Source of the DNA: Corynebacterium sp.
GTDB lineage: Bacteria > Actinomycetota > Actinomycetes > Mycobacteriales > Mycobacteriaceae
Direction: 5' to 3'
NCBI RefSeq assembly: GCF_030532325.1
Contig: NZ_JAUNLS010000003.1
Coordinates: forward strand, 133,293-197,292
Length of the DNA stretch: 64,000 nucleotides
Shown here: in pieces, positions 1 to 64,000 of the stretch
Position numbering within the stretch: the first letter of the stretch is position 1
How the letters are laid out: every line of letters begins with the position of its first letter
The notes under the pieces: generated by a model
What the model was told of the DNA's origin: nothing
The model's database searches: none
Seen by the model: only the letters and a program-made list of their open reading frames with translations
Made by a program: the position numbers and the translations under genes

Positions 1-309
1 ATCATCTTAGACATGCTTGAACCCTGGGAGCACCTGGAGAAAGTGCGCGATCTGCTCATCCCCGGCGGCGTGTTCATGACCTACGTGGCCACTGTGCCGC
101 AGCTGATGAAGGTCATGGAGGGCATCCGCGGGCTTCAGTGCTTCACCGAGCCGCGCGCCTGGGAGTCCCTGGTGCGCGAGTGGAAGGTCGAGGGCCTGGC
201 CACCCGCCCGGAGCACCGCATGAATGCGCACACCGCCTTCCTCATCTGGACGCGCCGCCTCGCCGACGGCGTCACCCCGCCGCGCCCACAGCGCCGCGCG
301 CGCCGCTAG
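1..309 (+). CDS. trmI: tRNA (adenine-N1)-methyltransferase TrmI, C-terminal end (partial)
   Basis: The reading frame is open from the first base and ends at TAG 307-309, so only about the last 102 residues are present. The visible part has the late Rossmann strands of a class I SAM methyltransferase (GGVFMTYVATVPQLMK) and the pattern of the TrmI family, which makes m1A58 in tRNA. The tail is Arg-rich. In actinobacteria trmI lies directly upstream of the proteasomal ATPase gene, as here, and this context is the main support for the name. The start codon and SAM-binding motif lie outside the window. Confidence 0.8.
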   Translation: MILDMLEPWEHLEKVRDLLIPGGVFMTYVATVPQLMKVMEGIRGLQCFTEPRAWESLVREWKVEGLATRPEHRMNAHTAFLIWTRRLADGVTPPRPQRRARR

Positions 310-373
310 GCGCTCGGGCACTCGGGCGCAAAGCTGCCTGCCGGTTCTGCCCAGAAGTGCCCGGGCGACGCGC

Positions 374-379
374 TAGTGT
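374..379 (+). promoter_or_regulatory. -10 box of arc (leaderless)
   Basis: TAGTGT ends six bases before the arc ATG at 386. This spacing puts the transcript start at or next to the start codon, so translation is probably leaderless. No Shine-Dalgarno sequence stands in front of the ATG. Confidence 0.5.
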
Positions 380-385
380 GGAGCT

Positions 386-1966
386 ATGAACGACGCCACA
401 CGTGCCCACGATGGGGCTAGCGATCTCCCCCAGGACCGAGTAAGGGGCCGAGCCCGGGATACCGCCGCGCTGCGCCGGCAGATCGATCAGCTCTCCGAGC
501 GCAACACCCGCTTGGCCGCGCTGCTGCAGGAATCCCGCGACAAGCTGCAACAGATGCTCGCGGACGTCAACGAGCTCTCCCAGCCGGCTTCCACCTACGG
601 TGTCTTCCTGGGCTACGCTGCCCCGGCCGAGGCCGAGGTCTTTACCAACGGGCGCGCCATGCGGGTCAAGATCTCCCCACTGGTGGAGCCGGGGATTCTC
701 CAGGTGGGCCAGCAGGTGCGCCTGGGGGAGGGCTTCATCGTCGTGCAGGACTGCCCGCCCGCTGCCACCGGGGCGCTGGCCACGGTGCACGAGCGCCTCG
801 GCGCCGAGCGCGCCATTGTGGCCAACTCCACCGGGGAGGAGCAGATCATCGTGCTGGCAGCCGCGATTCGGGAAAGCGTGCGCGCCGGCGATACCGTGCT
901 CATCGACACCAAATCGGGCGTGGCGACCGAGCGCGTACACAAGACGGAGGTCGCTCAGCTCTCCCTCGAGGAAGTTCCGGACGTCACCTACGCCGACATA
1001 GGCGGCCTCGACGAGCAGATTTCCCAGATCCGTGATTCGGTGGAACTGCCCTTCACCCACCCGGAGCTCTATCGCGCCTATGATCTGCAGCCGCCCAAGG
1101 GCGTGCTGCTCTACGGCCCGCCTGGCTGCGGCAAGACGCTCATCGCCAAGGCGGTGGCCAACTCCCTGTCCACCTCGCTGGGTGCCACCGCGCCCAGCTA
1201 CTTCATCAATGTCAAGGGCCCGGAGCTGCTCAACAAATTCGTGGGCGAGACCGAGCGCCGCATCCGCCTCATCTTCGAGCGCGCCCGCGAGCTGGCGGCC
1301 ACGCCGGGGGAGGACGGCACCCTACGCCCGGTCATCATCTTCTTCGACGAGATGGAGTCAATCTTCCGCACCCGCGGCTCCGGTGTCTCCTCCGACATGG
1401 AAACCACGGTGGTGCCGCAGCTGCTCACGGAGCTGGATGGCGTCGAGAAGCTCAGCAACGTCATCGTCATCGGTGCCACCAACCGCGAGGAGCTCATCGA
1501 TCCCGCCATCATGCGCCCGGGCCGCCTGGACATCAAGATCCGCGTCAACCGGCCGAACAAGCAGGGCGCGCGCGATATTTTTGCCCGCCACCTCGACGAG
1601 TCCATCCCGCACGAGGGGGAGCTAGCCGGGCTTATCGATGCCGCCGTGGAGGAGCTTTACGCCGACCGCCCCTTCGTGCGGCTCAACTTCCACAGCGGCG
1701 AGTCCCAGGTGCTGCACTACCGCGACTTTGTCTCCGGCGCGCTCATCGCGAACGTCGTCGCGCGGGCCAAGAAGCTCGCCATCAAGGATTCCATCAAGTC
1801 TCAGGACGCGGCGGGGCTGAGCGCCGCCCACCTGCGCGAGGCCATCGCTGCCGAGCAGGCGGAGTCAGAGTACGTGCCGAGCTCCACCAACCCGGAGGAG
1901 TGGGCCAAGATCATCGCCGGCACCCGCACCGGCGCGCACGTCGGCAGCGTTGATCTGCTGACCTAA
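386..1966 (+). CDS. arc: Proteasome-type AAA ATPase ARC/Mpa
   Basis: Hexameric AAA ATPase that recognises Pup through N-terminal coiled coils and unfolds pupylated proteins. The 526 residues show a predicted coiled coil (about 27-65), interdomain OB folds, Walker A GPPGCGKT near 245, Walker B IIFFDE near 320 and the AAA second region of homology ([20 protein letters not shown]). The C-terminus ends SVDLLT. Mycobacterial Mpa ends in a Gln-Tyr-Leu tail that opens the 20S proteasome gate, and that tail is absent here. This fits a genus without a proteasome. It is the first gene of the pupylation block, with dop 48 bases downstream. Confidence 0.93.
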
Positions 1967-2014
1967 GGCGCCACCCTCGTCATCCACAATCCGGTTTGAA
2001 AGAAAGGCCCCCAC

Positions 2015-3532
2015 ATGGCACGAGTTATGGGTACTGAGACCGAGTACGGAATCTCGACTCCGCAGCGCCCGGATCTGTCCCCGATCATCACATCCACCCA
2101 CGCGGTGGTGGCCTACGCCGCACTGCGCACCGGGGCGCGCTCGCGCTGGGATTTCAGCGAGGAGCACCCGCTGCGCGATAGCCGCGGTTTTGATCTCAAG
2201 CGCTATCAAACCGTGCCGGTGGTCGACCCCAACGCCATCGGCGTGGCCAACGTGGTCACCGCCAACGGCGCGCGCTTTTACGTCGACCACGCCCATCCGG
2301 AGTATTCCTCCCCGGAGTGCACCAACGCCTGGGACGCCATGCTTTACGACGCCGCCGGGGACCTCGTCCTACGCCAGGCCGCCGCGGCCGTCGAGGAGCT
2401 CAGCAAGCAGGGTACCTCGGTGCTGGCCAACCACGAGCCCTGCCCGCCGCTGCGCTTTTACAAGAACAACGTTGACGGCAAAGGCGCTTCCTACGGCTCG
2501 CACGAGAACTATCAGTACTCGCGCTCCACGGACTTCGAAGCGATTGCCAGCGGGCTGATCCCCTTCTTCGTCGCCCGCCAGGTGGTCACCGGTGCCGGGC
2601 GCGTGGGCCGCGGCCAGGACGGGGAGGACTCGGGCTTTCAGATCTCCCAGCGCGCCGACTACATCGAGCAGGAAATCTCGCTGGAAACCACGCTCAACCG
2701 CGGCATCATCAACACCCGTGACGAGCCGCATGCCATCGCCGAGGACTTCGGCCGCCTGCACGTCATCATCGGGGATGCCAACATGTCGCAGACCTCAAAC
2801 TTTCTCAAGCTGGGCATGACCTCGCTGGTGCTCGACGCCATCGAGGAGGGCATTGACTTTAGTGGCCTCACCCTGCGCGATCCGGTGGCCGAGGTATCCC
2901 GCGTCAGCCACGATCCCACCCTCACCCACGCCTTAGAGCTGCGCGACGGGCGCCGGCTCACCGCCCTGGAGCTCCTGGCGCAGTACCGTGAGCGGGTGAC
3001 GGCGCGCGGGGACGTCGAGAAGCAGGTGCTCGATCGCTGGGATGAGGTGGTGGGGCTCCTGGCGCAGGACCCGCTGCAGGCCGCGCACCTGCTGGACTGG
3101 GTGGCCAAGTACCGACTGATTAGCGGCTACGTGGACAGGGGAGTGGCCATCGAGGATCCCAAGCTCGCGCTCATTGACCTGCAGTACTGCGACATCGATC
3201 CGCAGCGCTCCCTTTATCACGCGCTGGTGCGCAAGGGGCAGATGCGCACCCTGGTAGATGAAACCGCCATCGAACAGGCCGCGCAGGTGCCGCCGGCCGA
3301 TACCCGCGCCTTCTTCCGTGGGCGGGTGACCACAGACTTTGCCGAGGACGTTTTGGCGGCGTCCTGGCAGTCCATCACGCTGCGCGCCCCGGGCGGCCAG
3401 GCACGCGTGGCCCTCGACGGCACCACGGAGCTGAACGCCGAGGCAGTGGGCCCTGCGCTCGAGGCAGCCACCAGTGTGGAGGATCTGCTGGCTGAACTGC
3501 GCCATTCGGGCATCGCCGTGGAGTATTCTTAA
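2015..3532 (+). CDS. dop: Depupylase / Pup deamidase Dop
   Basis: Carboxylate-amine-ligase-fold enzyme of 505 residues that cleaves the isopeptide bond between Pup and substrate lysine and, in species with Pup-Gln, deamidates Pup. The N-terminal MGTETEYGIS carries the metal/ATP-binding glutamates shared with PafA. The insert after the first strand (PQRPDLSPIITS) is the Dop-type loop that separates it from PafA. The RBS GAAAGAAAGG lies just before the ATG. Because Pup here already ends in Glu, depupylation rather than deamidation is the likely role. pup follows after 61 bases. Confidence 0.93.
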   Translation: MARVMGTETEYGISTPQRPDLSPIITSTHAVVAYAALRTGARSRWDFSEEHPLRDSRGFDLKRYQTVPVVDPNAIGVANVVTANGARFYVDHAHPEYSSPECTNAWDAMLYDAAGDLVLRQAAAAVEELSKQGTSVLANHEPCPPLRFYKNNVDGKGASYGSHENYQYSRSTDFEAIASGLIPFFVARQVVTGAGRVGRGQDGEDSGFQISQRADYIEQEISLETTLNRGIINTRDEPHAIAEDFGRLHVIIGDANMSQTSNFLKLGMTSLVLDAIEEGIDFSGLTLRDPVAEVSRVSHDPTLTHALELRDGRRLTALELLAQYRERVTARGDVEKQVLDRWDEVVGLLAQDPLQAAHLLDWVAKYRLISGYVDRGVAIEDPKLALIDLQYCDIDPQRSLYHALVRKGQMRTLVDETAIEQAAQVPPADTRAFFRGRVTTDFAEDVLAASWQSITLRAPGGQARVALDGTTELNAEAVGPALEAATSVEDLLAELRHSGIAVEYS

Positions 3533-3593
3533 GCACGCTAGCCGCGTGCGCGAGGACCGTGCACGCGCACCATGAATGAGGAAGGAGAGAATC

Positions 3594-3782
3594 ATGGGCG
3601 GACAGTCCCAGGTCAACGCCGGCGGCGGCCCGGCAGACGAGAACAACGCAGAGGAGCTTTCCGCAGGTCAGGTCAGCATCAACAGCGCTGGCACCGATGA
3701 TCTCCTGGCGGAAATCGACGGCCTGCTGGAAAATAACGCCGAGGAGTTCGTGCGCTCCTACGTCCAAAAGGGCGGCGAATAG
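3594..3782 (+). CDS. pup: Prokaryotic ubiquitin-like protein Pup
   Basis: Small, disordered, acidic protein tag of 62 residues that PafA attaches to lysines through its C-terminal Glu. The ATG at 3594 was chosen over an in-frame ATG at 3576 because GAAGGAGAG lies at the right distance before it. The central segment (about 20-50, rich in Asp/Glu/Leu) is the ARC-binding helix. The C-terminus is QKGGE: it is encoded as Glu, so no deamidation is needed before ligation. pup sits two bases upstream of pafA. The proteasome genes prcBA, which follow pup in mycobacteria, are absent. Confidence 0.95.
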   Translation: MGGQSQVNAGGGPADENNAEELSAGQVSINSAGTDDLLAEIDGLLENNAEEFVRSYVQKGGE

Positions 3783-3784
3783 GA

Positions 3785-5215
3785 GTGGAGCACGGCAGCG
3801 GACCCGTCTACGCGCGCCGCATCATGGGCATCGAGACCGAGTACGGCATCACGGCCTCGACCCCGAGCGGCGCGCGCGCTTTGTCACCCGACGAGATTGC
3901 GCGCACGCTCTTCCGGCCGGTGATGGCGAAGTACTCGTCCTCGAATATCTTTCACACCAACGCCTCCCGGCTCTATCTGGATGTCGGCTCGCACCCGGAG
4001 GTGGCCACCGCTGAATGCGATAGCCTTACCCAGCTCATCAACTACGAGCGCGCGGGAGACCTGCTTGTCGACGATCTCTCGCGCCGCGCCGAGGAAACCT
4101 ACGCCGCCCAGGGCGAAAAGCGCCACGTGTACCTGCTCAAGAACAACGTGGACTCCGCGGGCAACTCCTACGGCTGCCATGAGAACTACCTCATTGGCCG
4201 CCACGTGGTGCTCAAGGATCTGGGCGTGGCGCTTTTGCCCTTCATGATCACCCGCCAGCTGATCTGCGGCGCCGGCAAGATTCAGCCCGCCCAGGGCGAT
4301 GCCCCCGCCCAGTTCCTGCTCTCGCAGCGCGCTGACCAGGTATGGGAGGGTGTGTCCTCGGCCACCACCCGTTCGCGGCCCATCATCAACACCCGCGACG
4401 AGCCGCACGGGGATTCCAAGCGCTTCCGCCGCATGCACGTCATCGTGGGCGACTCCACCATGGCCGAGCCCACCCTGGCGCTCAAAGTGGGCTCCACGCT
4501 GCTTATGCTGGAGATGCTCGAGGCCGGCTTCGAGCTCCCGCGCTTCGCCGTGGTGGACCCCATCCGGCACATCCGCGCCATCTCCAAGGATCTCACCGGT
4601 GCCACCGAGCTGCCCCTCGAGGAGGGTTCTTCCGTCACCGCCCTGGAAATCCAACAAGCACTGTGTGCCGCGGCCGAGTCCTGGCTGGAGCACCGCGAGG
4701 ATGCCGGAACCCCAACCAGCGAGCTGGCCCGAGTGGTAGACCTGTGGAAGCGCACCCTGGCGGCGATTGCCTCGCAGGATTTCAGCGCGGTGGATCGCGA
4801 GATCGACTGGGTGATCAAGCTAGGCCTGCTCGAGCGCTACCGCAGCGCGCTAAGAGTCCAAGGCCTGGGTGGGGGCTGGGAGCACCCCAAGCTGGCCCAG
4901 ATCGATCTCACCTACCACGACATTCGCCCGGGCCGCGGGCTCTACAGCGTGCTTGAGCGCCGCGGCATGGTGCAGCGCTGGACCACCGACGAAGCCATTG
5001 CGGCCTGCGTGGATACCCCGCCGAGCACCACGCGCGCCAAGCTGCGCGGGGAGTTCCTGCGCGCCGCCCACGCCGCGCAGGCGGATGTCACGGTGGACTG
5101 GACGCGCCTCAAGGTCAACCGGCCGGAGCCGATGACCGAGGAGTTCCTGGATCCCTTCGCTAGCGAGGATCCGCGCCTCGAGGAGTTGATCACGTACATG
5201 AACCGGGAGAAATAG
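3785..5215 (+). CDS. pafA: Pup-protein ligase PafA
   Basis: Activates the C-terminal Glu of Pup with ATP and links it to substrate lysine. Homologous to Dop and to glutamine synthetase/gamma-glutamyl-cysteine ligase. Hallmarks are IMGIETEYGIT near the N-terminus (metal-binding Glu), RLYLDVGSHPEVATAECDS, KNNVDSAGNSYGCHENY and RPIINTRDEPH. The GTG at 3785 has a good position right after pup. The ATG at 3824 (MGIETEYG) would remove conserved residues RRI before the motif, so GTG is preferred. Its 476 residues are slightly longer than mycobacterial PafA (about 450). pafB follows eight bases later. Confidence 0.95.
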   Translation: MEHGSGPVYARRIMGIETEYGITASTPSGARALSPDEIARTLFRPVMAKYSSSNIFHTNASRLYLDVGSHPEVATAECDSLTQLINYERAGDLLVDDLSRRAEETYAAQGEKRHVYLLKNNVDSAGNSYGCHENYLIGRHVVLKDLGVALLPFMITRQLICGAGKIQPAQGDAPAQFLLSQRADQVWEGVSSATTRSRPIINTRDEPHGDSKRFRRMHVIVGDSTMAEPTLALKVGSTLLMLEMLEAGFELPRFAVVDPIRHIRAISKDLTGATELPLEEGSSVTALEIQQALCAAAESWLEHREDAGTPTSELARVVDLWKRTLAAIASQDFSAVDREIDWVIKLGLLERYRSALRVQGLGGGWEHPKLAQIDLTYHDIRPGRGLYSVLERRGMVQRWTTDEAIAACVDTPPSTTRAKLRGEFLRAAHAAQADVTVDWTRLKVNRPEPMTEEFLDPFASEDPRLEELITYMNREK

Positions 5216-5223
5216 CAGCAGCA

Positions 5224-6249
5224 ATGGCTTCGAGCAAGCGAGACAACACCATTGAGCGTCTCACCAACCTCTCTTTTGCCCTGCAGGGGGCGGCATCTGA
5301 CGGCGCCTCTCCCGACCGCAGCGCGGCGTGGATCCGCAAGCACGTCGAGGGCTACCAGGGCCGCAGCGACGAGGCCTTCTACAAGCTGGTCTCCCGCGAT
5401 GTGGCCACGCTGCAGCGCGCGGGCGTGCCCGTGGTCCAATCCTCGGCGGAGGAGGGAACCCTCTACCGGCTCAACCCGGAGGAATACCAGCTTCCCGCCG
5501 TCGAGTTCACCCCGGAGGAGGCCATGGTTCTGGGGATCGCCGGCGGCATCGGCCAACCCGGCGGGCTCGGTGACTTTACGCTTTCCGCGTGGACCAAGAT
5601 TGCCGCCTCAGGCGCCTCGCGAGATCTGGCTGGCGCGCCGGTGTACACCGCGGTCAACGACATCACCCGGATGAGCCCAGAGCTGACCACCGCCATTCTC
5701 ACCGCGGTGCGCGCGGGCCTGCGCATCTCCTTTGACTATCGGGCCACCCCCTCAGCCGAGCCCGTGCGCCGCCGCATGGATCCGTGGGGGCTGGTCACCC
5801 ACCACAGCCGCGTCTACTTGGTGGGATGGGATGCCGATAGGGAAGACACCCGGGTCTTTCGCATCACGCGCGTCTCCAACGTCAAGCGCTCCCGCCAAGA
5901 GGCCACCCACCTCGGGGCTCCGGCCCCGCTGCAGGAGATTGTGGAGCAGGCCCTGCAGCGCGACGGTACTGTCGACGCAGTGCTGCGCATCCCGCAGGGC
6001 CGGGCGCTCGAGCTCAGCGAGGCCGGGGCTCGCCGCGCGGACGGCCTGGTGGAGCTTCAAGGCGTGGGCCGTGACTGGCTGGTGCGCACCGCCGCGGGCT
6101 ACGCGCCCGAGGTGATCGTGGTGGAGCCAGAATCGGTGCGCGAGGAGATCCGCGCGCTGCTGCGGGCCGGCATAACGGACGAGCACGACAGCGAAGAGCC
6201 ATACATGAGAGCTGAAGTGCCGGAAAAGAGAGCCAGTGAAGAGAACTAG
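5224..6249 (+). CDS. pafB: WYL-domain DNA-damage regulator PafB
   Basis: Transcription regulator of 341 residues that, with PafC, activates the LexA/RecA-independent DNA damage response in mycobacteria. The N-terminal winged helix (about 1-75, NTIERLTNLSFALQ) is followed by a WYL domain (about 140-230, RISFDYRATPSAEPVRRRMDPWGLV) and a WCX-type C-terminal domain. It lies in one transcription unit with pafA and pafC, and the conserved pafA-pafB-pafC order supports the name. Confidence 0.9.
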   Translation: MASSKRDNTIERLTNLSFALQGAASDGASPDRSAAWIRKHVEGYQGRSDEAFYKLVSRDVATLQRAGVPVVQSSAEEGTLYRLNPEEYQLPAVEFTPEEAMVLGIAGGIGQPGGLGDFTLSAWTKIAASGASRDLAGAPVYTAVNDITRMSPELTTAILTAVRAGLRISFDYRATPSAEPVRRRMDPWGLVTHHSRVYLVGWDADREDTRVFRITRVSNVKRSRQEATHLGAPAPLQEIVEQALQRDGTVDAVLRIPQGRALELSEAGARRADGLVELQGVGRDWLVRTAAGYAPEVIVVEPESVREEIRALLRAGITDEHDSEEPYMRAEVPEKRASEEN

Positions 6250-6267
6250 AGTGAGGAGAACGAGACC

Positions 6268-7224
6268 GTGACCGATGCTTCCAGCAAACTGCACGCGCTG
6301 GTGCGCTCGCTCAATCTCATCCCGTACTTCCGCAGCCACCCGGAGCAGACCCCGATGGAGGTTGCCACCGATCTGGGGATGAGCCCCGAGGAGCTCAAGG
6401 AGGCCGTGGACCGGCTGTTTTGCTCCGGGGTGGGGCGCAACACCGAGGACCTCATCGATCTCTCCTTCAGCTACCGCGAGGGGATCCAGATCTTCAACGA
6501 TCAGGGCCTCAACAAGGCCTTGCGCTTGACTCCCACCGAGGCTGGAGCCTTGCTGCTCACCCTCGAGGCCTTGGAGGCGACGCCGGGGCTTATCGACGCC
6601 GCCGCGGTCCAGTCCGCCGCGGCCAAGCTGCGCGGGATCATGGATGAAAAGACCGCGGCCATCTACGACTCCCTGGCGCACACCGACCCCACCGAGTCCG
6701 AGGTGCAAGCCACCTTGGCCGAGGCCGTGGAGCGCAGGGTGAAGGTGAGCTTTGAGTACTGGAGTGCCAGCTCGGACTCCTTAAGCCAGCGCGTGGTCGA
6801 TCCCGCACGCATCTTCATCGTGGAGGACGAGCCCTACCTCGTGGCCTGGGAGGAAGCCAACGGCGAGCACCGCACCTTCCGCCTCGATAGAATGCGCGAG
6901 GTCCGGCTCCTGGAGGAGCCAGCTCAACCCCGCCTGCGGGAGCTGGATTTTGACCCGGAGGATCCGTTCTCCATGCGACACGCACTGGCCATAGAGCTAG
7001 AGATTCACCAAGAATTCACGTGGCTGGCCGAGCAGTACGATATCGAGCTCGGCGAGGACCTCGGAAACGGCTATATAGCTGCAACGATGCGCGGGGGCTC
7101 GTTGGCGTGGTTCCTGCGCTTTGCCTTAGGCCAGGGGGATAGATTCCGCGTCGTGGGCCCCGAGAGCGTGGTGGAGGCCTTGGCGGATCACCGAAAGCAA
7201 GCCCTGGCGGGCTATACTCTTTAA
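6268..7224 (+). CDS. pafC: WYL-domain DNA-damage regulator PafC
   Basis: Partner of PafB, 318 residues, same architecture: winged helix (about 5-70, LHALVRSLNLIPYF), WYL core (about 150-230) and C-terminal WCX region. The two proteins form a heterodimer or act together in mycobacteria. The start is GTG at 6268, 18 bases after the pafB stop. A candidate -10 box for the tat genes lies inside the last codons of this gene. Confidence 0.9.
   Translation: MTDASSKLHALVRSLNLIPYFRSHPEQTPMEVATDLGMSPEELKEAVDRLFCSGVGRNTEDLIDLSFSYREGIQIFNDQGLNKALRLTPTEAGALLLTLEALEATPGLIDAAAVQSAAAKLRGIMDEKTAAIYDSLAHTDPTESEVQATLAEAVERRVKVSFEYWSASSDSLSQRVVDPARIFIVEDEPYLVAWEEANGEHRTFRLDRMREVRLLEEPAQPRLRELDFDPEDPFSMRHALAIELEIHQEFTWLAEQYDIELGEDLGNGYIAATMRGGSLAWFLRFALGQGDRFRVVGPESVVEALADHRKQALAGYTL
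7213..7218 (+). promoter_or_regulatory. Candidate -10 box for tatAC inside the pafC end
   Basis: TATACT overlaps the last codons of pafC, about 70 bases before the tatA ATG. No clear -35 was seen. A transcript from here would start near the pafC stop and carry the 5' hairpin at 7243-7263. Confidence 0.35.
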
Positions 7225-7242
7225 CTGTTTATTGCACACCCA

Positions 7243-7263
7243 GGGCAGGCACGGTGCCTGCCC
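7243..7263 (+). other. Perfect 9-bp hairpin in the tatA leader
   Basis: GGGCAGGCA and TGCCTGCCC pair perfectly around a CGG loop. The hairpin lies 22 bases before the tatA start and just before its ribosome binding site. No T-run follows, so it is not a standard terminator. It could protect the tat mRNA or modulate read-through from pafC. Confidence 0.6.
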
Positions 7264-7285
7264 AATGGTCGAGAAAAGAGGACCC

Positions 7286-7573
7286 ATGGGACCTAGAGAG
7301 ATCATCGTCATTGCGCTCGTCATCGTTCTTTTGTTCGGTGCCCGCAAGCTTCCTGAGTTGGCCCGTTCCGTCGGCCGTTCGATGCGCATCTTCAAGTCTG
7401 AGGTCAACGAGATGAACGCCGAGAACAACAAGGGCGAGATCTCCTCCAAGAAGCAGAGCGAGGAAGAGTTCTGGAACAGCCCGGAAATGCAACCGGGTTC
7501 CACCCAGGCCGCACAGAACCAGGCGGCCCCGAACCAGGCTGATCAGCAGAAGCAGGCCGGCCCGCAGCAGTAA
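7286..7573 (+). CDS. tatA: Twin-arginine translocase subunit TatA
   Basis: Pore-forming subunit of the Tat system that exports folded proteins with twin-Arg signal peptides. The 95 residues comprise a short N-terminus (MGPREI), one membrane helix (about 6-21, IIVIALVIVLLFGA), the conserved FGARKLPELARSVGRSM hinge and amphipathic helix, and a hydrophilic Gln/Pro/Ala-rich tail. The ATG at 7286 was chosen because GAGAAAAGAGG precedes it and because upstream in-frame codons would add a non-family extension. tatC follows, as usual in actinobacteria. Confidence 0.93.
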   Translation: MGPREIIVIALVIVLLFGARKLPELARSVGRSMRIFKSEVNEMNAENNKGEISSKKQSEEEFWNSPEMQPGSTQAAQNQAAPNQADQQKQAGPQQ

Positions 7574-7634
7574 GCGCTCGCTACTGTCCTGCATATTTGT
7601 TGCCTGCACTCGCCTGCAAAGGAATTAATTCTTC

Positions 7635-8753
7635 ATGTCCACCCCGAAGGGAAGCGCGCCGCGGCCGCAGACTGCCACTCAGCCACGGGCGCCCAAGCGC
7701 CCGGGCAAGCAGTCCGGCCTGTTTCAGAAGCTGCGCGCACAGCGCAGGGCCAAGGCGAACCCGACGGGGGAGATGACCCTCGTTGAGCACCTCCAGGAGC
7801 TGCGCCACCGCATCGTTGTCTCCCTGGTTGCTGTGTTCATCGGCGCGGTCATCGGCTTCATCTGGTACCAGGAAGCGCCCTTCGGCATGGACCCGCTGGG
7901 TGAAATCCTGCGTAAGCCTTATTGTTCGCTTCCGCCGGAGATGCGTCTTTCCTTCGGCGAGGACGGCGAATGCCGCCTGCTGGCCACCAGCCCCTTCGAA
8001 ATGCTCATGCTGCGCATGAAGATCGGCGCGCTGGCCGGCACCGTGCTCTCCTCGCCGGTGTGGCTCTATCAAATCTGGGCCTTCATCGTGCCCGGCCTAC
8101 ACAAGAAGGAGCGGCGGGTCACCATCATCTTCGTAGCCTCCGCGGTCTCGCTCTTCGTGGCCGGCGCCGTGCTGGCCTACTTCATCCTGGCCGTTGGCCT
8201 GGAGTTCCTCGTGGGCATCGGCTCCGAGTTCCAGACCGCCGCGCTCACGGGTGAGAAGTACTTCTACTACCTGCTGGCCATGCTGCTCATCTTCGGCGTG
8301 AGCTTTGAGATCCCCCTTCTCATCATCACGCTCAACATCGTGGGCATCCTGGAGTACCGCCACATCAAGTCCAAGCGCCGCCTGATCTTCGTCGTGGTGA
8401 TGATCTTCGCCGCGGTGGTCACCCCGGGCCAGGACGTCTTCACCATGATCGTGCTGGCCTGTGCTCTGGAGCTGCTCATGGAGGCATCCTTCCAGTTCTG
8501 CCGCATCAACGATAAGCGCCGCAAGCGCGAACGCCCCGACTGGATGGACATGGACGATGAACAGGCCTCCGCGCTGGGGGAGGCCCCGGGAGGCATTCAA
8601 GCCCCCACTCCGGTCAGCGCGCCCAGCAGCGTGCAGGCCTCGCCCTCCCCGCGGACCGTCCGCCCCGCCAACGCCGAGCACAGCGCACCGGTGGCACAGC
8701 GGGACATCGCCAAGCAACCGCCCGCGGGCGGGCTTTTCGACGACGTCCTCTAG
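7635..8753 (+). CDS. tatC: Twin-arginine translocase subunit TatC
   Basis: Polytopic receptor for twin-Arg signal peptides. The conserved first segment MTLVEHLQELRHRIVVSL lies near residue 45, after a basic N-terminal extension. Six membrane helices follow, with the family signature FxxEIPLL (FGVSFEIPLLIITLNIVG) near 220. The 372 residues exceed the typical 250-310 because of the N-terminal extension and a long Pro/Ala-rich cytoplasmic tail after about 300. It forms an operon with tatA. Confidence 0.93.
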   Translation: MSTPKGSAPRPQTATQPRAPKRPGKQSGLFQKLRAQRRAKANPTGEMTLVEHLQELRHRIVVSLVAVFIGAVIGFIWYQEAPFGMDPLGEILRKPYCSLPPEMRLSFGEDGECRLLATSPFEMLMLRMKIGALAGTVLSSPVWLYQIWAFIVPGLHKKERRVTIIFVASAVSLFVAGAVLAYFILAVGLEFLVGIGSEFQTAALTGEKYFYYLLAMLLIFGVSFEIPLLIITLNIVGILEYRHIKSKRRLIFVVVMIFAAVVTPGQDVFTMIVLACALELLMEASFQFCRINDKRRKRERPDWMDMDDEQASALGEAPGGIQAPTPVSAPSSVQASPSPRTVRPANAEHSAPVAQRDIAKQPPAGGLFDDVL

Positions 8754-8778
8754 TTCTGTCGCACCCGCGCCCGCCGGG

Positions 8779-8784
8779 TAGGGT
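8779..8784 (+). promoter_or_regulatory. -10 box of helY (leaderless)
   Basis: TAGGGT lies eight bases before the helY ATG at 8793, which suggests a leaderless or near-leaderless mRNA. Confidence 0.4.
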
Positions 8785-8792
8785 GAGAGGCT

Positions 8793-11597
8793 ATGACGTA
8801 CCCACACTTGGAGCAGTTCCGCCGCAGCCTCTCGCACCCCTTGGATGACTTCCAGATTGCTGGATGCCAGGCGGTGGAGGACGGCTCCGGAGTCCTCGTC
8901 TGCGCGCCCACCGGAGCGGGCAAGACCATCGTGGGCGAATTCGCCGTCTCCCTGGCGCTGAGCCAGGGAACGCGCTGTTTTTATACCACCCCCATCAAGG
9001 CGTTGAGCAACCAGAAGTACCACGATCTCGTCGCCGTGCACGGCGAGGACGCCGTGGGGCTGCTCACCGGCGATGTCTCCATCAACTCACAGGCGGAGGT
9101 GGTTGTGATGACCACGGAGGTGCTACGCAACATGATTTACGCGGAGTCCGGTGCCCTTGACCGCCTCACCCACGTGGTCATGGATGAGATCCACTTCCTC
9201 GCGGACGCCTCCCGCGGCGCGGTGTGGGAGGAGGTCATTCTCAACCTCGAGGAACACGTCTCCATCATTGGGCTCTCCGCCACCGTGTCCAACTCCGAGG
9301 AGTTCGGCGAGTGGCTGAGCACCGTGCGCGGGGATACCCGCGTCATCGTCTCCGAGCACCGGCCCGTGCCGCTGGATCAGTGGATGATGATTGGCCGCAA
9401 GATCTACCCGCTCTTCGAGCCGGATTCCGGCGGGCAGGTCAACGCCGAGCTGGCCCGCCGGATCCGCAGGCTCGAGGCCGGGGATAGCGATAGCGGCGGT
9501 GGGCACTCCGCCTACCGCGAACACCGCGGCGGTTTTCGCGCCCGCGCACGCCACAAGGGCGGCTCACGCGAGTCCCGCAGCGGGGCACCCCGCCGCCAGG
9601 ACCGCTACCGCCCGCTGGGCAGGCCGGAGGTCATCCAGGCCCTGGAGGGCATGAACATGCTGCCGGCCATCACCTTCATCTTCTCGCGCGCGGGCTGTGA
9701 CGGCGCCCTCTACCAGTGCCTGCGCTCCCGCATGGTGCTCACTACCCAGGAGGAGGCGGAACAGATCAAGGCCATTGTGGACGCCGGCGTGGAGGGCATC
9801 CCGGAGGAGGACCTCAAGGTGCTCGACTTCAAGCGCTGGCGCGAGGCCTTAAGCCGCGGTTTTGCCGCCCACCACGCGGGCATGCTGCCGGCCTTCAGAC
9901 ACATCGTTGAGGACCTCTTTGTCCGCGGCCTGGTCCGCGCCGTCTTCGCCACCGAGACGCTGGCCCTGGGCATCAACATGCCGGCGCGCACGGTGGTGCT
10001 GGAAAAGCTCATTAAGTTCAACGGCGAGGCCCACGTGGATCTCACCCCCGGCCAGTACACGCAGCTCACCGGCCGCGCTGGGCGCCGCGGCATCGACACC
10101 ATGGGTAACGCCGTGGTGCAGTGGGCCCCAGCCATGGACCCCCAGGCGGTGGCGGGGCTTGCCTCCACGCGCACCTACCCGCTTATCTCCACCTTCGAGC
10201 CCGGCTACAACATGGCCATCAACCTGCTGGGCATGATGGGCTTCGAGGATTCGCTACGTCTGCTGGAGAAGTCCTTCGCGCAGTTCCAGGCAGACGGCTC
10301 CGTGGTCTCCGAGACCCGCGAAATCGAGCGCGCCGAGCACCGCGTGCGGGAGCTGCGCAGCCAGCTCGACGCCGCCCTCGAGTCGCTCGCTCCGCCGGTG
10401 CGGGACAATGAAAACGCCCGCGAGGTGCTCATGGACTACATCCGCCTGCGCCGCGAGCTTACGGCGGAGGAGAAGAAGGCGGTGGAAAGCAAGCGCAAGG
10501 AGCGCAACGCTGAGGTCACCGTGGTGCTCTCGCGCCTGCAGGTGGGCGATGTCATCGCCATCGCCGGCAAGAAGCGCCCCACGCTGGCGGTGGTCAACAC
10601 CCCCGCGAACCAGAAGGCGGATCCGCGTCCGTGGGTCACCACGGAGACCGGCTGGTCTGGCCGCATCGACTCCGAGGGCATTGCGAACCCGCCCATCAGT
10701 GTGGGCCACATGAAGCTGCCGCGCCACGTGCAGAAAAACCCGCGCCGCAACGCGAACTTCGTGGTGGAATCCTTCAAGCGTAACTCCTACCCGCGCCCGA
10801 AGAAGATGCGCATGACCCCGCGCACGCGCACCAACCACAAGGTGGGCGAGCTTCGCGACGCCATCCGCAACCACCCCGCGCACCGCTGGCCGGCCACCGA
10901 CCGCGAGCAGCTGGCGGGACTGGCCACTAAGCTGGCGCGCCGCGAGCGCGACCTGGCCAAGCTGGAGGCCACCGTCGAGCGCGCCACCGATACCCTTGGC
11001 CGCACCTTCGAGCGCATCGTGGATCTCCTTTCCGAGATGGACTACGTGGAGTTCGAGGGCTACGGCGAGGAGCGCGAGCCCGTCATCACCGACGAGGGAG
11101 AGCGCCTAGCGCAGATCCACTCGGAGTCCGATCTGCTCGTGGCCCAGTGCCTCAAGCGCGGTATTTGGAACGAGCTGGATCCCGCCGAGCTGGCCGGCGT
11201 GGCCTCCCTGTGCGTGTTCGAAAACCGCAAGGCCACGGGCGGGGAGCCGGAGGCGGCGACAGATGCCATGGCCGATGCCATGGAGGCCACCTGGCGCATC
11301 TACTCCGAGCTCACCGCCGACGAGCGCCGCCACCGCCTGCCCCAGACCCGCCAGCCGGAGCCCGGTTTTGCCCTGGCTATCCACCAGTGGACGGCCGGCG
11401 CCCCGCTGGCCTATTGCATGGCCGCAGCCAACGAGTCCGGCGCGGAGCTGACCCCCGGCGATTTCGTGCGTTGGTGCCGCCAGGTGGTGGATCTGCTCCA
11501 GCAGGTGGCCAAGACCGGCTACGAGGAGGAGATCCGCCGCAACGCCCGGCGCGCTATCGACGCCATCCAGCGCGGCGTGGTGGCCATCGGCGCCTAA
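8793..11597 (+). CDS. helY: Ski2-like DExH helicase HelY
   Basis: Superfamily 2 helicase of 934 residues, related to eukaryotic Ski2/Mtr4 RNA helicases. Walker A APTGAGKT lies at about 38-45, the DExH box reads MDEIHFLAD near 131, motif III is LSATVSN and motif VI is QLTGRAGRRGID near 430. The C-terminal part holds the helical domain typical of the family. Between motif III and the second RecA domain there is a basic, Arg/Gly/Ser-rich insertion (about 230-270) that may bind RNA. The tatA-tatC-helY order is conserved in actinobacteria. Confidence 0.9.
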   Translation: MTYPHLEQFRRSLSHPLDDFQIAGCQAVEDGSGVLVCAPTGAGKTIVGEFAVSLALSQGTRCFYTTPIKALSNQKYHDLVAVHGEDAVGLLTGDVSINSQAEVVVMTTEVLRNMIYAESGALDRLTHVVMDEIHFLADASRGAVWEEVILNLEEHVSIIGLSATVSNSEEFGEWLSTVRGDTRVIVSEHRPVPLDQWMMIGRKIYPLFEPDSGGQVNAELARRIRRLEAGDSDSGGGHSAYREHRGGFRARARHKGGSRESRSGAPRRQDRYRPLGRPEVIQALEGMNMLPAITFIFSRAGCDGALYQCLRSRMVLTTQEEAEQIKAIVDAGVEGIPEEDLKVLDFKRWREALSRGFAAHHAGMLPAFRHIVEDLFVRGLVRAVFATETLALGINMPARTVVLEKLIKFNGEAHVDLTPGQYTQLTGRAGRRGIDTMGNAVVQWAPAMDPQAVAGLASTRTYPLISTFEPGYNMAINLLGMMGFEDSLRLLEKSFAQFQADGSVVSETREIERAEHRVRELRSQLDAALESLAPPVRDNENAREVLMDYIRLRRELTAEEKKAVESKRKERNAEVTVVLSRLQVGDVIAIAGKKRPTLAVVNTPANQKADPRPWVTTETGWSGRIDSEGIANPPISVGHMKLPRHVQKNPRRNANFVVESFKRNSYPRPKKMRMTPRTRTNHKVGELRDAIRNHPAHRWPATDREQLAGLATKLARRERDLAKLEATVERATDTLGRTFERIVDLLSEMDYVEFEGYGEEREPVITDEGERLAQIHSESDLLVAQCLKRGIWNELDPAELAGVASLCVFENRKATGGEPEAATDAMADAMEATWRIYSELTADERRHRLPQTRQPEPGFALAIHQWTAGAPLAYCMAAANESGAELTPGDFVRWCRQVVDLLQQVAKTGYEEEIRRNARRAIDAIQRGVVAIGA

Positions 11598-11623
11598 GCA
11601 CAGGCACGCTCGCGCGGCGCGGG

Positions 11624-11629
11624 TATGCT
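11624..11629 (+). promoter_or_regulatory. -10 box of the dipeptidase gene (leaderless)
   Basis: TATGCT ends six bases before the ATG at 11636. There is no Shine-Dalgarno sequence, so the start is probably leaderless. Confidence 0.5.
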
Positions 11630-11635
11630 TGCCGC

Positions 11636-12763
11636 ATGAGTGAACTGGCAGAAACCTTCCCCTCCTCCGTCTATGCGCAGCGCCTGCAGCGCGCGAGCGA
11701 GATCGCGGCCCAGCAGGGCATCGACCTGCTCCTAGTGGGCACCGGAGCGGACTTCGCGTACCTCACCGGCTCGTGGATCTCCTCCCACGAGCGCCTCACG
11801 GCGCTGGTCATCGCCCCGGGCAGTGCGCCCGTCATCGTGGCTCCTGCGACCGATAACGCGTCGCTAGAGTCTTCCCCGGTGGGCGAGCTGGGCATCGAGA
11901 TCCGCGGCTGGCGCGATGGCGAAGATCCCTACGCGCTGGCCCTCAAGAAACAGGGGGAGGCCCAGCGCGTGGCGCTGGGAGCCTCGCTGACCGCGGATCA
12001 CGTGCTGCGCTTCCAGTCCATGCTCCCGCAGGCACGCTGGGAGCTGGCCACCCTCGCCTTATCCGAGCTCTTTAGCCGCAAGGACGCGGCGGAGATCGCC
12101 GAGCTACGTACTGCTGCCGCCGCCATCGACGCCGTGCACGAGGCCGTGCCGGGCCTACTGGTGCCAGGGAAGAGCGAAGCGGACGTGGCCACGCAGCTGC
12201 GCGAGCTGATCCTGCGCGAGCACGTCGAGGTGGACTTCATCATCGTCGGCGCCGGCCCTAACGGCGCGAATCCGCACTATGACTTTGGCCCGCGCGTGCT
12301 TGAGAAAGGCGATCCAGTGGTGGTGGACATCGGCGGCACGCTGGCCAGCGGCTATCACTCCGATTGCACCCGCACCTACGTGGTGGGCGGCGATATCGCC
12401 GCGGCACCGCAGGACTTCCAGGAGGCCTACGCGGTGCTCGAGAAGGCCCAGGCGGCCGGCCGCGCTATGGCGCGCCCCGGGGTCAGCGCCCAGGAGGTGG
12501 ACCGGGCCACCCGCCAGGTCATCGAGGAGGCCGGCTGGGGCGAGTACTACACCCACCGCACCGGCCACGGCATTGGCCTGTCCGGGCACGAGGAGCCCTA
12601 CGTCATCGAGGGCAACGAGATGGTGTTGGAGGAGGACATGGCCTTTTCCATCGAGCCGGGCATCTACGTGCCAGGCAAGTGGGGGATGCGCCTGGAGGAC
12701 ATCGTGATCACCACCTCGCAGGGCTGCGAGTCCCTCAATGTCTGCCCGCGGGAGGTGCGTTAA
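11636..12763 (+). CDS. pepQ: M24-family Xaa-Pro dipeptidase/aminopeptidase
   Basis: Cytoplasmic metallopeptidase of 375 residues that releases N-terminal residues before proline. The N-terminal creatinase-like domain spans about 1-145. The pita-bread catalytic domain shows the five metal ligands: Asp in VVDIGGT, Asp in SDCTRTY, His in HRTGHGIGLSGHE, Glu in SIEPGIY and Glu in RLEDIVI. The start at 11636 follows a leaderless -10 box. The frame stays open far upstream inside helY, which is coincidental. The downstream reductase start overlaps its TAA by one base. Confidence 0.88.
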   Translation: MSELAETFPSSVYAQRLQRASEIAAQQGIDLLLVGTGADFAYLTGSWISSHERLTALVIAPGSAPVIVAPATDNASLESSPVGELGIEIRGWRDGEDPYALALKKQGEAQRVALGASLTADHVLRFQSMLPQARWELATLALSELFSRKDAAEIAELRTAAAAIDAVHEAVPGLLVPGKSEADVATQLRELILREHVEVDFIIVGAGPNGANPHYDFGPRVLEKGDPVVVDIGGTLASGYHSDCTRTYVVGGDIAAAPQDFQEAYAVLEKAQAAGRAMARPGVSAQEVDRATRQVIEEAGWGEYYTHRTGHGIGLSGHEEPYVIEGNEMVLEEDMAFSIEPGIYVPGKWGMRLEDIVITTSQGCESLNVCPREVR

Positions 12764-13509
12764 TGGGTGCCTTGCTCGTTCTCGGCGGGCGCAGCGACAT
12801 CGGCGGCGAGCTGGCCCTGCGCCTAGCCCCGGGCCGCCCAGTGGTGCTCGCCGCGCGCGGCGGCCATGGTATGGAGGCCATCACGGCACGGCTGCGGTCT
12901 GCCGGCGCCACCGAGGTACATACGCTGGACTTTGATGCGAGGGACGTCGCCAAGCACCGTGAGCTCGTGGAACGCGCACACTCCAAGGCCGGCGAGATCA
13001 CCACGGCGGTGGTGGCCTTCGGCATCCTAGGCGAGCAGGAACGCGCCGAGCGCGACGAAGCCCACGCCTATGACATCGCGGTGGTTGATTACGCCGCGCA
13101 GGTCTCCATGCTCACCGTGCTGGCGGACGTCATGCGGCGCGGGCACATCGTGGCCTTTTCTTCCATCGCGGGGTGGCGCGCGCGGCGGGCCAACTACGTC
13201 TACGGCTCCACCAAGGCCGGGCTGGATTCCTTCTGCCAGGGCCTCGCTGATCGCCTGCACGGCAGCCCGCTGGCGCTGATCACCGCGCGGCCTGGGTTTG
13301 TGATCGGCTCGATGACCACGGGTATGAAGCCGGCGCCGCTATCGGTGACTCCGGACGTGGTGGCTGAGGCAGTGGCCAACGCCATCCATTCCGATGCCGC
13401 CCGCAGCACCCCGCGCAGTAGGACCCTGTGGATCCCGCGCGCCCTGCAGGCGCTGGCCTGGGTGATGCGCTGCGTGCCGCGGCCGGTGTGGCGGCACATG
13501 CCGCGCTAG
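12763..13509 (+). CDS. DprE2-like short-chain dehydrogenase/reductase (Rv2073c type)
   Basis: Short-chain dehydrogenase of 248 residues with an N-terminal nucleotide-binding loop (VLGGRSDIGGELA), the catalytic Ser in AFSSIAG and the YxxxK motif in YVYGSTKAG. It resembles DprE2, which with DprE1 makes decaprenyl-phospho-arabinose, and more closely its paralogue next to the helY/pepE region of mycobacteria. The substrate is therefore uncertain, and a cell-wall arabinan role is only an inference. It is coupled to the dipeptidase gene by TAATG and its 3' end overlaps the convergent CobG-like gene by four bases. Confidence 0.7.
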   Translation: MGALLVLGGRSDIGGELALRLAPGRPVVLAARGGHGMEAITARLRSAGATEVHTLDFDARDVAKHRELVERAHSKAGEITTAVVAFGILGEQERAERDEAHAYDIAVVDYAAQVSMLTVLADVMRRGHIVAFSSIAGWRARRANYVYGSTKAGLDSFCQGLADRLHGSPLALITARPGFVIGSMTTGMKPAPLSVTPDVVAEAVANAIHSDAARSTPRSRTLWIPRALQALAWVMRCVPRPVWRHMPR

Positions 13510-14084
13510 TCCGCCAGCAGCGGGGAATTGATGTCGAAGATGAAGCCGCGGGGTGCCAGTACGCGCAGAACCACCTCGGCGTCGCCCTCGGCAAGGTCGT
13601 GGAAGATGAGTCCGCGCCACGGGGTGATGCTGATCGGCACCTCCAGGTGAGCGATGAGCTCCGCGTACTCGGCGGGAAGCAACCCGCGGTGCAGCCCGGC
13701 GCCGAGGTCCACCCGCCCGGCGGTGGTGCGGTCCGCCAGCCAGCCGATGGGCATCGCCTCGGCAGCGGGCCCGGCCGGGTTGGTGCCAGTGGGCGGTTGT
13801 GCGGTAGGGGTGCTGCTGTGAAGTACCAGCCTGCCGGGTGTGCTGCCGGCGTCCTCGCTGCGCGCATCAGGGAAGAGCGCCTCCTCGAGGGCCGCGTGCG
13901 CGGCGGCGGAATCGCGCAGGTTGTGCAGGGCGGCGGCGCGCTCGTGCTCGAGGTGAATGTGGGCGTCAGCGAAGTCGCGCGCGGCGCGCGCCAGGGCCGC
14001 CCACGCCGAGGGAGCCACGAGGCCGTCGGTGGGGTAGAAGCGCAGCGCGGGCTGCTGCGCGGGCTGGTCTGGGCTGAAACTCAT
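13506..14084 (-). CDS. Truncated CobG/nitrite-sulfite reductase-like protein (remnant)
   Basis: 192-residue protein that resembles the first half of CobG (precorrin-3B synthase) and of siroheme sulfite/nitrite reductases. The stretch IGWLADRTTAGRVDLGAGLHRG and then ITPWRGLIFHDLAEGD match the ferredoxin-like half-domain, and the chain stops at FDINSPLLAD. In the family, the Cys residues that bind the [4Fe-4S] cluster and siroheme come right after this point, so they are missing here. It has its own leaderless promoter and an unbroken frame, so it may be expressed. No other cobalamin gene is nearby. Confidence 0.6.
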   Translation of the reverse strand: MSFSPDQPAQQPALRFYPTDGLVAPSAWAALARAARDFADAHIHLEHERAAALHNLRDSAAAHAALEEALFPDARSEDAGSTPGRLVLHSSTPTAQPPTGTNPAGPAAEAMPIGWLADRTTAGRVDLGAGLHRGLLPAEYAELIAHLEVPISITPWRGLIFHDLAEGDAEVVLRVLAPRGFIFDINSPLLAD

Positions 14085-14091
14085 GGCGAAT

Positions 14092-14097
14092 AGTCTA
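14092..14097 (-). promoter_or_regulatory. -10 box of the CobG-like gene (leaderless)
   Basis: On the minus strand TAGACT lies seven bases before the ATG that starts at 14084. Confidence 0.45.
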
Positions 14098-14136
14098 GCC
14101 GGGGCGGGTTGTCAGCCACGTGTCAGCGTGAGTTAG

Positions 14137-14142
14137 TACTGT
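14137..14142 (+). promoter_or_regulatory. -10 box of fxsA (leaderless)
   Basis: TACTGT lies seven bases before the ATG at 14150. This favours 14150 over the in-frame GTG at 14141, which overlaps the box. Confidence 0.45.
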
Positions 14143-14149
14143 GTTGGCT

Positions 14150-14704
14150 ATGCCCTTCGTACTATTTTTCGCCTACATCTTCCTAGAAACGCTCGCCTTC
14201 TGGGCAGTGGCTAACTGGATTGGAGTTTTGTGGGCAGTCCTCGCGCTGTTTATCACGATGTTCTTCGGCATGAGCATCGCTGGCCTGGAGGTGCGCCGCA
14301 TCATGTCTCGTGGTGTCACCCAAACCGCCGAGGGCGTCTACGTGGTCACCGACCCCACGCCCGGCAAGACCGCCGGCAACGTAGGCCTAACCATGGTGGG
14401 CGGCATCCTGCTCTCCCTGCCGGGCTTTGTCTCTACCATCGTGGGCTTGCTGCTCATCTTCGCGCCCACCCGCGCGCTCATTCGCGCGATTTTGGCGGCC
14501 TCGCTTTACCGCAAGATTGAGAACATGGGCGTGCGCATCTTCGAGGCCTCTCCCATGGCCCAACACCGCGATAACTATGGCTCCTTCGGCAGCAGCGCTG
14601 CTCAACCCGGCGGGGCGGATGGGGACCTTGTGATCGATGAGGAGGAGATCCGCCGCTGGTCGGACTCCGTGCGCCCGGAGGACTTCGGGGACGGTCAGAA
14701 GTAG
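14150..14704 (+). CDS. fxsA: FxsA-family membrane protein
   Basis: Inner-membrane protein of 184 residues. Two N-terminal helices (about 1-42, FVLFFAYIFLETLAFWAV and a second hydrophobic run) and one or two later helices (about 80-110) match the FxsA fold; in E. coli overproduction relieves F-plasmid exclusion of phage T7, but the native role is unknown. A soluble acidic tail follows. The stop overlaps the GTG start of lnt by one base, so the two are translationally coupled. The start at 14150 is set by the leaderless -10 box. Confidence 0.8.
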   Translation: MPFVLFFAYIFLETLAFWAVANWIGVLWAVLALFITMFFGMSIAGLEVRRIMSRGVTQTAEGVYVVTDPTPGKTAGNVGLTMVGGILLSLPGFVSTIVGLLLIFAPTRALIRAILAASLYRKIENMGVRIFEASPMAQHRDNYGSFGSSAAQPGGADGDLVIDEEEIRRWSDSVRPEDFGDGQK

Positions 14705-16254
14705 TGGGGGAGCTCATCGCACGCCTTGCCCTCGCCGCTGCCGGCGGGGGCTTGGCCTTTCTGTCCGTAGAACCGCGCGGTTGGTGGCAGGCCGGTGTCA
14801 TCGGCACGGCACTGCTCATGGCCGCGCTGTTGCCCGCCTGGGGCAAGCCGCGCCAGCTTTCCCTGTGGGGCGGCGCGCTTGTCGCCTTCGCACATTCCCT
14901 GGTGCTGTATCTGCTCTCACTGCCCTGGATCGGGGAGCTGGTGGGGGCGATGCCCTACATTGCCCTGTCTTTCTTCCTGGCGCTCTACAGCCTGATCTTG
15001 GGCGCGGGCGGCGCGGCGCTACTGAGGCTGCGCTGGGGTTTTGTGGCCTTTCCGGCTTTCTACGTCGCGGTGGAGATGCTGCGCTCCTCGGTTCCCTTCG
15101 GCGGATTCTCCTGGGTGCGCCTGGCCTGGGGCCAGATCGAGGGCCCGCTGGCCAACCTCGCGCCCTGGGGAGGGCCGGCGCTCATCACCTTCGCCACGGT
15201 GTGCATCGCCGCCGGCTTCGTGGGCCTGGCCACCCGGGGCATCGCCCAGCGCGCAGTGGCCCTGGTGCTCATCGCACTGCCTTTGGGCGCTGGCCTGCTG
15301 GCGGCGCTGGGGATCAACCGGCCGGAGGCCACCACCGGCCAGGTCGAGGTGGCTGCCGTGCAGGGCAACGTACCCCGCATGGGCCTGGACTTTGCCGCCC
15401 AGCGGCGCGCGGTTTTGGACAACCACGTCAAGGTCACCGAGCAGGCCGCCGCGCGAGGGGAGAGGCCGGACATCGTCATCTGGCCGGAAAACGCCTCCGA
15501 TATCAACCCCTTCGCCAACCCGGATGCCCGCCAGCTTATTGACGCCGCCGCGGCCCACATCGCCGCCCCCATCCTCGTGGGCACCCTGACCCACGACGCC
15601 GTGGGCGCGCGCAACACCATGCAGGTTTTCAACCCGGACGGCACCGCCGGCGAGCACCACTACAAGAAGTACCTGCAGCCCTTCGGCGAGACCATGCCCA
15701 TGCGCGAGTTCTTCCGCACGTTCACTGATCTGGTGGATCTGGCCGGGGACTTCAAGCCGGGCGACGGGCCCGGTGTGGTGGCCATGGGGGACTACCGCGT
15801 GGGCGTGGCCACCTGCTACGAGGTGTCCTTCGATCAGGCCTTCCGATCCTCGATTAAAAACGGCGCCACTATCCTGGCCACGCCGACCAACAACGCCACC
15901 TTCGGTTACTCAGACATGACCTACCAGCAGCTCGCCATGAGCCGCCTGCGCGCGATAGAAACGGACCGCGCTGTGGTGGTGGCGGCCACCTCCGGTGTCT
16001 CGGCCATCGTCCACCCCGATGGAGGGGTGAGCCAGCACAGCGAAATCTTCGAGCCGAAATACCTTTCTGAGACCCTGCCGCTGCGTGATTCCGTGACCTT
16101 TGCGGTGCGGTATGGTTCGCTCATGCAGTGGGCACTCGCTATCATTGGAGCAGTCTGTGCGCTGTATGCCGTGGTTCTTAGCCGCGTCAAGCGCTCACCC
16201 AAGAACCGCGCCCAGCGCTCACCCAAGAACACTGATGAGGAGCTAAAACTGTGA
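14704..16254 (+). CDS. lnt: Apolipoprotein N-acyltransferase Lnt (Ppm2)
   Basis: Membrane enzyme of 516 residues that N-acylates the lipid-modified Cys of lipoproteins. Several membrane helices fill about 1-205, then a nitrilase-fold domain carries the catalytic triad: Glu in VIWPENAS, Lys in HHYKKYLQPFGE and Cys in VATCYEVSF. A final helix lies near 480. In M. tuberculosis this domain is fused to Ppm1 in one protein; in corynebacteria they are separate, as here. Start GTG 14704 overlaps the fxsA stop, and the end overlaps ppm1 as GTGA. Confidence 0.9.
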   Translation: MGELIARLALAAAGGGLAFLSVEPRGWWQAGVIGTALLMAALLPAWGKPRQLSLWGGALVAFAHSLVLYLLSLPWIGELVGAMPYIALSFFLALYSLILGAGGAALLRLRWGFVAFPAFYVAVEMLRSSVPFGGFSWVRLAWGQIEGPLANLAPWGGPALITFATVCIAAGFVGLATRGIAQRAVALVLIALPLGAGLLAALGINRPEATTGQVEVAAVQGNVPRMGLDFAAQRRAVLDNHVKVTEQAAARGERPDIVIWPENASDINPFANPDARQLIDAAAAHIAAPILVGTLTHDAVGARNTMQVFNPDGTAGEHHYKKYLQPFGETMPMREFFRTFTDLVDLAGDFKPGDGPGVVAMGDYRVGVATCYEVSFDQAFRSSIKNGATILATPTNNATFGYSDMTYQQLAMSRLRAIETDRAVVVAATSGVSAIVHPDGGVSQHSEIFEPKYLSETLPLRDSVTFAVRYGSLMQWALAIIGAVCALYAVVLSRVKRSPKNRAQRSPKNTDEELKL

Positions 16255-17144
16255 GCACAACCAGCGAATCCACCCTGGTCATCATCCCTACCTACAACGA
16301 GATTGAGAATCTCCCGTTGATTACCGGCCGCGTCCGCAAGGCCACGCCAGAGGTGGACATCCTCATCGTCGACGATAACTCCCCGGACGGCACCGGCCAG
16401 GCCGCGGATGAGCTGGCGGCTGCCGACGATCACCTCCACGTCCTGCACCGCGAGGGCAAGGGCGGCCTGCTGGGCGCCTACATCGCCGGCTTCGAGTGGG
16501 GCCTGGACAAGGGATACCAGGTGCTCTGCGAGATGGACGCTGACGGCTCCCACGCCCCGGAGCAGCTGCACCTGCTGCTCGAGGAGATCGATAAGGGCGC
16601 CGATCTGGTCATCGGCTCGCGCTACGTGCCCGGCGGCGAGACTGTCAACTGGCCGGCCAACCGCGAGCTGCTCTCGCGCCTGGGCAACAAGTACATCTCC
16701 GTGGCCCTGGGCGCCGGCATCAATGACATGACCGCCGGCTACCGCGCCTTCCGCCGCGAGCTGCTGGAGCACCTCGACTTCGAGGATCTCTCCAAGGCCG
16801 GCTACATCTTCCAGGTGGACGTGGCCTTCCGCGCCATCAAGGACGGCTTCGACGTGCGCGAGGTGCCCATCACCTTCACCGAGCGCGAGCTGGGCGAGTC
16901 CAAACTGGATGGTTCCTTTGTCAAGGATTCCCTGCTGGAGGTCACCAAGTGGGGAGTGGCGCACCGCTCCGAGCAGGCCAAGGATCTAGCTGAGGGAGTG
17001 TCTTCCTTTGTCGCCCACGAGGTCAAGGATGGTTCCCTGAAGAAGGCCAAGGAGCAGGCATCCTCCGCACTGGCCTGGACTGGCGACTTCCTCAGCGAGG
17101 TTAAGAACCTGGTGGAGCACAAGCTCAAGGGCAACAAGAAGTAG
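16251..17144 (+). CDS. ppm1: Polyprenol monophosphomannose synthase Ppm1
   Basis: GT2-family glycosyltransferase that makes polyprenyl-phosphate-mannose from GDP-mannose; this donor serves lipomannan/lipoarabinomannan elongation and protein O-mannosylation. The GT-A motifs are VIIPTYNEIENLPLI, ILIVDDNSPDGTG and MDADGSHAPEQL (metal-binding Asp). The 297 residues exceed the usual 240-260: after about 240 there is a charged, helical Lys/Glu-rich tail (SLKKAKEQASSALAW) that is not part of the catalytic domain. It is coupled to lnt, and a strong terminator follows. Confidence 0.92.
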   Translation: MSTTSESTLVIIPTYNEIENLPLITGRVRKATPEVDILIVDDNSPDGTGQAADELAAADDHLHVLHREGKGGLLGAYIAGFEWGLDKGYQVLCEMDADGSHAPEQLHLLLEEIDKGADLVIGSRYVPGGETVNWPANRELLSRLGNKYISVALGAGINDMTAGYRAFRRELLEHLDFEDLSKAGYIFQVDVAFRAIKDGFDVREVPITFTERELGESKLDGSFVKDSLLEVTKWGVAHRSEQAKDLAEGVSSFVAHEVKDGSLKKAKEQASSALAWTGDFLSEVKNLVEHKLKGNKK

Positions 17145-17172
17145 CCAGCGCCGCGTCATGTGGGCCGAAAGA

Positions 17173-17209
17173 AACCCCCAACCACTTCGCGCTGGAGTGG
17201 TTGGGGGTT
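17173..17209. terminator. Bidirectional terminator between ppm1 and rbpA
   Basis: A perfect 14-bp stem (17173-17186 with 17196-17209) around a nine-base loop lies between the two convergent genes. The outer AA/TT ends give short T-runs on both strands. Confidence 0.85.
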
Positions 17210-17249
17210 GTCTTATGCGGACTGCTGCCCGGACGGCCGGTACAGTGAC

Positions 17250-17627
17250 TTAGTTCTCGGCGTTCTCCTGCTGCTCCTTGAGCAGGCGGGCGGCAGAGCG
17301 GCGGCGGGAGCGCAGGTGCTCGATGCGCTCGCTGAGCAGCTCGTCAAGCTCCTCGATGGAACGGCGCTCGCGCAGCATGTCCCAGTGGGTGCGCGGCGGC
17401 TTGGTGGGCTTGGACTCCACGCCCTCGCCCTCGACGAGGGTGCCCAGCTTGCCGTTCTTGCACATCCATTCCTCGGGGATCTCGGCATCATCGGCAAACG
17501 GCACCTCGTAGATGTCACCGTCTTCGGTGCGGTACTTCACCATCTGGCGCGGTGCCAGATCGTGGTCACGGTCGGTTTCGTAGCTCACCGCACCCATACG
17601 GCTACCACGCAGTACGCGATCTGCCAT
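17250..17627 (-). CDS. rbpA: RNA polymerase-binding protein RbpA
   Basis: Actinobacterial transcription activator of 125 residues that binds RNA polymerase and the housekeeping sigma factor and stabilises the open complex. The N-terminal segment MADRVLRGSRMGAVSYE, the core domain (about 25-75) and the C-terminal sigma-interaction segment (THWDMLRERRSIEELDELL) match the family. The start ATG at 17627 has AAAAGGATG upstream. It stands alone and converges on ppm1. Confidence 0.93.
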   Translation of the reverse strand: MADRVLRGSRMGAVSYETDRDHDLAPRQMVKYRTEDGDIYEVPFADDAEIPEEWMCKNGKLGTLVEGEGVESKPTKPPRTHWDMLRERRSIEELDELLSERIEHLRSRRRSAARLLKEQQENAEN

Positions 17628-17783
17628 GCAACATCATCCTTTTCCAGCTCAGTGACAATCAATGACACAATGACAACAGGGAAGACTCGGGGGAGAGAAA
17701 CCTCACCCAAAGAACTAATAGTATAACGAAATGACTGTGGGCTTTGTTCCCGGGTGCCCTTTTCCCTGCGCAGGCTCATGGGC

Positions 17784-17789
17784 TAGAGT
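17784..17789 (+). promoter_or_regulatory. -10 box of the zinc-finger-like gene (leaderless)
   Basis: TAGAGT lies seven bases before GTG 17797. This supports 17797 as a leaderless start rather than an upstream in-frame codon. Confidence 0.45.
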
Positions 17790-17796
17790 GTGGAGA

Positions 17797-18138
17797 GTGA
17801 TTCGTACACAGAACCGAGAGCGGCATGCGGCTACCTGCCAATGGTGCGGTAAGGACATCGCTCAAGGCGGCAGGGGACGGCCACGCAAGTTCTGCTCGGC
17901 GTCGTGTAAGCAGCGCGCCTACGAACAACGACATAATGTAGTCGGCACGTCAATCCCGGCTGAGGCGGTCATTCTCACACCGGAAAGGGCAGATGCCCTG
18001 CGTGATGGCCTTTTTGAGCTGCGGTGTTCCGCGGAGGATATCGCCACCGCGGCCGCTGAAGGTGGCAGCCCGGAGGAGATCTCGGAACTGTGTGAAGAAT
18101 TGGTCGCGCTCGCGCGTCGGCTCGAGGAATTGAGATAG
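17797..18138 (+). CDS. Small putative zinc-binding protein
   Basis: 113-residue conserved actinobacterial protein of unknown function. The N-terminal part has CQWCGKDI and KFCSASCKQRAYEQR: four Cys in a CxxC...CxxxC arrangement within a basic segment rich in Gly/Arg, which looks like a small zinc ribbon able to bind nucleic acid. The C-terminal half (about 55-113) is acidic and helical. The frame is open to 17731, but the leaderless -10 box favours 17797. The YceI gene starts six bases after the stop. Confidence 0.65.
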   Translation: MIRTQNRERHAATCQWCGKDIAQGGRGRPRKFCSASCKQRAYEQRHNVVGTSIPAEAVILTPERADALRDGLFELRCSAEDIATAAAEGGSPEEISELCEELVALARRLEELR

Positions 18139-18143
18139 GAAGA

Positions 18144-18842
18144 ATGAAGAAACTTCTGGGCAACCGCAAACTGGTGATCAGCATCTTCGTGGTGCTCATC
18201 GTGGCCTGCAGCATGGTCGCGCTGGGCCCGTTGGCGTACTCGCTCTATATGGGTCGCGGCGTTAAGACCGAGCCCATCAACGCCGAGCACACCAAACCGG
18301 CCACCACGGAGCTGGACGGTTCGTGGCGCGTGGTCAAGGGCAGCCCGCACAACTTCACCTCGGTGGGCTTTACTATCGATGAAATCCTGCCCGCAGAAAA
18401 GACTGCCACCTCCGGGTCCACCAAGGACGTCACCGGCCAGGCGGAGATCAAGGGCACCACGGTGGAGGAAGCATCCATCGTGGTGAACATGGACGAGCTG
18501 ACCACGGACAAGAAGGTCCGTGACCAGAACATGAAGACCAAGCTCTTTGAAACCTCCACGTACCCGGCGGCATCTTTCACGCTGACCAAGCCAGTGGATC
18601 TGGCTGAGGTTCCCGCGGATGGCTCGCTGGGCAAGGTCGAACTCACCGGTGACTTGGAGATTCACGGCGTGTCCAAGGAGATCACCCAGGAGTTTGAGGT
18701 TGCCCGCGACGGTGAGACGATCCTTCTGGGCGGCGACATCCCGGTGAACCGCCTGGAGTATGGTATCGAGACTCCGGAGATGATCGCGGCGAAGATCTCT
18801 GAGGTCGGCGCCATCAACGTGCGCGTGACTCTGCAGAAGTAA
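18144..18842 (+). CDS. YceI-family membrane-anchored protein
   Basis: 232-residue protein with one N-terminal membrane anchor (about 10-33) followed by an extracytoplasmic YceI domain (about 55-230), a lipocalin-like barrel that binds isoprenoid or other lipids. Typical features are the LDGSWRVVKGSPHNFTSVGF start, the FETSTYPAASFTLTKP strand pair and GDLEIHGVSKEIT. Many YceI proteins are periplasmic with a cleaved signal; here the first helix looks like an uncleaved anchor. The ligand is unknown. A 54-residue membrane protein follows. Confidence 0.85.
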   Translation: MKKLLGNRKLVISIFVVLIVACSMVALGPLAYSLYMGRGVKTEPINAEHTKPATTELDGSWRVVKGSPHNFTSVGFTIDEILPAEKTATSGSTKDVTGQAEIKGTTVEEASIVVNMDELTTDKKVRDQNMKTKLFETSTYPAASFTLTKPVDLAEVPADGSLGKVELTGDLEIHGVSKEITQEFEVARDGETILLGGDIPVNRLEYGIETPEMIAAKISEVGAINVRVTLQK

Positions 18843-18852
18843 ACGAGGGACC

Positions 18853-19017
18853 ATGAGCATTCAACGCATGATTCCTTTCATTTGGCTGCGGCTGGTTCTT
18901 TTGGTGGCCTTTGGCATCTTCGTGGCCGTCGAGGGGCTGTGGTGGGTGGCGCTTGTGGCGCTCGCATTGTGTGGACTCAGCGTGTGGCAATTGGTCATCG
19001 CGTATCGCCAGCGATAG
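18853..19017 (+). CDS. Small two-helix membrane protein
   Basis: 54-residue frame starting MSIQRMIPFI with GAGGGACC before the ATG and ending YRQR. Two hydrophobic stretches (about 7-27 and 29-50) are joined by a Glu-Gly turn, so it is probably a hairpin-like membrane protein. It follows the YceI gene by ten bases and is followed by a strong terminator, which supports it as the last gene of that unit. No family was recognised. Confidence 0.6.
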   Translation: MSIQRMIPFIWLRLVLLVAFGIFVAVEGLWWVALVALALCGLSVWQLVIAYRQR

Positions 19018-19046
19018 CTCACGCACTCACCGGACAATCACCTACC

Positions 19047-19087
19047 AACCCGCCCCTTTACGTAACAGTGACGTAAAGGGGCGGGTT
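19047..19087. terminator. Strong hairpin terminator after the YceI unit
   Basis: A perfect 17-bp stem (19047-19063 with 19071-19087) closes on a seven-base loop. It ends the 17797-19017 unit. Confidence 0.8.
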
Positions 19088-19141
19088 ACTGCACCCGGTG
19101 GACGCAGCGGACACGGGCCGGGATCCGTATATTATTGTCCG

Positions 19142-19155
19142 ATAATGTACATTAT
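19142..19155. promoter_or_regulatory. Perfect 14-bp palindrome upstream of the dehydrogenase gene
   Basis: ATAATGTACATTAT is a perfect dyad, 93 bases before the start at 19248 and in an AT-rich pocket of otherwise GC-rich DNA. It has the look of an operator for a small dimeric repressor (for example GntR type), but no regulator gene is adjacent. Confidence 0.4.
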
Positions 19156-19247
19156 GTCATTTCATGCGGATGGCGTTCCCCCCTCATTTGCGTAGAGTCT
19201 GCGCAAACCCTCCGTGCGCGGCGCCCGCACGTACTACGTTGATAGCC

Positions 19248-22169
19248 ATGGATAAGCTCTTCAGCCCTGACCCCGCCTTCATCTCTCGCCCCCGCGGCGC
19301 CGAACCCGAGCACGACGCCGTCCCCCTCAAATACCTCAACGGCTCGCCGGTTGATCTCATCGCTGACATGGAAGCCATCGTCGGCGTCGAGAACGTCCAC
19401 GGGCGCCTGAGTGATCTCGTCCGTTATTCCTCCGATGCGGGCCCGTATCGCGCTATTCCGAATACCGTGGTCTCACCCCGCAACGCGGCGGATCTTTCGG
19501 CGCTCATGCGCTACTGCACGGCCACCGGCCGCCACATGACCTTCCGCGCGGCCGGCACCTCGCTCAACGGGCAGGCCATGGGCGATGACATCCTCGTCGA
19601 CGTCAAGACCAACTTCACAGGCATGGAGATCCGCAAGGACGGCCAGGCGCTGTGGTCGCGTCCCGGCGTCATTCTGGGCGACGCCCAAGCGGTCCTCGGG
19701 CGCCACGGCTTCATGCTGGGCCCGGATCCGGGCTCGACCTCGGTGTGCACCATCGGCGGCGTGCTGGCGGATAACTCCGGCGGCATGCGTTGCTCGCTGG
19801 AACGTGACGCCTACCACAGTGTGGAAGAACTGACCTTCGTGCTGCCTTCGGGCAGCATCGTCAACACCGCGCATGGCGACGCCGCCTTCCAAGCCCAAGA
19901 GCCAGAATTGCACGCTGAGCTGCTGCGATTCCGCGATAAGCTGCGCGCAGACACGGAGATGGTGGAGTTCTTACGCCGCAAGTTCTCCATCCGCAACACC
20001 AACGGCATCCGCATCGACGCCTTCCTCGACGAGGACGAGCCGGTGCACATTCTCAAACGCCTCCTCGTGGGCTCCGAGGGTATCTTCGGCGCCATTGTGG
20101 AATCCGTCATCCGCACGGTCAAGCTGCCGCGTGTCAAGGCCACCACCTGGGTTGAACTGCCGAATCTCCGCGACGCCGCCAACTTTGTCCACCCCATTAT
20201 GGAGACCGGCGCGGAGGCCTGCGAGTTGCTCGTCGCCCCGGTCATGCGACGCTCCGCCGAGCACTACTCCCACGCGCCGGAGACCTGGCGCGAGCTTGAC
20301 GACGACGCCGCAGCACTACTCGTGGAGATCGGCGGCGGAGACGAGCAGGAGTTGGACGAGGCCATGGAGCGCCTCAAGGGCGTCCTCAAGGATGCTCCCC
20401 TGCTGCGCCCGCTGGAATTCGAGACCTCCGCGGAGGGCATGCGGGGTGCCTGGGAGCTGCGCAACGGCCTCTACGGACTGCTGGGCGCCGAGCGCCCGCA
20501 AGGAAGCGCCTACATCACCGAGGACGTCTGCTTCCCGCCGGCGGAGATCGGCAACGCGGCCGCGGACCTGCTTGACCTGCAGCACAAGTACGGCTACCCG
20601 GAGTCCGTCATGGGCCACGCCGCCTTTGGCAACCTGCACTTCTTCCTCACCCCGAAGCTGGATGATGACGCCGAACGCGCCGCCTACGGCGACTTCCTTG
20701 AAGAACTCTCCGAGTTGGTCATCGACAAGTACCAGGGCTCGATGAAGGCCGAGCACGGCACCGGCGTGAACATGGCGCCCTTCCTGGAGCGCGAATGGGG
20801 CACGCAGGCCTACGAGCTCTTCTGGGAGATCAAGAAACTGCTCGATCCCCACGGCATCCTGGCGCCCAACGTCAAGCTCAGCCGCGATTCCTCCGTGCAC
20901 CTGCGCAACTTCAAGTCCTTCCCCAAGGTCGAGCCGATGATCAACCCCTGCGTGGAGTGTGGCTTCTGCGAGCCGGTGTGTCCCTCCCGCCACGCCACGG
21001 TCACCCCGCGCCAGCGCATCGTTCTGCGCCGCGAGATGGCCCGCCAGCCCCAGGGCTCCGAGGTGCTGGCCAAGCTGCAGGAGGAGTATCAGTACGACGC
21101 CGTCGACATGTGTGCCGCCGATGGCACCTGTTCTATCCCCTGCCCCATCAGCATCGATACCGGCTCGGTGATGAAACAGCTGCGCGCCCAGCAAGCAGGA
21201 CCCTCGGCCAACAAGGTGGCGCTGAGCACCGCCGAGCGCTGGGACGTGGTGGAGAAATTGGCGCGCGCCGGTGTCATCTCCGCCAACAAGATCCCGCACC
21301 AGCCGCTCAAGCTGGGGGCGAACATGGCACGCAATGTCATCTCGCCGGACCTTTTGCCCACGGTGCCTGGGCCGCTGCCGCACGGCGCCTCCCGCTTGCC
21401 GCGCACTCCGCGCGAGGGCGCGGCGGCAGTGTACTTCCCCGCCTGCATCAACCGGATCTTCGGCCGCCCCGCCGGCGCTGCACCAGACTCCGTGGACGTG
21501 CCGCGCGCCGTCGTCGAGCTGGGCCGCCGCGCCGGCCAGCCGGTATGGATCCCGGAGGACGTCGCCGGCACCTGCTGCGGAACCCCGTGGTCCTCGAAGG
21601 GCTACGAGGAGGGCTTTGTCTACCAAGCACAGAAGATTGTGCGCGATCTGTGGCACTGGTCCGAGCACGGCGCGTTGCCGATTGTCGTCGACGCCGCCAG
21701 CTGCACCCACGGTCTGCTCGATAACGTCGCTCCCGTGCTCAGCGACGCCGACCGCGAGCTCTGGGAGGACCTGCGCATCGTGGACGTCGTCGAGTGGCTG
21801 CGCGATGACATCGCTCCCTATCTGCCCATCGTGCAGAACATGGGTTCCATCGCGGTGCACCCCACCTGCTCCACCGCGCACATGGGTGTCAGCCAGGACC
21901 TGGTGGATCTGGCCAACCTCTGCGGCAGCGCCAAGGTTCCCGAGGGCGCGATGTGCTGCGGCTCCGCGGGCGATCGCGTGATGCTTCACCCCGAGCTGGT
22001 GGAGTCCGCCACCCGCGAGGAACGGGCCTCTCTTGAGGCCGAGCACTTCGACGCCTTCGTCTCTGACAACCGCACCTGCGAGATGGGCCTGGAGATGATC
22101 ACCGGGCACGCCTACGAGTCCATCGCCGTGCTCCTCGAGCGCGCCTCGCGCCCCGTGGTTACGCCCTAG
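19248..22169 (+). CDS. FAD- and Fe-S-containing D-2-hydroxyacid (D-lactate-type) dehydrogenase
   Basis: 973-residue fusion. An FAD-binding type 4 domain (about 50-230, with RAAGTSLNGQAMGDD) and an FAD-linked oxidase C domain (to about 530) are followed by a ferredoxin-like part with CVECGFCEPVCP near 568 and CAADGTCSIPCP near 621, and by two CCG domains (CCGTPWSSKG near 776, CCGSAGDR near 904). This layout is that of membrane-associated D-lactate or D-2-hydroxyacid oxidoreductases that feed the quinone pool. The exact substrate cannot be read from sequence. The ATG at 19248 gives the family-like start. ndh lies nearby. Confidence 0.75.
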   Translation: MDKLFSPDPAFISRPRGAEPEHDAVPLKYLNGSPVDLIADMEAIVGVENVHGRLSDLVRYSSDAGPYRAIPNTVVSPRNAADLSALMRYCTATGRHMTFRAAGTSLNGQAMGDDILVDVKTNFTGMEIRKDGQALWSRPGVILGDAQAVLGRHGFMLGPDPGSTSVCTIGGVLADNSGGMRCSLERDAYHSVEELTFVLPSGSIVNTAHGDAAFQAQEPELHAELLRFRDKLRADTEMVEFLRRKFSIRNTNGIRIDAFLDEDEPVHILKRLLVGSEGIFGAIVESVIRTVKLPRVKATTWVELPNLRDAANFVHPIMETGAEACELLVAPVMRRSAEHYSHAPETWRELDDDAAALLVEIGGGDEQELDEAMERLKGVLKDAPLLRPLEFETSAEGMRGAWELRNGLYGLLGAERPQGSAYITEDVCFPPAEIGNAAADLLDLQHKYGYPESVMGHAAFGNLHFFLTPKLDDDAERAAYGDFLEELSELVIDKYQGSMKAEHGTGVNMAPFLEREWGTQAYELFWEIKKLLDPHGILAPNVKLSRDSSVHLRNFKSFPKVEPMINPCVECGFCEPVCPSRHATVTPRQRIVLRREMARQPQGSEVLAKLQEEYQYDAVDMCAADGTCSIPCPISIDTGSVMKQLRAQQAGPSANKVALSTAERWDVVEKLARAGVISANKIPHQPLKLGANMARNVISPDLLPTVPGPLPHGASRLPRTPREGAAAVYFPACINRIFGRPAGAAPDSVDVPRAVVELGRRAGQPVWIPEDVAGTCCGTPWSSKGYEEGFVYQAQKIVRDLWHWSEHGALPIVVDAASCTHGLLDNVAPVLSDADRELWEDLRIVDVVEWLRDDIAPYLPIVQNMGSIAVHPTCSTAHMGVSQDLVDLANLCGSAKVPEGAMCCGSAGDRVMLHPELVESATREERASLEAEHFDAFVSDNRTCEMGLEMITGHAYESIAVLLERASRPVVTP

Positions 22170-22250
22170 CGGTGTCCGCTGATCTAGCTCTAGCGGTGTC
22201 CGCTAATTCAGTTCTAGCGGTGTCCGCTGATCGAGCTCTAGCGGCGCCCG
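22166..22250. repeat. 24-bp tandem repeat, about 3.5 copies, joining two stop codons
   Basis: Copies start at 22166, 22190, 22214 and 22238 (the last partial), each beginning CTAGCGG. The first CTAG holds the stop of the upstream gene and the last holds the stop of the minus-strand CFA-like gene. Each unit contains a mini-hairpin, AGCGG-tgt-CCGCT. The period is a multiple of three, so on the minus strand the copies would encode repeated (S/L)ADTA-type residues after the stop. Confidence 0.85.
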
Positions 22251-23620
22251 CCGCGGTGGCGGTGGGCGGCGACGAGCTGGACGGCGTCGATAAGCCCCAG
22301 CTCCAGTAGCGCCTCGCGCAGGGCAAACTGGAAGACCCACAGGCGGCGGAAGACGGGGTCGAAGCCTGCGGCCGCGGCCTCCCGGCGGTGGCCTTCGAAG
22401 AAGCTGCGCTGCTGGCGCAGGGACTCGAGGTAGTGCGCGCCGATGTGGGTCTGCCCCACGATGCGCAGCGTGGAGTTCCTATCACACAGCTTGTGCACCT
22501 CGGTGAGCGTGGGATAGTCCAGCCCCGGCCAGATGTAGGCCCGCAGTGCCTGGATGGCGTCCCGCGCGGCCGGGGTCATCTCCTCGGTGGCCACGAGGCT
22601 ACTCAAGCTCACTCGCCCACCGCTGGCCACGCTGCGGTCCAGCAGCGCGATGAAGTTCTTGCGCTCGCCCGGTGAGAGCAGCTCCAACTTCTCCACGGAG
22701 ACGATGGCATCGTAGCGCCCGCGCCACTTCTTCGGGTGCGGAATGACGCTATCGATGAGCTGCACGTGCGCGGAGTCCGCCACACCCTCGAGCACCAGTT
22801 GCTCCTCAAAGAGGTGGCTTTGTTCGGCATCGGCGGTGAGCACGTCCACGGTGGCGCGGCGCCCGACTGCCTCCACCGCCACTCGCAGCCCGCTGGCCGG
22901 ATAGACCAAAAGGTGGGTGCCGGCGCCGGTGTGGGTGGCGTCAAGAAGCCACTGCGCGGCGCGGCGTTGGGCATCGCCTAGGTCGGCGCGCTCGGCGCCG
23001 TGCGGCTCGCTCACGGTGGTGACGTCGACGAAGTGCTCCTTGGGTTCTTTGCGGCCTGCCTGCGGGCTGTAGCTGGGCACCGCCTGGCGCAGCGTGGTGG
23101 GCACGCCGCTGGCAAAAATGCCCCCGGAATGAGTCATACCATCGCCGGAGTACAGCCTCACCAGTTCGACGGGCAGCTCACCGGTACTCGAATCCTCCGG
23201 CTCCAATGCCTTAGCCTTCGGGCGGTAGCCCACGCCAAGCAAGCGGCGCAGCACGCTCACCAGGCGCTGCGAGTCCGGGGTGATCCACTCCCCTGCCATG
23301 TAGGACTCGGCAAAGCCCACCCAACCGGCCTCGGCGAGGCGGGAAAAGAGCGCGTCGTGCAGGACTTCCATGTCCGCGCCGGTCTCGGCTTTGGTCTCCG
23401 GATCCAGCTCGATACCCGCCTTTGCGCAGGCCTGCGCGAACTCCGCCTCGGCGCGGCGGGCCTTGAAGCGACCAAAGAGTGAGCTGGGCACGGTGGCCAC
23501 ACCGGGCCACGTTTGCGCGTCGATCGCGGCCAGGTGCGGGTAGGCGGCACCAGTGCCAGACCCGGCCCCGGCGTTGGGCGCCGCACCGGGCGCAGACTCA
23601 GATTCAGCGGGAAGATTCAT
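22238..23620 (-). CDS. Cyclopropane-fatty-acid-synthase-like protein with degenerate SAM site
   Basis: 460-residue relative of the CFA/mycolic acid methyltransferase family. The N-terminal half carries the family pattern ESYMAGEW and the C-terminal half AYIWPGLDYPTL and HYLESL. The usual SAM-binding glycine loop (ExGxGxG) is replaced by YPASGLRVA, so methyl transfer may be lost or altered. The ATG at 23620 was chosen because GGAAAG lies before it; an upstream in-frame start at 23692 would add a non-family segment. It is divergent from ndh. Confidence 0.7.
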   Translation of the reverse strand: MNLPAESESAPGAAPNAGAGSGTGAAYPHLAAIDAQTWPGVATVPSSLFGRFKARRAEAEFAQACAKAGIELDPETKAETGADMEVLHDALFSRLAEAGWVGFAESYMAGEWITPDSQRLVSVLRRLLGVGYRPKAKALEPEDSSTGELPVELVRLYSGDGMTHSGGIFASGVPTTLRQAVPSYSPQAGRKEPKEHFVDVTTVSEPHGAERADLGDAQRRAAQWLLDATHTGAGTHLLVYPASGLRVAVEAVGRRATVDVLTADAEQSHLFEEQLVLEGVADSAHVQLIDSVIPHPKKWRGRYDAIVSVEKLELLSPGERKNFIALLDRSVASGGRVSLSSLVATEEMTPAARDAIQALRAYIWPGLDYPTLTEVHKLCDRNSTLRIVGQTHIGAHYLESLRQQRSFFEGHRREAAAAGFDPVFRRLWVFQFALREALLELGLIDAVQLVAAHRHRGGRR

Positions 23621-23772
23621 CGCTTTCCACTTTAGAGCCGCGGGCGCCCCAATCGGCCGAGGCGTGCCGTAAACGGGCAGTAAAAAGCACATAAAGTATG
23701 CATGTACGGGTAGAAAGGTTTAGACTGAACCGGTACTAAATACGAGCTAGCTTAGGAAGGTTTTCAATCCTC

Positions 23773-25122
23773 ATGGAGCACACTCCTTACCGCCCGAGCG
23801 GCGGGCGTCACCACGTCGTAGTCGTCGGCGCCGGTTTCGGCGGCATGAACGCTGTCAAGCAGCTGAAGAACGCTGACGTGGACATCACCGTCATCGATAA
23901 GAAGAACCACCACCTCTTCCAGCCGATGCTCTACCAGGTGGCCACCGGCCTCATCTCCGCCGGCGAGATTGCACCTTCCACCCGCCAGCTCCTGCGCAAC
24001 CAGGACAACGCCAACTTTATTAATGGCGATGTCACCGACATCAACATCACCGAGCAGACCGTCACCGCCGAGCTGGATGGTGCAACCCGCACCTTCGCCT
24101 ACGACTCGCTCGTCGTCGCCGCCGGTGCCGGCCAGTCCTACTTTGGCAACGATCACTTCGCCGAGTTCGCCCCGGGCATGAAGACGCTGGACGACGCCCT
24201 CGAGCTGCGCTCCCGCATCCTCACCGCCTTCGAGAAGGCCGAGCTGGTTGACGATCCCGCGGAGCGCGAGAAGCTGCTCACCTTCGTCATCGTCGGCGCT
24301 GGCCCCACCGGCGTTGAGCTCACCGGCCAGATCGCCGAACTGGCTCACCGCACCCTGAGCGATGAATACGCCAACTTCGGCACTACCTCCGCCAAGATCT
24401 ACCTGCTGGACGGCGCTCCGCAGGTCCTGCCGCCCTTTGGCAAGCGCCTGGGCCGCAAGGCGCAGCGCACCCTGGAGAAGCTCGGCGTCGACGTTCGCCT
24501 CAACGCCATGGTCACCGACGTCACCGAGGAGGCCGTGACCTACAAGAATATGAAGACCGACGAGGTCACCACCATCGAGGGCGCCACCAAGATCTGGTCC
24601 GCCGGTGTCGCCGCCTCCCCGCTGGGCAAGATGATCGCCGACCAGGCCGGCGTCGAAGCCGACCGCGCAGGCCGCGTCGCCGTCAACGAGGACCTCACTG
24701 TGGGCGAGTTCTCCAACGTCTACATCGTGGGCGACATGATCTCCCTCAACCGCCTGCCGGGCGTGGCCCAGGTGGCTATTCAGGGTGGCCAGCACGCCGC
24801 CAAGCTCATCGCCGCCAAGATCAACGAGGAGTCCACCGCCAACGAGAAGGAAGCCTTCGACTACTTCGACAAGGGCTCCATGGCCGTCATCTCCCGCTTC
24901 AACGCCGTGGTGAAGATGGGCAAGACCGAGTTCACCGGCTTCCCGGCATGGCTGGCCTGGCTGGGCCTGCACCTGATGTACATCATCGGCTTCCGCAGCC
25001 GCGTCATGGTCATCCTCCACTGGCTGCTCAACGTGCTCAACCGCGACCGCGGCAATCTGGAGATCACCCAGCAGCAGCGCATCGCCCGCAATATCATCAC
25101 CAAGAGCCTCGACGAGAAGTAA
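23773..25122 (+). CDS. ndh: Type II NADH:quinone dehydrogenase
   Basis: Single-subunit, non-proton-pumping NADH dehydrogenase of 449 residues that feeds electrons into menaquinone. The FAD-binding GxGxxG lies at VVVGAGFGGMNAV near 20, the NAD-binding site at FVIVGAGPTGVELTGQ near 178 and the second FAD motif at VYIVGDMI. The C-terminal membrane-binding helices are WLAWLGLHLMYIIGF and the following stretch. A 152-base AT-richer leader with AGGAAGG precedes the ATG. A strong terminator follows. Confidence 0.95.
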   Translation: MEHTPYRPSGGRHHVVVVGAGFGGMNAVKQLKNADVDITVIDKKNHHLFQPMLYQVATGLISAGEIAPSTRQLLRNQDNANFINGDVTDINITEQTVTAELDGATRTFAYDSLVVAAGAGQSYFGNDHFAEFAPGMKTLDDALELRSRILTAFEKAELVDDPAEREKLLTFVIVGAGPTGVELTGQIAELAHRTLSDEYANFGTTSAKIYLLDGAPQVLPPFGKRLGRKAQRTLEKLGVDVRLNAMVTDVTEEAVTYKNMKTDEVTTIEGATKIWSAGVAASPLGKMIADQAGVEADRAGRVAVNEDLTVGEFSNVYIVGDMISLNRLPGVAQVAIQGGQHAAKLIAAKINEESTANEKEAFDYFDKGSMAVISRFNAVVKMGKTEFTGFPAWLAWLGLHLMYIIGFRSRVMVILHWLLNVLNRDRGNLEITQQQRIARNIITKSLDEK

Positions 25123-25134
25123 AAGCGTCGCAGC

Positions 25135-25180
25135 GCCCCGCAGCGCCGGTTCATTGTGACCGGAACTGCGGGGCTTTCTT
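25135..25180 (+). terminator. ndh terminator
   Basis: Stem GCCCCGCAG/CTGCGGGGC (25135-25143 with 25166-25174) encloses an inner CCGGT/ACCGG hairpin and is followed by TTTCTT. Confidence 0.85.
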
Positions 25181-25212
25181 GTGCGTGCCTGCGTGTGCAC
25201 GCGCTGGGGGCT

Positions 25213-25815
25213 TTAGCCCAAGAGATCCGCCCCCGGGCGCGTGAGCACCGTGACCATGAAGGTGGAGTTCTCCGTGTAACGCCTGAGGTCCCAGGAGGAG
25301 AACTTAAAGTCCACGCGGAAGCCCACGTTGCGGGCCATGTCGAGGAAATCTTCGAAGCTCCACCCACGGCCCTCGCCGAAGCCCACTACGAAGCGCCCGC
25401 CGGGGCGCAGGGACTCAAAGACGGCGTGCAGGGCGCTCTCGCGGCCGTCGACGGCCAGGAAAGTCACCACGTTGCCGGCGGCCACCGCGATGTCGAAGTC
25501 GCCCTCGGGGATCTCATCGGTGGAGAGATCTCCCACGAACCACTGCGCTTCGGGGTAATCGTGCTCGGCGTGCTCGATGAGGATGGGATCCACGTCGACG
25601 CCAATGACGGTGTGCCCGCGGCGGGCCAGCTCGCCGCCGAGGCGCCCGGAACCACAGCCGGCGTCGAGGACGCGGGAGTTGCGCTCTAGCATGGCGTCGA
25701 TAAGCCTGGCCTCACCGTAGATGTCCTTGCCTTGGGCCTCGAGCATCTTCCACTTGCGCGCAAAGTTGTGGGAATGCGCGGGGTTCGCAGTCGTAACTTC
25801 TTTCCAGGTAGGCAT
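25213..25815 (-). CDS. Class I SAM-dependent methyltransferase
   Basis: 200-residue methyltransferase. Motif I is RVLDAGCGSGRLGGEL near 57, followed by VIGVDVDPILIEHA and the PEGDFDIAVAAGNV strand; the post-motif GGRFVVGFGEGRGW completes the fold. The substrate is not evident. The start at 25815 follows TATACT by seven bases, so translation is probably leaderless. The frame extends upstream across the intergenic region, but those residues are not family-like. It converges on ndh. Confidence 0.8.
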   Translation of the reverse strand: MPTWKEVTTANPAHSHNFARKWKMLEAQGKDIYGEARLIDAMLERNSRVLDAGCGSGRLGGELARRGHTVIGVDVDPILIEHAEHDYPEAQWFVGDLSTDEIPEGDFDIAVAAGNVVTFLAVDGRESALHAVFESLRPGGRFVVGFGEGRGWSFEDFLDMARNVGFRVDFKFSSWDLRRYTENSTFMVTVLTRPGADLLG

Positions 25816-25822
25816 GGAATCT

Positions 25823-25828
25823 AGTATA
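25823..25828 (-). promoter_or_regulatory. -10 box of the methyltransferase gene (leaderless)
   Basis: On the minus strand TATACT lies seven bases before the ATG that starts at 25815. Confidence 0.6.
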
Positions 25829-25963
25829 AGCCCTGTGGCGGTGTAGGCTTTAGCCGCTACGATATACACGATTATCCACGCGTGCCTGGGGAGTTGAATC
25901 TTACGGCTTCGGCCTCCTTGCCTTCCAGCGCGCCACCGAGAGATGTAGAGGGAGGCTGACACC

Positions 25964-27037
25964 ATGCCGTCTGTTCCGTCGCCATTTAAGCCGCGCAAGA
26001 AGAACGATCCGCCCAGTACCTCCCCCAGCTTCTCTGTGCCCGTCGAGCGCGCGATCGAGCACTGCCGCGTCTTTGTCGACGGCGAATCGCTGCCCGGCGA
26101 GTTCACTCCCCACAGCGCCCAGCAGGCGGTGGCCGAGTACGGACGCGGATTCGTGTGGGTGGGCCTGCACGAGCCGCTGGAATCCCAGATGACCAAGATC
26201 GCCTCGGAGTTCAACATCCACGAGCTCATCGTCGAGGACGCCGTGGCCGCCCACCAGCGCCCCAAGCTGGAGCGCTACGATGATCAGCTCTTCGTGGTGG
26301 CGCGCTCGGTGAACTACCGCGACCACGACGAGGTAGCCGATAAGCGTCAGATCATCTCTACTGGTGAGGTGCAGATGATCGTGGGCCACAACTTCATCAT
26401 CACCGTGCGCCACGCCGCCAAGCTGCCTAACCTGGCCTACGTCATCCAGGACGAGCAGGACCTCGTGGAGCAGGGCCCCGTGGCCATGGCCTGGAAGATC
26501 CTCGACATGATGGTGGACCGCTACTCGGAGATCTGCCGGCTCATCGCCATTGAGGTCGACGAACTGGAAGAGGAGATCTTTACCCCGAACCAGCTGCCCA
26601 ACATTGACCGCATCTACATGTTCAAGCGCGAGATCCTGGAGATGAAGCACGCCATCGATCCCTTGTCGGTGGCGCTGCGTTCCATGATTTCGGACCACAA
26701 GGATCTCATCGGCAAGACCATCCGCTCCTACCTACGCGACGTCAACGACCACGAGATGGTGGTTAAGGACCAGGTCTCCTCCTTCGATGAGCGCCTGACC
26801 TCGCTGATCGACGCCTCCGTGGCCAAGGTATCCATGCAGCAAAACAGCGACATGCGCACCATCTCCGCCGTGGTGGGCATGTGGGCGGCGCCGACCCTGG
26901 TGGCCGGCATCTACGGCATGAACTTTGACTTCATGCCGGAGCTGCACACCTCCTGGGGCTACTTCATGGCACTGGGGCTTATGGTGCTGGTGGTGGGAGC
27001 CATGTGGTGGTGGTTCCGTCGCAACAACTGGTTGTAG
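25964..27037 (+). CDS. corA: CorA-family magnesium/cobalt transporter
   Basis: Pentameric Mg2+/Co2+ channel protein of 357 residues. A cytoplasmic alpha/beta domain and long stalk helix (about 1-290) precede two C-terminal membrane helices. The signature GMN lies at 318-320 (IYGMNFDFMPE), with the second helix after it ending in a basic RRNNWL. GAGGGAGGC before the ATG is a good ribosome binding site. Downstream lies the second 24-bp stop-codon repeat. Confidence 0.92.
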   Translation: MPSVPSPFKPRKKNDPPSTSPSFSVPVERAIEHCRVFVDGESLPGEFTPHSAQQAVAEYGRGFVWVGLHEPLESQMTKIASEFNIHELIVEDAVAAHQRPKLERYDDQLFVVARSVNYRDHDEVADKRQIISTGEVQMIVGHNFIITVRHAAKLPNLAYVIQDEQDLVEQGPVAMAWKILDMMVDRYSEICRLIAIEVDELEEEIFTPNQLPNIDRIYMFKREILEMKHAIDPLSVALRSMISDHKDLIGKTIRSYLRDVNDHEMVVKDQVSSFDERLTSLIDASVAKVSMQQNSDMRTISAVVGMWAAPTLVAGIYGMNFDFMPELHTSWGYFMALGLMVLVVGAMWWWFRRNNWL

Positions 27038-27044
27038 TAGGTCG

Positions 27045-27102
27045 GCCCATGCTCGCTGCGGAGCGTTAGCCCATGATCGCTGCGGAGCGTTAGCCCATGA
27101 TC
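27045..27102. repeat. 24-bp tandem repeat, about 2.4 copies, duplicating a stop codon
   Basis: Units at 27045-27068 and 27069-27092 differ at one base, and a third partial copy (27093-27102) lies in the thioesterase gene. Read on the minus strand each unit encodes the last residues IMG or SMG preceded by a stop, so the gene's end and TAA have been copied. Each unit contains CGCT-gcgg-AGCG. Confidence 0.85.
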
Positions 27103-27536
27103 ATGGTGCGCAGCGTCGAGCGCGCCACAAGCGCGCCCTCCTGGCGCATCTCCACGCTCCACACGTGGGTGCGGCGCCCGAGCTGCACGGGCGTGGCCAC
27201 GGCCTCCATGACGCCGGAGGATACCCCCTTGATGAAGTCCGTGGAGTTGTTCACGCCCACCGCCGGCTTGCCCGCCGCGATCACGCTGGCGATCGAGCCC
27301 GTGGTCTCCGCCACCGAGCAATACAGCCCGCCGTTGGCCACTCCCCAGGGCTGGTGGTGGGCCGGGGTGACCTCAACCTCGGCGCGCACCTCCTTAGGAC
27401 CGACGTGGGTAAAGCGCACTCCCAGCAGGCTGGATAGGCCGCGTTGCTGGGAGTTCATCTGATCCAGCTCCTCGGCGTTAAGCGGGCGCTTACTGGCGGT
27501 GCTCATGAGAGCACTCAAGAGTTCTGCGTGTTCCAT
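27090..27536 (-). CDS. PaaI-type hotdog-fold thioesterase
   Basis: 148-residue acyl-CoA thioesterase-like protein. The hotdog-fold signature is HHQPWGVANGGLYCSVAETTGSIA near 77, with the conserved Asn-Gly-Gly and Glu. It ends VARSTLRTMIMG at TAA. The ATG at 27536 is preferred over the ATG at 27581 because TACCCT lies eight bases before it (leaderless) and because 27581 would overlap the divergent gnd start. The substrate is unknown; PaaI relatives act on aromatic-CoA thioesters. Confidence 0.82.
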   Translation of the reverse strand: MEHAELLSALMSTASKRPLNAEELDQMNSQQRGLSSLLGVRFTHVGPKEVRAEVEVTPAHHQPWGVANGGLYCSVAETTGSIASVIAAGKPAVGVNNSTDFIKGVSSGVMEAVATPVQLGRRTHVWSVEMRQEGALVARSTLRTMIMG

Positions 27537-27544
27537 GCCACCAC

Positions 27545-27550
27545 AGGGTA
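27545..27550 (-). promoter_or_regulatory. -10 box of the thioesterase gene (leaderless)
   Basis: On the minus strand TACCCT lies eight bases before the ATG that starts at 27536. It nearly abuts the divergent gnd -10 box. Confidence 0.4.
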
Positions 27551-27566
27551 GTCGAGCCGCCTGACG

Positions 27567-27572
27567 TAGGAT
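27567..27572 (+). promoter_or_regulatory. -10 box of gnd (leaderless)
   Basis: TAGGAT lies seven bases before ATG 27580. It argues against the in-frame ATG at 27571, which overlaps the box. Confidence 0.5.
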
Positions 27573-27579
27573 GGTGTCC

Positions 27580-29040
27580 ATGACTGAAAAGACTGAACTG
27601 GCTCAGATCGGCGTCGTGGGATTGGCCGTCATGGGCTCCAACCTCGCACGCAACTTCGCACGCAATGGCAACACGGTGGCGGTGTACAACCGCAGCCCCG
27701 AAAAGACCCGCGCACTCATCGCCGAGCACGGCTCCGAGGGCGCATTCATCCCCTCCGAGACCATCGAGGACTTCGTGGCCAGCCTGGAGCGCCCGCGCAA
27801 GGCCATCATCATGGTGCAGGCCGGCAAGGCCACGGACGCCGTGATCGACCAGCTCGTCGCAGCCATGGATGAGGGCGACATCATCATTGACGGCGGCAAC
27901 GCGCTCTACACCGACACCATCCGCCGCGAGAAGGAGGTGGCCGCCGCTGGGCGCCACTTCGTCGGCGCGGGTATCTCCGGCGGCGAGGAGGGCGCGCTCA
28001 ACGGCCCGTCCATCATGCCAGGCGGCCCGGCCGAGAGCTGGGAGGCCTTGGGCCCCATTCTCGAGTCCATCGCCGCGCAGGTGGATGGCACCCCGTGCGT
28101 GACCCACATCGGCCCCGACGGCGCCGGCCACTTTGTCAAGATGGTGCACAACGGCATCGAGTACGCGGATATGCAGGTCATCGGCGAGGCCTACCAGCTG
28201 CTGCGCTACGGCGCCGGGATGGAGCCCGCGGAGATCGCGGAGGTCTTCAAGGAGTGGAACTCCGGCGACCTGGATTCCTACCTCATCGAGATCACCGCCG
28301 AGGTCCTGGCGCAGAAGGATCCGGAGACGGGTGCCCCGCTTGTCGACGTCATCGTGGACGCCGCGGGCCAGAAGGGCACCGGCCGCTGGACCGCCATCAA
28401 CGGCCTAGAGCTGGGCGTTCCGGTTACCGGCATCGCGGAGAGCGTGTTCGCCCGCGCGCTGTCCTCTGCCACCGCGCAGCGTGAGGCCGCCCGCGCAGGC
28501 GAGCTGCCCACCGGTGAGCTGGCCGCGGACATTGCTGGGCTGGGCGTCGACAAGCAGGCGTTCATCGAGGACGTGCGCCGCGCGCTCTACGCCGCCAAGC
28601 TCATCGCCTACTCCCAGGGCTTCGACGAGATCAAGGCCGGCTCCGAGCAGTACGGCTGGGATGTGGATCCGCGCGACCTCGCCACCATCTGGCGTGGCGG
28701 CTGCATCATCCGCGCGAAGTTCCTCGACCGCATCCGCGAGGCCTACGACACCAACCCGCAGCTGCCGGCCCTCATCCTGGATCCCTACTTCAAGTCTGAG
28801 CTCTCCGGCCTCATCGATTCCTGGCGTCGAGTGATCGTCGCCGCTACCCAGATGGGCCTGCCGGTTCCAGTCTTTGCTTCCTCGCTGTCCTACTACGACA
28901 GCCTGCGTGCCGAGCGCCTACCGGCCGCCCTCATCCAGGGCCAGCGCGATTTCTTCGGTGCCCACACCTTCAAGCGCACTGACCGCGAGGGCACCTTCCA
29001 CATCGAGTGGTCCGGGGATCGCAGCCTCAGCGAACTCTAG
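27580..29040 (+). CDS. gnd: 6-phosphogluconate dehydrogenase, decarboxylating
   Basis: Pentose-phosphate enzyme that oxidises and decarboxylates 6-phosphogluconate to ribulose 5-phosphate with NADP. The 486 residues begin with the Rossmann loop IGVVGLAVMGSNLA and carry the family signature IIDGGNALYTDT, the substrate loop GAGISGGEEGALNGPSIMPGG and the catalytic Lys in HFVKMVHNGIEY. The C-terminal all-helical domain is complete. It is transcribed alone from a leaderless promoter. Confidence 0.96.
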   Translation: MTEKTELAQIGVVGLAVMGSNLARNFARNGNTVAVYNRSPEKTRALIAEHGSEGAFIPSETIEDFVASLERPRKAIIMVQAGKATDAVIDQLVAAMDEGDIIIDGGNALYTDTIRREKEVAAAGRHFVGAGISGGEEGALNGPSIMPGGPAESWEALGPILESIAAQVDGTPCVTHIGPDGAGHFVKMVHNGIEYADMQVIGEAYQLLRYGAGMEPAEIAEVFKEWNSGDLDSYLIEITAEVLAQKDPETGAPLVDVIVDAAGQKGTGRWTAINGLELGVPVTGIAESVFARALSSATAQREAARAGELPTGELAADIAGLGVDKQAFIEDVRRALYAAKLIAYSQGFDEIKAGSEQYGWDVDPRDLATIWRGGCIIRAKFLDRIREAYDTNPQLPALILDPYFKSELSGLIDSWRRVIVAATQMGLPVPVFASSLSYYDSLRAERLPAALIQGQRDFFGAHTFKRTDREGTFHIEWSGDRSLSEL

Positions 29041-29077
29041 GCCCACGTGCGGCTTTTAGGAATCCGGGTCGGCGCAC

Positions 29078-29083
29078 TAAAGT
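29078..29083 (+). promoter_or_regulatory. -10 box of the DEAD-box helicase gene (leaderless)
   Basis: TAAAGT lies eight bases before ATG 29092. Confidence 0.4.
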
Positions 29084-29091
29084 AGCCAACA

Positions 29092-30501
29092 ATGACTACT
29101 TTTGCCGAGCTCGGCCTGCCGCATGACATTGTCCGCGTCCTCAACAAGCAGGGCATCAAGACCCCCTTCCCTATCCAGGAAGCCGCCATCCCTGACGCTC
29201 TCGCCGGCAAGGATGTGCTCGGCCGCGGGCCCACGGGGTCTGGCAAGACCTTCACCTTCGGCCTGCCCATGCTGGCCCGCCTGGCTGGTACCGGCGCCTC
29301 CCGCCCCGCGCATCCGCGCGGCGTGGTGCTGGCGCCCACGCGTGAGCTGGCCACACAGATCCAGCAGCGCCTTGAGGAACCCGCCGCGGCACTCGGCCTG
29401 CGCGTGCTCGCGGTGGTCGGCGGGGTCAACATCAACAACCACATCCGCTCGCTGGCCCGGCCGGTGGATCTCCTTGTGGCCACCCCGGGCCGCGCACAAG
29501 ACCTCATCGACCAGGGCAAGCTCTTCTTCGACTCCGTGTCCATCAGCGCGGTGGATGAGGCGGACCAGATGGCGGACATGGGCTTTTTACCCCAGGTGAG
29601 TAAGCTCATGGCGCTCACCCCTGCCGAGGGCCAGCGCCTACTTTTCTCCGCCACGCTCGACGGGGATGTAAGCAAGCTAGTGGAGCGCTTCCTGCACGAT
29701 CCCGTCACCCACTCCACCGCCCCGGTGGAGGCCGCCGTGGACACCATGGAGCATTACCTGATCTTCGTCGGCGAGCGCGAGGCCCGCAACGAAGTGGTGC
29801 TGCGTATTGCGGCGCGCGCGGGCAAGACCATCATGTTCATGCGCACCAAGCACGGGGTGGACAGGCAAGCCAAGAAGCTGCGCCGCGCCGGCATCAACGC
29901 GATGCCCCTGCACGGCGATAAAGGCCAGGGCTCGCGCACCGCGGCCATCGAGGGCTTTGCCGAAGGCACCGTGCCGGTGCTGGTGGCCACGGACATCGCC
30001 GCGCGCGGCATCGACATCGCCGATGTGTCCTTGGTGGTGCACGTGGATCCCCCGGCCGAGCACAAGGCTTACCTGCACCGCTCCGGGCGCACCGCCCGCG
30101 GCGGCGAATCCGGCACCGTGGTCACCCTGGTGATGGACTCCCAGCGCCAAGAGGTCGCCTCCCTCATCAAGAAGGCCGGTGTCAGCGCCAGCGAGCTGGA
30201 CATCAGCGGCCGTGATAACCCCGCCGGCAGCCCCGATCTGGCCCAGATCACCGGCGCCCGCAAGCCCACCGGTTCCCCGCTGGGCCCGCCGCAGATCCAG
30301 CAGCAGTCCGCGAAGAAGAACGGTGCCACGCCGAAGAAGTCTGGAGCCTCCGCGAAGAAGAAGGCCACGCCGCAGGGCACCCGACAGCGAGGTCACCAGC
30401 GCAGCCAGAAGCGCGGTGAGCGCGGCAGAAACTCCCGCGGCGGCACGCAGAACCAGCGGCAGAATGGTCAGCGCCGCAACCGGCGCGGCGGGGCGAAGTA
30501 G
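29092..30501 (+). CDS. DEAD-box RNA helicase
   Basis: ATP-dependent RNA helicase of 469 residues. The Q-motif region FPIQEAAIPDAL, Walker A PTGSGKT near 48, DEAD (VDEADQMADMGF) near 161, SAT (LLFSATLDGD) and the C-terminal HRSGRTARGG motif are all present. After about 390 the tail is very basic and low in complexity (Lys/Arg/Gln/Gly), a feature of RhlE- and RhlB-like proteins that bind RNA or ribosomal particles. The following gene starts three bases after the stop. Confidence 0.9.
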   Translation: MTTFAELGLPHDIVRVLNKQGIKTPFPIQEAAIPDALAGKDVLGRGPTGSGKTFTFGLPMLARLAGTGASRPAHPRGVVLAPTRELATQIQQRLEEPAAALGLRVLAVVGGVNINNHIRSLARPVDLLVATPGRAQDLIDQGKLFFDSVSISAVDEADQMADMGFLPQVSKLMALTPAEGQRLLFSATLDGDVSKLVERFLHDPVTHSTAPVEAAVDTMEHYLIFVGEREARNEVVLRIAARAGKTIMFMRTKHGVDRQAKKLRRAGINAMPLHGDKGQGSRTAAIEGFAEGTVPVLVATDIAARGIDIADVSLVVHVDPPAEHKAYLHRSGRTARGGESGTVVTLVMDSQRQEVASLIKKAGVSASELDISGRDNPAGSPDLAQITGARKPTGSPLGPPQIQQQSAKKNGATPKKSGASAKKKATPQGTRQRGHQRSQKRGERGRNSRGGTQNQRQNGQRRNRRGGAK

Positions 30502-30503
30502 CC

Positions 30504-31445
30504 GTGCGCGCCGATGACACCGAGCCTGTGATCCTGCAGCCGGAGGACTGGATCCCCGCGCGCGAAGCACACCGTGAGCAGGCCGAGGACCTGCTTAGGC
30601 GCTTCCGCCATCCGGGCTCCTATCATCCGGTTTACGACTTCCTCTTCGAGTACTACCCCGTGCGTCCCTCCCACCTGCGCAGGTGGCACCCGGGTTTCGG
30701 CGTTGTGCTGGCTGATGGTGCCACAGCTGGCTCAGGGGACGCAGGGGGCTCAAAGGGCCCAGAGGCCTCCGAGGTCGTAGAGATTGAGCACGAGGGCTGG
30801 CGGGACTACCACCGCACCGCACATGGAGTCACCGTCGATCTCGATTCCCTGTGGGCGCGCCGCGGGGACTCATTCCTCTACATCCGGGATCTCATGGCGC
30901 GCTCGGCCACTAATCCGGCGCAGTTCGATTGCTTTGGTTTGCACGAGTGGGCGATGGTCTACCGCACCGATTCCCCGCGCCACGATCTTCCCCTGCGCCT
31001 AGGTGCTGAGGGCACCAACAAGGTGGTGGAGTCTCATCGCATCAAGTGCACGCACTACGACGCCTTCCGCTTCTTCACCCCGCCGGCCAGGCCGCTCAAC
31101 CTCACGGTCTTGACCCGCGAGGGCCAGCCCACCAATGATCAAGCTGGCTGTGTGCACGCCACGATGGACCTCTACAAGTGGGCGTGGAAGCTGGGGCCGC
31201 TGGTGCCCGGCGAGCTCTTCCTCGACACCCTGCGCCTGGCCGTGGCCGCGCGCACGCTGGACATGGAGGCCTCGCCCTATGACTGCCGCGAGTGGGGCTT
31301 CGGCGTGGTGCCCATCGAAACTCCTGAGGGAAAGGCGGACTACGTTCGCCGCCAGCGCGAGCTCGCCGCACGGGCCGAGCCGTTGCGTGAGCGGCTTGTC
31401 GCACTCGTTGACCGAGCGGCGGCGGCTACAATATCTAGGCAATAG
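30504..31445 (+). CDS. Conserved actinobacterial protein, unknown function
   Basis: 313-residue soluble protein. Homologues are, as far as recalled, sometimes labelled 3-methyladenine DNA glycosylase, but no helix-hairpin-helix or glycosylase motif is visible, so that name is not supported. Conserved-looking blocks are HPGSYHPVYDFLFEYYPVRP and QFDCFGLHEWAMVYR, and many aromatic and His residues suggest an enzyme. A short Gly/Ser stretch near 75 looks like a linker. It starts with GTG right after the helicase stop, so they are co-transcribed. Confidence 0.6.
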   Translation: MRADDTEPVILQPEDWIPAREAHREQAEDLLRRFRHPGSYHPVYDFLFEYYPVRPSHLRRWHPGFGVVLADGATAGSGDAGGSKGPEASEVVEIEHEGWRDYHRTAHGVTVDLDSLWARRGDSFLYIRDLMARSATNPAQFDCFGLHEWAMVYRTDSPRHDLPLRLGAEGTNKVVESHRIKCTHYDAFRFFTPPARPLNLTVLTREGQPTNDQAGCVHATMDLYKWAWKLGPLVPGELFLDTLRLAVAARTLDMEASPYDCREWGFGVVPIETPEGKADYVRRQRELAARAEPLRERLVALVDRAAAATISRQ

Positions 31446-31493
31446 TTGGACTTTTGGGCGGTGCGCGCGCTCCGTCAGCGTGGAAGGACAGGG

Positions 31494-32360
31494 ATGGCAC
31501 GACACTCCAATGGTAGGAACACGTACGCGGTAGCCCCGTGGGTCATTGTGGTTGCCGTCGTGGTGATTGCCGCTGTAGCTCTCGGCGGCTATTTCTTGCT
31601 CCGCGGAGGTGACGCCGACGATGCAACCATGAGCGCCCAGGGCACGAGCACACAGAGCACTGCGGAGTCGACTGCGTCCTCCAGCACCACCCAACCGGCG
31701 GCGTCTTCCAGCCAGGTCTCCTCCACGGCGACCTCGGCTGCGTCCTCCTCGGCCAAGCCCGCGGAGAAGTCGGAGCCCGCAAACAAGGGTCCGGCTGCGC
31801 GTGCCGACAAGCCGGCGGCCAACACAATGCTGCTGCTGGATACCTCCGATGGGCTGGCCCCCTACTTCGATCCGGTCACCCAGGCACTGGCGGAGACCGC
31901 CACGACCCTGGGCGAGGAGGACTCCGCGGTGGCTCTGTGGAACTACTCCTCCCCCATCTCCGCCAGCGCCACGGTGGGCTACCGCCAGAACGTCGGCTAC
32001 GGCGACGCCGCCTCGGCTGCCTTTGCTGTGCAGCAGTTCGGCACCGGTGGCGTGCCGCAGACCCGCAGCGCTGTGGTCGCCGCGATGGCCAACGCCAGCG
32101 AGCAGGCGGCAACGGCTGGGCCGGACGCCCGAGTGCTGTTGGTGACCACCGGCACCGAGCAGGACATGGATGATGCCTCCTTCCAGGACGCGCTCAACCA
32201 GGCCCGCGCCGATAACGTCTCGCTTTCGGTAGTGCACCTGGGTGCGGCGCCTGCCGACGCCCCCATAAAGGACGCCGCCTCCGTCTACCTCACGGTCAAG
32301 GATCCCTCCAACAGCGCAGAGGTGTCCAAGGCCATCAAGGCGGCCGCCGGCGTGGCCTAG
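31494..32360 (+). CDS. Membrane-anchored VWA-like envelope protein
   Basis: 288-residue protein with a cytoplasmic N-terminus, one membrane helix (about 13-36), a long Ser/Thr/Ala linker (about 45-100) and an extracytoplasmic domain that resembles a von Willebrand A fold. The would-be MIDAS loop is LLLDTSDGLAPY, where the family has DxSxS, so metal binding is doubtful. The strand ARVLLVTTGTEQDMD fits the VWA core. RBS GGAAGGA precedes the ATG at 31494. The function is unknown. It ends at a strong convergent terminator. Confidence 0.6.
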   Translation: MARHSNGRNTYAVAPWVIVVAVVVIAAVALGGYFLLRGGDADDATMSAQGTSTQSTAESTASSSTTQPAASSSQVSSTATSAASSSAKPAEKSEPANKGPAARADKPAANTMLLLDTSDGLAPYFDPVTQALAETATTLGEEDSAVALWNYSSPISASATVGYRQNVGYGDAASAAFAVQQFGTGGVPQTRSAVVAAMANASEQAATAGPDARVLLVTTGTEQDMDDASFQDALNQARADNVSLSVVHLGAAPADAPIKDAASVYLTVKDPSNSAEVSKAIKAAAGVA

Positions 32361-32371
32361 CCCGGCGCAGC

Positions 32372-32429
32372 ATAAGACAGAGCCTCCGCTTCCTGCCGTG
32401 AGCTGCAGGAGGCGGAGGCTCTGTCTTAT
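32372..32429. terminator. Long bidirectional terminator
   Basis: A 25-bp stem (32372-32396 with 32405-32429), broken only by one T/G position, lies between two convergent genes. The TCTTATTCGTCTTATTC tail is T-rich on the plus strand. Confidence 0.85.
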
Positions 32430-32533
32430 TCGTCTTATTCGGTTAAACCTGTTCCAAGGATCTGGCGTGTCCCATCTGCGGGCGCTTGAAACAGCGCGCG
32501 AATGTTCGGGCCCGGCGGGCCACGCTTAGGGCT

Positions 32534-33115
32534 TTAGGAGGACTTGCGGTTACGGCGGGCAGCCAGCTCGTCGATGCCCACCACGACGTCCGCGTCGAGC
32601 TCGTCCACGCGCTCGGCTGGGAAGGAGGAGATGGTGCCGGAGAGCTCCTTGAGGATGCCCGGCACCGCGATGCCGAAGACACCCTGGCCGCCGGCCAGTA
32701 GGTCGATGACTTCATCGTTGGAGCGGCACTCGTAGACGGTGGTGCCATCGGAGACCAAGGTGAGCTCCGCGAGATCGTTGACGCCGCGGTCGCGCAGGGA
32801 CTCGACTGCCAGGCGGATGTTCTGCAGCGAGATGCCAGTATCGAGCAGCCGCTTGACAATCTTGAGCACGAGCACGTCCTTGAAAGAGTACAGGCGCTGG
32901 GAGCCAGAGCCACGCGCGGTGCGGATGGAGGGCTTGACCAGATCGGTGCGCGCCCAGTAGTCCAGCTGGCGGTAAGTAATGCCGGCGACCTGGCAGGCGA
33001 TCGGCACGCGGTAGCCGAGCTCCTCGTCGGGTCCGACGTCAAAGAGGGATTCCTGAACGTAGTTAGCGTCGGAGCCGAAGGTATCGGCGTAGTGGTCTTG
33101 CTCGTTGCTGCTCAC
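32534..33115 (-). CDS. MerR-family regulator (Rv1830 type)
   Basis: 193-residue MerR-like regulator. The winged helix-turn-helix is GYRVPIACQVAGITYRQLDYW (about 34-54), followed by GSGSQRLYSFKDVLVLKIVKRL. No Cys-based metal site is present, so the ligand is not a metal of the classic kind. It is the fourth gene after odhI and ftsR, the conserved order garA-Rv1828-Rv1829-Rv1830 of Mycobacterium. The start is GTG at 33115. Its targets are unknown here. Confidence 0.82.
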   Translation of the reverse strand: MSSNEQDHYADTFGSDANYVQESLFDVGPDEELGYRVPIACQVAGITYRQLDYWARTDLVKPSIRTARGSGSQRLYSFKDVLVLKIVKRLLDTGISLQNIRLAVESLRDRGVNDLAELTLVSDGTTVYECRSNDEVIDLLAGGQGVFGIAVPGILKELSGTISSFPAERVDELDADVVVGIDELAARRNRKSS

Positions 33116-33217
33116 GTAATTACTCCAGTGATGTCTTGGGGGAGTTCTAAAACTTAATTAAAGGGCACGAGGCGGAACGCGTCAAGAGCAGGCGCCTCAA
33201 AACCCTCGAGTACAACT

Positions 33218-33856
33218 TTAGACTTCTTCATCCCCATTTTCATCATTAGTCACACGCGTGTCATTAGAATCTTTTTCCTCCTCCCCCTGGTGGAAGTCCT
33301 CCTCTGACATACCCAGCGAGCGCATCATCTCCTCAAAATCGGCGTCTGCCTGTGGGTTTCCGGACGCCGAGGTATCAGACTCGTTCTCCTCATCCGGGCG
33401 CTCCTGACCATCGGAGGCGGGGGAATCAAAGGACACGCCGAAGTATTCCTCGATGTCCTCTGGGGTGGCAAAGACGGCCACCTGGCTCACCAGCTCTTCC
33501 TCGATGGTGATGGGCACGCCGAAATGATCGGAGAGAGCGAGGGCTTCGCACATGCGCGCATCGTGGGTCTGCCCGGTGGCATCGATGATGTCCACCATGA
33601 AGGTGCCCTCATAGTGATTGACAATCTGCAGCGCCTCTACCCCACCGGCAGTCTCCGCGAAGTCAATGAGGAGATCGTGAGTGGTGGGCCGGTTTTCCTC
33701 GTAGCCACCAAGGCGCTGCATGACTTGGGAGCCGTCGATCGGCGAGAGCCACACCGGCAGGATGCGATTGCCCTGCACCCAACGAAACAGCGCGCACAGA
33801 TCGTTTTCTGGCTCCATCACGTGGATGCCGTGAAACTCCAGTTCTACTTCACTCAT
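33218..33856 (-). CDS. Bifunctional nuclease-domain (DUF151) protein
   Basis: 212-residue protein of the DUF151/bifunctional nuclease family. The N-terminal domain (about 1-140) shows the family core LPVWLSPIDGSQVMQRL and PTTHDLLIDFAE. A long acidic tail (about 145-212, rich in Glu/Asp/Ser) follows. The start at 33856 (MSEVELEFHGIHV) has GGGAAAG upstream; an in-frame start at 33964 would add a non-family segment. The role is unknown. It sits between ftsR and the second MerR gene. Confidence 0.8.
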   Translation of the reverse strand: MSEVELEFHGIHVMEPENDLCALFRWVQGNRILPVWLSPIDGSQVMQRLGGYEENRPTTHDLLIDFAETAGGVEALQIVNHYEGTFMVDIIDATGQTHDARMCEALALSDHFGVPITIEEELVSQVAVFATPEDIEEYFGVSFDSPASDGQERPDEENESDTSASGNPQADADFEEMMRSLGMSEEDFHQGEEEKDSNDTRVTNDENGDEEV

Positions 33857-33933
33857 GCCCTCTACTTTCCCACACTTCACCCCGAGCTCGCGCACCACCG
33901 CGGCACACACGCCGCTGCCCCGCCAACGAGAAA

Positions 33934-33960
33934 GGCCCGACACCATCATGGTGCCGGGCC
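33934..33960 (-). terminator. Terminator after ftsR
   Basis: On the minus strand the stem GGCCCGGCACC...GGTGTCGGGCC (one G-U pair) is followed by TTTCTC, between ftsR and the nuclease gene. Confidence 0.65.
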
Positions 33961-34005
33961 GCAACCCTTATCGCGCTCTTTGCTCCGAGCAGGCTGTGTC
34001 AGCGA

Positions 34006-34755
34006 TTAGCTGTGGAACTCCTCCCGGATGTCGGACTTGAGCAACGTGGCGTGCAGCGAGACCACCAGCGCGGTGATCTGCTGGGACAGCTCTTCTGCCT
34101 GCTGCTTGGCCGTATCCGACTTCGAGTTAGCCACCGGGGAGGCCACCTGGGTGATGAGGTCAGCCTGGCGGCGGGCGTTGTTGCGCAGCGACTTCAGCTG
34201 GCGGTTATCCAGGCCGAAGGCCTTCAAGGCCATCGCGGAGGACACCACGGCCACATCATCGGTGTTGAAGAAGCCCGCGGCATCGGGCGCAATGAGGCCC
34301 ACCTTGACCAGGTCCGCGACTTCCTCCTCGGTGCTGCCGGCCTTGGCGGCCACGTCAGCATCGGTCAAGCGAGTCACCACCGGGGCGCGCAGCTGTTCGG
34401 CATTGACCAGGCCATCGCCCTGGCCGGCGGCCGAGGCAATAGCGGTGACCTGGCCGGAATCCATGGCCTCCAGCTGCTCGCGAATGACCTTGAGCGGCGT
34501 GTAGTGATCACGCTGCGTGGTGAGGATGTAGGTCAGGCGGAGCACATCGTCCTGAGTGAAACGGCGGTAGCCCGAGGCCGTTCGCTGGGGGCTAATCAGC
34601 CCCTCCGATTCCAAGAAGCGGATTTTCGACACTGTGACGTCGGGGAACTGCTTGTTGAGCTGTTCCAGGACGACGCCGATCGACATAGTCTTTTGCTTCT
34701 TGGACTTCGCCCCCACGTTAGCGCGGAGTGCGGAGCCGGATTCTGCTGCGCTCAC
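34006..34755 (-). CDS. ftsR: MerR-family cell-division regulator FtsR
   Basis: 249-residue MerR-like regulator. In C. glutamicum the homologue next to odhI activates ftsZ and is needed for normal cell shape. The helix-turn-helix is SIGVVLEQLNKQFPDVTVSKIRFLE (about 25-49), followed by GLISPQRTASGYRRFTQDDVLRL. The C-terminal part (about 110-249) is mostly helical, with an Ala-rich domain and a terminal helix. The start is GTG 34755 with AGAAG upstream. The order odhI-ftsR is conserved and supports the name. Confidence 0.87.
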   Translation of the reverse strand: MSAAESGSALRANVGAKSKKQKTMSIGVVLEQLNKQFPDVTVSKIRFLESEGLISPQRTASGYRRFTQDDVLRLTYILTTQRDHYTPLKVIREQLEAMDSGQVTAIASAAGQGDGLVNAEQLRAPVVTRLTDADVAAKAGSTEEEVADLVKVGLIAPDAAGFFNTDDVAVVSSAMALKAFGLDNRQLKSLRNNARRQADLITQVASPVANSKSDTAKQQAEELSQQITALVVSLHATLLKSDIREEFHS

Positions 34756-34841
34756 GATACTTCTCTTAATGCCTCTACTGACCTGTACTGACTAACCCTC
34801 GCGTGTACCCCGTGTGTTTTCCGGAGGTATGCCGCGGAGGT

Positions 34842-35273
34842 TTACTTCGGAGCGATAAAGACCAGACGGAACTTGCCGATCTGAATTTCATCGCCCACCT
34901 CGAGCTCCTGGGAGTTGCGGGGCTCGCGGTTGACGTAGGTGCCGTTGAGGGATCCCACGTCGACGACCTCAAACTTGCCCTCGTTGAGGCGGAACTCGGC
35001 GTGGCGGCGGGAGACGGTGACATCATCGAGGAAGATGTCCGCCTCCGGGTGGCGGCCAGCGGTGGTGGTGGGCTGATCCAGCAAGAAACGGGCGCCGGCA
35101 TTCGGACCGCGCTTGACGACGAGCAAAGCCTGGCCCGGGGCCAGGTTTTCTACGCCGGCAGCGGAGGTGTCAGAACCTACAGCACTGCTGTTCTCCATCT
35201 CCTTGAGAAGGTCTGCGCGGAATACAGAAGTGGTTTCTACCTGCGGTTCCGGCGTGCCAGTGTTCTCACTCAT
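34842..35273 (-). CDS. odhI: FHA-domain 2-oxoglutarate dehydrogenase inhibitor OdhI (GarA)
   Basis: 143 residues, the same length as C. glutamicum OdhI. Unphosphorylated OdhI binds and inhibits OdhA of the 2-oxoglutarate dehydrogenase complex; phosphorylation by PknG or PknA relieves this. The phospho-site is VETTSVFR with Thr14 and Thr15. The FHA domain (about 55-140) shows GRHPEADIFLDD, VSRRHAEF and VDVGSLNGTYVN. A GGAGG ribosome binding site and a TACTAT -10 box stand upstream. It links nitrogen status to the TCA cycle. Confidence 0.95.
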   Translation of the reverse strand: MSENTGTPEPQVETTSVFRADLLKEMENSSAVGSDTSAAGVENLAPGQALLVVKRGPNAGARFLLDQPTTTAGRHPEADIFLDDVTVSRRHAEFRLNEGKFEVVDVGSLNGTYVNREPRNSQELEVGDEIQIGKFRLVFIAPK

Positions 35274-35312
35274 TGTTACCTCCGATTGGACGGATACGTG
35301 TTGACTTATTCC

Positions 35313-35318
35313 ATAGTA
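35313..35318 (-). promoter_or_regulatory. Candidate -10 box of odhI
   Basis: On the minus strand TACTAT lies about 39 bases before the ATG at 35273 and would give a short leader containing GGAGG. The -35 region is not clear. Confidence 0.4.
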
Positions 35319-35400
35319 GCGATTCGACCGCCTCTGCGAGTAGCCTCGCCTAAAATTCTGCTCGCCGCGAGCTTCCCCGCAGGGCGGCGTCACCGGCGGC

Positions 35401-37692
35401 CTACCGGAAAATATTACCGATGCCCTTGAGCACCGAGTTGCCACCCCCGGCCAAGGGGTTATCGGAGACCATGTAGGTCCACGTCGCGCTGGGCCGGGAC
35501 AGGCCGTGGTCATCAAGGTGGGCCCCGTCGGCATCGATTAGCACCTCGCGGAAGGTCTCGACCGCCTTGTCGACGGCCTCCTGGGCCAAGCTCTTGAACT
35601 CGCGCACCGCGATGCGGTGGTACTCATCGATCGGGGTTTCGCGGGCGATGGCGCGCAGGTGGATGGACTCGCGCACGTCGTCCATGAGCTCCAGGTGATC
35701 GGCCCAGGCCAAGTCCAGGTGGTAGAGCATGATCTCCCGGGCTGCGGCCACCCGAGTTTCCTCCGGCAGATCCGCCAGCTGCGCGGCCTTTTCCGGGGCG
35801 CGCTCGGAGAGCTCCACCCAGGCCTGGTCGGTATCGAGCAGCTTGGCGCGGCGTTCGTCGATGATAATGCGCTGATCCGCCAGCAGCTGGTTGTACTTCC
35901 AGGTCTGCGCGTGGATCTCCAGCAGCTGGCCCTCGGTCACGCGCTGGCAGTGGGCGATGAAGTCGTTGACTCGCTTGGACTCGATGCGCCCGGTGGCATC
36001 CGGCTGGGCCGCCAGGGACTCGTCCTCGCCGCCCTGAAGCACGACGTCGTCCTCCAGGGAGACGAAGAATACGCTCAAGCCCGGATCGCCCTGGCGGCCC
36101 GCGCGCCCGCGCAGCTGGTTATCCAAGCGCGAGGTGCGGTAGCGAGAGGTACCGATGACGGCCAGCCCGCCCTTGTCCACCACGGCCTGGCGGTCGGCCT
36201 CGTCGGCGCCCCCCAGCTTGATGTCGGTGCCGCGGCCGGCCATCTGGGTGGAGACGGTCACCCGGCCCAGATCACCCGCCTCGGCCACGATGCGGGCCTC
36301 CTCGGCGTCGTTCTTGGCGTTGAGCACGTTGACCTCGATGCCGCGCTCGCGCAGGGCCTCAGCGAGATCCTCGGACTCTGCGACGTCGTGGGTGCCCACC
36401 AGCACCGGCTGGCCGGTGGCGTTGAGCGCTGCGATCTCGTCGACGATGGCCTTGGACTTTTCCTCCACCGTGGCATAGACGCGGTCCTGCTCGTCGAAGC
36501 GCTTGAGCTCCTTATTGCGGTCAATGACGGAGACGTGGAGATCGTAGAACTGGCGCAGCTGATCGGTGGCCTCCACGGCGGTGCCGGTCATGCCGCAGAC
36601 CAGCGGGTAGCGGCGCATGAGCTCCTGCAGGGTAATGGTGTCCAGGATGCGCCCGCCCTCGGAGACCTCCAGGCCTTCCTTGGCCTCCACGGCGGCCTGC
36701 AGGCCATCGGGCCAGCGCTGGAGATCGGCCACGCGGCCGCGGGAGGCGTCGATAAGCTGCAGCTTGCCGTCGTTGATGATGTAGTGGATATCGCGGATGA
36801 GCAGCGCCTTGGCGTGCAGCGCCAGGTTCACCTTCACCAGGATGCTGCCGATGTTCTCCTCGGAGTAGAGCGAGTCGATGCCCAGCTCCCGCTCGACGCG
36901 GGCCGCGCCGTCATCTGTAAGCGAGACGGTACGGCCGTCCTCGGCCACCACGTAATCCAAGCCCTCGCGCAGGCGGGAGACCACGTTGGTGATGTGCCCG
37001 GTGGGCGCCTCGCCCGGGCGGTTACCGGCCAGCACGAGCGGGACGAGGGCTTCGTCGACCAGCACGGAGTCGGCCTCGTCCACCAAGGCGACGTCGGCGG
37101 GCGCCTGCACGGTCTGCTCCCGCGAGGTGATCTGGTTATCGCGCAGCACGTCGAAGCCCAGCTCGTTGACCGGGCCATAGATGATATCCGCCTGGTAGGC
37201 CTGGCGCCGCTCCTCGGGGGTGTTCTTCTCAGAGACCGACGCCACCGTCAGCCCGAAGAACTCCACGAGCGGGCGCATCCACTCGGCGTCGCGCACGGCC
37301 AGGTAGTTGTTCACGGTGACCACGTGCACGCGCTTGCCGGTCAACGCGAAGCCGGTCGCGGCCATCGCACCCACCAGGGTCTTGCCCTCACCGGTGGCCA
37401 TCTGGATGACGTCACCCTCCAGCAGGCGCAGCACCGCCTGTGATTGAACAGTAAAAGGATGCATCCCGAGACGCCGTTCACTCGCCACGGCCAGCGCGGC
37501 GAGGAAGGTGGACTTATCCGCGATCTTTGCCTCGGCCACGCTCTGCCGCGCCGCGTTGACCACGAAGGCATCGTCACGCTGGGCTAAGTCCGCGGCCTGC
37601 GCGCCGGCGGCCTCCACGACGGCTTTGGATTTCTTATTGTTGCGCTCCGATGTCGCGCCCATTGCCTTCCAGAACCAGTTAAACGCGGCCAT
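35401..37692 (-). CDS. secA2: Accessory preprotein translocase ATPase SecA2
   Basis: 763 residues. SecA-type ATPase with Walker A QMATGEGKTLVGAM near 90, the VDEADSVLVDEAL Walker B region and the AGRGTDIKLGG motif in the second ATPase domain. It is shorter than SecA1 (about 840-950) and lacks the C-terminal Cys-rich zinc linker, as is usual for SecA2, which exports a small subset of proteins. The ATG at 37692 (MAAFNWFWKAMG) gives the family start; the RBS ACGGAGG lies upstream. The odhI block follows. Confidence 0.93.
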   Translation of the reverse strand: MAAFNWFWKAMGATSERNNKKSKAVVEAAGAQAADLAQRDDAFVVNAARQSVAEAKIADKSTFLAALAVASERRLGMHPFTVQSQAVLRLLEGDVIQMATGEGKTLVGAMAATGFALTGKRVHVVTVNNYLAVRDAEWMRPLVEFFGLTVASVSEKNTPEERRQAYQADIIYGPVNELGFDVLRDNQITSREQTVQAPADVALVDEADSVLVDEALVPLVLAGNRPGEAPTGHITNVVSRLREGLDYVVAEDGRTVSLTDDGAARVERELGIDSLYSEENIGSILVKVNLALHAKALLIRDIHYIINDGKLQLIDASRGRVADLQRWPDGLQAAVEAKEGLEVSEGGRILDTITLQELMRRYPLVCGMTGTAVEATDQLRQFYDLHVSVIDRNKELKRFDEQDRVYATVEEKSKAIVDEIAALNATGQPVLVGTHDVAESEDLAEALRERGIEVNVLNAKNDAEEARIVAEAGDLGRVTVSTQMAGRGTDIKLGGADEADRQAVVDKGGLAVIGTSRYRTSRLDNQLRGRAGRQGDPGLSVFFVSLEDDVVLQGGEDESLAAQPDATGRIESKRVNDFIAHCQRVTEGQLLEIHAQTWKYNQLLADQRIIIDERRAKLLDTDQAWVELSERAPEKAAQLADLPEETRVAAAREIMLYHLDLAWADHLELMDDVRESIHLRAIARETPIDEYHRIAVREFKSLAQEAVDKAVETFREVLIDADGAHLDDHGLSRPSATWTYMVSDNPLAGGGNSVLKGIGNIFR

Positions 37693-37780
37693 AGCCTCAA
37701 CCTCCGTAACGTTGCTAACCCTTCTGACAATAGTCAACCTCGGTTAGCTCAGTTGCAGTTGGCCTTATATCCTTGAGGCC

Positions 37781-38953
37781 ATGCAATCGATGAACGTGAC
37801 GCTCCCTTCCAGCACCGGGACAAAGATGGCCGGAACCATCGATTTTCCCGATACCAAGCCGCGCGCCTACGCCATATTTGCGCACTGTTTTGCCGGCTCC
37901 CGCCACACCCCGGGCGCTGCCCGCGTGAGCAAGCAGCTCACCGAGTTTGGCATTGCCACCCTGCGCTTCGATTTCCCCGGCCTGGGGCAGTCTGAGGGCG
38001 AGTTCGCAGACACCACCTTTAGCCAGAACGTGGCTGACATCCAGGCTGCCGCCGCCTGGTTGGAGGAGAACTACTCCGCGCCCCAGCTGCTCATGGGCCA
38101 CTCCCTGGGCGGTGCGGCCTCCCTGGCGGCGGCCAACGGCATCCGTTCCCTCAAGGCCGTGGCCACACTCGGCGCTCCCTTCGATCCCGCCCACTCCGTG
38201 CTGCACTACGCCGACAAAATCGGGGAGGTCGACGCCAACGGCCAGGTGGAGGTCATCCTGGGCGGGCGCAACCTCATCATCTCCCGCGGCTTCCTGGAGG
38301 ACCTCGCCGATACCAACCCGGAGGAGTACCTGCCGCGCCTACGCAAGCCGCTTCTGCTGCTGCACTCCCCGATTGACCAGACCGTGGGCATCGACAACGC
38401 CCAGAACATCTTCCTCAAGACCCGCTACCCCAAGTCCCTGGTGAGCCTGGACAAGACCGATCACCTGCTGACCAAACAGGGCACCGCCGCGCGGGCTGCG
38501 GATCTCATCGGCGCGTGGTCCGAGCAGTTCATCGTGCCGGAGAACGTCCCGGCGCCGGTGGGCGAGGATTCCGCGGTGGCCACCCCGACGGTGGGCACCA
38601 AGTTCGGCGCGGTCATCCGCCACAACGATCGCAGCGTGACCGCGGACCGCACCAAGAAGAACGGCGGTAAGGGCCAGGGCTTTACCCCCGAGGGCCTCAT
38701 CATGTCCGCACTGTCCGCGGCCAGCGTACAGGCGGTGAAGAAGGCGGCGAAGGGCATGCCGCTTGACGACGTCTCCGTGGCCGTCACTCACGTCGAGGGC
38801 ACCGATACCTTCGAGCGCCGCGTGGAGCTCATCGGCGATCTCAGCGCTGAGCAGCGCGCCGCGCTTCTCGAGGCCGCCCGGGACACCTCCATCGATCACC
38901 TCCTCGGCGGTGCTTCCGTGGTGGACGAGCCGGCGCAGGGTGACAACGCGTGA
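37781..38953 (+). CDS. Alpha/beta hydrolase-OsmC fusion protein
   Basis: 390 residues with two domains. About 1-250 is an alpha/beta hydrolase with the nucleophile motif GHSLGG near 108, the Asp in LLLHSPIDQTV and the His in KTDHLLT. About 265-390 is an OsmC-like domain (RVELIGDLSAEQRAALLEAA). The two cysteines expected of peroxidatic OsmC are replaced: SALSAAS for the GACT-type motif and RDTSIDHL for the CPVHR-type motif. It may still bind ligands. GTGA overlap couples it to ychJ. The start at 37781 or 37790 is unsettled. Confidence 0.8.
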   Translation: MQSMNVTLPSSTGTKMAGTIDFPDTKPRAYAIFAHCFAGSRHTPGAARVSKQLTEFGIATLRFDFPGLGQSEGEFADTTFSQNVADIQAAAAWLEENYSAPQLLMGHSLGGAASLAAANGIRSLKAVATLGAPFDPAHSVLHYADKIGEVDANGQVEVILGGRNLIISRGFLEDLADTNPEEYLPRLRKPLLLLHSPIDQTVGIDNAQNIFLKTRYPKSLVSLDKTDHLLTKQGTAARAADLIGAWSEQFIVPENVPAPVGEDSAVATPTVGTKFGAVIRHNDRSVTADRTKKNGGKGQGFTPEGLIMSALSAASVQAVKKAAKGMPLDDVSVAVTHVEGTDTFERRVELIGDLSAEQRAALLEAARDTSIDHLLGGASVVDEPAQGDNA

Positions 38954-39348
38954 TCGTGCTCAATCCCCTGCCGGCTGACGCGCGCTGTCCCTGCGGAACC
39001 GGCCTAACCTTTGGCGAGTGCTGCGGGCAGTACCATGCGGGCAAGCCCGCTCCCTCGGCGGAGGCACTCATGCGCTCGCGCTTTAGCGCTTTTGTCACCG
39101 GCGATGAGGACTATCTGCTGCGCACCTGGGATCCGCGCACCCGCCCGGAGCGCCTGGAGCTGGCAGACATGGGCATCCGCTTCTACCGCCTGGACATCAT
39201 CGAAACAGTGGCCGGTGGCCCGCTCGATAGCGAGGGAGTAGTGGAGTTTGAGGCCTTCTACAAGGGCGCGGCCACCGGCTCCCAGCGCGAGCGCTCCAGC
39301 TTCCGCCGCCAGGGTGGCCAGTGGGTCTACTCCGCCGGCCAGTTCTAA
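38950..39348 (+). CDS. ychJ: YchJ/UPF0225 SEC-C-motif protein
   Basis: 132-residue protein. The N-terminal SEC-C motif PCGTGLTFGECCGQYHAG binds zinc. An NTF2-like domain follows (about 40-132, YKGAATGSQRERSSFRRQGGQW). The family is widespread and its role is unknown. The start is GTG 38950, overlapping the preceding stop as GTGA. Confidence 0.85.
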   Translation: MIVLNPLPADARCPCGTGLTFGECCGQYHAGKPAPSAEALMRSRFSAFVTGDEDYLLRTWDPRTRPERLELADMGIRFYRLDIIETVAGGPLDSEGVVEFEAFYKGAATGSQRERSSFRRQGGQWVYSAGQF

Positions 39349-39471
39349 GATGGCCCCAGCCGAGCGCTCCCGTCCTCACGCCCCTTCACCATTTACCCGC
39401 TGTGAGCAGGCGATTGGCTAATGCGAATACTACTGTTGTAATCTAAGGCAGCTGCCCGATAAGGGAAGCGG

Positions 39472-39545
39472 CGGACTATGGCGCAGTTTGGTAGCGCACT
39501 ACACTGGGGGTGTAGGGGTCGCAGGTTCAAATCCTGTTAGTCCGA
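39472..39545 (+). tRNA. tRNA-Pro (anticodon GGG)
   Basis: Cloverleaf folded by hand: acceptor CGGACTA/TAGTCCG, D-arm GCGC/GCGC, anticodon stem CTACA/TGTAG with loop CTGGGGG (anticodon GGG), T-arm GCAGG/CCTGT with TTCAAAT loop, discriminator A. The length is 74 nt. The 3' CCA is not encoded. A terminator follows directly. Confidence 0.93.
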
Positions 39546-39550
39546 CAGCC

Positions 39551-39585
39551 AACAGGCCAGAGCACAATCACCGCTCTGGCCTGTT
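39551..39585 (+). terminator. tRNA-Pro terminator
   Basis: Perfect 12-bp stem (39551-39562 with 39574-39585) followed by TTTCTTG, five bases after the tRNA. Confidence 0.85.
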
Positions 39586-39590
39586 TCTTG

Positions 39591-39645
39591 TTTCTTGCTG
39601 CGCTGTGTTTCTTGCCGCGCTGCCGCTGTGCTTCTTGCCGCGCTG
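39591..39645 (+). repeat. Imperfect direct repeats in the gene-free gap
   Basis: Three 15-base copies of a TTTCTTGCCGCGCTG-like unit start at 39591, 39608 and 39631. The rest of the gene-free gap (39586-39925) holds the dispersed element below and otherwise nothing recognised; it is poor in purines on the plus strand. Confidence 0.7.
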
Positions 39646-39688
39646 TTCTGGCGGCCACCGGCCCCACTTGCCACAGTCAAAGACACAG

Positions 39689-39727
39689 ATGCCTGCATGG
39701 GCTAAATCGAGCTTTTCCGTTTTCAGT
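39689..39727 (+). repeat. 39-base dispersed element, copy A
   Basis: 36 of 39 bases match 63401-63439, with an identical 25-base core at 39703-39727. Both copies are intergenic and in the same orientation. Both could encode MP(A/S)W(A/C)KSSFSVFS, but no RBS or conserved continuation supports a gene. Confidence 0.75.
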
Positions 39728-39925
39728 GCATGTTCATTTAGCCCGTTCCGCTTCGCTTGCCTCTTGGCCTTTGAGTCCTTTCCTTTCCGGCTTCCCTTTA
39801 TCGCTACTCGTGACCTCGCACTCGCCTCCCCTTCCCCTTTTCCACAGGTAGCGGAGAGCCAAGGCCATCCCGGCGGCGCTTTTACCTTTCCTCACTAACC
39901 GCCTAGTTCCCTCCCACAAAACGCA

Positions 39926-39960
39926 ACGAGCGCCCACCCAGGAATCGGGTGGACGCTCGT
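39926..39960 (-). terminator. Terminator of the small acidic/basic protein gene
   Basis: 14-bp stem with one mismatch (39926-39939 with 39947-39960), followed on the minus strand by TGCGTTTTGTG. Confidence 0.75.
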
Positions 39961-40005
39961 AGAAAAGCTTCGCGCCGCGTTCTCGCGTGAGCGCTCCGCG
40001 GGGTT

Positions 40006-40185
40006 TTACTCGCCCTGCTTGCCCAGGGCCTCATCGGCCTTGTCGCGAGCGGCGTCGATTTTGTCCGCCTTGTCCTCGCCCAGCTTGCCCTTGGCAGCCT
40101 CAGCGCCCTTGTCCAGAACCTTATCGGTAGCCTCTTCGCCCTTGTCGGAGTTCAGAGCGTCCTTGGCCTTGTCCATGATTCCCAT
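40006..40185 (-). CDS. Small Rv0909-like (MT0933 antitoxin family) protein
   Basis: 59-residue, highly charged Ala/Lys/Asp-rich helical protein starting MGIMDKAKDAL. It resembles the MT0933/Rv0909 family annotated as antitoxins, and also general stress proteins of CsbD-like composition. The ATG at 40185 has AAGGAGTCACC upstream, a strong ribosome binding site. No toxin gene is adjacent, so a toxin-antitoxin role is not supported by context; a stress or DNA-associated role is equally possible. Confidence 0.7.
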   Translation of the reverse strand: MGIMDKAKDALNSDKGEEATDKVLDKGAEAAKGKLGEDKADKIDAARDKADEALGKQGE

Positions 40186-40427
40186 GGTGACTCCTTTCAT
40201 AAAAAATTCGCTTCTAGGGTTACAGGGCCCCACGGTACATACATGCCGTGGGGCTCGCCATGATGACAGCGAGTGAGGGCTTTGCTCGGAAGCTGCGAGC
40301 CTCGGATGCGCCCGGCACAAACTAGCGCTGAGCTGCGGCGCGCCGCCACACCGTAAGGGTTTCTAAAAGTACGCTGATAGCGTTGACAGCTCTCGCCAAC
40401 CACACCCCCGTTTCAAGGACACCCACT

Positions 40428-41678
40428 ATGCCCGAAGCCACCACACGCACCATCCCGGCTTTTGGCCTCTACTGGCCCGGCAAGGAGGAGGCTGCCGCAC
40501 AGGCTTCGAGCCCGTGCCGGCCGGAGGCGCTGGAGGTACTCAGTGGCACCGGCTCCCCTTTCACTCACGGCAACACCATCTCCGAGGCGGACAACCTCGA
40601 CGCACTCAAGCACATGGTCCACCACGGGGTTAAGGCGGATGTCATCTACATCGACCCGCCGTACAACACGGGCAAGGACTTTGTGTACCGGGATAACTAC
40701 CGCAAGCGCCGCGAGCAGCGCGCTTCAGACTTTGGGCAATGGCACGCCGACTGGTTGTCGATGATGCTGCCCCGGCTCATCCTTGCCCGCGAAGTGCTGG
40801 CGAAAACAGGCGTCATCTTCGTGTCCATCGGCGAGGACGAGTGCGCGCACCTGCGGCTGGTGATGAACGAGGTCTTCGGCGAGGACTGCTTCGCCGGGCA
40901 GTTCGTGTGGAAGAAGGGTGGTACTGGCAAGAACGACTCTAAGTTCGCGGTGGTCGAGCACGAATACGTACTGTGCTACGTGCGCTCCCAGGACAGCCCG
41001 GGCTTTAACCTCGATGAGTTCGCGCACACCAGCACCAAGTACAACCACAGCGATGAAAAAGGTAACTATTCGTTGGTGCGGCTGGATTCCAAGACGCTGG
41101 GCTATCTGCCCACTCTGGACTTTCCTATCACCGGGCCCGACGGCAAGCAGTACCTCCCCCACCAGCCAGCCGGCAAGGAGAAGGTGGCCCGTTGGCGCTG
41201 GGGAACCGACATGGTGGCTGAGCGCTACGAGGAGCTGGTCTTTAGCCGCGGGTTTGTCTACACCAAGAACTATGAGAAGAAGGGGGCGCGGCCCCGCTCA
41301 CTACTCGACGGCGAGCGCTTCGGGGTCACCCGCGCCGGGCGTCGCGACGCCGAGGAAGCACTGGGACACAAGGGCGTGTTTGAGTTCCCCAAGCCGGTGC
41401 GCCTCATCAGCCATCTCATTGCCATTGCGGGCCCCGCCGATGCCGTCGTGCTCGACTTCTTCGCCGGATCTGGCACCACGGCCCAGGCGGTACTCGAGCT
41501 CAACCACGCCGACGGCGGCACGCGCCGCTTCCACCTCGTGCAGCTGCCCCAGCCCACCGCGGCCAACAGTGCAGCGGCCAAGGCGGGTTTTGCCACGGTG
41601 GCCGATATTTGCGTCGCACGAGTGAATGCTGTGGAGAAAGGCTGCTTTAGCCACCTGCGGATCCCGGCGGCGCACTAG
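40428..41678 (+). CDS. Orphan adenine-N6 DNA methyltransferase
   Basis: 416-residue DNA methyltransferase with the order of motifs of the beta class: catalytic motif IV DPPYNTGKD near 78 comes first and the SAM motif LDFFAGSGTTAQAV lies near 345. The middle (about 140-320) is the target recognition region. It resembles type III Mod subunits but is shorter, and no restriction gene is beside it. The ATG at 40428 has AAGGA upstream; an in-frame TTG at 40383 was rejected. The recognition site cannot be read from sequence. Confidence 0.85.
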   Translation: MPEATTRTIPAFGLYWPGKEEAAAQASSPCRPEALEVLSGTGSPFTHGNTISEADNLDALKHMVHHGVKADVIYIDPPYNTGKDFVYRDNYRKRREQRASDFGQWHADWLSMMLPRLILAREVLAKTGVIFVSIGEDECAHLRLVMNEVFGEDCFAGQFVWKKGGTGKNDSKFAVVEHEYVLCYVRSQDSPGFNLDEFAHTSTKYNHSDEKGNYSLVRLDSKTLGYLPTLDFPITGPDGKQYLPHQPAGKEKVARWRWGTDMVAERYEELVFSRGFVYTKNYEKKGARPRSLLDGERFGVTRAGRRDAEEALGHKGVFEFPKPVRLISHLIAIAGPADAVVLDFFAGSGTTAQAVLELNHADGGTRRFHLVQLPQPTAANSAAAKAGFATVADICVARVNAVEKGCFSHLRIPAAH

Positions 41679-41702
41679 GCGCGCGCTCGCTACTTCAGTG
41701 CT

Positions 41703-41717
41703 GGCGGCTACGCCGCC
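41703..41717. other. Small hairpin and partial 3'-end duplication between convergent genes
   Basis: GGCGGC-tac-GCCGCC is a short perfect hairpin. At 41690-41706 a 17-base copy of the lipoprotein gene's end (41726-41742, including its stop) is present with three mismatches, 36 bases away. The signal is weaker than the two 24-bp repeats. Confidence 0.4.
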
Positions 41718-41725
41718 GTCCACGA

Positions 41726-42763
41726 CTATTTCAGCGTTGGCGCGGGCTTTTCCTCGACCTCGCCCTGCTCCACCGTGCCTGCCGGGCGGCCGGGGATGCC
41801 AAAGAAGTCCAGCACCTTATCGGTGGCAAAGCCGGCGCCGGCGGCTTTGGCGTCGTCGCTGCGCCCGCCGGGCCACACGTGGCTGCCGCCGCCGATGCGG
41901 ATGTGCTGCAGCGGGGCGTCACAGCCCAGCCAGGTTTCCTGCAGCGCATTGTTGGTCAGGCGCACCGTGTGGATGGGCCCGGAGCAGTTGTTGCGCTTCT
42001 GGTGCTCATTGAGCACCTCCGGAACAGAGGAATAGTGCACGCCGTGGCGCTTGCCGCCGTAATAGCTCACCACAGGGTCATCCGTACCGTGGATGTCCAA
42101 CCGGCCCACCGGGGCCTGCGCGCAGCCCTCGTGAATGCCGTCGTAGTAGGCCGCCGAAACCGTGGCCACAGAGCGGAAGGTCTCCGGCATGCGGCAAGCC
42201 AGGAAAGCCGCAAAACCACCGCCGTTGGACAGGCCAGCGGCGTAGATGCGGGAATCATCCACCGTGTAGGTCGCGCGCAGGCCGTCGATGATCTTCTCCA
42301 CAAAGTCGAGGTCCTCCTCCGCAGTGGTCACCGCGTAGGGCGCCGGAGACCACGCGGCATCCTTCCCTAGCGGGTAGGCCAGGATCGCCTCGGCGGCATC
42401 CATCTGGGAGTAGTTCTGAATCTTCTCCGCTGATTCCTTCCAGCCGTGGAAGAGCAGGACCACCGGCCACTTCTTCTCGGGGTCGTAGTCCTTGGGAACG
42501 TGGAGGCGGAACTGCCTGCCCGAAGGCAAATTGATCACCTTGGTCTCGCCCGGTTCGGGGCCCACCAGCGGCGCGGACAGCGGGATGCCCAAAGGAGACT
42601 TCTCATCCCAGGGCCCGCGGTGCGCCACCGAGGTTTCGGGCTCCGGCGAGGAGCAGGCCGCCACAGCGCCCACACACACGGCCGCAGAGACGGCCGCGAG
42701 TACACGAGAGCACGCGCGGGCAAGTCCTCCTCGCCGAACTCCACGTTCCGGGTTGGTCACCAC
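41726..42763 (-). CDS. PHB-depolymerase-like esterase lipoprotein
   Basis: 345-residue secreted esterase of the alpha/beta hydrolase fold, similar to the LpqC/feruloyl esterase group. The N-terminus has basic residues, a hydrophobic stretch (about 17-35) and a lipobox-like VAACSS with Cys near 37. The catalytic Ser is in AAGLSNGGGFA; Asp (GTDDPVV) and His (GGGSHVW) follow. It starts at GTG 42763, four bases from the ABC exporter gene, so it is probably its third operon member. The substrate is unknown. Confidence 0.8.
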   Translation of the reverse strand: MVTNPERGVRRGGLARACSRVLAAVSAAVCVGAVAACSSPEPETSVAHRGPWDEKSPLGIPLSAPLVGPEPGETKVINLPSGRQFRLHVPKDYDPEKKWPVVLLFHGWKESAEKIQNYSQMDAAEAILAYPLGKDAAWSPAPYAVTTAEEDLDFVEKIIDGLRATYTVDDSRIYAAGLSNGGGFAAFLACRMPETFRSVATVSAAYYDGIHEGCAQAPVGRLDIHGTDDPVVSYYGGKRHGVHYSSVPEVLNEHQKRNNCSGPIHTVRLTNNALQETWLGCDAPLQHIRIGGGSHVWPGGRSDDAKAAGAGFATDKVLDFFGIPGRPAGTVEQGEVEEKPAPTLK

Positions 42764-42766
42764 AGC

Positions 42767-44539
42767 TTAGTCGCGTCCCTTCTGCCAAGCGTTCCACATG
42801 TGAGAATAACGGCCTTTAGAATGTAGCAGTTCCTCGTGGGTTCCCCTCTCAACCACCCTGCCCTGGTCCATAACCAGCACCTCGTCCGACTGCGCGGCCT
42901 GGTCCAAGCGGTGCGCCACGATAATGGCCGTGCGCCCGGCGGTGACCTCCGCGGCAGCAGCCTCAAGGGCACCCGCGCCCGCCGATCCGGCCTCCGCGGT
43001 GGCCTCATCCATGACCACCACCGCCGGATCCAGCAGCAGGATGCGCGCCAGCGCCAGCTGCTGGGCCTCCACCGGATCGAGCTGCTGGCCGCGCGCGCCC
43101 ACGACGGTGTCGAGGCCATCGGCCATCCGCTCGAACCAATCGGCGTGCACCCGGGCCAAGGCCTGCTTCATCTGCGCATCGGTGGCGTCCGGGCAGGCCA
43201 GAGACAGGTCCGCGCGCAGCGTGCCGGAAAAGACGTGTACCTCCTGGGAGATGAGGGCCAGGCGCTGGCCGCGTTCGACGTCGGAAAGCAGGCGTACCTC
43301 TACCCCATCAATGGTGACCGTGCCGCTATCCGGCACCCGCAGCCCCGCCAGCAGCGCGGCCACAGTGGACTTGCCCGCGCCCGAAGCACCCACCAGCGCA
43401 ATGACTTCACCGGGCTCGGCGTGCAGGCAGACATCGCGCACGGCCCAGCGCTGCCCGTCCCCGGCGCCGCCCGCGGGCCCGTAGGCAAAGGACACCCCGT
43501 CCAGGCAGACCTCACCGGTTGGGTCGGGGGCACCAGCCGGCGGCACGGGGGCGGGCGGATCCTTGACCACGCCGGCGATGCGCGCCAGGGAGGCGTAGCC
43601 GGACTGGATGGTATCGAGCACCATCATCAGTGAGCGCATGGGGCCACGCAGGCGGATAAGCATGAGCATCGCCGCGGTCACCGCACCCACACTCAGCGCG
43701 CCCGCGCGCACCGCATAAAAGCCCACGATGAGCCCCACCACCAGCATGAGGCACTCCACCACGGAAACCCACGCCTGCAGCACCATCAGCGTGCGCCGCG
43801 CGCGGTAGCCTGCGTGGGAGACCGCGAGCGAGGACTCGTTGATGGAATCGTGCATCTGCTGCTCCATGCCAAAGGCGCGCACGGTGTCCCGACCGTGGAT
43901 GGCCTCGAGGACGCGCCGGGCGCGCTCAGCCATGGCCGCGCGCTCGGTGCTGTAGCGCTCCGGCGCCACCTTGAGGTAGTTGCGCGAGGCAATCACGTAC
44001 AGCGGGGCGGCTGCAACCACCACGGCGAGGAACTGCCACTGCAGCCCCACCAGCGCCACCGCGGTGGTGCCGATGGCGAAGATCGAACTCGACAGCGCCG
44101 GCACCGTGGTGGTCACGGCGGAGGATAGCTCGGCCACGTCATCCGTGGAGCGCGAAACTAGATCACCGGTACCGGCCTCCTCCACGCGGTGCACCGGCAG
44201 GCCCAGCGCCGTACCCACCATCTCCTCGCGCATGCCGGCGATGACGCGCTCGGTGACCTTGGACAGCGCATAAAAACCGGCGGCCGAGGCGCAGGCGGAA
44301 ACCACCGCGGCGGCAGCCAGCCCGCCGCCGAGGGCTCCCAGGCGCGCGGCGGAGCCGGCGGGGCTTAAGACGGCGTCGACAATGCGGCCCAAGAGAATGG
44401 GCACCACGACGTTGCCCACGGCGCCAAGGACGAGTAGCAGCACGGACAGCACAGTCCAGCCGCGCGCGCGTGGCACGGTGCGCACCACCGTGGAGACAAC
44501 CCCGCGGACCTCGGGCCAGGTGGCAGTGGGAAAACGCAT
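42767..44539 (-). CDS. ABC exporter half-transporter with intact ATPase motifs but lost signature
   Basis: 590 residues: membrane domain with about six helices (about 25-320) and an NBD. Walker A GASGAGKST at 384, Q-loop Gln at 432 (ALISQEVHVFSG), Walker B VVVMDEAT at 511-512 and the H-loop His at 543 (IIVAHRL) are present. The LSGGQ signature is replaced by LDPVE (about 487). The partner gene 44541-45980 has the opposite pattern. The ATG at 44539 is one base from the partner's stop. The transported substrate is unknown. Confidence 0.88.
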   Translation of the reverse strand: MRFPTATWPEVRGVVSTVVRTVPRARGWTVLSVLLLVLGAVGNVVVPILLGRIVDAVLSPAGSAARLGALGGGLAAAAVVSACASAAGFYALSKVTERVIAGMREEMVGTALGLPVHRVEEAGTGDLVSRSTDDVAELSSAVTTTVPALSSSIFAIGTTAVALVGLQWQFLAVVVAAAPLYVIASRNYLKVAPERYSTERAAMAERARRVLEAIHGRDTVRAFGMEQQMHDSINESSLAVSHAGYRARRTLMVLQAWVSVVECLMLVVGLIVGFYAVRAGALSVGAVTAAMLMLIRLRGPMRSLMMVLDTIQSGYASLARIAGVVKDPPAPVPPAGAPDPTGEVCLDGVSFAYGPAGGAGDGQRWAVRDVCLHAEPGEVIALVGASGAGKSTVAALLAGLRVPDSGTVTIDGVEVRLLSDVERGQRLALISQEVHVFSGTLRADLSLACPDATDAQMKQALARVHADWFERMADGLDTVVGARGQQLDPVEAQQLALARILLLDPAVVVMDEATAEAGSAGAGALEAAAAEVTAGRTAIIVAHRLDQAAQSDEVLVMDQGRVVERGTHEELLHSKGRYSHMWNAWQKGRD

Positions 44540-44540
44540 G

Positions 44541-45980
44541 CTAGGCCCCCTTTCCTGCGCAGGCGGCGGCCTTCCAGGCCGGCGAGGTGGTGTAGACCAC
44601 CGTGGGGCGGGTGCCACGTACCTGCGCCACGCGCTCGACGATGACCTGCTCCGTCACGGAGTCCACGGCCGTAGTGGGATCCTGCAGGATGAGCAGCTCC
44701 GCCTCGGTGGCCAGAGCCCTGGCCAGGGCCACGCGCTGGCGCTGGCCGCCGGAAAGGTTGCCGCCGCGCTCGCCCACCATGCGCTCAAGGCCGCCCGGGA
44801 TGTCCTCTGCGGCCGCGGCCCACAAGGCGCGCTCGGCCACCGCCGGATCCTCGGAAATGTTGCTGGCCACGGTTCCCTCAAAGAGGTCCGCCCGGTGCGG
44901 GGCCACGATGGCCACACTGCGGTCCAGGTGCTCGATGCCCTCCGGCGCGTGCTCCGGGATCACGCTCAGCCCCGGGCGCAGCGCCGGCAGGCTGGCCTCC
45001 GGATAGTGCGCGAAGTCCGCGCCGAGCACCCCGCGAATTCGCTGACCGCTGGCTTGGGCGTTGGCCAGCGTGGAGGCGATATTCTTACCCAGCATGGTCA
45101 TCGGCGTGATGACGAACTGCGTCAGGCCCACCACGGTGATGAGCTCGCCGATGCTCAACGTGCCCGCCAGCGCTAGGAAGCCGGCGGCAACGCCCACCGC
45201 GCCCACGTAGAGGGCGCCAATGGCCTCCGTGGCGGCGTTGAGCCGAGCCTGCGCGGCGTTGGCCTCCACGGTCTTCTCGTAGGCCGCGCCGGAGACCGCG
45301 TTGTAGCGGCTGCGCACGGTGGAGATGGCCCCCAGCCCTTTGAGGATGCGCAGCCCCTGCACCACGTCGGTGGCCATGGCGGCCGCCCGTGCCAGGGCCT
45401 TCTGCCGCGTGGCGGACTTCGCCCGCAGCGGGCGCGCCGCGCGCAGGGAGATGTAGACCACCAGCGGCCCGCCGGCGAAGATGGCCAGGCCCAGCGGCAG
45501 GTGGATGAGAGATGTCATGATGGCCACGTAGAGAATCGCCGTGGCCTCGCCGGCAGGAAAGACCGTCATCATCACGGCAAAGGACACACGCTGCACGTCC
45601 GTGGAGGCCACCGAGAGCAACTCGCCGGCCGTGCGGGCACGCCCCGCCATGCCGCGCGGATCCTGGATGCGATCAGTAACCGCCATGCGCAGCTCGTGGG
45701 CGATCTCCACGCGCGCTCGGACCAGGAAGGAGCGCGCGAACCACGTCACCACGATGTTCACCGCGAACACACCCACGAGCGCGCCCAGCCAGGTCAGCAG
45801 CGCGGCGGCCTCGCCCGTGCGCACGGCCTCATCGATGGCATGCCCCACGATGACCGGCGTGGTGCCGTTGGACAGAAAACCGACGGACATCAACAGCGCC
45901 GCCGGGATGGTCTTCTCCTTGCGCGCGAAGAGGGTTTTGAGCAACCAGCGGGGATCATCGGGCGAGGGAAGACGTGTCAT
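44541..45980 (-). CDS. ABC exporter half-transporter with degenerate NBD
   Basis: 479 residues: membrane domain with about six helices (1-310), then an NBD of about 156 residues. Walker A is missing altogether. The Q-loop region reads VAPHRADLFEGTVASNI without the Gln. LSGGQRQRVALARAL (409-) is intact, Walker B reads LLILQDPT where DE is expected, and the H-loop His is replaced (VVYTTSPAW). It must act with its neighbour as a heterodimer. The start at 45980 follows TACAAT by eight bases. Confidence 0.88.
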   Translation of the reverse strand: MTRLPSPDDPRWLLKTLFARKEKTIPAALLMSVGFLSNGTTPVIVGHAIDEAVRTGEAAALLTWLGALVGVFAVNIVVTWFARSFLVRARVEIAHELRMAVTDRIQDPRGMAGRARTAGELLSVASTDVQRVSFAVMMTVFPAGEATAILYVAIMTSLIHLPLGLAIFAGGPLVVYISLRAARPLRAKSATRQKALARAAAMATDVVQGLRILKGLGAISTVRSRYNAVSGAAYEKTVEANAAQARLNAATEAIGALYVGAVGVAAGFLALAGTLSIGELITVVGLTQFVITPMTMLGKNIASTLANAQASGQRIRGVLGADFAHYPEASLPALRPGLSVIPEHAPEGIEHLDRSVAIVAPHRADLFEGTVASNISEDPAVAERALWAAAAEDIPGGLERMVGERGGNLSGGQRQRVALARALATEAELLILQDPTTAVDSVTEQVIVERVAQVRGTRPTVVYTTSPAWKAAACAGKGA

Positions 45981-45988
45981 GGGTGGAC

Positions 45989-45994
45989 ATTGTA
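45989..45994 (-). promoter_or_regulatory. -10 box of the ABC exporter operon (leaderless)
   Basis: On the minus strand TACAAT lies eight bases before the ATG that starts at 45980. Confidence 0.5.
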
Positions 45995-46064
45995 TTGGAC
46001 GCGCCGGACAAGCCCCATGCCCATTGCTCCTCCACCCGCGGGAGCAGGTATTTTGAAGGTATCT

Positions 46065-46913
46065 ATGAGCACCGAAGACCAGACTCCCCGCGCCGATCAC
46101 CAGCATCCCGGCACTCAGCACCTGCCCGGCCCGGAGCACTACCCCAGCTATCGGCCCGCCTCCACCAAGCAGGCGCCCGCCTTCCGCAGCGCCGACCACC
46201 GCACGCGTTCCGCGTTGGCCTTCCACCACGGCGCACACACCTACCACGACGTGCGCCCCGGCTACCCGGAGGAGGTAGCCGAGCTCATCGCAGATGCTGG
46301 CACGGTCCTCGACGTTGGCGCGGGCACCGGCAAGCTCACCGAGCGCTTGAGCAACCCGCAGGTCTGGGCCTGCGATCCCTCCCCCGACATGACCCGCATC
46401 TTGCGCCGATTGGGCCTTCCCACTTGGCGGGCGACAGCGGAGAACACCGCGCTTGGCCGTGCCTGCGTGGACGCCGTCGCCTGCGCCCAGACCTGGCACT
46501 GGGTGGACGTGGCCAGGGCCAGCGCGGAATTCGACCGCATCCTGCGCCCCGGCGGTAGGGTGCTGCTGGTGTGGAACACCTTGGATGTTGGCGCCGATCC
46601 CTGGATTCTGCGGCTGGCGCGCATCATGCACTCCGGCGACATCCAGCGCCCGGGTTTCTACCCGGAGGTGGTCTCGCCGTGGAAGATCGACCAGGAGCTG
46701 CGCCTGACGTGGAGCCACGAGCTCACGCCGGAGCAGCTGCATCAGCTCATGCACACCCGCTCCTACTGGCTGCGCAACGGGGAGAAGATTCACCAGCGCA
46801 TGACTCATAACCTCGACTGGTATCTCTTCGAGCACATGGGCTTTGAGCGGGGACAAAAACTGGACATCCCGTACCGCACGGATGCCTTCGTGCTGGTACG
46901 GGATGAGTGCTAG
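46065..46913 (+). CDS. SAM-dependent class I methyltransferase
   Basis: 282-residue methyltransferase of the UbiE/small-molecule type. Motif I is VLDVGAGTGKLTERL near 85, motif II-like VWACDPSPDM, then the acidic CAQTWHWVDV region and DRILRPGGRVLLVWN. The N-terminal ~50 residues are Pro/His-rich and not part of the domain. GAAGG precedes the ATG at 46065. The substrate is unknown. It ends before a palindromic hairpin shared with der. Confidence 0.8.
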   Translation: MSTEDQTPRADHQHPGTQHLPGPEHYPSYRPASTKQAPAFRSADHRTRSALAFHHGAHTYHDVRPGYPEEVAELIADAGTVLDVGAGTGKLTERLSNPQVWACDPSPDMTRILRRLGLPTWRATAENTALGRACVDAVACAQTWHWVDVARASAEFDRILRPGGRVLLVWNTLDVGADPWILRLARIMHSGDIQRPGFYPEVVSPWKIDQELRLTWSHELTPEQLHQLMHTRSYWLRNGEKIHQRMTHNLDWYLFEHMGFERGQKLDIPYRTDAFVLVRDEC

Positions 46914-46923
46914 GAATTTAAAG

Positions 46924-46947
46924 GCTAGGGCCCGCCGGGGCCCTAGC
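46924..46947. terminator. Palindromic terminator between convergent genes
   Basis: A 10-bp stem (46924-46933 with 46938-46947) with loop GCCG. The der stop codon lies inside the right arm. The AATTTAAAGG before the stem offers a T-run on the minus strand. Confidence 0.7.
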
Positions 46948-48634
46948 GCTTGCGCTTATCGCGGCGCTCGCGCACGCGCACCGCAATGCGCACCGGGGAG
47001 CCGTGGAAGCCAAAGCGCTCGCGGAACTTGCGCTCGAGGTAGCGGCGGTAGGCCGCGTCGAGGAAGCCGGTGGTAAAGAGCACGATGGTCGGCGGCTGAG
47101 TCGAGGCCTGGGTGGCAAAGAGCACGCGCGGCAGGCGGTTGTTCTTCATCGGCGGCGGGTTCGCGGCAATGGCCTCGCGCAGCCAGTTGTTGAGCTGGCC
47201 CGTGGACACGCGCTTGTCCCAGCTCTCCAGGGCCTCGATCATCGCCGGCTCTAGGCGCTGCAGGGCACGCCCGGTCTGCGCGGAGACGTTGATGCGGGTC
47301 ACCCAGGGCAGGTGGCTAAGCTGCTCGTCGATCTCGCGGTCGAGGTAGTAGCGGCGATCCTCGTCCATGAGGTCCCACTTGTTAAACACGATGACCAGGG
47401 CCTTGCCCGCCTCAAGCACCATGTTGAGCACGCGCTGGTCCTGCTCGGAGACCTCCTGGGAGGCGTCGATAAGCATGACGCACACCTCGGCGGCGTCGAT
47501 CACGCCGCGGGTGCGCAGCGAGGCATAGTACTCGTGGCCCTGGGCGTTCTTGACCTTCTTGCGCAAGCCGGCGGTGTCAATGAACTTCCACAGGCGCTGA
47601 TCCAGCTGCACCAGGGAATCCACCGGGTCCACCGTGGTACCGGCCACGTTATCCACCACGGAACGCTCCTCCGAGGTCAGCTTGTTGAGCAGCGAGGACT
47701 TGCCCACATTGGGCTTGCCCACCAGCGCGACGCGGCGCGGGCCAGAGGTTATCGAGGCGTGGCGCGGCTCCTCGGGGAACAGGCGCAGGATCTCATCAAG
47801 CACGTCAGCACCGCCGCGGCCGTGCTGTGCGGACACCGGCCAGGGATCTCCCAGGCCTAGCGCGTAGAACTCCGCCATGTCGGCATACATGGTCTCGGAA
47901 TCAAACTTGTTGGCCACGACGATGACCGGCACCTCGGACTTCTGCAGCTTTCGCGCCATGACCGAGTCGGTCTCGGTGATGCCCACCTTAGTGTCCACCA
48001 CGAAGACGATGACATCGGCGGTTTCCATGGCCTGCTCGGCTTGCCGGGCGATGGCGGCGTGGATGCCCTTGACGTTGGGATCCCAGCCGCCGGTGTCCTG
48101 CACGAAGAAGCGCTGGCCGTTCCAGTCCGCGATATAGGACACGCGGTCACGCGTCACACCGGGGTGATCCTCCACCACGGCCTCGCGGCGGCCCAAGAAG
48201 CGGTTGACCAGGGAGGACTTGCCCACGTTCGGGCGGCCCACCACCGCGACGGTGCAGAGGTTTTCCTCAGTGTGCTGGTCGGCGGAGTCGAAGGCGCGGG
48301 AAAGCGCTTCCCACTCCTCCTCGCTCAGCGGAGCCTGGTCGCCGTCGATGTCACCGCCGTCGGCGCCAGCCCCCTCGTAGGGATCGCCGTAGTCGGCCTC
48401 GCCGAACTCCGAATCATCGAAATCCGTGTCGGAGAAGTCGGCGCCATCGAACTCGGCGTCAGAGAACTCGTAGTCAAAGTCCTCGGCATCGAAATCGGCG
48501 GGAGCCCAGCCCTCGTGCGGATCGCGGACTACCTCCTCCTCCAGCTTGCCCACCGGGTAGTGGAACTCGGTGGCGGCCTCCTCGTTCTGCTGAGAGCTCT
48601 CGTGCTGTTTGTCGTTGGGTATCTCTTTAGACAC
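46943..48634 (-). CDS. der: Ribosome-assembly GTPase Der (EngA)
   Basis: Double-GTPase that matures the 50S subunit. Two G domains show GRPNVGKSS near 133 and GKPNVGKSS near 310, each with a DTxG (DTGGW, DTAGL) and an NKxD (ANKFD, FNKWD) motif, then a KH-like domain. The 563 residues exceed the usual 440-500 because of an acidic N-terminal extension of about 125 residues with a five-residue repeat of (D/E)F pairs. The start is GTG 48634, overlapping the cmk stop by eight bases, so translation is coupled. Confidence 0.95.
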
Positions 48635-49325
48635 TGGCGGACTCCTTCACAATAGAAATGAGCGCCTCTACGACCTCGTCGCGGGTCATCTCCGAGGTAT
48701 CGACGATGACGGCGTCCTCCGCCGGGCGCAGCGGCGAGGTGGCGCGGGAGGAATCGGCGGCATCGCGGCGTTCGACGTCGGCCAGCACGGTGTCGAAGTC
48801 TGACTCGATGCCGGCGGCCACGTTCTGATCGTGGCGGCGCTGCGCGCGGACCTCGGCGGAGGCGGTCATGTAGGCCTTCGCGGGGGCGTCGACAAGCACG
48901 ACGGTGCCGATGTCGCGGCCCTCGACCACGGCGCGGTGCGCGTCAGCGGCCAGTTTGCGCTGCAGCTCCACCAGGTTGCGGCGCACCTCCGGGATGGCGG
49001 AGACCGCGGAGACGTTGCGGGTGACCTCGTCCTCGCGGATAACACGGGAGACGTCCTCGCCGCCGAGCAGGACCTGCGTGGAATCCGGATCGTCGGAGAC
49101 CTCCAGGGGCAGGTCGGCGGTGGCCGCGATGACGGCCTCGGTATCGGCGGGATCCACCCCGGCACGCAGCACCGCCAGAGTGGCCACGCGGTACATAGCG
49201 CCAGTGTCCACGTACTTGGCGTCCAGGCGCTTGGCCAGCGCACGGCAGGTCGTGGACTTGCCGGTTCCAGAGGGGCCGTCGACGGCCAGGATGAGCCCAC
49301 CTTCGGGCATGTTTGAAATCGTCAT
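48627..49325 (-). CDS. cmk: Cytidylate kinase Cmk
   Basis: Phosphorylates CMP and dCMP. The P-loop is [13 protein letters not shown] near 15, followed by the CMP-binding [14 protein letters not shown]. The 232 residues include the standard CMP-binding insert. The start ATG overlaps the rluB stop by one base, and der overlaps the 3' end: rluB-cmk-der is one unit. Confidence 0.95.
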
Positions 49326-50260
49326 TACATCTCCACCGCCTTGAAGAGGCTGGTCAATTCGGAATCATTGAGTGCGCGCATGCTGCCGGGCTTCATATCG
49401 CCCAGCTGCACCGTGTGGAGCTTGGTGCGCACCAGGCGCTGGACCGGGTAGCCGGCCTCCTTGAGCATGCGGCGCACGATGTGCTTGCGTCCCTCATGCA
49501 GCTCCACGCGCACCAGGGAGTAGCCCTGGTTCTTGTCCACGATCTGTGCGTAGTCGGCCTTGGCGAGGCCATCATCGAGCTCAATGCCCTCGCGCAGCTG
49601 ACGCACGAGCTTGTTGTCGCCCTCGCCCAGCACGGTGGCTAGATAGGTCTTCTTGATCTCGTACTTCGGGTGCATGAGGCGGTTAGCCAGCTCGCCATCG
49701 TTGGTGAGCATGAGCAGCCCCTCCGTATCGGCATCAAGGCGGCCCACGTGGAAGAGGCGCTGGCCGGCGGCCACCTGCTCCGCAACGACGTCGCCCACGC
49801 AGGGCCGACCCATCTCATCGGACATGGTGGACTGCATGCCGCGGGGCTTGTTGAGGATGAAGTAGCGGTTCTCCTCAGATACGTTGACGCGCACGCCATC
49901 GACGCGGATGACGTCCTCGTTGGGGTTGACGCGCACGCCCTGGCGGGAAACAACCTTGCCGTTGACCTCGACGCGGCCGGCCTCGATGAGGATCTCCGAG
50001 TGGCGGCGGGAGGCCACTCCGGCCTTGGCCAGAACCTTTTGCAGGCGCTCCCCTTGCTGGGAGCCGCCGGGCGCGGAGTCATCGAGCAACCAATCGGCGC
50101 CGAGGTCGCGGGCCACGGAGTCTGCGGTGGCCTTGGGCTTGGACTTGGTGCGGTCTTTGCTGACGTGCTGACGGCGGGCCGGCTTGGCGTTGGACAGCAG
50201 CATGTCGCTGTCGCGGCGTTTCTTTTCCGGTGTGCCGTCACGGCGAGCGGGTGGGGTCAC
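49325..50260 (-). CDS. rluB: Ribosomal large-subunit pseudouridine synthase RluB-like
   Basis: 311 residues. An N-terminal basic extension (about 1-65) precedes an S4 RNA-binding domain (GERLQKVLAKAGVASRRHSEILI) and the pseudouridine synthase domain. The catalytic Asp is in GRLDADTEGLLML, and HEGRKHIVRRML near the C-terminus is typical. It modifies a uridine of 23S rRNA (position 2605 in E. coli for RluB), which is inferred from the family. Start GTG 50260. The scpAB-rluB-cmk-der order is conserved in actinobacteria. Confidence 0.9.
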   Translation of the reverse strand: MTPPARRDGTPEKKRRDSDMLLSNAKPARRQHVSKDRTKSKPKATADSVARDLGADWLLDDSAPGGSQQGERLQKVLAKAGVASRRHSEILIEAGRVEVNGKVVSRQGVRVNPNEDVIRVDGVRVNVSEENRYFILNKPRGMQSTMSDEMGRPCVGDVVAEQVAAGQRLFHVGRLDADTEGLLMLTNDGELANRLMHPKYEIKKTYLATVLGEGDNKLVRQLREGIELDDGLAKADYAQIVDKNQGYSLVRVELHEGRKHIVRRMLKEAGYPVQRLVRTKLHTVQLGDMKPGSMRALNDSELTSLFKAVEM

Positions 50261-50323
50261 GAGATGTGTCCTCTCAGTAGAAGTATGAAATTGATGTCTA
50301 TTCCGGCCAGATCCTACCCCAGA

Positions 50324-50881
50324 TCAGTAGTCCTCGTCGATTTGCTCGACGTCGGGAAGCAGCGGCGCCAAATCCGGCAGGCGCTCGAGGGAATCGATGC
50401 CCAGAAGCTCGAGGAAAAGCTCCGTGGTCTCGTACTGGTGCGCCAGCCCCTCGGTGCCCTCCAGCTCCCGGATGAGCCCGCGCACCGCCAGAGTGCGCAT
50501 GACGCCGTCGACGTTGACGCCGCGCACCGCGGCCACCTGGGCGCGGGTCACCGGCTGGCGGTAGGCCACCACGGCGAGCGTTTCCAGGGCAGCGCGCGAC
50601 AGTTTGGTCTGTGAACCGTCGAGCAGGAACTGCTCCACCGCGTCGGCGTTATCTTTGCGCGTGTAGAAGCGCCAGCCCTCGGCGGTTTCCCGCAGCTCGA
50701 TGCCGGAACCGCGCTGATCCAGCTCGCGCTGCAGCACGCGCAACTGATCGCTGACCACCGAGGCCTCGGCGTCCACGGCGCGGGCGATGGCCTCCACGCT
50801 GGCGGGGGCTTCGATGACCAGGAGGATCGACTCGATGCGCGAACGCAACTGCGAAATCAGGGGCAAGTCCATGCCAGACAC
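50324..50881 (-). CDS. scpB: Segregation and condensation protein ScpB
   Basis: 185-residue subunit of the SMC-ScpAB condensin complex. Two winged-helix domains fill about 10-165 (SRIESILLVIEAPASVEAIARA and RQPVTRAQVAAVRGVN). The acidic tail (VEQIDEDY) is typical. It follows scpA by one base. The start at 50881 or 50872 is unsettled. Confidence 0.92.
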   Translation of the reverse strand: MSGMDLPLISQLRSRIESILLVIEAPASVEAIARAVDAEASVVSDQLRVLQRELDQRGSGIELRETAEGWRFYTRKDNADAVEQFLLDGSQTKLSRAALETLAVVAYRQPVTRAQVAAVRGVNVDGVMRTLAVRGLIRELEGTEGLAHQYETTELFLELLGIDSLERLPDLAPLLPDVEQIDEDY

Positions 50882-50882
50882 A

Positions 50883-51707
50883 CTAGTCCCAGTTGGCCGC
50901 GGCGACGACGGCTGGGTCCACGTCCAGCCCGGTCCAGGACAGCTCCAGCGGCCCCAGCGATTCCTCCTGCTGAGCGTCCACGGCGCGGGCCTTGTACAGC
51001 TCCAGGAGCGCGAGGAAGCGGCCGACGACCTCCATGCTCACCGTGCAATCCCGCGTCAGCGACTCAAAGCTCAGCCACTGGCCCTGCCCCATGAGCTTGA
51101 GCGTAGCCAGAATCTTGCCGGCCTGCTCCGGCACGGAGACCGCCACCTGGTGCACGTGGCCGGTGGCCACCTCCTCCGGGGGCTTGGGGCGAAAAACGCC
51201 CGCGGCGAGCTCCGCGAAGCTAGCCGGGGTGTGCCCCAGGCTCACCGGCGGGAGCAGATCCACGAATTGCTGCTCCATGGAGACCGCGCGCGGGTAGCTG
51301 CGGCGGGCCTCGCGCTGCCAACGGGCGAACTGGTCAGCGACCTGCTTGTAGGCGCGGTACTGCAGCAGGCGGGCGAAGAGAAGATCGCGGGTCTCCAACA
51401 GCTCAAGGTCCTCGAGGTCCTCCACCTCCCCGCGTGGCAGCAGCCGAGCCGCCTTGAGGTCCAGCAGCGTAGCGGCAATAAGCAGGAACTCCGTGATCTC
51501 ATCCAAGTCCTGTGACTCCCCCAGCTGCCGGGTATAGGCCACGAACTCATCGGTGACCTCGGACAACGCCACCTCAGTGACATCGAGCTTCTTGGACTGG
51601 ATGAGCTGCAGCAGAAGGTCGAAGGGTCCCTCGAAGTTGCCCAGGGCGATGCGAAAGCCGGTGATCTCCGGCTGCGTGCCGGTTTCAGGGTGTTGTGTGT
51701 GCGCCAT
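50883..51707 (-). CDS. scpA: Segregation and condensation protein ScpA
   Basis: 274-residue kleisin that bridges SMC heads. The N-terminal SMC-neck-binding segment is FRIALGNFEGPFDLLLQLIQSKKLDVTEV and continues with SEVTDEFVAYT; the C-terminal winged helix (about 180-260) binds the SMC cap. pldP lies 56 bases upstream in the same direction and scpB one base downstream. Confidence 0.93.
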   Translation of the reverse strand: MAHTQHPETGTQPEITGFRIALGNFEGPFDLLLQLIQSKKLDVTEVALSEVTDEFVAYTRQLGESQDLDEITEFLLIAATLLDLKAARLLPRGEVEDLEDLELLETRDLLFARLLQYRAYKQVADQFARWQREARRSYPRAVSMEQQFVDLLPPVSLGHTPASFAELAAGVFRPKPPEEVATGHVHQVAVSVPEQAGKILATLKLMGQGQWLSFESLTRDCTVSMEVVGRFLALLELYKARAVDAQQEESLGPLELSWTGLDVDPAVVAAANWD

Positions 51708-51763
51708 AACAGCTGAAAAAGTCCGTCCTCGGTGCCGCCGGAGAAGCCCCCGGCGAGTACCGG

Positions 51764-52642
51764 CTAGCCCTGGGAGCGCTCGATGACTTCCTTGGCCAGA
51801 TCACGATACTGGGCGGCCGCCTGCGAGTTCGGCGCCCAGGTGGTGATGGGCTCGCCGGCCACGGAGGTCTCCGGGAAGCGCACCGTGCGGGTGATGACGG
51901 TGTCAAAGACCCTTTCCCCGAAGTACTCCACCACGCGGTCCATCACCTCCCGGGCGTGCTTGGTGCGGCGGTCAAACATGGTGACCAGAATTCCCATGAC
52001 TTCCAGGTCAAAGTTGATGCGGTCGGAGACCTTCTCCACGGTGTCCGTGAGCAGCGCCAGGCCGCGCAGGGAGAAGAACTCGCACTCCATAGGGATGATG
52101 ACGCCCTGGGAGCAAGCCAGCGCGTTGACGGTAAGCAGGCCCAGCGAAGGCTGGCAGTCAATGATGATGAAGTCATAGTCCTTGCGCACCGGGCGCAGCG
52201 CGCGGGCCAGAGTGTGCTCGCGGCCGACCTCATTGACTAGCTGGATCTCCGCAGCGGAGAGATCAATGTTGGCGGGGACCAGATCCAGTCCAGGCACAGC
52301 CGTTGACGTGATGGCCGAGTGAATGGAGACCTGGCTGTCCAGCATGACGTCATAGATCGTGTCACCGATCTGATCGTGGGTCAGCCCCAGCCCCGCGGAG
52401 AGTGCGCCCTGCGGGTCCAGATCCACCAGCAGCACCTTGCGGCCGTATTCGGCCAGGCAGGCCCCCATGTTGATGGTTGAGGTGGTTTTGCCCACTCCGC
52501 CCTTCTGGTTGCACATGGAAATGATGGTGGCGGGTCCATGCTTTTCCAGCGGAGCTGGCTCCGGCAGCTCACGGAGCGGACGACCAGTCAGCCCTACCTG
52601 CGGCTCAGGGGCGGCAAATAGTCCCTCGTCGCTCACTATCAC
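51764..52642 (-). CDS. pldP: ParA-like ATPase PldP
   Basis: 292-residue ParA-family ATPase. Walker A with signature Lys is NQKGGVGKTTSTINMGA near 50, followed by LLVDLDPQG and the FIIIDCQPSLG switch region. In C. glutamicum the orphan ParA-like protein encoded beside scpA and xerD is PldP, which localises to the division site; the context matches. GTG at 52642 was chosen because AAGGA lies before it; GTG 52636 is an alternative. No parB is adjacent, which also fits PldP rather than ParA. Confidence 0.87.
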   Translation of the reverse strand: MIVSDEGLFAAPEPQVGLTGRPLRELPEPAPLEKHGPATIISMCNQKGGVGKTTSTINMGACLAEYGRKVLLVDLDPQGALSAGLGLTHDQIGDTIYDVMLDSQVSIHSAITSTAVPGLDLVPANIDLSAAEIQLVNEVGREHTLARALRPVRKDYDFIIIDCQPSLGLLTVNALACSQGVIIPMECEFFSLRGLALLTDTVEKVSDRINFDLEVMGILVTMFDRRTKHAREVMDRVVEYFGERVFDTVITRTVRFPETSVAGEPITTWAPNSQAAAQYRDLAKEVIERSQG

Positions 52643-52749
52643 ACCTGCTTCCTTCTGTGCCTTGTACACACTATCGCGTGCGATTATTACACCGTTGTCA
52701 TTACTTAGAGTACCTGCTTGCCTGTGCCCACAACCATTAGGCAGCCAGA

Positions 52750-53850
52750 TCAACTCTTGCGCCTTGACCACCATGCGGCGAGCGCCGCGCCAATTACGGC
52801 AAGGACGCCACCGGCGAGCAACCATACCCAGGTGGAATCCTGCTGCTTTTCCTCGCCGTCGCCGCCCTGCGCCTGCGCGCCGAGCTGCTGCTCAGCAGGA
52901 ACGTCCTGGCTGCCCGGGCGGTGGGGATCAGTCAAGGTCACCACCAGGACCGCCTCCTGGGTGTCCTTCTTCACCAGCTGCAGGATGAAGGGATTATCCG
53001 GCTCCTGCCCCTCCGGGTAGCGCAGGGTCAGGGTGCGCGAGGCCTTGTCCACCGAGCGCTCGACGCCCTGGATGAACTCGCCCTGCGCGTTGAGGTAGCG
53101 CAGCGTCACGCCCTCGTGGTCCATGGCCTTGAAGCGGTTATACAGATCCAGCGCCTGGCGCAGGCCCAGCTGCGCCGAGATGGCATTGCCTTCCGTGGTG
53201 GCCTCCAGGTTGAGGAACTCGGTGGCCGAGGTATCCACCCCGTCCCAGCCGGCGCCGCTGCGCGCCCCCGGTGCGGCCTCCCCCGCGCCCGGCTGGCCGG
53301 CGTTGGGCACGTCTCCGCCCGGTTCTTCGCCGCCTGGCTGCCCGGCACCGGGTTGTCCAGGCTCAGGGTTTTCGGCACCAGAGTCCCCAGCGCCTTCCTG
53401 TCCGCCCAAGAATTCCTCGCCCTGCGTGACAACATCCTCGGCGGTGGTGTCCGCATCCGCAATAAGGGTCAGCTGGGCGCTCATCCCCTGGTAGCTCACC
53501 GGCACGGTGATCTGGCCGCCCTCGGCCGGCGCGGTCACCGTGGCGCTTCCCCCGGAGGCAGTGACACTCCAGCCCTCGGCAGCAAAGTTCACCTCCACCG
53601 GCACCGGCAGGCTCACGGTGGTGGTCTGCCCCGTTGGGACGGTAAAGGAGGCGTCCATGCCGCCATCCTGCGCGTGGGCCACAGCCACGTTAAGGGGGTC
53701 AACGCTGCCGCCCAGCATCCCCGTGAGGACCCCCAGCACTGCCAGTACACCGCAGGCGGTCGCGGCGGCGCGGCTCACCGTTGTCTTCTCAACCGGGGTG
53801 GGCGCGGGGATAGCAGCGCCGCGGGATGCGGCATGGGCAGGCAAAGTCAC
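52750..53850 (-). CDS. Surface protein with signal peptide and C-terminal membrane anchor
   Basis: 366 residues. A signal peptide with a hydrophobic core (about 30-45) ends near AVAHA (about 60). A beta-rich domain follows (about 65-135), then a Gly/Pro/Glu-rich linker (about 145-200), a second domain (about 205-300), and a C-terminal helix WVWLLAGGVLAVIGAALAAWW before basic RRKS. There is no LPXTG motif, so it is probably held in the membrane. It lies between xerD and pldP. No family was recognised. Confidence 0.65.
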   Translation of the reverse strand: MTLPAHAASRGAAIPAPTPVEKTTVSRAAATACGVLAVLGVLTGMLGGSVDPLNVAVAHAQDGGMDASFTVPTGQTTTVSLPVPVEVNFAAEGWSVTASGGSATVTAPAEGGQITVPVSYQGMSAQLTLIADADTTAEDVVTQGEEFLGGQEGAGDSGAENPEPGQPGAGQPGGEEPGGDVPNAGQPGAGEAAPGARSGAGWDGVDTSATEFLNLEATTEGNAISAQLGLRQALDLYNRFKAMDHEGVTLRYLNAQGEFIQGVERSVDKASRTLTLRYPEGQEPDNPFILQLVKKDTQEAVLVVTLTDPHRPGSQDVPAEQQLGAQAQGGDGEEKQQDSTWVWLLAGGVLAVIGAALAAWWSRRKS

Positions 53851-53922
53851 GGTTATGGCTTCCTTCTTCAGTCTGGTTCGGGCGCATGCGCGCGGTGGAC
53901 GCGGCGAGGATGCTTCTCGGTG

Positions 53923-54843
53923 CTAGGCACGCGGGTGCGCGGTGCGCCAGACCTCACGCAGAGAATCGTTTGAGACATGAGTATAAATCTGTGTCGTCGT
54001 CACCGAAGAATGCCCCAGCAGCTCCTGAACCGTGCGCACGTCCGCGCCGCCTTCCAGCAGGTGAGTGGCAAAAGAGTGACGCAGGGTGTGCGGGGAAATC
54101 GAGGTATCCAGCTCAGCGCGCTGCGCCGCAGTCTTCAGCGCCGCCCAGGCGCTTTGCCGCGAGAGTGCCCCGCCGCGGGTGTTAAGAAAGAGCGCGTGGC
54201 TCTTGCCCTGGGAAAGCACCGGCCGGGCGCGGACCAGATAGGCCTGAAGGGCCTTAGTGGCCTGCGTGCCCACCGGCACCAGACGCTCCTTGTCGCCCTT
54301 GCCGCGCAGTTTGAGGATGCCCTCGTTATCCGTCACATCATCCACGCTGAGCCCGATGACCTCGGAAATACGAGCACCAGTGCCGTAGAGCAGCTCCAAG
54401 AGCGCTCGATCTCGCAGATCGATAGGCGTGGCGCTTTCATCCTGCGGAATCGACTCGATGAGGCGCGTGACTTCCTCCACCGTCAGGGTCTCCGGTAGGT
54501 GTTGCGCCGTCTTGGGAGGCGAGACCTCCGCGGCCACGTCGGCGTCGATCAGCCCCTCCGAAACCGCAAACTTGTGCAGCCCACGAGCGACGATCAGCGC
54601 CCTGCTAGCCGAGGACTCCGCCATCCGCCCCCGCAAATCCACCAGGTAGCGTTCCACGTGCTGCCGCTCCACGCCCCGGAGATCCTCAATGCCGGCCTCG
54701 CCCAGCCACTCGATGTAGCGGCGTAGATCGCGGCGATAGTTGCTCAGCGTGTTCTTCGAGGCGCCCTTCTCCACCGCAAGGTGGTTGAGCCAGGTCTGGG
54801 CGAGGGATTCCAGCGGCGTGCCCGCCCGATGATGCGGCTCCAC
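53923..54843 (-). CDS. xerD: Tyrosine recombinase XerD
   Basis: 306-residue site-specific recombinase that resolves chromosome dimers at dif with XerC. The catalytic residues are Arg in [12 protein letters not shown], Lys in [12 protein letters not shown], His-Arg in [12 protein letters not shown], His in [14 protein letters not shown] and the nucleophilic Tyr. The N-terminal SAM-like domain fills about 1-95. The start is GTG 54843, two bases from the nudix stop. The xerD position near scpAB is conserved. Confidence 0.93.
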
Positions 54844-54844
54844 C

Positions 54845-55519
54845 TTAGCTCAGTGCCTTCAGATCGGGGCCCGGGCGGCGGGCGGCCATCGACTGCGGGC
54901 GCAGGTCAAAGGGGGCGTCCACTGGGCGCGGGCGGCGGCCACCGCGCACGCAGGCGTAGGCGGCGAGGATTCCGGTGGCGGCAATTGAGTTGGCGATCTC
55001 CCCCGAGATCACGCGGTCGACGGCCTCGTCGAGGCCAACCCATGCAAAGCCCATGTCTGCTTCCTCGTCGCCCTCGGCATCGAGACGCTCGACCTCGCTG
55101 AGATCCTGGGCCAGGAAGATGCGCACCGCCTCCTCGCAAAAGCCCGGGGAGGTGACAATATCAGCCAGCACCGACCACTGCCCCGCGGCAAGGCCGGCTT
55201 CCTCCTGCAGCTCGCGCTGGGCGCCGAGCAGCTCGGACTCGCCCTGGACGTCGAGCAGGCCCGCGGGCAGCTCCCACAGGCGGCGGTCCACGCTGCGACG
55301 GTACTGGTGCACCATCGCCACGCGCTCGTGGGCATCAAGAGCCACGATGGCCACGGCGCCGAAGTGCTCCACCACCTCGCGCATGGCTGTACTGCCACCA
55401 GGCATGACCACCTCGTCGCGGCGCACGGCGATGATGGGGGCGTCGAGAAGCAGCTCGCTGCTCACGGTGCGGAACTCGTGCGCGCCCTTCTCCGGCTGGG
55501 TGCTCTCGTTGTGCGTCAT
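54845..55519 (-). CDS. NUDIX hydrolase (ADP-ribose pyrophosphatase type)
   Basis: 224 residues. The Nudix box [23 protein letters not shown] lies near 85 and matches the Gx5Ex7REUxEExGU pattern. The preceding [17 protein letters not shown] is typical of ADP-sugar pyrophosphatases. It corresponds to the nudix gene before xerD in related actinobacteria. The start overlaps the SteB stop as ATGA. In relatives a pyrG gene separates these two; it is missing here. Confidence 0.88.
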
Positions 55520-56445
55520 CAGAGGTCCTTCGGCAGCGCCGGTGCGGCAGCCTTCGCGCTGGCGGCCGAGCCGTAGGCGCCCGAACCGCCGTCGAGCTGC
55601 TCCTTGACGGCCATGACCGCGGCCATCTGCGAGGTAGCGCGGTTGATGGAGTCCACCGTGGAAATGCTGCTGTCCTCTTCACGCAGCTTGCCGATGACCC
55701 TGTCCTCCGCGGCCGTCTCCACGCGGCCGGCAAAGACGGTGCTCTTGCCCACGGAATCAAAGCCCTCGAGGAACTTGAGCATGGAATCGCTGAAGTAGCC
55801 GTCCAGGCCCTTGCCACCCACCACAACAACTGCCTGGGCGGGCAGGATAGTGCCGTCCTCGTAGTCGATGAACTTCGCGTCCCGCAGAGTCTGCAGGAGT
55901 GCTGCGCGGTCCTTGGTCGAGGCCAGCTCCTCCGTACTCTCCGGATCCAGCATGAGCGCCGAGGCCAGCGCCTGCCCGGAGTGCGTGCCCGCGTCCACCT
56001 TCTTCGGATCCAGCGTCGCCCCGGCCGGCAGTGCGCTGGTAACCAGGGAGAGCAGCTTATCGGCAGATTCCTGGCGGAAGAACTCGTCGCTCAAGGTGAT
56101 GGTGCCGGCATTAACGGAATCGGCGGACTTGAGCAGCTTCTGCACCTGCCCGACCTCAAAGTCATCGGCCTCCCCGGTGGCGATGACCAGCACCGGGCGC
56201 TGGGCCAGCGAGCCATCCACGACGTAGGGCGCGAGGTCGCGCACCACGGAATCCGCCGAGCCCACCTGTGCCTCGGTGATCTGCTGGTCCTGCACCAGCG
56301 AGCGGTACTCCTGGCGCAGCTCCTCGTTGGCGCTGGTGGAACCGCCGCCGGACATGTTCGGCGCGATGACGAGCGCGCCCAGTGCGATGCCGATGGCCGC
56401 ACCGAAACCGAGGCCCGCTCCCAGAAGGGAATTACCCTTAGCCAT
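55519..56445 (-). CDS. steB: Cell-separation protein SteB (MctB/DUF3186 family)
   Basis: 308 residues with one N-terminal membrane helix (about 8-28) and an extracytoplasmic coiled-coil-like region (about 37-60) followed by an alpha/beta domain. The mycobacterial homologue was described as the copper-transport protein MctB; in C. glutamicum the gene paired with steA was named steB and acts in the RipC-FtsEX cell-separation pathway. Its position directly after steA with a one-base overlap supports SteB. Confidence 0.82.
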   Translation of the reverse strand: MAKGNSLLGAGLGFGAAIGIALGALVIAPNMSGGGSTSANEELRQEYRSLVQDQQITEAQVGSADSVVRDLAPYVVDGSLAQRPVLVIATGEADDFEVGQVQKLLKSADSVNAGTITLSDEFFRQESADKLLSLVTSALPAGATLDPKKVDAGTHSGQALASALMLDPESTEELASTKDRAALLQTLRDAKFIDYEDGTILPAQAVVVVGGKGLDGYFSDSMLKFLEGFDSVGKSTVFAGRVETAAEDRVIGKLREEDSSISTVDSINRATSQMAAVMAVKEQLDGGSGAYGSAASAKAAAPALPKDL

Positions 56446-57629
56446 TACTTAAACCACCCCTGCACGCTCAGCGCGAAGTTGTTCCACGTATCGATGAGGT
56501 TCTGTCCGAAGGACTCACTGCCGCCCAAGCCGACGATGAGCACCACCACGGCCAGCGCCACGAGCACGCCCAGCAGCGCCCACAGCCAGCCCAGGCCCGC
56601 GCCCGCGGGAGCGGTGTACAGGTCGATGACAGAGTCCGCATCCACCAGGCGGGTTCCCGCCTTCAGCCTGGTCAGCATGGCCGCCGGGGTGGCGTGCTCC
56701 TTGTTGGCAAAAATATCGTCCAGATCCACGGCGCCGCCCACCTGCACGATGATCTGCGCACCGTGGTAGTCCGCCAGCAGCAACGCGAGGTCGGTGGCCG
56801 AGTCCGTCGCCGCCGGGAAGGTCATCGCACCAATTCCCAAGTCCTGAATGCGCTCCAAGCCCTCCGCGGTGCCGTCCGGATCCGCGGGCAGGATGACCCG
56901 CGCACCGCCGCGCAGCGTCTCCGAGCTGATGTCGGAGGGGTTGCCCACGATGAAGTCCGGCTTGTAGCCCATCTCCACCAGGGAATCGGCGGCGGCGTCG
57001 ACGCCGATGATCACCGGCTCGTACTCGCGGATGAAGTTGCGCAGCAGCTTGATCTTGGCGCGGTGATCCTCGGCCGGGGAGACCACGAGCACCTTGCGCC
57101 CGGCCATCTCGCTGCCGGAGTCCGGCACGCCGAGGCCGTCGATCAGCAGCGGGCCCTCGGAGTGGATGAATTCGATGGAGTTCCCGAAGTACGCCTCCAT
57201 GTGGTCGATGAGCTCGCGCTGCGCGGCGGAGAAGTTCTCCTCGGCCTTCTCGCGGGTCACCGGGGTGGCGTTAGCCACCAGGCTGTCGCCGACAAAGACC
57301 TCGCCCTCCTCGGTAATGCGGGACTTCTTACCGTCCTTGAAGTTGCTCACAAAGTCCTCGCCCACGCCCTCGAGCAGGGTGACATCGGCGTCGAGAAGCA
57401 TGTGCGGGCCGTAGTTGGGGATGGAGCCGGTGCTAAATTCCGCGACGTTGATGACGGCGGCAGGCTTGAGGTCCACCAGCGTTTGGGCCTCCTGGCGGGA
57501 GATATTCGCGGCGTTGATCACCGCGAAGTCGCCGGCGGAGAACTTCTTCATGCCTTTGCCGCCGGGCGTGCAATCGCGCAAGACGCCGTGCTCGCCGGGC
57601 AGGTCGGAGTTTCGGGAAAACAGACTCAT
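56445..57629 (-). CDS. steA: Cell-separation protein SteA
   Basis: 394 residues. The cytoplasmic part contains a thiamine-pyrophosphokinase-like fold (about 160-320, LRNFIREYEPVIIGVDAAADSL and PDFIVGNPSD), and a C-terminal membrane helix (about 350-375). The final segment LIDTWNNFALSVQGWFK lies outside. In C. glutamicum it works with SteB to activate peptidoglycan cleavage at the septum. The ATG at 57629 (MSLFSRN) was chosen as the family-like start. Confidence 0.85.
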   Translation of the reverse strand: MSLFSRNSDLPGEHGVLRDCTPGGKGMKKFSAGDFAVINAANISRQEAQTLVDLKPAAVINVAEFSTGSIPNYGPHMLLDADVTLLEGVGEDFVSNFKDGKKSRITEEGEVFVGDSLVANATPVTREKAEENFSAAQRELIDHMEAYFGNSIEFIHSEGPLLIDGLGVPDSGSEMAGRKVLVVSPAEDHRAKIKLLRNFIREYEPVIIGVDAAADSLVEMGYKPDFIVGNPSDISSETLRGGARVILPADPDGTAEGLERIQDLGIGAMTFPAATDSATDLALLLADYHGAQIIVQVGGAVDLDDIFANKEHATPAAMLTRLKAGTRLVDADSVIDLYTAPAGAGLGWLWALLGVLVALAVVVLIVGLGGSESFGQNLIDTWNNFALSVQGWFK

Positions 57630-57655
57630 GCGCCACATTCTCCCCCGTCACCGGC

Positions 57656-59332
57656 TCAAAGTGTGGAAGGCGCGCGGAACTTTTCCACTTCTGACTGTGC
57701 GCGATCAAAGAGTTCCTGAGCGTGCGCGCGGCCGGTATCCGTGCCGTCCAGACCAGCGAGCATGCGGGCGAGCTCCTCCACCCGCTCCTCGGCGCTGAGG
57801 TTGGACACGCCCGAGGTGAACTTCTCCTTAGAGACGTGCAGGTGGGTATCCGCAAACGCCGCCACCTGGGGCAGGTGGGTCACACAGATCACCTGGTGAG
57901 AGGTAGCCAGCCGCGCTAGACGACGCCCAATCTCCACCGCCGCACGCCCGCCCACGCCGGCGTCAACCTCGTCGAAGACCAGCGTGCTGCCATCCCCGCT
58001 GGCCAGCACAACCTCCATGGCAAGCATGACGCGCGAAAGCTCGCCGCCCGAGGCCGCGCTGGCCAAAGGCTTGCCGTTGAGCTGAAACTCCACGGCATCG
58101 GCGCCAGTCTTGGAGTACTTTGCGGAGCTCACCACCACGTCAAGCTGCGCGTGCGGCATGGCCAGGCCGTGGATTTCCTCGGTGACCTTCTCCCCCAGCT
58201 TCGCCGCCGCCGTAGTGCGCGCCTGCGTGAGCTTCTTGGCCTTGGCCACCATCTCCTTTTCAGCGGCCATGACCTGCTTCTTCAGCTCTTCCAGCGCCTC
58301 CGAGGAGGTATCCAGCGAGGCCAGCCGCGTCTCCGCGTCCTCGCGCCAGGCCAACACGCCGTCGATATCCGCGGCGTACTTGCGGGTCAGCTGCTTGAGC
58401 TCCTGCTGGCGCAGCAGGGATTTCTCCAGCAGGGAGGGATCCGCCGGCAAGGCCTCCAGGTAGGAGCCGAGCTCCGCAGCGATATCGGAGAGCTGCGCGG
58501 AGACCTCCGCCAGGCGCTCCCCCAGCGCCGCGAGCTCTTTGTCGCTGCTGCCGAGCACCGCCGACTCCGCCCGGCCCACCAGGCTGGTGGCGGAGTCCTC
58601 CGAGTCGTAGTCCTCGGCGCCATTGAGCGCCACCAACGCGGCGGCCGCGGCCTCTCGCAGCCCGTCGACGTCCTGCAAGCGCTGGATGAGCGTGACCAGC
58701 TCGGCGTCCTCCCCGGGCTCCGGGGCGGCCTCCGTGATCTCGTTGATAGCAAACTGCAGGCGGTCCACCTCCTGCGCCATCTCCCTGCGGGACTCAGTCC
58801 GCCGCTTATAGTCCTTGGCCAGCTCCCGCCAGCTGCGAAACGCCACGGCGTAATCCTCGCGCAGCTTCTCGATGCCCTGCTCGCTGCGATCCAGCGCCGC
58901 CAACTGCTGCTCGGGGGCGAGCAGCCGGAGCTGATCGTTTTGCCCGTGCACGGTGATAAGGTGCTCGGCAAAGCTGCCCAACACCGAGGCCGGCACCGAG
59001 CGCCCGCCCAGGTAGGCGCGGGAGCGTCCGGCGGCGCTCACCGTGCGGGAGGCGATGTACTCGCCGTTTTCATCCGGCTCGCCTCCCACGGACTCCACCA
59101 GCTCGGCCACCGCCGGCGAGGAGCTGAGAAAACGACCCTCCACCGCGGCCTTCTGTGCGCCGTCGCGCACCCGGGAGGCGTCGGAACGCGCACCCGCGAG
59201 CAGGCGAAGCCCGGTGACCACCATGGTTTTGCCCGCGCCGGTCTCACCGGTGAGCACTGTCAAGCCCTCGGAGAGCTCCGCGGAGGAACTCTGGATAACA
59301 CCCAAATCTTCGATATGGATCTCCACCAGCAT
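57656..59332 (-). CDS. recN: DNA repair protein RecN
   Basis: 558-residue SMC-like ATPase for double-strand break repair. The N-terminal Walker A is LTGETGAGKTMVV near 30. A central coiled-coil region (about 160-370) follows, and the C-terminal signature and Walker B are SGGELSRVMLAMEVVL and LVFDEVDAGVGG. The RBS GGAAGGAG lies just before the ATG. The nadK-recN order is conserved. Confidence 0.95.
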   Translation of the reverse strand: MLVEIHIEDLGVIQSSSAELSEGLTVLTGETGAGKTMVVTGLRLLAGARSDASRVRDGAQKAAVEGRFLSSSPAVAELVESVGGEPDENGEYIASRTVSAAGRSRAYLGGRSVPASVLGSFAEHLITVHGQNDQLRLLAPEQQLAALDRSEQGIEKLREDYAVAFRSWRELAKDYKRRTESRREMAQEVDRLQFAINEITEAAPEPGEDAELVTLIQRLQDVDGLREAAAAALVALNGAEDYDSEDSATSLVGRAESAVLGSSDKELAALGERLAEVSAQLSDIAAELGSYLEALPADPSLLEKSLLRQQELKQLTRKYAADIDGVLAWREDAETRLASLDTSSEALEELKKQVMAAEKEMVAKAKKLTQARTTAAAKLGEKVTEEIHGLAMPHAQLDVVVSSAKYSKTGADAVEFQLNGKPLASAASGGELSRVMLAMEVVLASGDGSTLVFDEVDAGVGGRAAVEIGRRLARLATSHQVICVTHLPQVAAFADTHLHVSKEKFTSGVSNLSAEERVEELARMLAGLDGTDTGRAHAQELFDRAQSEVEKFRAPSTL

Positions 59333-59345
59333 GGCCTACTCCTTC

Positions 59346-60257
59346 CTAACGCTGCGGCCCGCGCCAGCCTTCCACCGGCAAGCGCAGCTTGGACACGAGG
59401 CGGTCAGTAAAAGGCTGATTGTCCAGGCGCACCCAACGCACAGGACGCTCGCCGCGCACAATCTCCACACGGGAGCCCGCCGGCATGGGCATCTCCCGGA
59501 AGCCGTCGAGCACCACCACCGAGGGCGTGGTCGAGGACGCTGACTCCACCGCCACCTTGGAATCCGGGGAGACCACCAGCGGCTTGGTAAACAGCGCGTG
59601 CGCGTTGTTGGGCACCACGAGGATCGCGTCGAGTGAGGGCCACAGCACCGGCCCGCCCGCGGAGAAGGCGTAGGCGGTAGAACCCGTCGGGGTGGAGACC
59701 AAAACGCCATCGCAGCCGAAGGAGGACACCGGGCGGCCATCGACCTCGAGGAAGGCATCCAGCACCCCGGAGCGGTTGATCTTCTCAATGGAGGCCTCAT
59801 TGAGCGCCCAGTTGGTGGCGCTGAGCGTGCCGTCTTGGTCGAAAACCCGGACGTCGATAGTCAGGCGGTCCTCCACCTCGTAGGAGCGATCGATGACGCG
59901 CACGAGGGCGCGGTCCAGGGATTCCGCCTCCCACTCGGCCAAAAAGCCCACGTGGCCCAGATTGATGCCCAGCACAGGGACGTCGACGGCGCGGGCCATG
60001 TCCGCCGCGCGCAAAAAGGTGCCGTCTCCGCCGAGCACGAGTACCAGCTCGCACCCGGCTGCCGCCTCCGGGGTGTGCTCCACGTGGCGCAGCTCCGGCA
60101 GCACTCGGTGGGCGGCACAGACGCGCACGGTAATGCCTGCTTCTTGCAGAAGCTCGGCAGCACGCCACGTCGCCGACAGGTTCTCCTGACGGCTGGCGTG
60201 CGGAACCAAAAGGATCTCCCGTTCCGGAATTCCCTCTGTGTGTGCGGGCTGAGTCAC
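59346..60257 (-). CDS. nadK: NAD kinase
   Basis: 303-residue enzyme that phosphorylates NAD to NADP. The signature GGDGT (LVLGGDGTFLRAAD) lies near 77 with NE (WALNEASIEK) near 150, and the C-terminal beta domain shows TPTGSTAYAFSAGGP. The GTG at 60257 overlaps the tlyA stop as GTGA; an upstream in-frame ATG would extend into tlyA. It is in an operon with tlyA and recN. Confidence 0.94.
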   Translation of the reverse strand: MTQPAHTEGIPEREILLVPHASRQENLSATWRAAELLQEAGITVRVCAAHRVLPELRHVEHTPEAAAGCELVLVLGGDGTFLRAADMARAVDVPVLGINLGHVGFLAEWEAESLDRALVRVIDRSYEVEDRLTIDVRVFDQDGTLSATNWALNEASIEKINRSGVLDAFLEVDGRPVSSFGCDGVLVSTPTGSTAYAFSAGGPVLWPSLDAILVVPNNAHALFTKPLVVSPDSKVAVESASSTTPSVVVLDGFREMPMPAGSRVEIVRGERPVRWVRLDNQPFTDRLVSKLRLPVEGWRGPQR

Positions 60258-61063
60258 TGAGGCCCCTCCTCGATTGCTCGACGAACCATCTCCTCTAGCG
60301 TAGCCTGCGGCGTGGACAAGCCATCCTTGACTAGCCACAAGAAGTACTCCACGTTGCCACTCGGCCCCGGCAGCGGGGAGGCCGCCACGCCATGCAGGCT
60401 CAGCCCCAAGGTCTGGGCAAACTCGGCGACATCCCGAGTGACCTCAAAGCGCAACTCCGGCGAGCGCACCACCCCACCTGCGCCGATGCGTTCCTTGCCC
60501 ACCTCGAACTGCGGCTTGACCATGGGCAGCAGCCACGCGCCCTCGCTCATGCACTCGACGATGGCCGGCAGCACCAGCTTCAGCGAGATGAAGGAGAGGT
60601 CTCCCACCATGGCGTCGCAAGGCCCGCCGGTGATGTCCAGCGTGAGGTTGCGAATGTTGGTGCGGTCGAGCACCGTCACCCGCTCATCGTTTTGCAGCCG
60701 CCACAGCAGCTGCCCGTAGCCCACGTCCACCGCAAGCACCTCAGCTGCCCCGCGGCGCAGGCACACGTCAGTAAAACCGCCCGTGGAGGCACCGGCATCG
60801 AGCACCCTGCGCCCGGTGAGATCGACGTCGAAAGCCTCCAGCGCGCCGAGCAGCTTGTGCGCGCCGCGCGAAGCCCAGTCATCGCCCGCGGACTTAGCCA
60901 CCTTGATGGAGACCTCAGGCTCCACGATCGTGGCCGGTTTGCGCGCGACGAAGCCGCCGACGGTGACCCGCCCTGCCTTAATCATTTCCACTGCTTGTTC
61001 CCGTGAGCGCGCAATCTTGCGGCGTACGAGCTCTGCATCTAGACGACGCCTCTGTGGTGCCAT
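60254..61063 (-). CDS. tlyA: TlyA-family rRNA 2'-O-methyltransferase
   Basis: 269 residues with an N-terminal S4 domain (RRRLDAELVRRKIARSREQAVEM) and an FtsJ-like methyltransferase domain with motif I LDAGASTGGFTDV near 90. In mycobacteria TlyA makes 2'-O-methyl cytidine in 16S and 23S rRNA, which governs capreomycin susceptibility. The ATG overlaps the stop of the small upstream gene by one base. Confidence 0.9.
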   Translation of the reverse strand: MAPQRRRLDAELVRRKIARSREQAVEMIKAGRVTVGGFVARKPATIVEPEVSIKVAKSAGDDWASRGAHKLLGALEAFDVDLTGRRVLDAGASTGGFTDVCLRRGAAEVLAVDVGYGQLLWRLQNDERVTVLDRTNIRNLTLDITGGPCDAMVGDLSFISLKLVLPAIVECMSEGAWLLPMVKPQFEVGKERIGAGGVVRSPELRFEVTRDVAEFAQTLGLSLHGVAASPLPGPSGNVEYFLWLVKDGLSTPQATLEEMVRRAIEEGPQ

Positions 61064-61224
61064 TAGTTCTCCTGCAACACGTCGCGCAACACAGCGTGCG
61101 CCTTGTCTAGCTGCGCGGCTTCCTCCGCCAGCGACGCCACAGGTTCCGAAAGGATCTCGTTGACCTGGGCGTCGACCTCCTCAGGGGTGGGGACCGCACG
61201 GGGATCGTGAGGTTTTACCGCCAT
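61063..61224 (-). CDS. 53-residue conserved protein (Rv1693-like)
   Basis: Short frame starting MAVKPHDPRA and ending VLQEN. It overlaps the HAD gene by ten bases and the tlyA start by one base, so it is almost certainly co-translated. A conserved small protein occupies the same place between the HAD phosphatase and tlyA in mycobacteria. It is acidic and helical, with no recognisable motif. Confidence 0.75.
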   Translation of the reverse strand: MAVKPHDPRAVPTPEEVDAQVNEILSEPVASLAEEAAQLDKAHAVLRDVLQEN

Positions 61225-62198
61225 GTGGACACTGCCCTTTCGGCGGCCTCGCTGCGCGGCTGGATGTAGCGCGGCGGTTCGGGGGCGGCCCAGGCCACCT
61301 CCAGAACGGTGCGCAGCGCCTGGATCGACGTGGACTTCGCGTGCCCGCCCTGCAGGATGATGTCGTAGCCGTCGAAACGCGCGGTGAAGTCACCCTGCGG
61401 GCCCGGGCGGGCCTCAGCCTCAGAGAGCGAGAGCTCGTGGAAGCCCGCGCCAATGAAGTTGGGGCGGTTTTCCATGGGCGCTTCGATGAGCTCCAGCTCG
61501 CCGGACACACCCGTAAGCACGTGGAAGGTATCCATTGCGGCGTTGTTGCCGCCGGCGATGTCCGTATCCAGGCGGTCGCCGACCGCCAACGGGCGCTTCG
61601 AGTTCACGCGCTTAGCGGCGTAGGCGAACATCGCCGGCTCGGGCTTTCCAGCGGAAATAGGCTCAACGCCTGTGGCGGAGACCACCGCTGCGACCAAGGA
61701 ACCGTTGCCCACGGCGAAACCGCGCTCGGTGGGCAGCGAGGTATCCAGGTTGGAGGCGTAGTACTTCGCGCCGCGGTTGATTGCCAAGGCGGCCTCGGAC
61801 AGCTCCACCCAGCCGACAGACTTGTGCATGCCCTGGAAAACCAGCGCCGGCTCGTCGTCAGCGCTGCCGACGACGTCGAAGCCCGCCTCGCGGGCGAGAG
61901 TGCGAAAGGAATCCGCGCCGACCACCAGCGCCTTAGTGCCAGCCGGGAAGTCGCGCGCCGCCAGACGCAAGATAGCCTGCGCGGAGGTCAACACGCGGTC
62001 GGTGTCCGTCTCCAGGCCGATCTCGGTGAGCATGCGCGCCACGGTCTGCGGGCTGCGCGAAGCGTTGTTGGTCACGTACACAGCGGGAATGCCGCAGGAG
62101 TTTATGACGTCAACAACGCACTGCAAAGCCTGGCCGCCCTCCCACACGGTACCGTCAAGATCAAGCAGTAGCGAGTCATGGGACTTGAGAATATTCAC
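61215..62198 (-). CDS. HAD-superfamily IIA phosphatase
   Basis: 327 residues. The HAD nucleophile motif is LLLDLDGTVWEGG near 11, followed by VTNNASRSP, the motif III Lys in SAGKPEP and motif IV VGDRLDTDIAGG. The family hydrolyses phospho-sugars and other phosphoesters, including glycerol 3-phosphate in the mycobacterial homologue. The C-terminal 80 residues form a divergent extra domain. It overlaps the TPR gene by one base. Confidence 0.85.
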   Translation of the reverse strand: MNILKSHDSLLLDLDGTVWEGGQALQCVVDVINSCGIPAVYVTNNASRSPQTVARMLTEIGLETDTDRVLTSAQAILRLAARDFPAGTKALVVGADSFRTLAREAGFDVVGSADDEPALVFQGMHKSVGWVELSEAALAINRGAKYYASNLDTSLPTERGFAVGNGSLVAAVVSATGVEPISAGKPEPAMFAYAAKRVNSKRPLAVGDRLDTDIAGGNNAAMDTFHVLTGVSGELELIEAPMENRPNFIGAGFHELSLSEAEARPGPQGDFTARFDGYDIILQGGHAKSTSIQALRTVLEVAWAAPEPPRYIQPRSEAAERAVSTWR

Positions 62199-63136
62199 TA
62201 TTCACACTCCGCTACACGCTCAGCGGCATCGGTCCACTCGCCCTCATCGATGGCCTGGGCATGCAGGAACCACTCCTTGGCCTCGTCCTTGCGCCCGGCT
62301 TCGAGCAGGGCGTTGCCGTAGGCGTAGGACAGGCGGCACGCGCTCATGCCGGTGTCTTCCTTGTTGGGGTTGGCCCGCTGAATGGTCACCACCGCGGACT
62401 CAGCTTGGCCCAAGTCAAGGCGCGCGCCAGCCACCACGATGGCCAGCTCGATGACGTCCTCCGGGGCCAGTTCCTTGGCTTCCTCACTGCGGCCTAGCTC
62501 AATAGCCTTTTCCGGGCGGCCAAGACCGCGCTCGCAGTCCGCCATCACGGCCAGCAAACCTGGGCCACCAGAAATACGGCGGGCGGCACGCAGCTCCGAG
62601 AGGGCTTCCTTCCACTCTCCCGCGCGATAAGCGGCAATGCCATTGACCTCGCGCGCAACAGAGACGCGGCCAGCGCGGCTCTTCGCGGCACGGGCGTGGC
62701 GCAGCGCCAGCTGCGGATCATCCTCCATCCACGTGGCGGCCATAATCATATGCTTGGCGACGGCCTCCCCATTCTCCTTCGACAGCGACTTCAGGTCCTG
62801 CAGAACAGAGGGGTCGAGGTCCTCGATGTCGATGTCGGAGGGAAGATCGGGATCAGCCATGCGCTGGTTGATGCGCTCTTCGCGATAACCGGAGCGCTGC
62901 GGGTGGGCGATCTTCCTACGAGAGTTCTTCTTGCTCCCGCGTCCGCGATCGTAGCGCTCGGCGCGGCCCTTGCCGCTTCCGCGCCTTGCCGCGCGATTTC
63001 CGCGGCCGTCGTTGTTGTCTTCGCGGCGCCCACCGCGTCCCTCGAACTTTTTGCCGCCGGGACGGCCGCCCTTGGAGCGGCGCTCGGAGGACTCGCGATT
63101 GTGCTCGCCTCCACCGGTGGAATTAGTGTCAGACAT
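62198..63136 (-). CDS. TPR-like protein with a basic, Gly/Arg-rich N-terminus
   Basis: 312 residues. About 1-90 is low-complexity and rich in Gly, Arg, Lys and Ser, similar to RNA-binding tails. About 100-312 is helical, with TPR-like units (NGIAAYRAGEWKEALSELR and SYAYGNALLEAGRKDEAKEWF). It resembles the mycobacterial Rv1691 gene in the same position. The start at 63136 is preferred over 63145 because GAAAGAG is better spaced. The binding partner is unknown. Confidence 0.75.
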   Translation of the reverse strand: MSDTNSTGGGEHNRESSERRSKGGRPGGKKFEGRGGRREDNNDGRGNRAARRGSGKGRAERYDRGRGSKKNSRRKIAHPQRSGYREERINQRMADPDLPSDIDIEDLDPSVLQDLKSLSKENGEAVAKHMIMAATWMEDDPQLALRHARAAKSRAGRVSVAREVNGIAAYRAGEWKEALSELRAARRISGGPGLLAVMADCERGLGRPEKAIELGRSEEAKELAPEDVIELAIVVAGARLDLGQAESAVVTIQRANPNKEDTGMSACRLSYAYGNALLEAGRKDEAKEWFLHAQAIDEGEWTDAAERVAECE

Positions 63137-63172
63137 TGAAGTCATACTCTTTCTGCATGAGAAGTGAGCGTG

Positions 63173-63191
63173 TGTACTGCCTCAGTGTACA
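63173..63191. promoter_or_regulatory. Dyad over a candidate -10 box of the long minus-strand block
   Basis: TGTAC (63173-63177) and GTACA (63187-63191) form an inverted repeat nine bases apart. On the minus strand TACACT (63184-63189) is a possible -10 box for the operon that begins at 63136, so the dyad may be an operator. Confidence 0.3.
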
Positions 63192-63400
63192 GTCAGAATT
63201 CGCAGTCCACACGAACAGGACAGACTGATCACCATACGCATAATCAAAAGAATTTCCAACTCACCACTGGGCGCACGCCGGCCTGAGCAATCAGCGCATG
63301 TACCCAGCAATCGCGGCCGTTGTTCACACCGCTTCGCCGTTGATGGTGCGCGGGCGTTGATGGTACGCGCACGTCCCGTCTCTAACAGGCGAGCGCATAT

Positions 63401-63439
63401 ATGCCTTCATGGTGTAAATCGAGCTTTTCCGTTTTCAGT
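63401..63439 (+). repeat. 39-base dispersed element, copy B
   Basis: Second copy of the element at 39689-39727, with an identical 25-base core at 63415-63439. It lies in the gene-free stretch 63146-63972. Nearby, CGTTGATGGT repeats twice with a 17-base period (63338 and 63355). Confidence 0.75.
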
Positions 63440-63577
63440 ACAGCCCCATTAAGCGTCTCCAGGCCGCCACGGCAGTTTCCTCCTGCTCTTTGCTTCCCCG
63501 CCCATTTTGGGGTGGTGTCTGCGGCCCCCTACCCAGGACTTGACCGTCCCCGGGTCTCCGCTTGCACCGGCTGCTTA

Positions 63578-63823
63578 CTCCCAGCTTCAATAAGACCACC
63601 GTTATCGCCCCGAACTGGGCGGCTGATTGAAGCTGGGAGATTTACCGGGCCCGTCTCGGTTTCTACGGTCTCCCAGCTTCAATAAGACCCCCATTATCGC
63701 CCCGAACTAGGCGGCTAATTGAGGCTGGGAGATTTACCGGGCCCGTCTCGGTTTCTACGTTCTCCCAGCTTCAATAAGGCCACCGATACCACCCCGATCT
63801 GGGCGGCTTGTTGAAGCTGGGAG
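63578..63823. repeat. Three palindromic repeats with a 92-base period
   Basis: Copies span 63578-63639, 63670-63731 and 63762-63823. Each starts CTCCCAGCTTCAAT and ends with its reverse complement (copies 2 and 3 with one changed base), and has an inner CGCCC...GGGCG pair in most copies. The first two are followed by a 30-base spacer that is nearly identical between them. No gene lies in this region. Confidence 0.9.
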
Positions 63824-63889
63824 CCGTGCCGGGATGGTTGTGTGGTAGCACCCAGCCCCGACACATGTGTGTGGGTAAAACCATGAGAA

Positions 63890-63944
63890 GGGCCCACCTG
63901 GCTTTCCGCACGCTTTGGTGCGGGCCTGGCGGGCCCCTTTTTTT
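63890..63944. terminator. rRNA operon terminator
   Basis: GGGCCCACC (63890-63898) pairs with GGCGGGCCC (63928-63936), enclosing CCGCAC/GTGCGG, and a T7 run follows on the plus strand. It lies about 29 bases beyond the 5S rRNA 3' end. A perfect ACACATGTGT palindrome is at 63861-63870. Confidence 0.8.
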
Positions 63945-63972
63945 CGGTATTGAGTTGTGTGTTTTGTTTGGT

Positions 63973-64000
63973 GTCGGCGGTAACCTACTCTCCCACAACC
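63973..64000 (-). rRNA. rrf: 5S rRNA, 3' end (partial)
   Basis: On the minus strand the last 28 bases read GGTTGTGGGAGAGTAGGTTA then CCGCCGAC, the conserved 3' end of actinobacterial 5S rRNA. The rest of the gene and the 23S and 16S genes must lie to the right of the window. Confidence 0.85.

Follow-up and report, generated by a model that had tools for sequence, protein, structure and literature searches.

Two ABC half-exporter genes, here called A and B, and a putative esterase gene lie on the reverse strand of the window (the whole stretch of 64,000 nucleotides analysed, from Corynebacterium sp.). Each half-exporter carries an ABC_membrane domain at its N-terminus and, joined to it, an ABC ATPase domain at its C-terminus (type IV, ABCB-like, by Pfam). 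The features are listed below, placed by motif reading unless stated otherwise.

44541..45980, reverse strand: protein A, ABC half-exporter with a pseudo-nucleotide domain (putative signature donor), 479 residues (translation, Pfam profiles, AlphaFold2)
45027..45980, reverse strand: A transmembrane domain, residues 1-318 (profile match and model)
44916..45026, reverse strand: A, residues 319-355, what is left of the deleted Walker A lobe (limits of our own choosing; selection relaxed and model confidence lower here)
44895..44900, reverse strand: A, former Q-loop, conserved Pro-His replacing Pro-Gln, residues 361-362 (His in 159 of 186 A proteins)
44742..44756, reverse strand: A signature LSGGQ, intact, residues 409-413
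44661..44696, reverse strand: A, degenerate Walker B (LLILQD) followed by an intact D-loop (TTAVD), residues 429-440
44574..44594, reverse strand: A H-loop region YTTSPAW, without His, residues 463-469
42767..44539, reverse strand: protein B, ABC half-exporter with a complete catalytic half-site, 590 residues (translation, Pfam profiles, AlphaFold2)
43481..43483, reverse strand: B A-loop Tyr353
43364..43390, reverse strand: B Walker A GASGAGKST, residues 384-392
43244..43246, reverse strand: B Q-loop Gln432 (LISQ)
43067..43081, reverse strand: B signature, destroyed (LDPVE), residues 487-491
42986..43009, reverse strand: B Walker B Asp-Glu with altered D-loop (DEATAEAG), residues 511-518
42911..42913, reverse strand: B H-loop His543
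41726..42763, reverse strand: putative esterase with a lipoprotein-like N-terminus (our reading), three bases after B

An earlier note on this locus had described B as keeping Walker A, Q-loop, Walker B and H-loop with LDPVE in place of LSGGQ, and A as lacking Walker A, the Q-loop Gln, the Walker B Asp-Glu and the H-loop His beside a perfect signature, with a single base between the genes. All of this was borne out on re-reading the two translations, base 44540 alone separating the A stop codon from the B ATG. In B the motifs GASGAGKST, LISQ, VVVMDEAT and IIVAHRL are intact. In A the GxxxxGK[ST] pattern is absent from the whole translation, the Q-loop Gln has become His (VAPHRADLF), and in Walker B (LLILQDPTT) Asp is replaced by Gln and the catalytic Glu by Asp, while GGNLSGGQRQRVALARAL is retained unaltered. 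The D-loop, which the note had not mentioned, obeys the same split, being kept in A and altered in B (TAEAG). The A protein matches PF00664 with 82 bits and PF00005 solely at profile positions 53-136 of 137. From the end of the transmembrane domain to the signature it spans 96 residues, whereas the median for 188 B proteins is 161; A is thus some 65 residues short. In AlphaFold2 monomer models the C-terminal domain has four strands in A (pLDDT 87.8) and nine in B (pLDDT 88.5). Structural matches of the models include heterodimeric exporters such as TmrAB and TM287/288, the fold being like that of solved exporters.

In ABC dimers each ATP is held between the Walker A of one nucleotide-binding domain (NBD) and the signature of its partner. 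Read in this way, the predicted live site, composed of the A-loop, Walker A, Q-loop, Walker B and H-loop of B with the signature and D-loop of A, is complete and conserved. The opposite site, on the same motif reading, has lost the P-loop, Q-loop Gln and H-loop His of A and the signature of B, usually together with the Walker B of A and the D-loop Asp of B. By the composite-site rule a homodimer, AA or BB, would be unable to assemble a site, so that the heterodimer would be forced; the adjacency of the genes and the complementarity of their motifs fit such a pairing. We put at about 0.86 the probability that the two proteins make up an obligate heterodimer, an ABC exporter of the type IV fold that has exactly one ATP site.

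The homologues lend weight to this assignment. In 186 readable A/B pairs, which are related to each other and not independent, a P-loop was found in none of the A proteins and in every B protein, whilst SGGQ and the D-loop Asp were found in every A protein and the signature glycine in no B protein. Because A proteins were collected with window A or with a profile built from P-loop-less A proteins, the lack of P-loops in A is in part a product of the selection; no selection was made on the state of the neighbouring B. These pairs derive from 211 entries (window included) having both A and B rows, after removal of one by hand (L117) and of 24 whose A or B signature region was gapped or cut by the locus end. 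The entry removed by hand was a candidate natural A–B fusion in a single open frame, rejected because the intervening stretch is a run of N. The decay is imperfect, A retaining a Walker B DE in 5 of 186, and the D-loop Asp persists in 20 of 179 readable B proteins (as SLID or SLLD in 12 of these 20). Fifteen outgroup pairs have two P-loops each and a mildly altered, LSAGE-like signature, with neither deep loss; the deep losses therefore go together. The co-occurrence of the two decays that the earlier note had proposed to look for in homologues, and the single functional site it had deduced, are both upheld by this result and the composite-site rule. The outgroup pairs show the usual polarity, with the weak Walker B in one half and the weak signature in the other; "A" in these pairs denotes the first, LSGGQ-bearing gene, since the B profile outscores the A profile on both outgroup proteins.

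The one-site architecture is not peculiar to the source genome and is no local accident. On motif reading, many genera of the class share it, as do a few genomes elsewhere in the phylum and TetAB of C. striatum; five further P-loop-less pairs lie beyond the 186, two of them from outside the class. Among 242 genomes of the genus (source included), 100 others have matches at 44-66% identity that cover the short form of A completely or for the most part, and because of this recurrence a sequencing error or a frameshift hiding a Walker A is ruled out. A class-wide search gave matches at E <= 1e-50 in 157 of 296 genomes, a count that may include ordinary exporters, the P-loop state being read only at named loci. 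The one scan that covered all prokaryotes, by pattern (LSGGQ helix and D-loop), returned mostly ordinary ABC ATPases among the matches listed (80 loci). Motifs were read at ten of these (L227-L235 and L246): seven (L227-L232, L235) are actinobacterial A proteins without a P-loop, L233 is a more distant Streptomyces locus with one, and L234 and L246 have ordinary motifs. Within the source genome, 16 of 17 other ABC-ATPase frames have both a P-loop and an [LIVFM]SGG[QEM] signature, in a sample of 18 loci selected for likeness to A, whose frames were called from motif patterns. The remaining frame (L006), situated 2 kb from L004, resembles an ordinary asymmetric partner.

Relatives of A from other genera keep the lobe and have the P-loop substituted, and in this sequence series lobe deletion is a secondary event, after P-loop substitution. 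Lobe length is bimodal, with 117 short and 97 long forms at a cut of 130 residues that was our choice. About four changes between these states are seen on a quick LG+G4 tree of 124 rows (after thinning at 80% identity and omission of short copies), for which the program warned of meeting long branches. Median dN/dS, over 67-71 overlapping close-orthologue pairs, is 0.071 for the A NBD, 0.090 for the A transmembrane domain and 0.218 for the lobe remnant; the remaining nucleotide domain of A is under strong purifying selection. The order of events, inferred from the homologue series, would begin with an ordinary asymmetric exporter as ancestor, having mostly a Glu-to-Asp Walker B in its first half and LSAGE in its second. 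The second site would have been lost completely first, and the useless lobe then deleted in several lineages, including that of the source.

A number of parallels can be drawn with known transporters. TM287/288, TmrAB and BmrCD share the fold and polarity of A/B, with a weak Walker B in one half and a weak signature in the other. In these systems, however, both halves carry a P-loop and both sites can hold nucleotide, whereas no A protein of the 186 has a P-loop. StrV/StrW of Streptomyces, an antibiotic-cluster exporter pair, are possible kin. The polarity of a weak Walker B in one half and a weak signature in the other has been stated as a rule for asymmetric exporters (PMC7756269). In Pdr5 and the fungal PDR proteins all motifs of one site are changed across both NBDs (PMC7756269), as they are in A/B, although these are single chains of the order NBD-TMD-NBD-TMD (TMD, transmembrane domain) and A/B are TMD-NBD proteins from two genes. 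OmrDE of Ornithinimicrobium was considered as a family member and rejected: its motifs are described as highly conserved in both halves except for Glu to Asp in OmrD (PMC11109279), which makes it an ordinary asymmetric exporter. P-glycoprotein mutants with a single intact catalytic centre retain ATP hydrolysis and transport (PMC4846820). We found no description of a P-loop-less half-exporter family in the open-access literature searched.

A close parallel in anatomy is TetAB of the C. striatum plasmid pTP10 (NC_004939.1), whose motifs are split between the halves as in A/B. TetA, like A, has no P-loop, a short lobe (at least 114 residues from transmembrane domain end to signature), an intact LSGGQ, His for the Q-loop Gln and an H-loop without His. 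TetB, like B, keeps Walker A (GTSGAGKST in TetB), the Q-loop Gln, Walker B (DEATAEAGS) and the H-loop His, with IPPEV as its signature; the annotated TetB is shorter than B, and its A-loop was not found, the position aligning to a gap. Only about 34% of residues are identical between TetA and window A, and A and B score 132.2 and 235.2 bits with the TetAB NCBIfam models (NF000506, NF000103) against cut-offs of 1025 and 999. A plasmid search with window A did not list TetAB, which was found when A of a second pair in the source genome was the query. TetAB is described as a tetracycline-expelling ABC transporter (PMC8304765); no mention of its single-site anatomy was found in the open-access literature searched. 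Since this tetracycline exporter has the same anatomy, one-site pairs of the A/B type probably work as transporters, and the relationship suggests small-molecule efflux by A/B.

That A/B might instead be an importer or a lipid flippase on an exporter fold we regard as unlikely: the importers IrtAB and YbtPQ are among the structural matches of both models and the esterase gene directly follows B, but the nearest relative found with a reported role is the efflux pump TetAB, and four neighbouring proteins were classed, none being a siderophore gene. The esterase gene is a probable third gene of the operon and may mark a specific ester or lipid substrate. It is rather improbable that A and B are not exclusive partners and that either one forms mixed pumps with a half from the genome's second pair of this type (L337, G000:C31). 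In every one of the 118 genus pairs A and B are neighbours, with A ahead of B on the same strand, and in 112 the spacing is -60 to +100 bases, which argues against such mixing; cross-pairing would still yield one site, so that the main claim stands. We also doubt strongly that the dead site has found a new way of binding nucleotide or some other ligand, for which the conserved His at the former Q-loop would be one candidate. The Pro-His is conserved, and known degenerate sites are reviewed as having MgATP affinity comparable to canonical ones (PMC7756269). However, the degenerate transporters reviewed there possess a P-loop, which in Pdr5 has Cys in place of Lys, and no deletion is mentioned in the section concerned. 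In A the P-loop is missing along with its strand and helix, and the lobe is replaced by a short remnant of lower model confidence (pLDDT 68-77, residues 321-370). Finally, it is scarcely credible that A is a decaying gene of an exporter being lost, with the missing lobe a step on the way: most of its ATPase motifs are gone and some drafts carry broken copies (A is interrupted by stops in G089 and G125, and the B frame is split in L053, L061 and L130), but pseudogene status is contradicted by an NBD dN/dS below that of its own transmembrane domain and by the invariant SGGQ and D-loop Asp, and the short form is widely carried in the genus.

With exactly one ATP site in the A/B heterodimer, transport would probably be driven by a single ATP per cycle. 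A single ATP, at the live site, would bring about asymmetric closure of the NBD dimer, with the dead interface as a nucleotide-free hinge. The helical subdomain of A would have been kept as the source of LSGGQ and as the coupling to the membrane domain, and hydrolysis by Glu512 of B would reset the pump.

It has long been asked what the degenerate site contributes in asymmetric ABC transporters such as CFTR, MRP1, TAP and Pdr5, the usual form of the question being whether a bound ATP is needed there as a clamp. It seems likely to us that these proteins represent an actinobacterial exporter family working obligately on one ATP per cycle, in which the second site was abolished in a common ancestor and then deleted several times, one NBD became a pure donor of signature and D-loop, and the cycle needs neither nucleotide nor a P-loop at the degenerate site. 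A natural, widespread family in which the second site cannot exist would make the clamp question directly testable. ATP stoichiometry, NBD closure and transport could be measured in a pump that has lost one site through evolution and not through mutation, and the homologue series offers ready-made stages: two P-loops, a dead P-loop with its lobe, and the lobe deleted. TetAB, a reported antibiotic efflux pump, would itself be built on this one-site plan.

The transporter genes form a pair on the minus strand, with one base between the stop of A and the start of B, and are followed by a putative esterase gene:

44541-45980, minus strand: A (479 aa), the protein without a Walker A lobe and with an intact signature
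42767-44539, minus strand: B (590 aa), its partner with a Walker A and an altered signature
41726-42763: putative esterase (PF00756, PF10503), three bases downstream of B in a tight operon
40383-41678: DNA methylase gene (PF01555)
40006-40320: small MT0933-like protein (PF14013), beside the DNA methylase gene

The esterase lies behind B in 60 of the 160 loci looked at, many of which end soon after B, and the search for it behind B gave no match in any of the 40 among them that come from other genera.

In A, the GxxxxGK[ST] motif, the Q-loop Gln and the H-loop His are absent and QD replaces DE at the Walker B position, whilst the signature is perfect (GGNLSGGQRQRVALARAL). B has GASGAGKST, LISQ, VVVMDEAT and IIVAHRL, with LDPVE where LSGGQ is expected. 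The positions and motif states claimed for both genes in the earlier note are thus borne out. Pfam finds a membrane domain in each protein; in A, however, ABC_tran covers only positions 53-136 of a model length of 137, and the end of the membrane domain is separated from the signature by 96 residues; the median for this distance among 188 B proteins is 161. A conserved Pro-His stands in the former Q-loop of A (window 44895-44900), the His recurring in 159 of 186 A proteins. AlphaFold2 models were obtained for the monomers. That of A (mean pLDDT 87.8, falling to 68-77 over residues 321-370) has only four strands beyond the membrane domain; that of B (pLDDT 88.5) has nine in the nucleotide domain, counting strands at least three residues long. 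The best PDB matches of A include the heterodimeric exporters TM287/288, TmrAB and MsRv1273c/72c, in alignments mostly of rmsd near 9, which inform on fold rather than on details. The matches of B are ABCB-type exporters.

With A as the query against 242 Corynebacterium genomes (that of the window included), matches at E <= 1e-40 were found in 120; most or all of A was matched at 44-66% identity in 100 other genomes of the genus, and the remaining hits covered A only in part or came from more distant relatives. Across the family, 401 genomes were searched, and matches at E <= 1e-60 came from 213 of them, representing 23 of the 31 genera. In the families f19 and f20, several genomes gave five hits each to the A profile (E <= 1e-50), which may include P-loop-bearing proteins. 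Loci were fetched from the genus list (120), from other genera of the family (40, picked from the family search), from named contigs and at class level (49 loci, L307-L355, which include a second pair of the window genome). Loci with either signature region cut or gapped were dropped, leaving 186 of 211 pairs: 115 from the genus set including the window, 40 from the family, 5 named and 26 from the class. Stops occur inside A genes in the single drafts G089 and G125, and B frames are split in the single drafts L053, L061 and L130; these may be sequencing errors or real losses. An apparent A–B fusion in one locus (L117, genome G120) was rejected, as a run of N separates the genes.

The 186 pairs are mutually related, so that the counts do not represent 186 independent events. 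The P-loop is present in none of the 186 A proteins, an absence partly built in, since the query that gathered them was either the window A or a profile made from A proteins that lack the P-loop. None has the Q-loop Gln or the H-loop His and all have SGGQ and the D-loop Asp. The decay of Walker B is less clean, as 5 of the 186 still have DE. The state of B played no part in choosing the pairs. All 186 B proteins have the P-loop and the Q-loop Gln, all readable ones have the Walker B DE (179/179) and the H-loop His (178/178), and none has either signature glycine. By these motif readings, the A/B anatomy is a trait of a family.

An ABC site combines the A-loop, Walker A, Q-loop, Walker B and H-loop of one protein with the signature of its partner, and the D-loops sit centrally in the dimer interface, as described in a passage of one source (PMC7756269). 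What is retained here makes up the B-Walker/A-signature site, whilst the missing elements come from the A-Walker/B-signature site. A signature donor also contributes its D-loop to the opposite ATP site, and the D-loop pattern, absent from the earlier note, agrees too, apart from an Asp retained in 20 of 179 readable B proteins. The sequences thus provide a strong argument that the second site is abolished.

The earlier note had made its reading depend on the two decays co-occurring in homologues, and this is upheld in a wider search of the phylum, in which 27 loci were read for A-like proteins. The P-loop is absent from 12 of these, 6 being from genomes outside the class, and present in 15, all from outside it. 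Partners were fetched for the 15 and for five of the 12. All 15 partners of P-loop-bearing proteins have a P-loop and a near-normal signature that keeps the Ser and second Gly (LSAGE, LSAGQ, LSLGQ, LSQGQ, LSSGQ, FSAGE). The Walker B of the first protein is DD, a mild Glu-to-Asp change, in 11 of these 15 pairs and DE in 3, with one giving no reading. These pairs resemble ordinary asymmetric exporters such as TM287/288. By contrast, the five P-loop-less proteins, two from outside the class, all neighbour a B without either glycine, as in the 186 pairs. Within the loci examined, therefore, the deep losses are present together or absent together.

Loss of the lobe, the part of the nucleotide domain that normally holds the P-loop, appears to have been stepwise. 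The lobe interval is bimodal among 214 A proteins (117 at 80-129 residues, 97 at 140-199), and those with long intervals retain the lobe with the P-loop substituted, as in locus L228 (GELLGVVARDPADAVSLL). On a tree of 124 A proteins, computed with the lobe columns left out, the short state takes four changes, and restricting the count to well-supported branches gives the same number. This number is approximate, the tree being a quick LG+G4 run with long branches. Since regain of the lobe is unlikely, the changes are read here as roughly four separate deletions: one in the main clade and its kin, and the others in L140, in L154/L155 and in L229. Simple decay of A is argued against by the constraint on its rump nucleotide domain, which is at least equal to that on the rest: comparisons of close orthologues (overlapping pairs, at most 71) give a median dN/dS of 0.071 in the nucleotide domain, 0.090 in the membrane domain and 0.218 in the lobe remnant. 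In B (78 pairs) the medians are 0.099 for the membrane domain and 0.103 for the nucleotide domain.

At the level of sequence, A/B is confirmed as a conserved form of the asymmetric heterodimeric exporter that is widespread in actinobacteria and has an abolished second site, which in the window pair is also physically removed. A and B most likely form an obligate heterodimer, because AA and BB homodimers could form no site. A single ATP between the Walker A of B and the LSGGQ of A would most likely drive closure of the nucleotide-binding domains, with Glu512 of B the most likely hydrolytic residue and one ATP per cycle the most likely, predicted stoichiometry; the empty side probably acts as a hinge. 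Pdr5 is placed among the largest degrees of deviation in a passage of the same source, yet keeps a Walker A with a Lys-to-Cys change (PMC7756269). The present family would be a cleaner test.

The second single-site pair of the window genome (L337, G000:C31:28664-32800) lies closer to TetAB, TetA being 42% identical over 471 residues, and scores 348 and 479 bits against the TetAB models, both below the cut-offs. Its A protein still has DE at Walker B. Through this pair the TetAB locus of the C. striatum plasmid pTP10 (L356, NC_004939.1) was reached. Like the window A, TetA lacks a P-loop and combines a short lobe with LSGGQ and a His at the Q-loop; like the window B, TetB has the P-loop, Q, DE and H, with IPPEV as its signature, its A-loop position falling on an alignment gap. 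Aligned with its relative, the annotated TetB (528 aa) falls into two blocks and is some 70 residues shorter in the stretch that separates them, around the last membrane helix and A-loop; this shortening may be natural or a problem of the record. According to a review, tetracyclines and beta-lactams are expelled by TetAB, which it describes as an ABC transporter (PMC8304765). If that role holds, a single-site anatomy is able to sustain transport in vivo.
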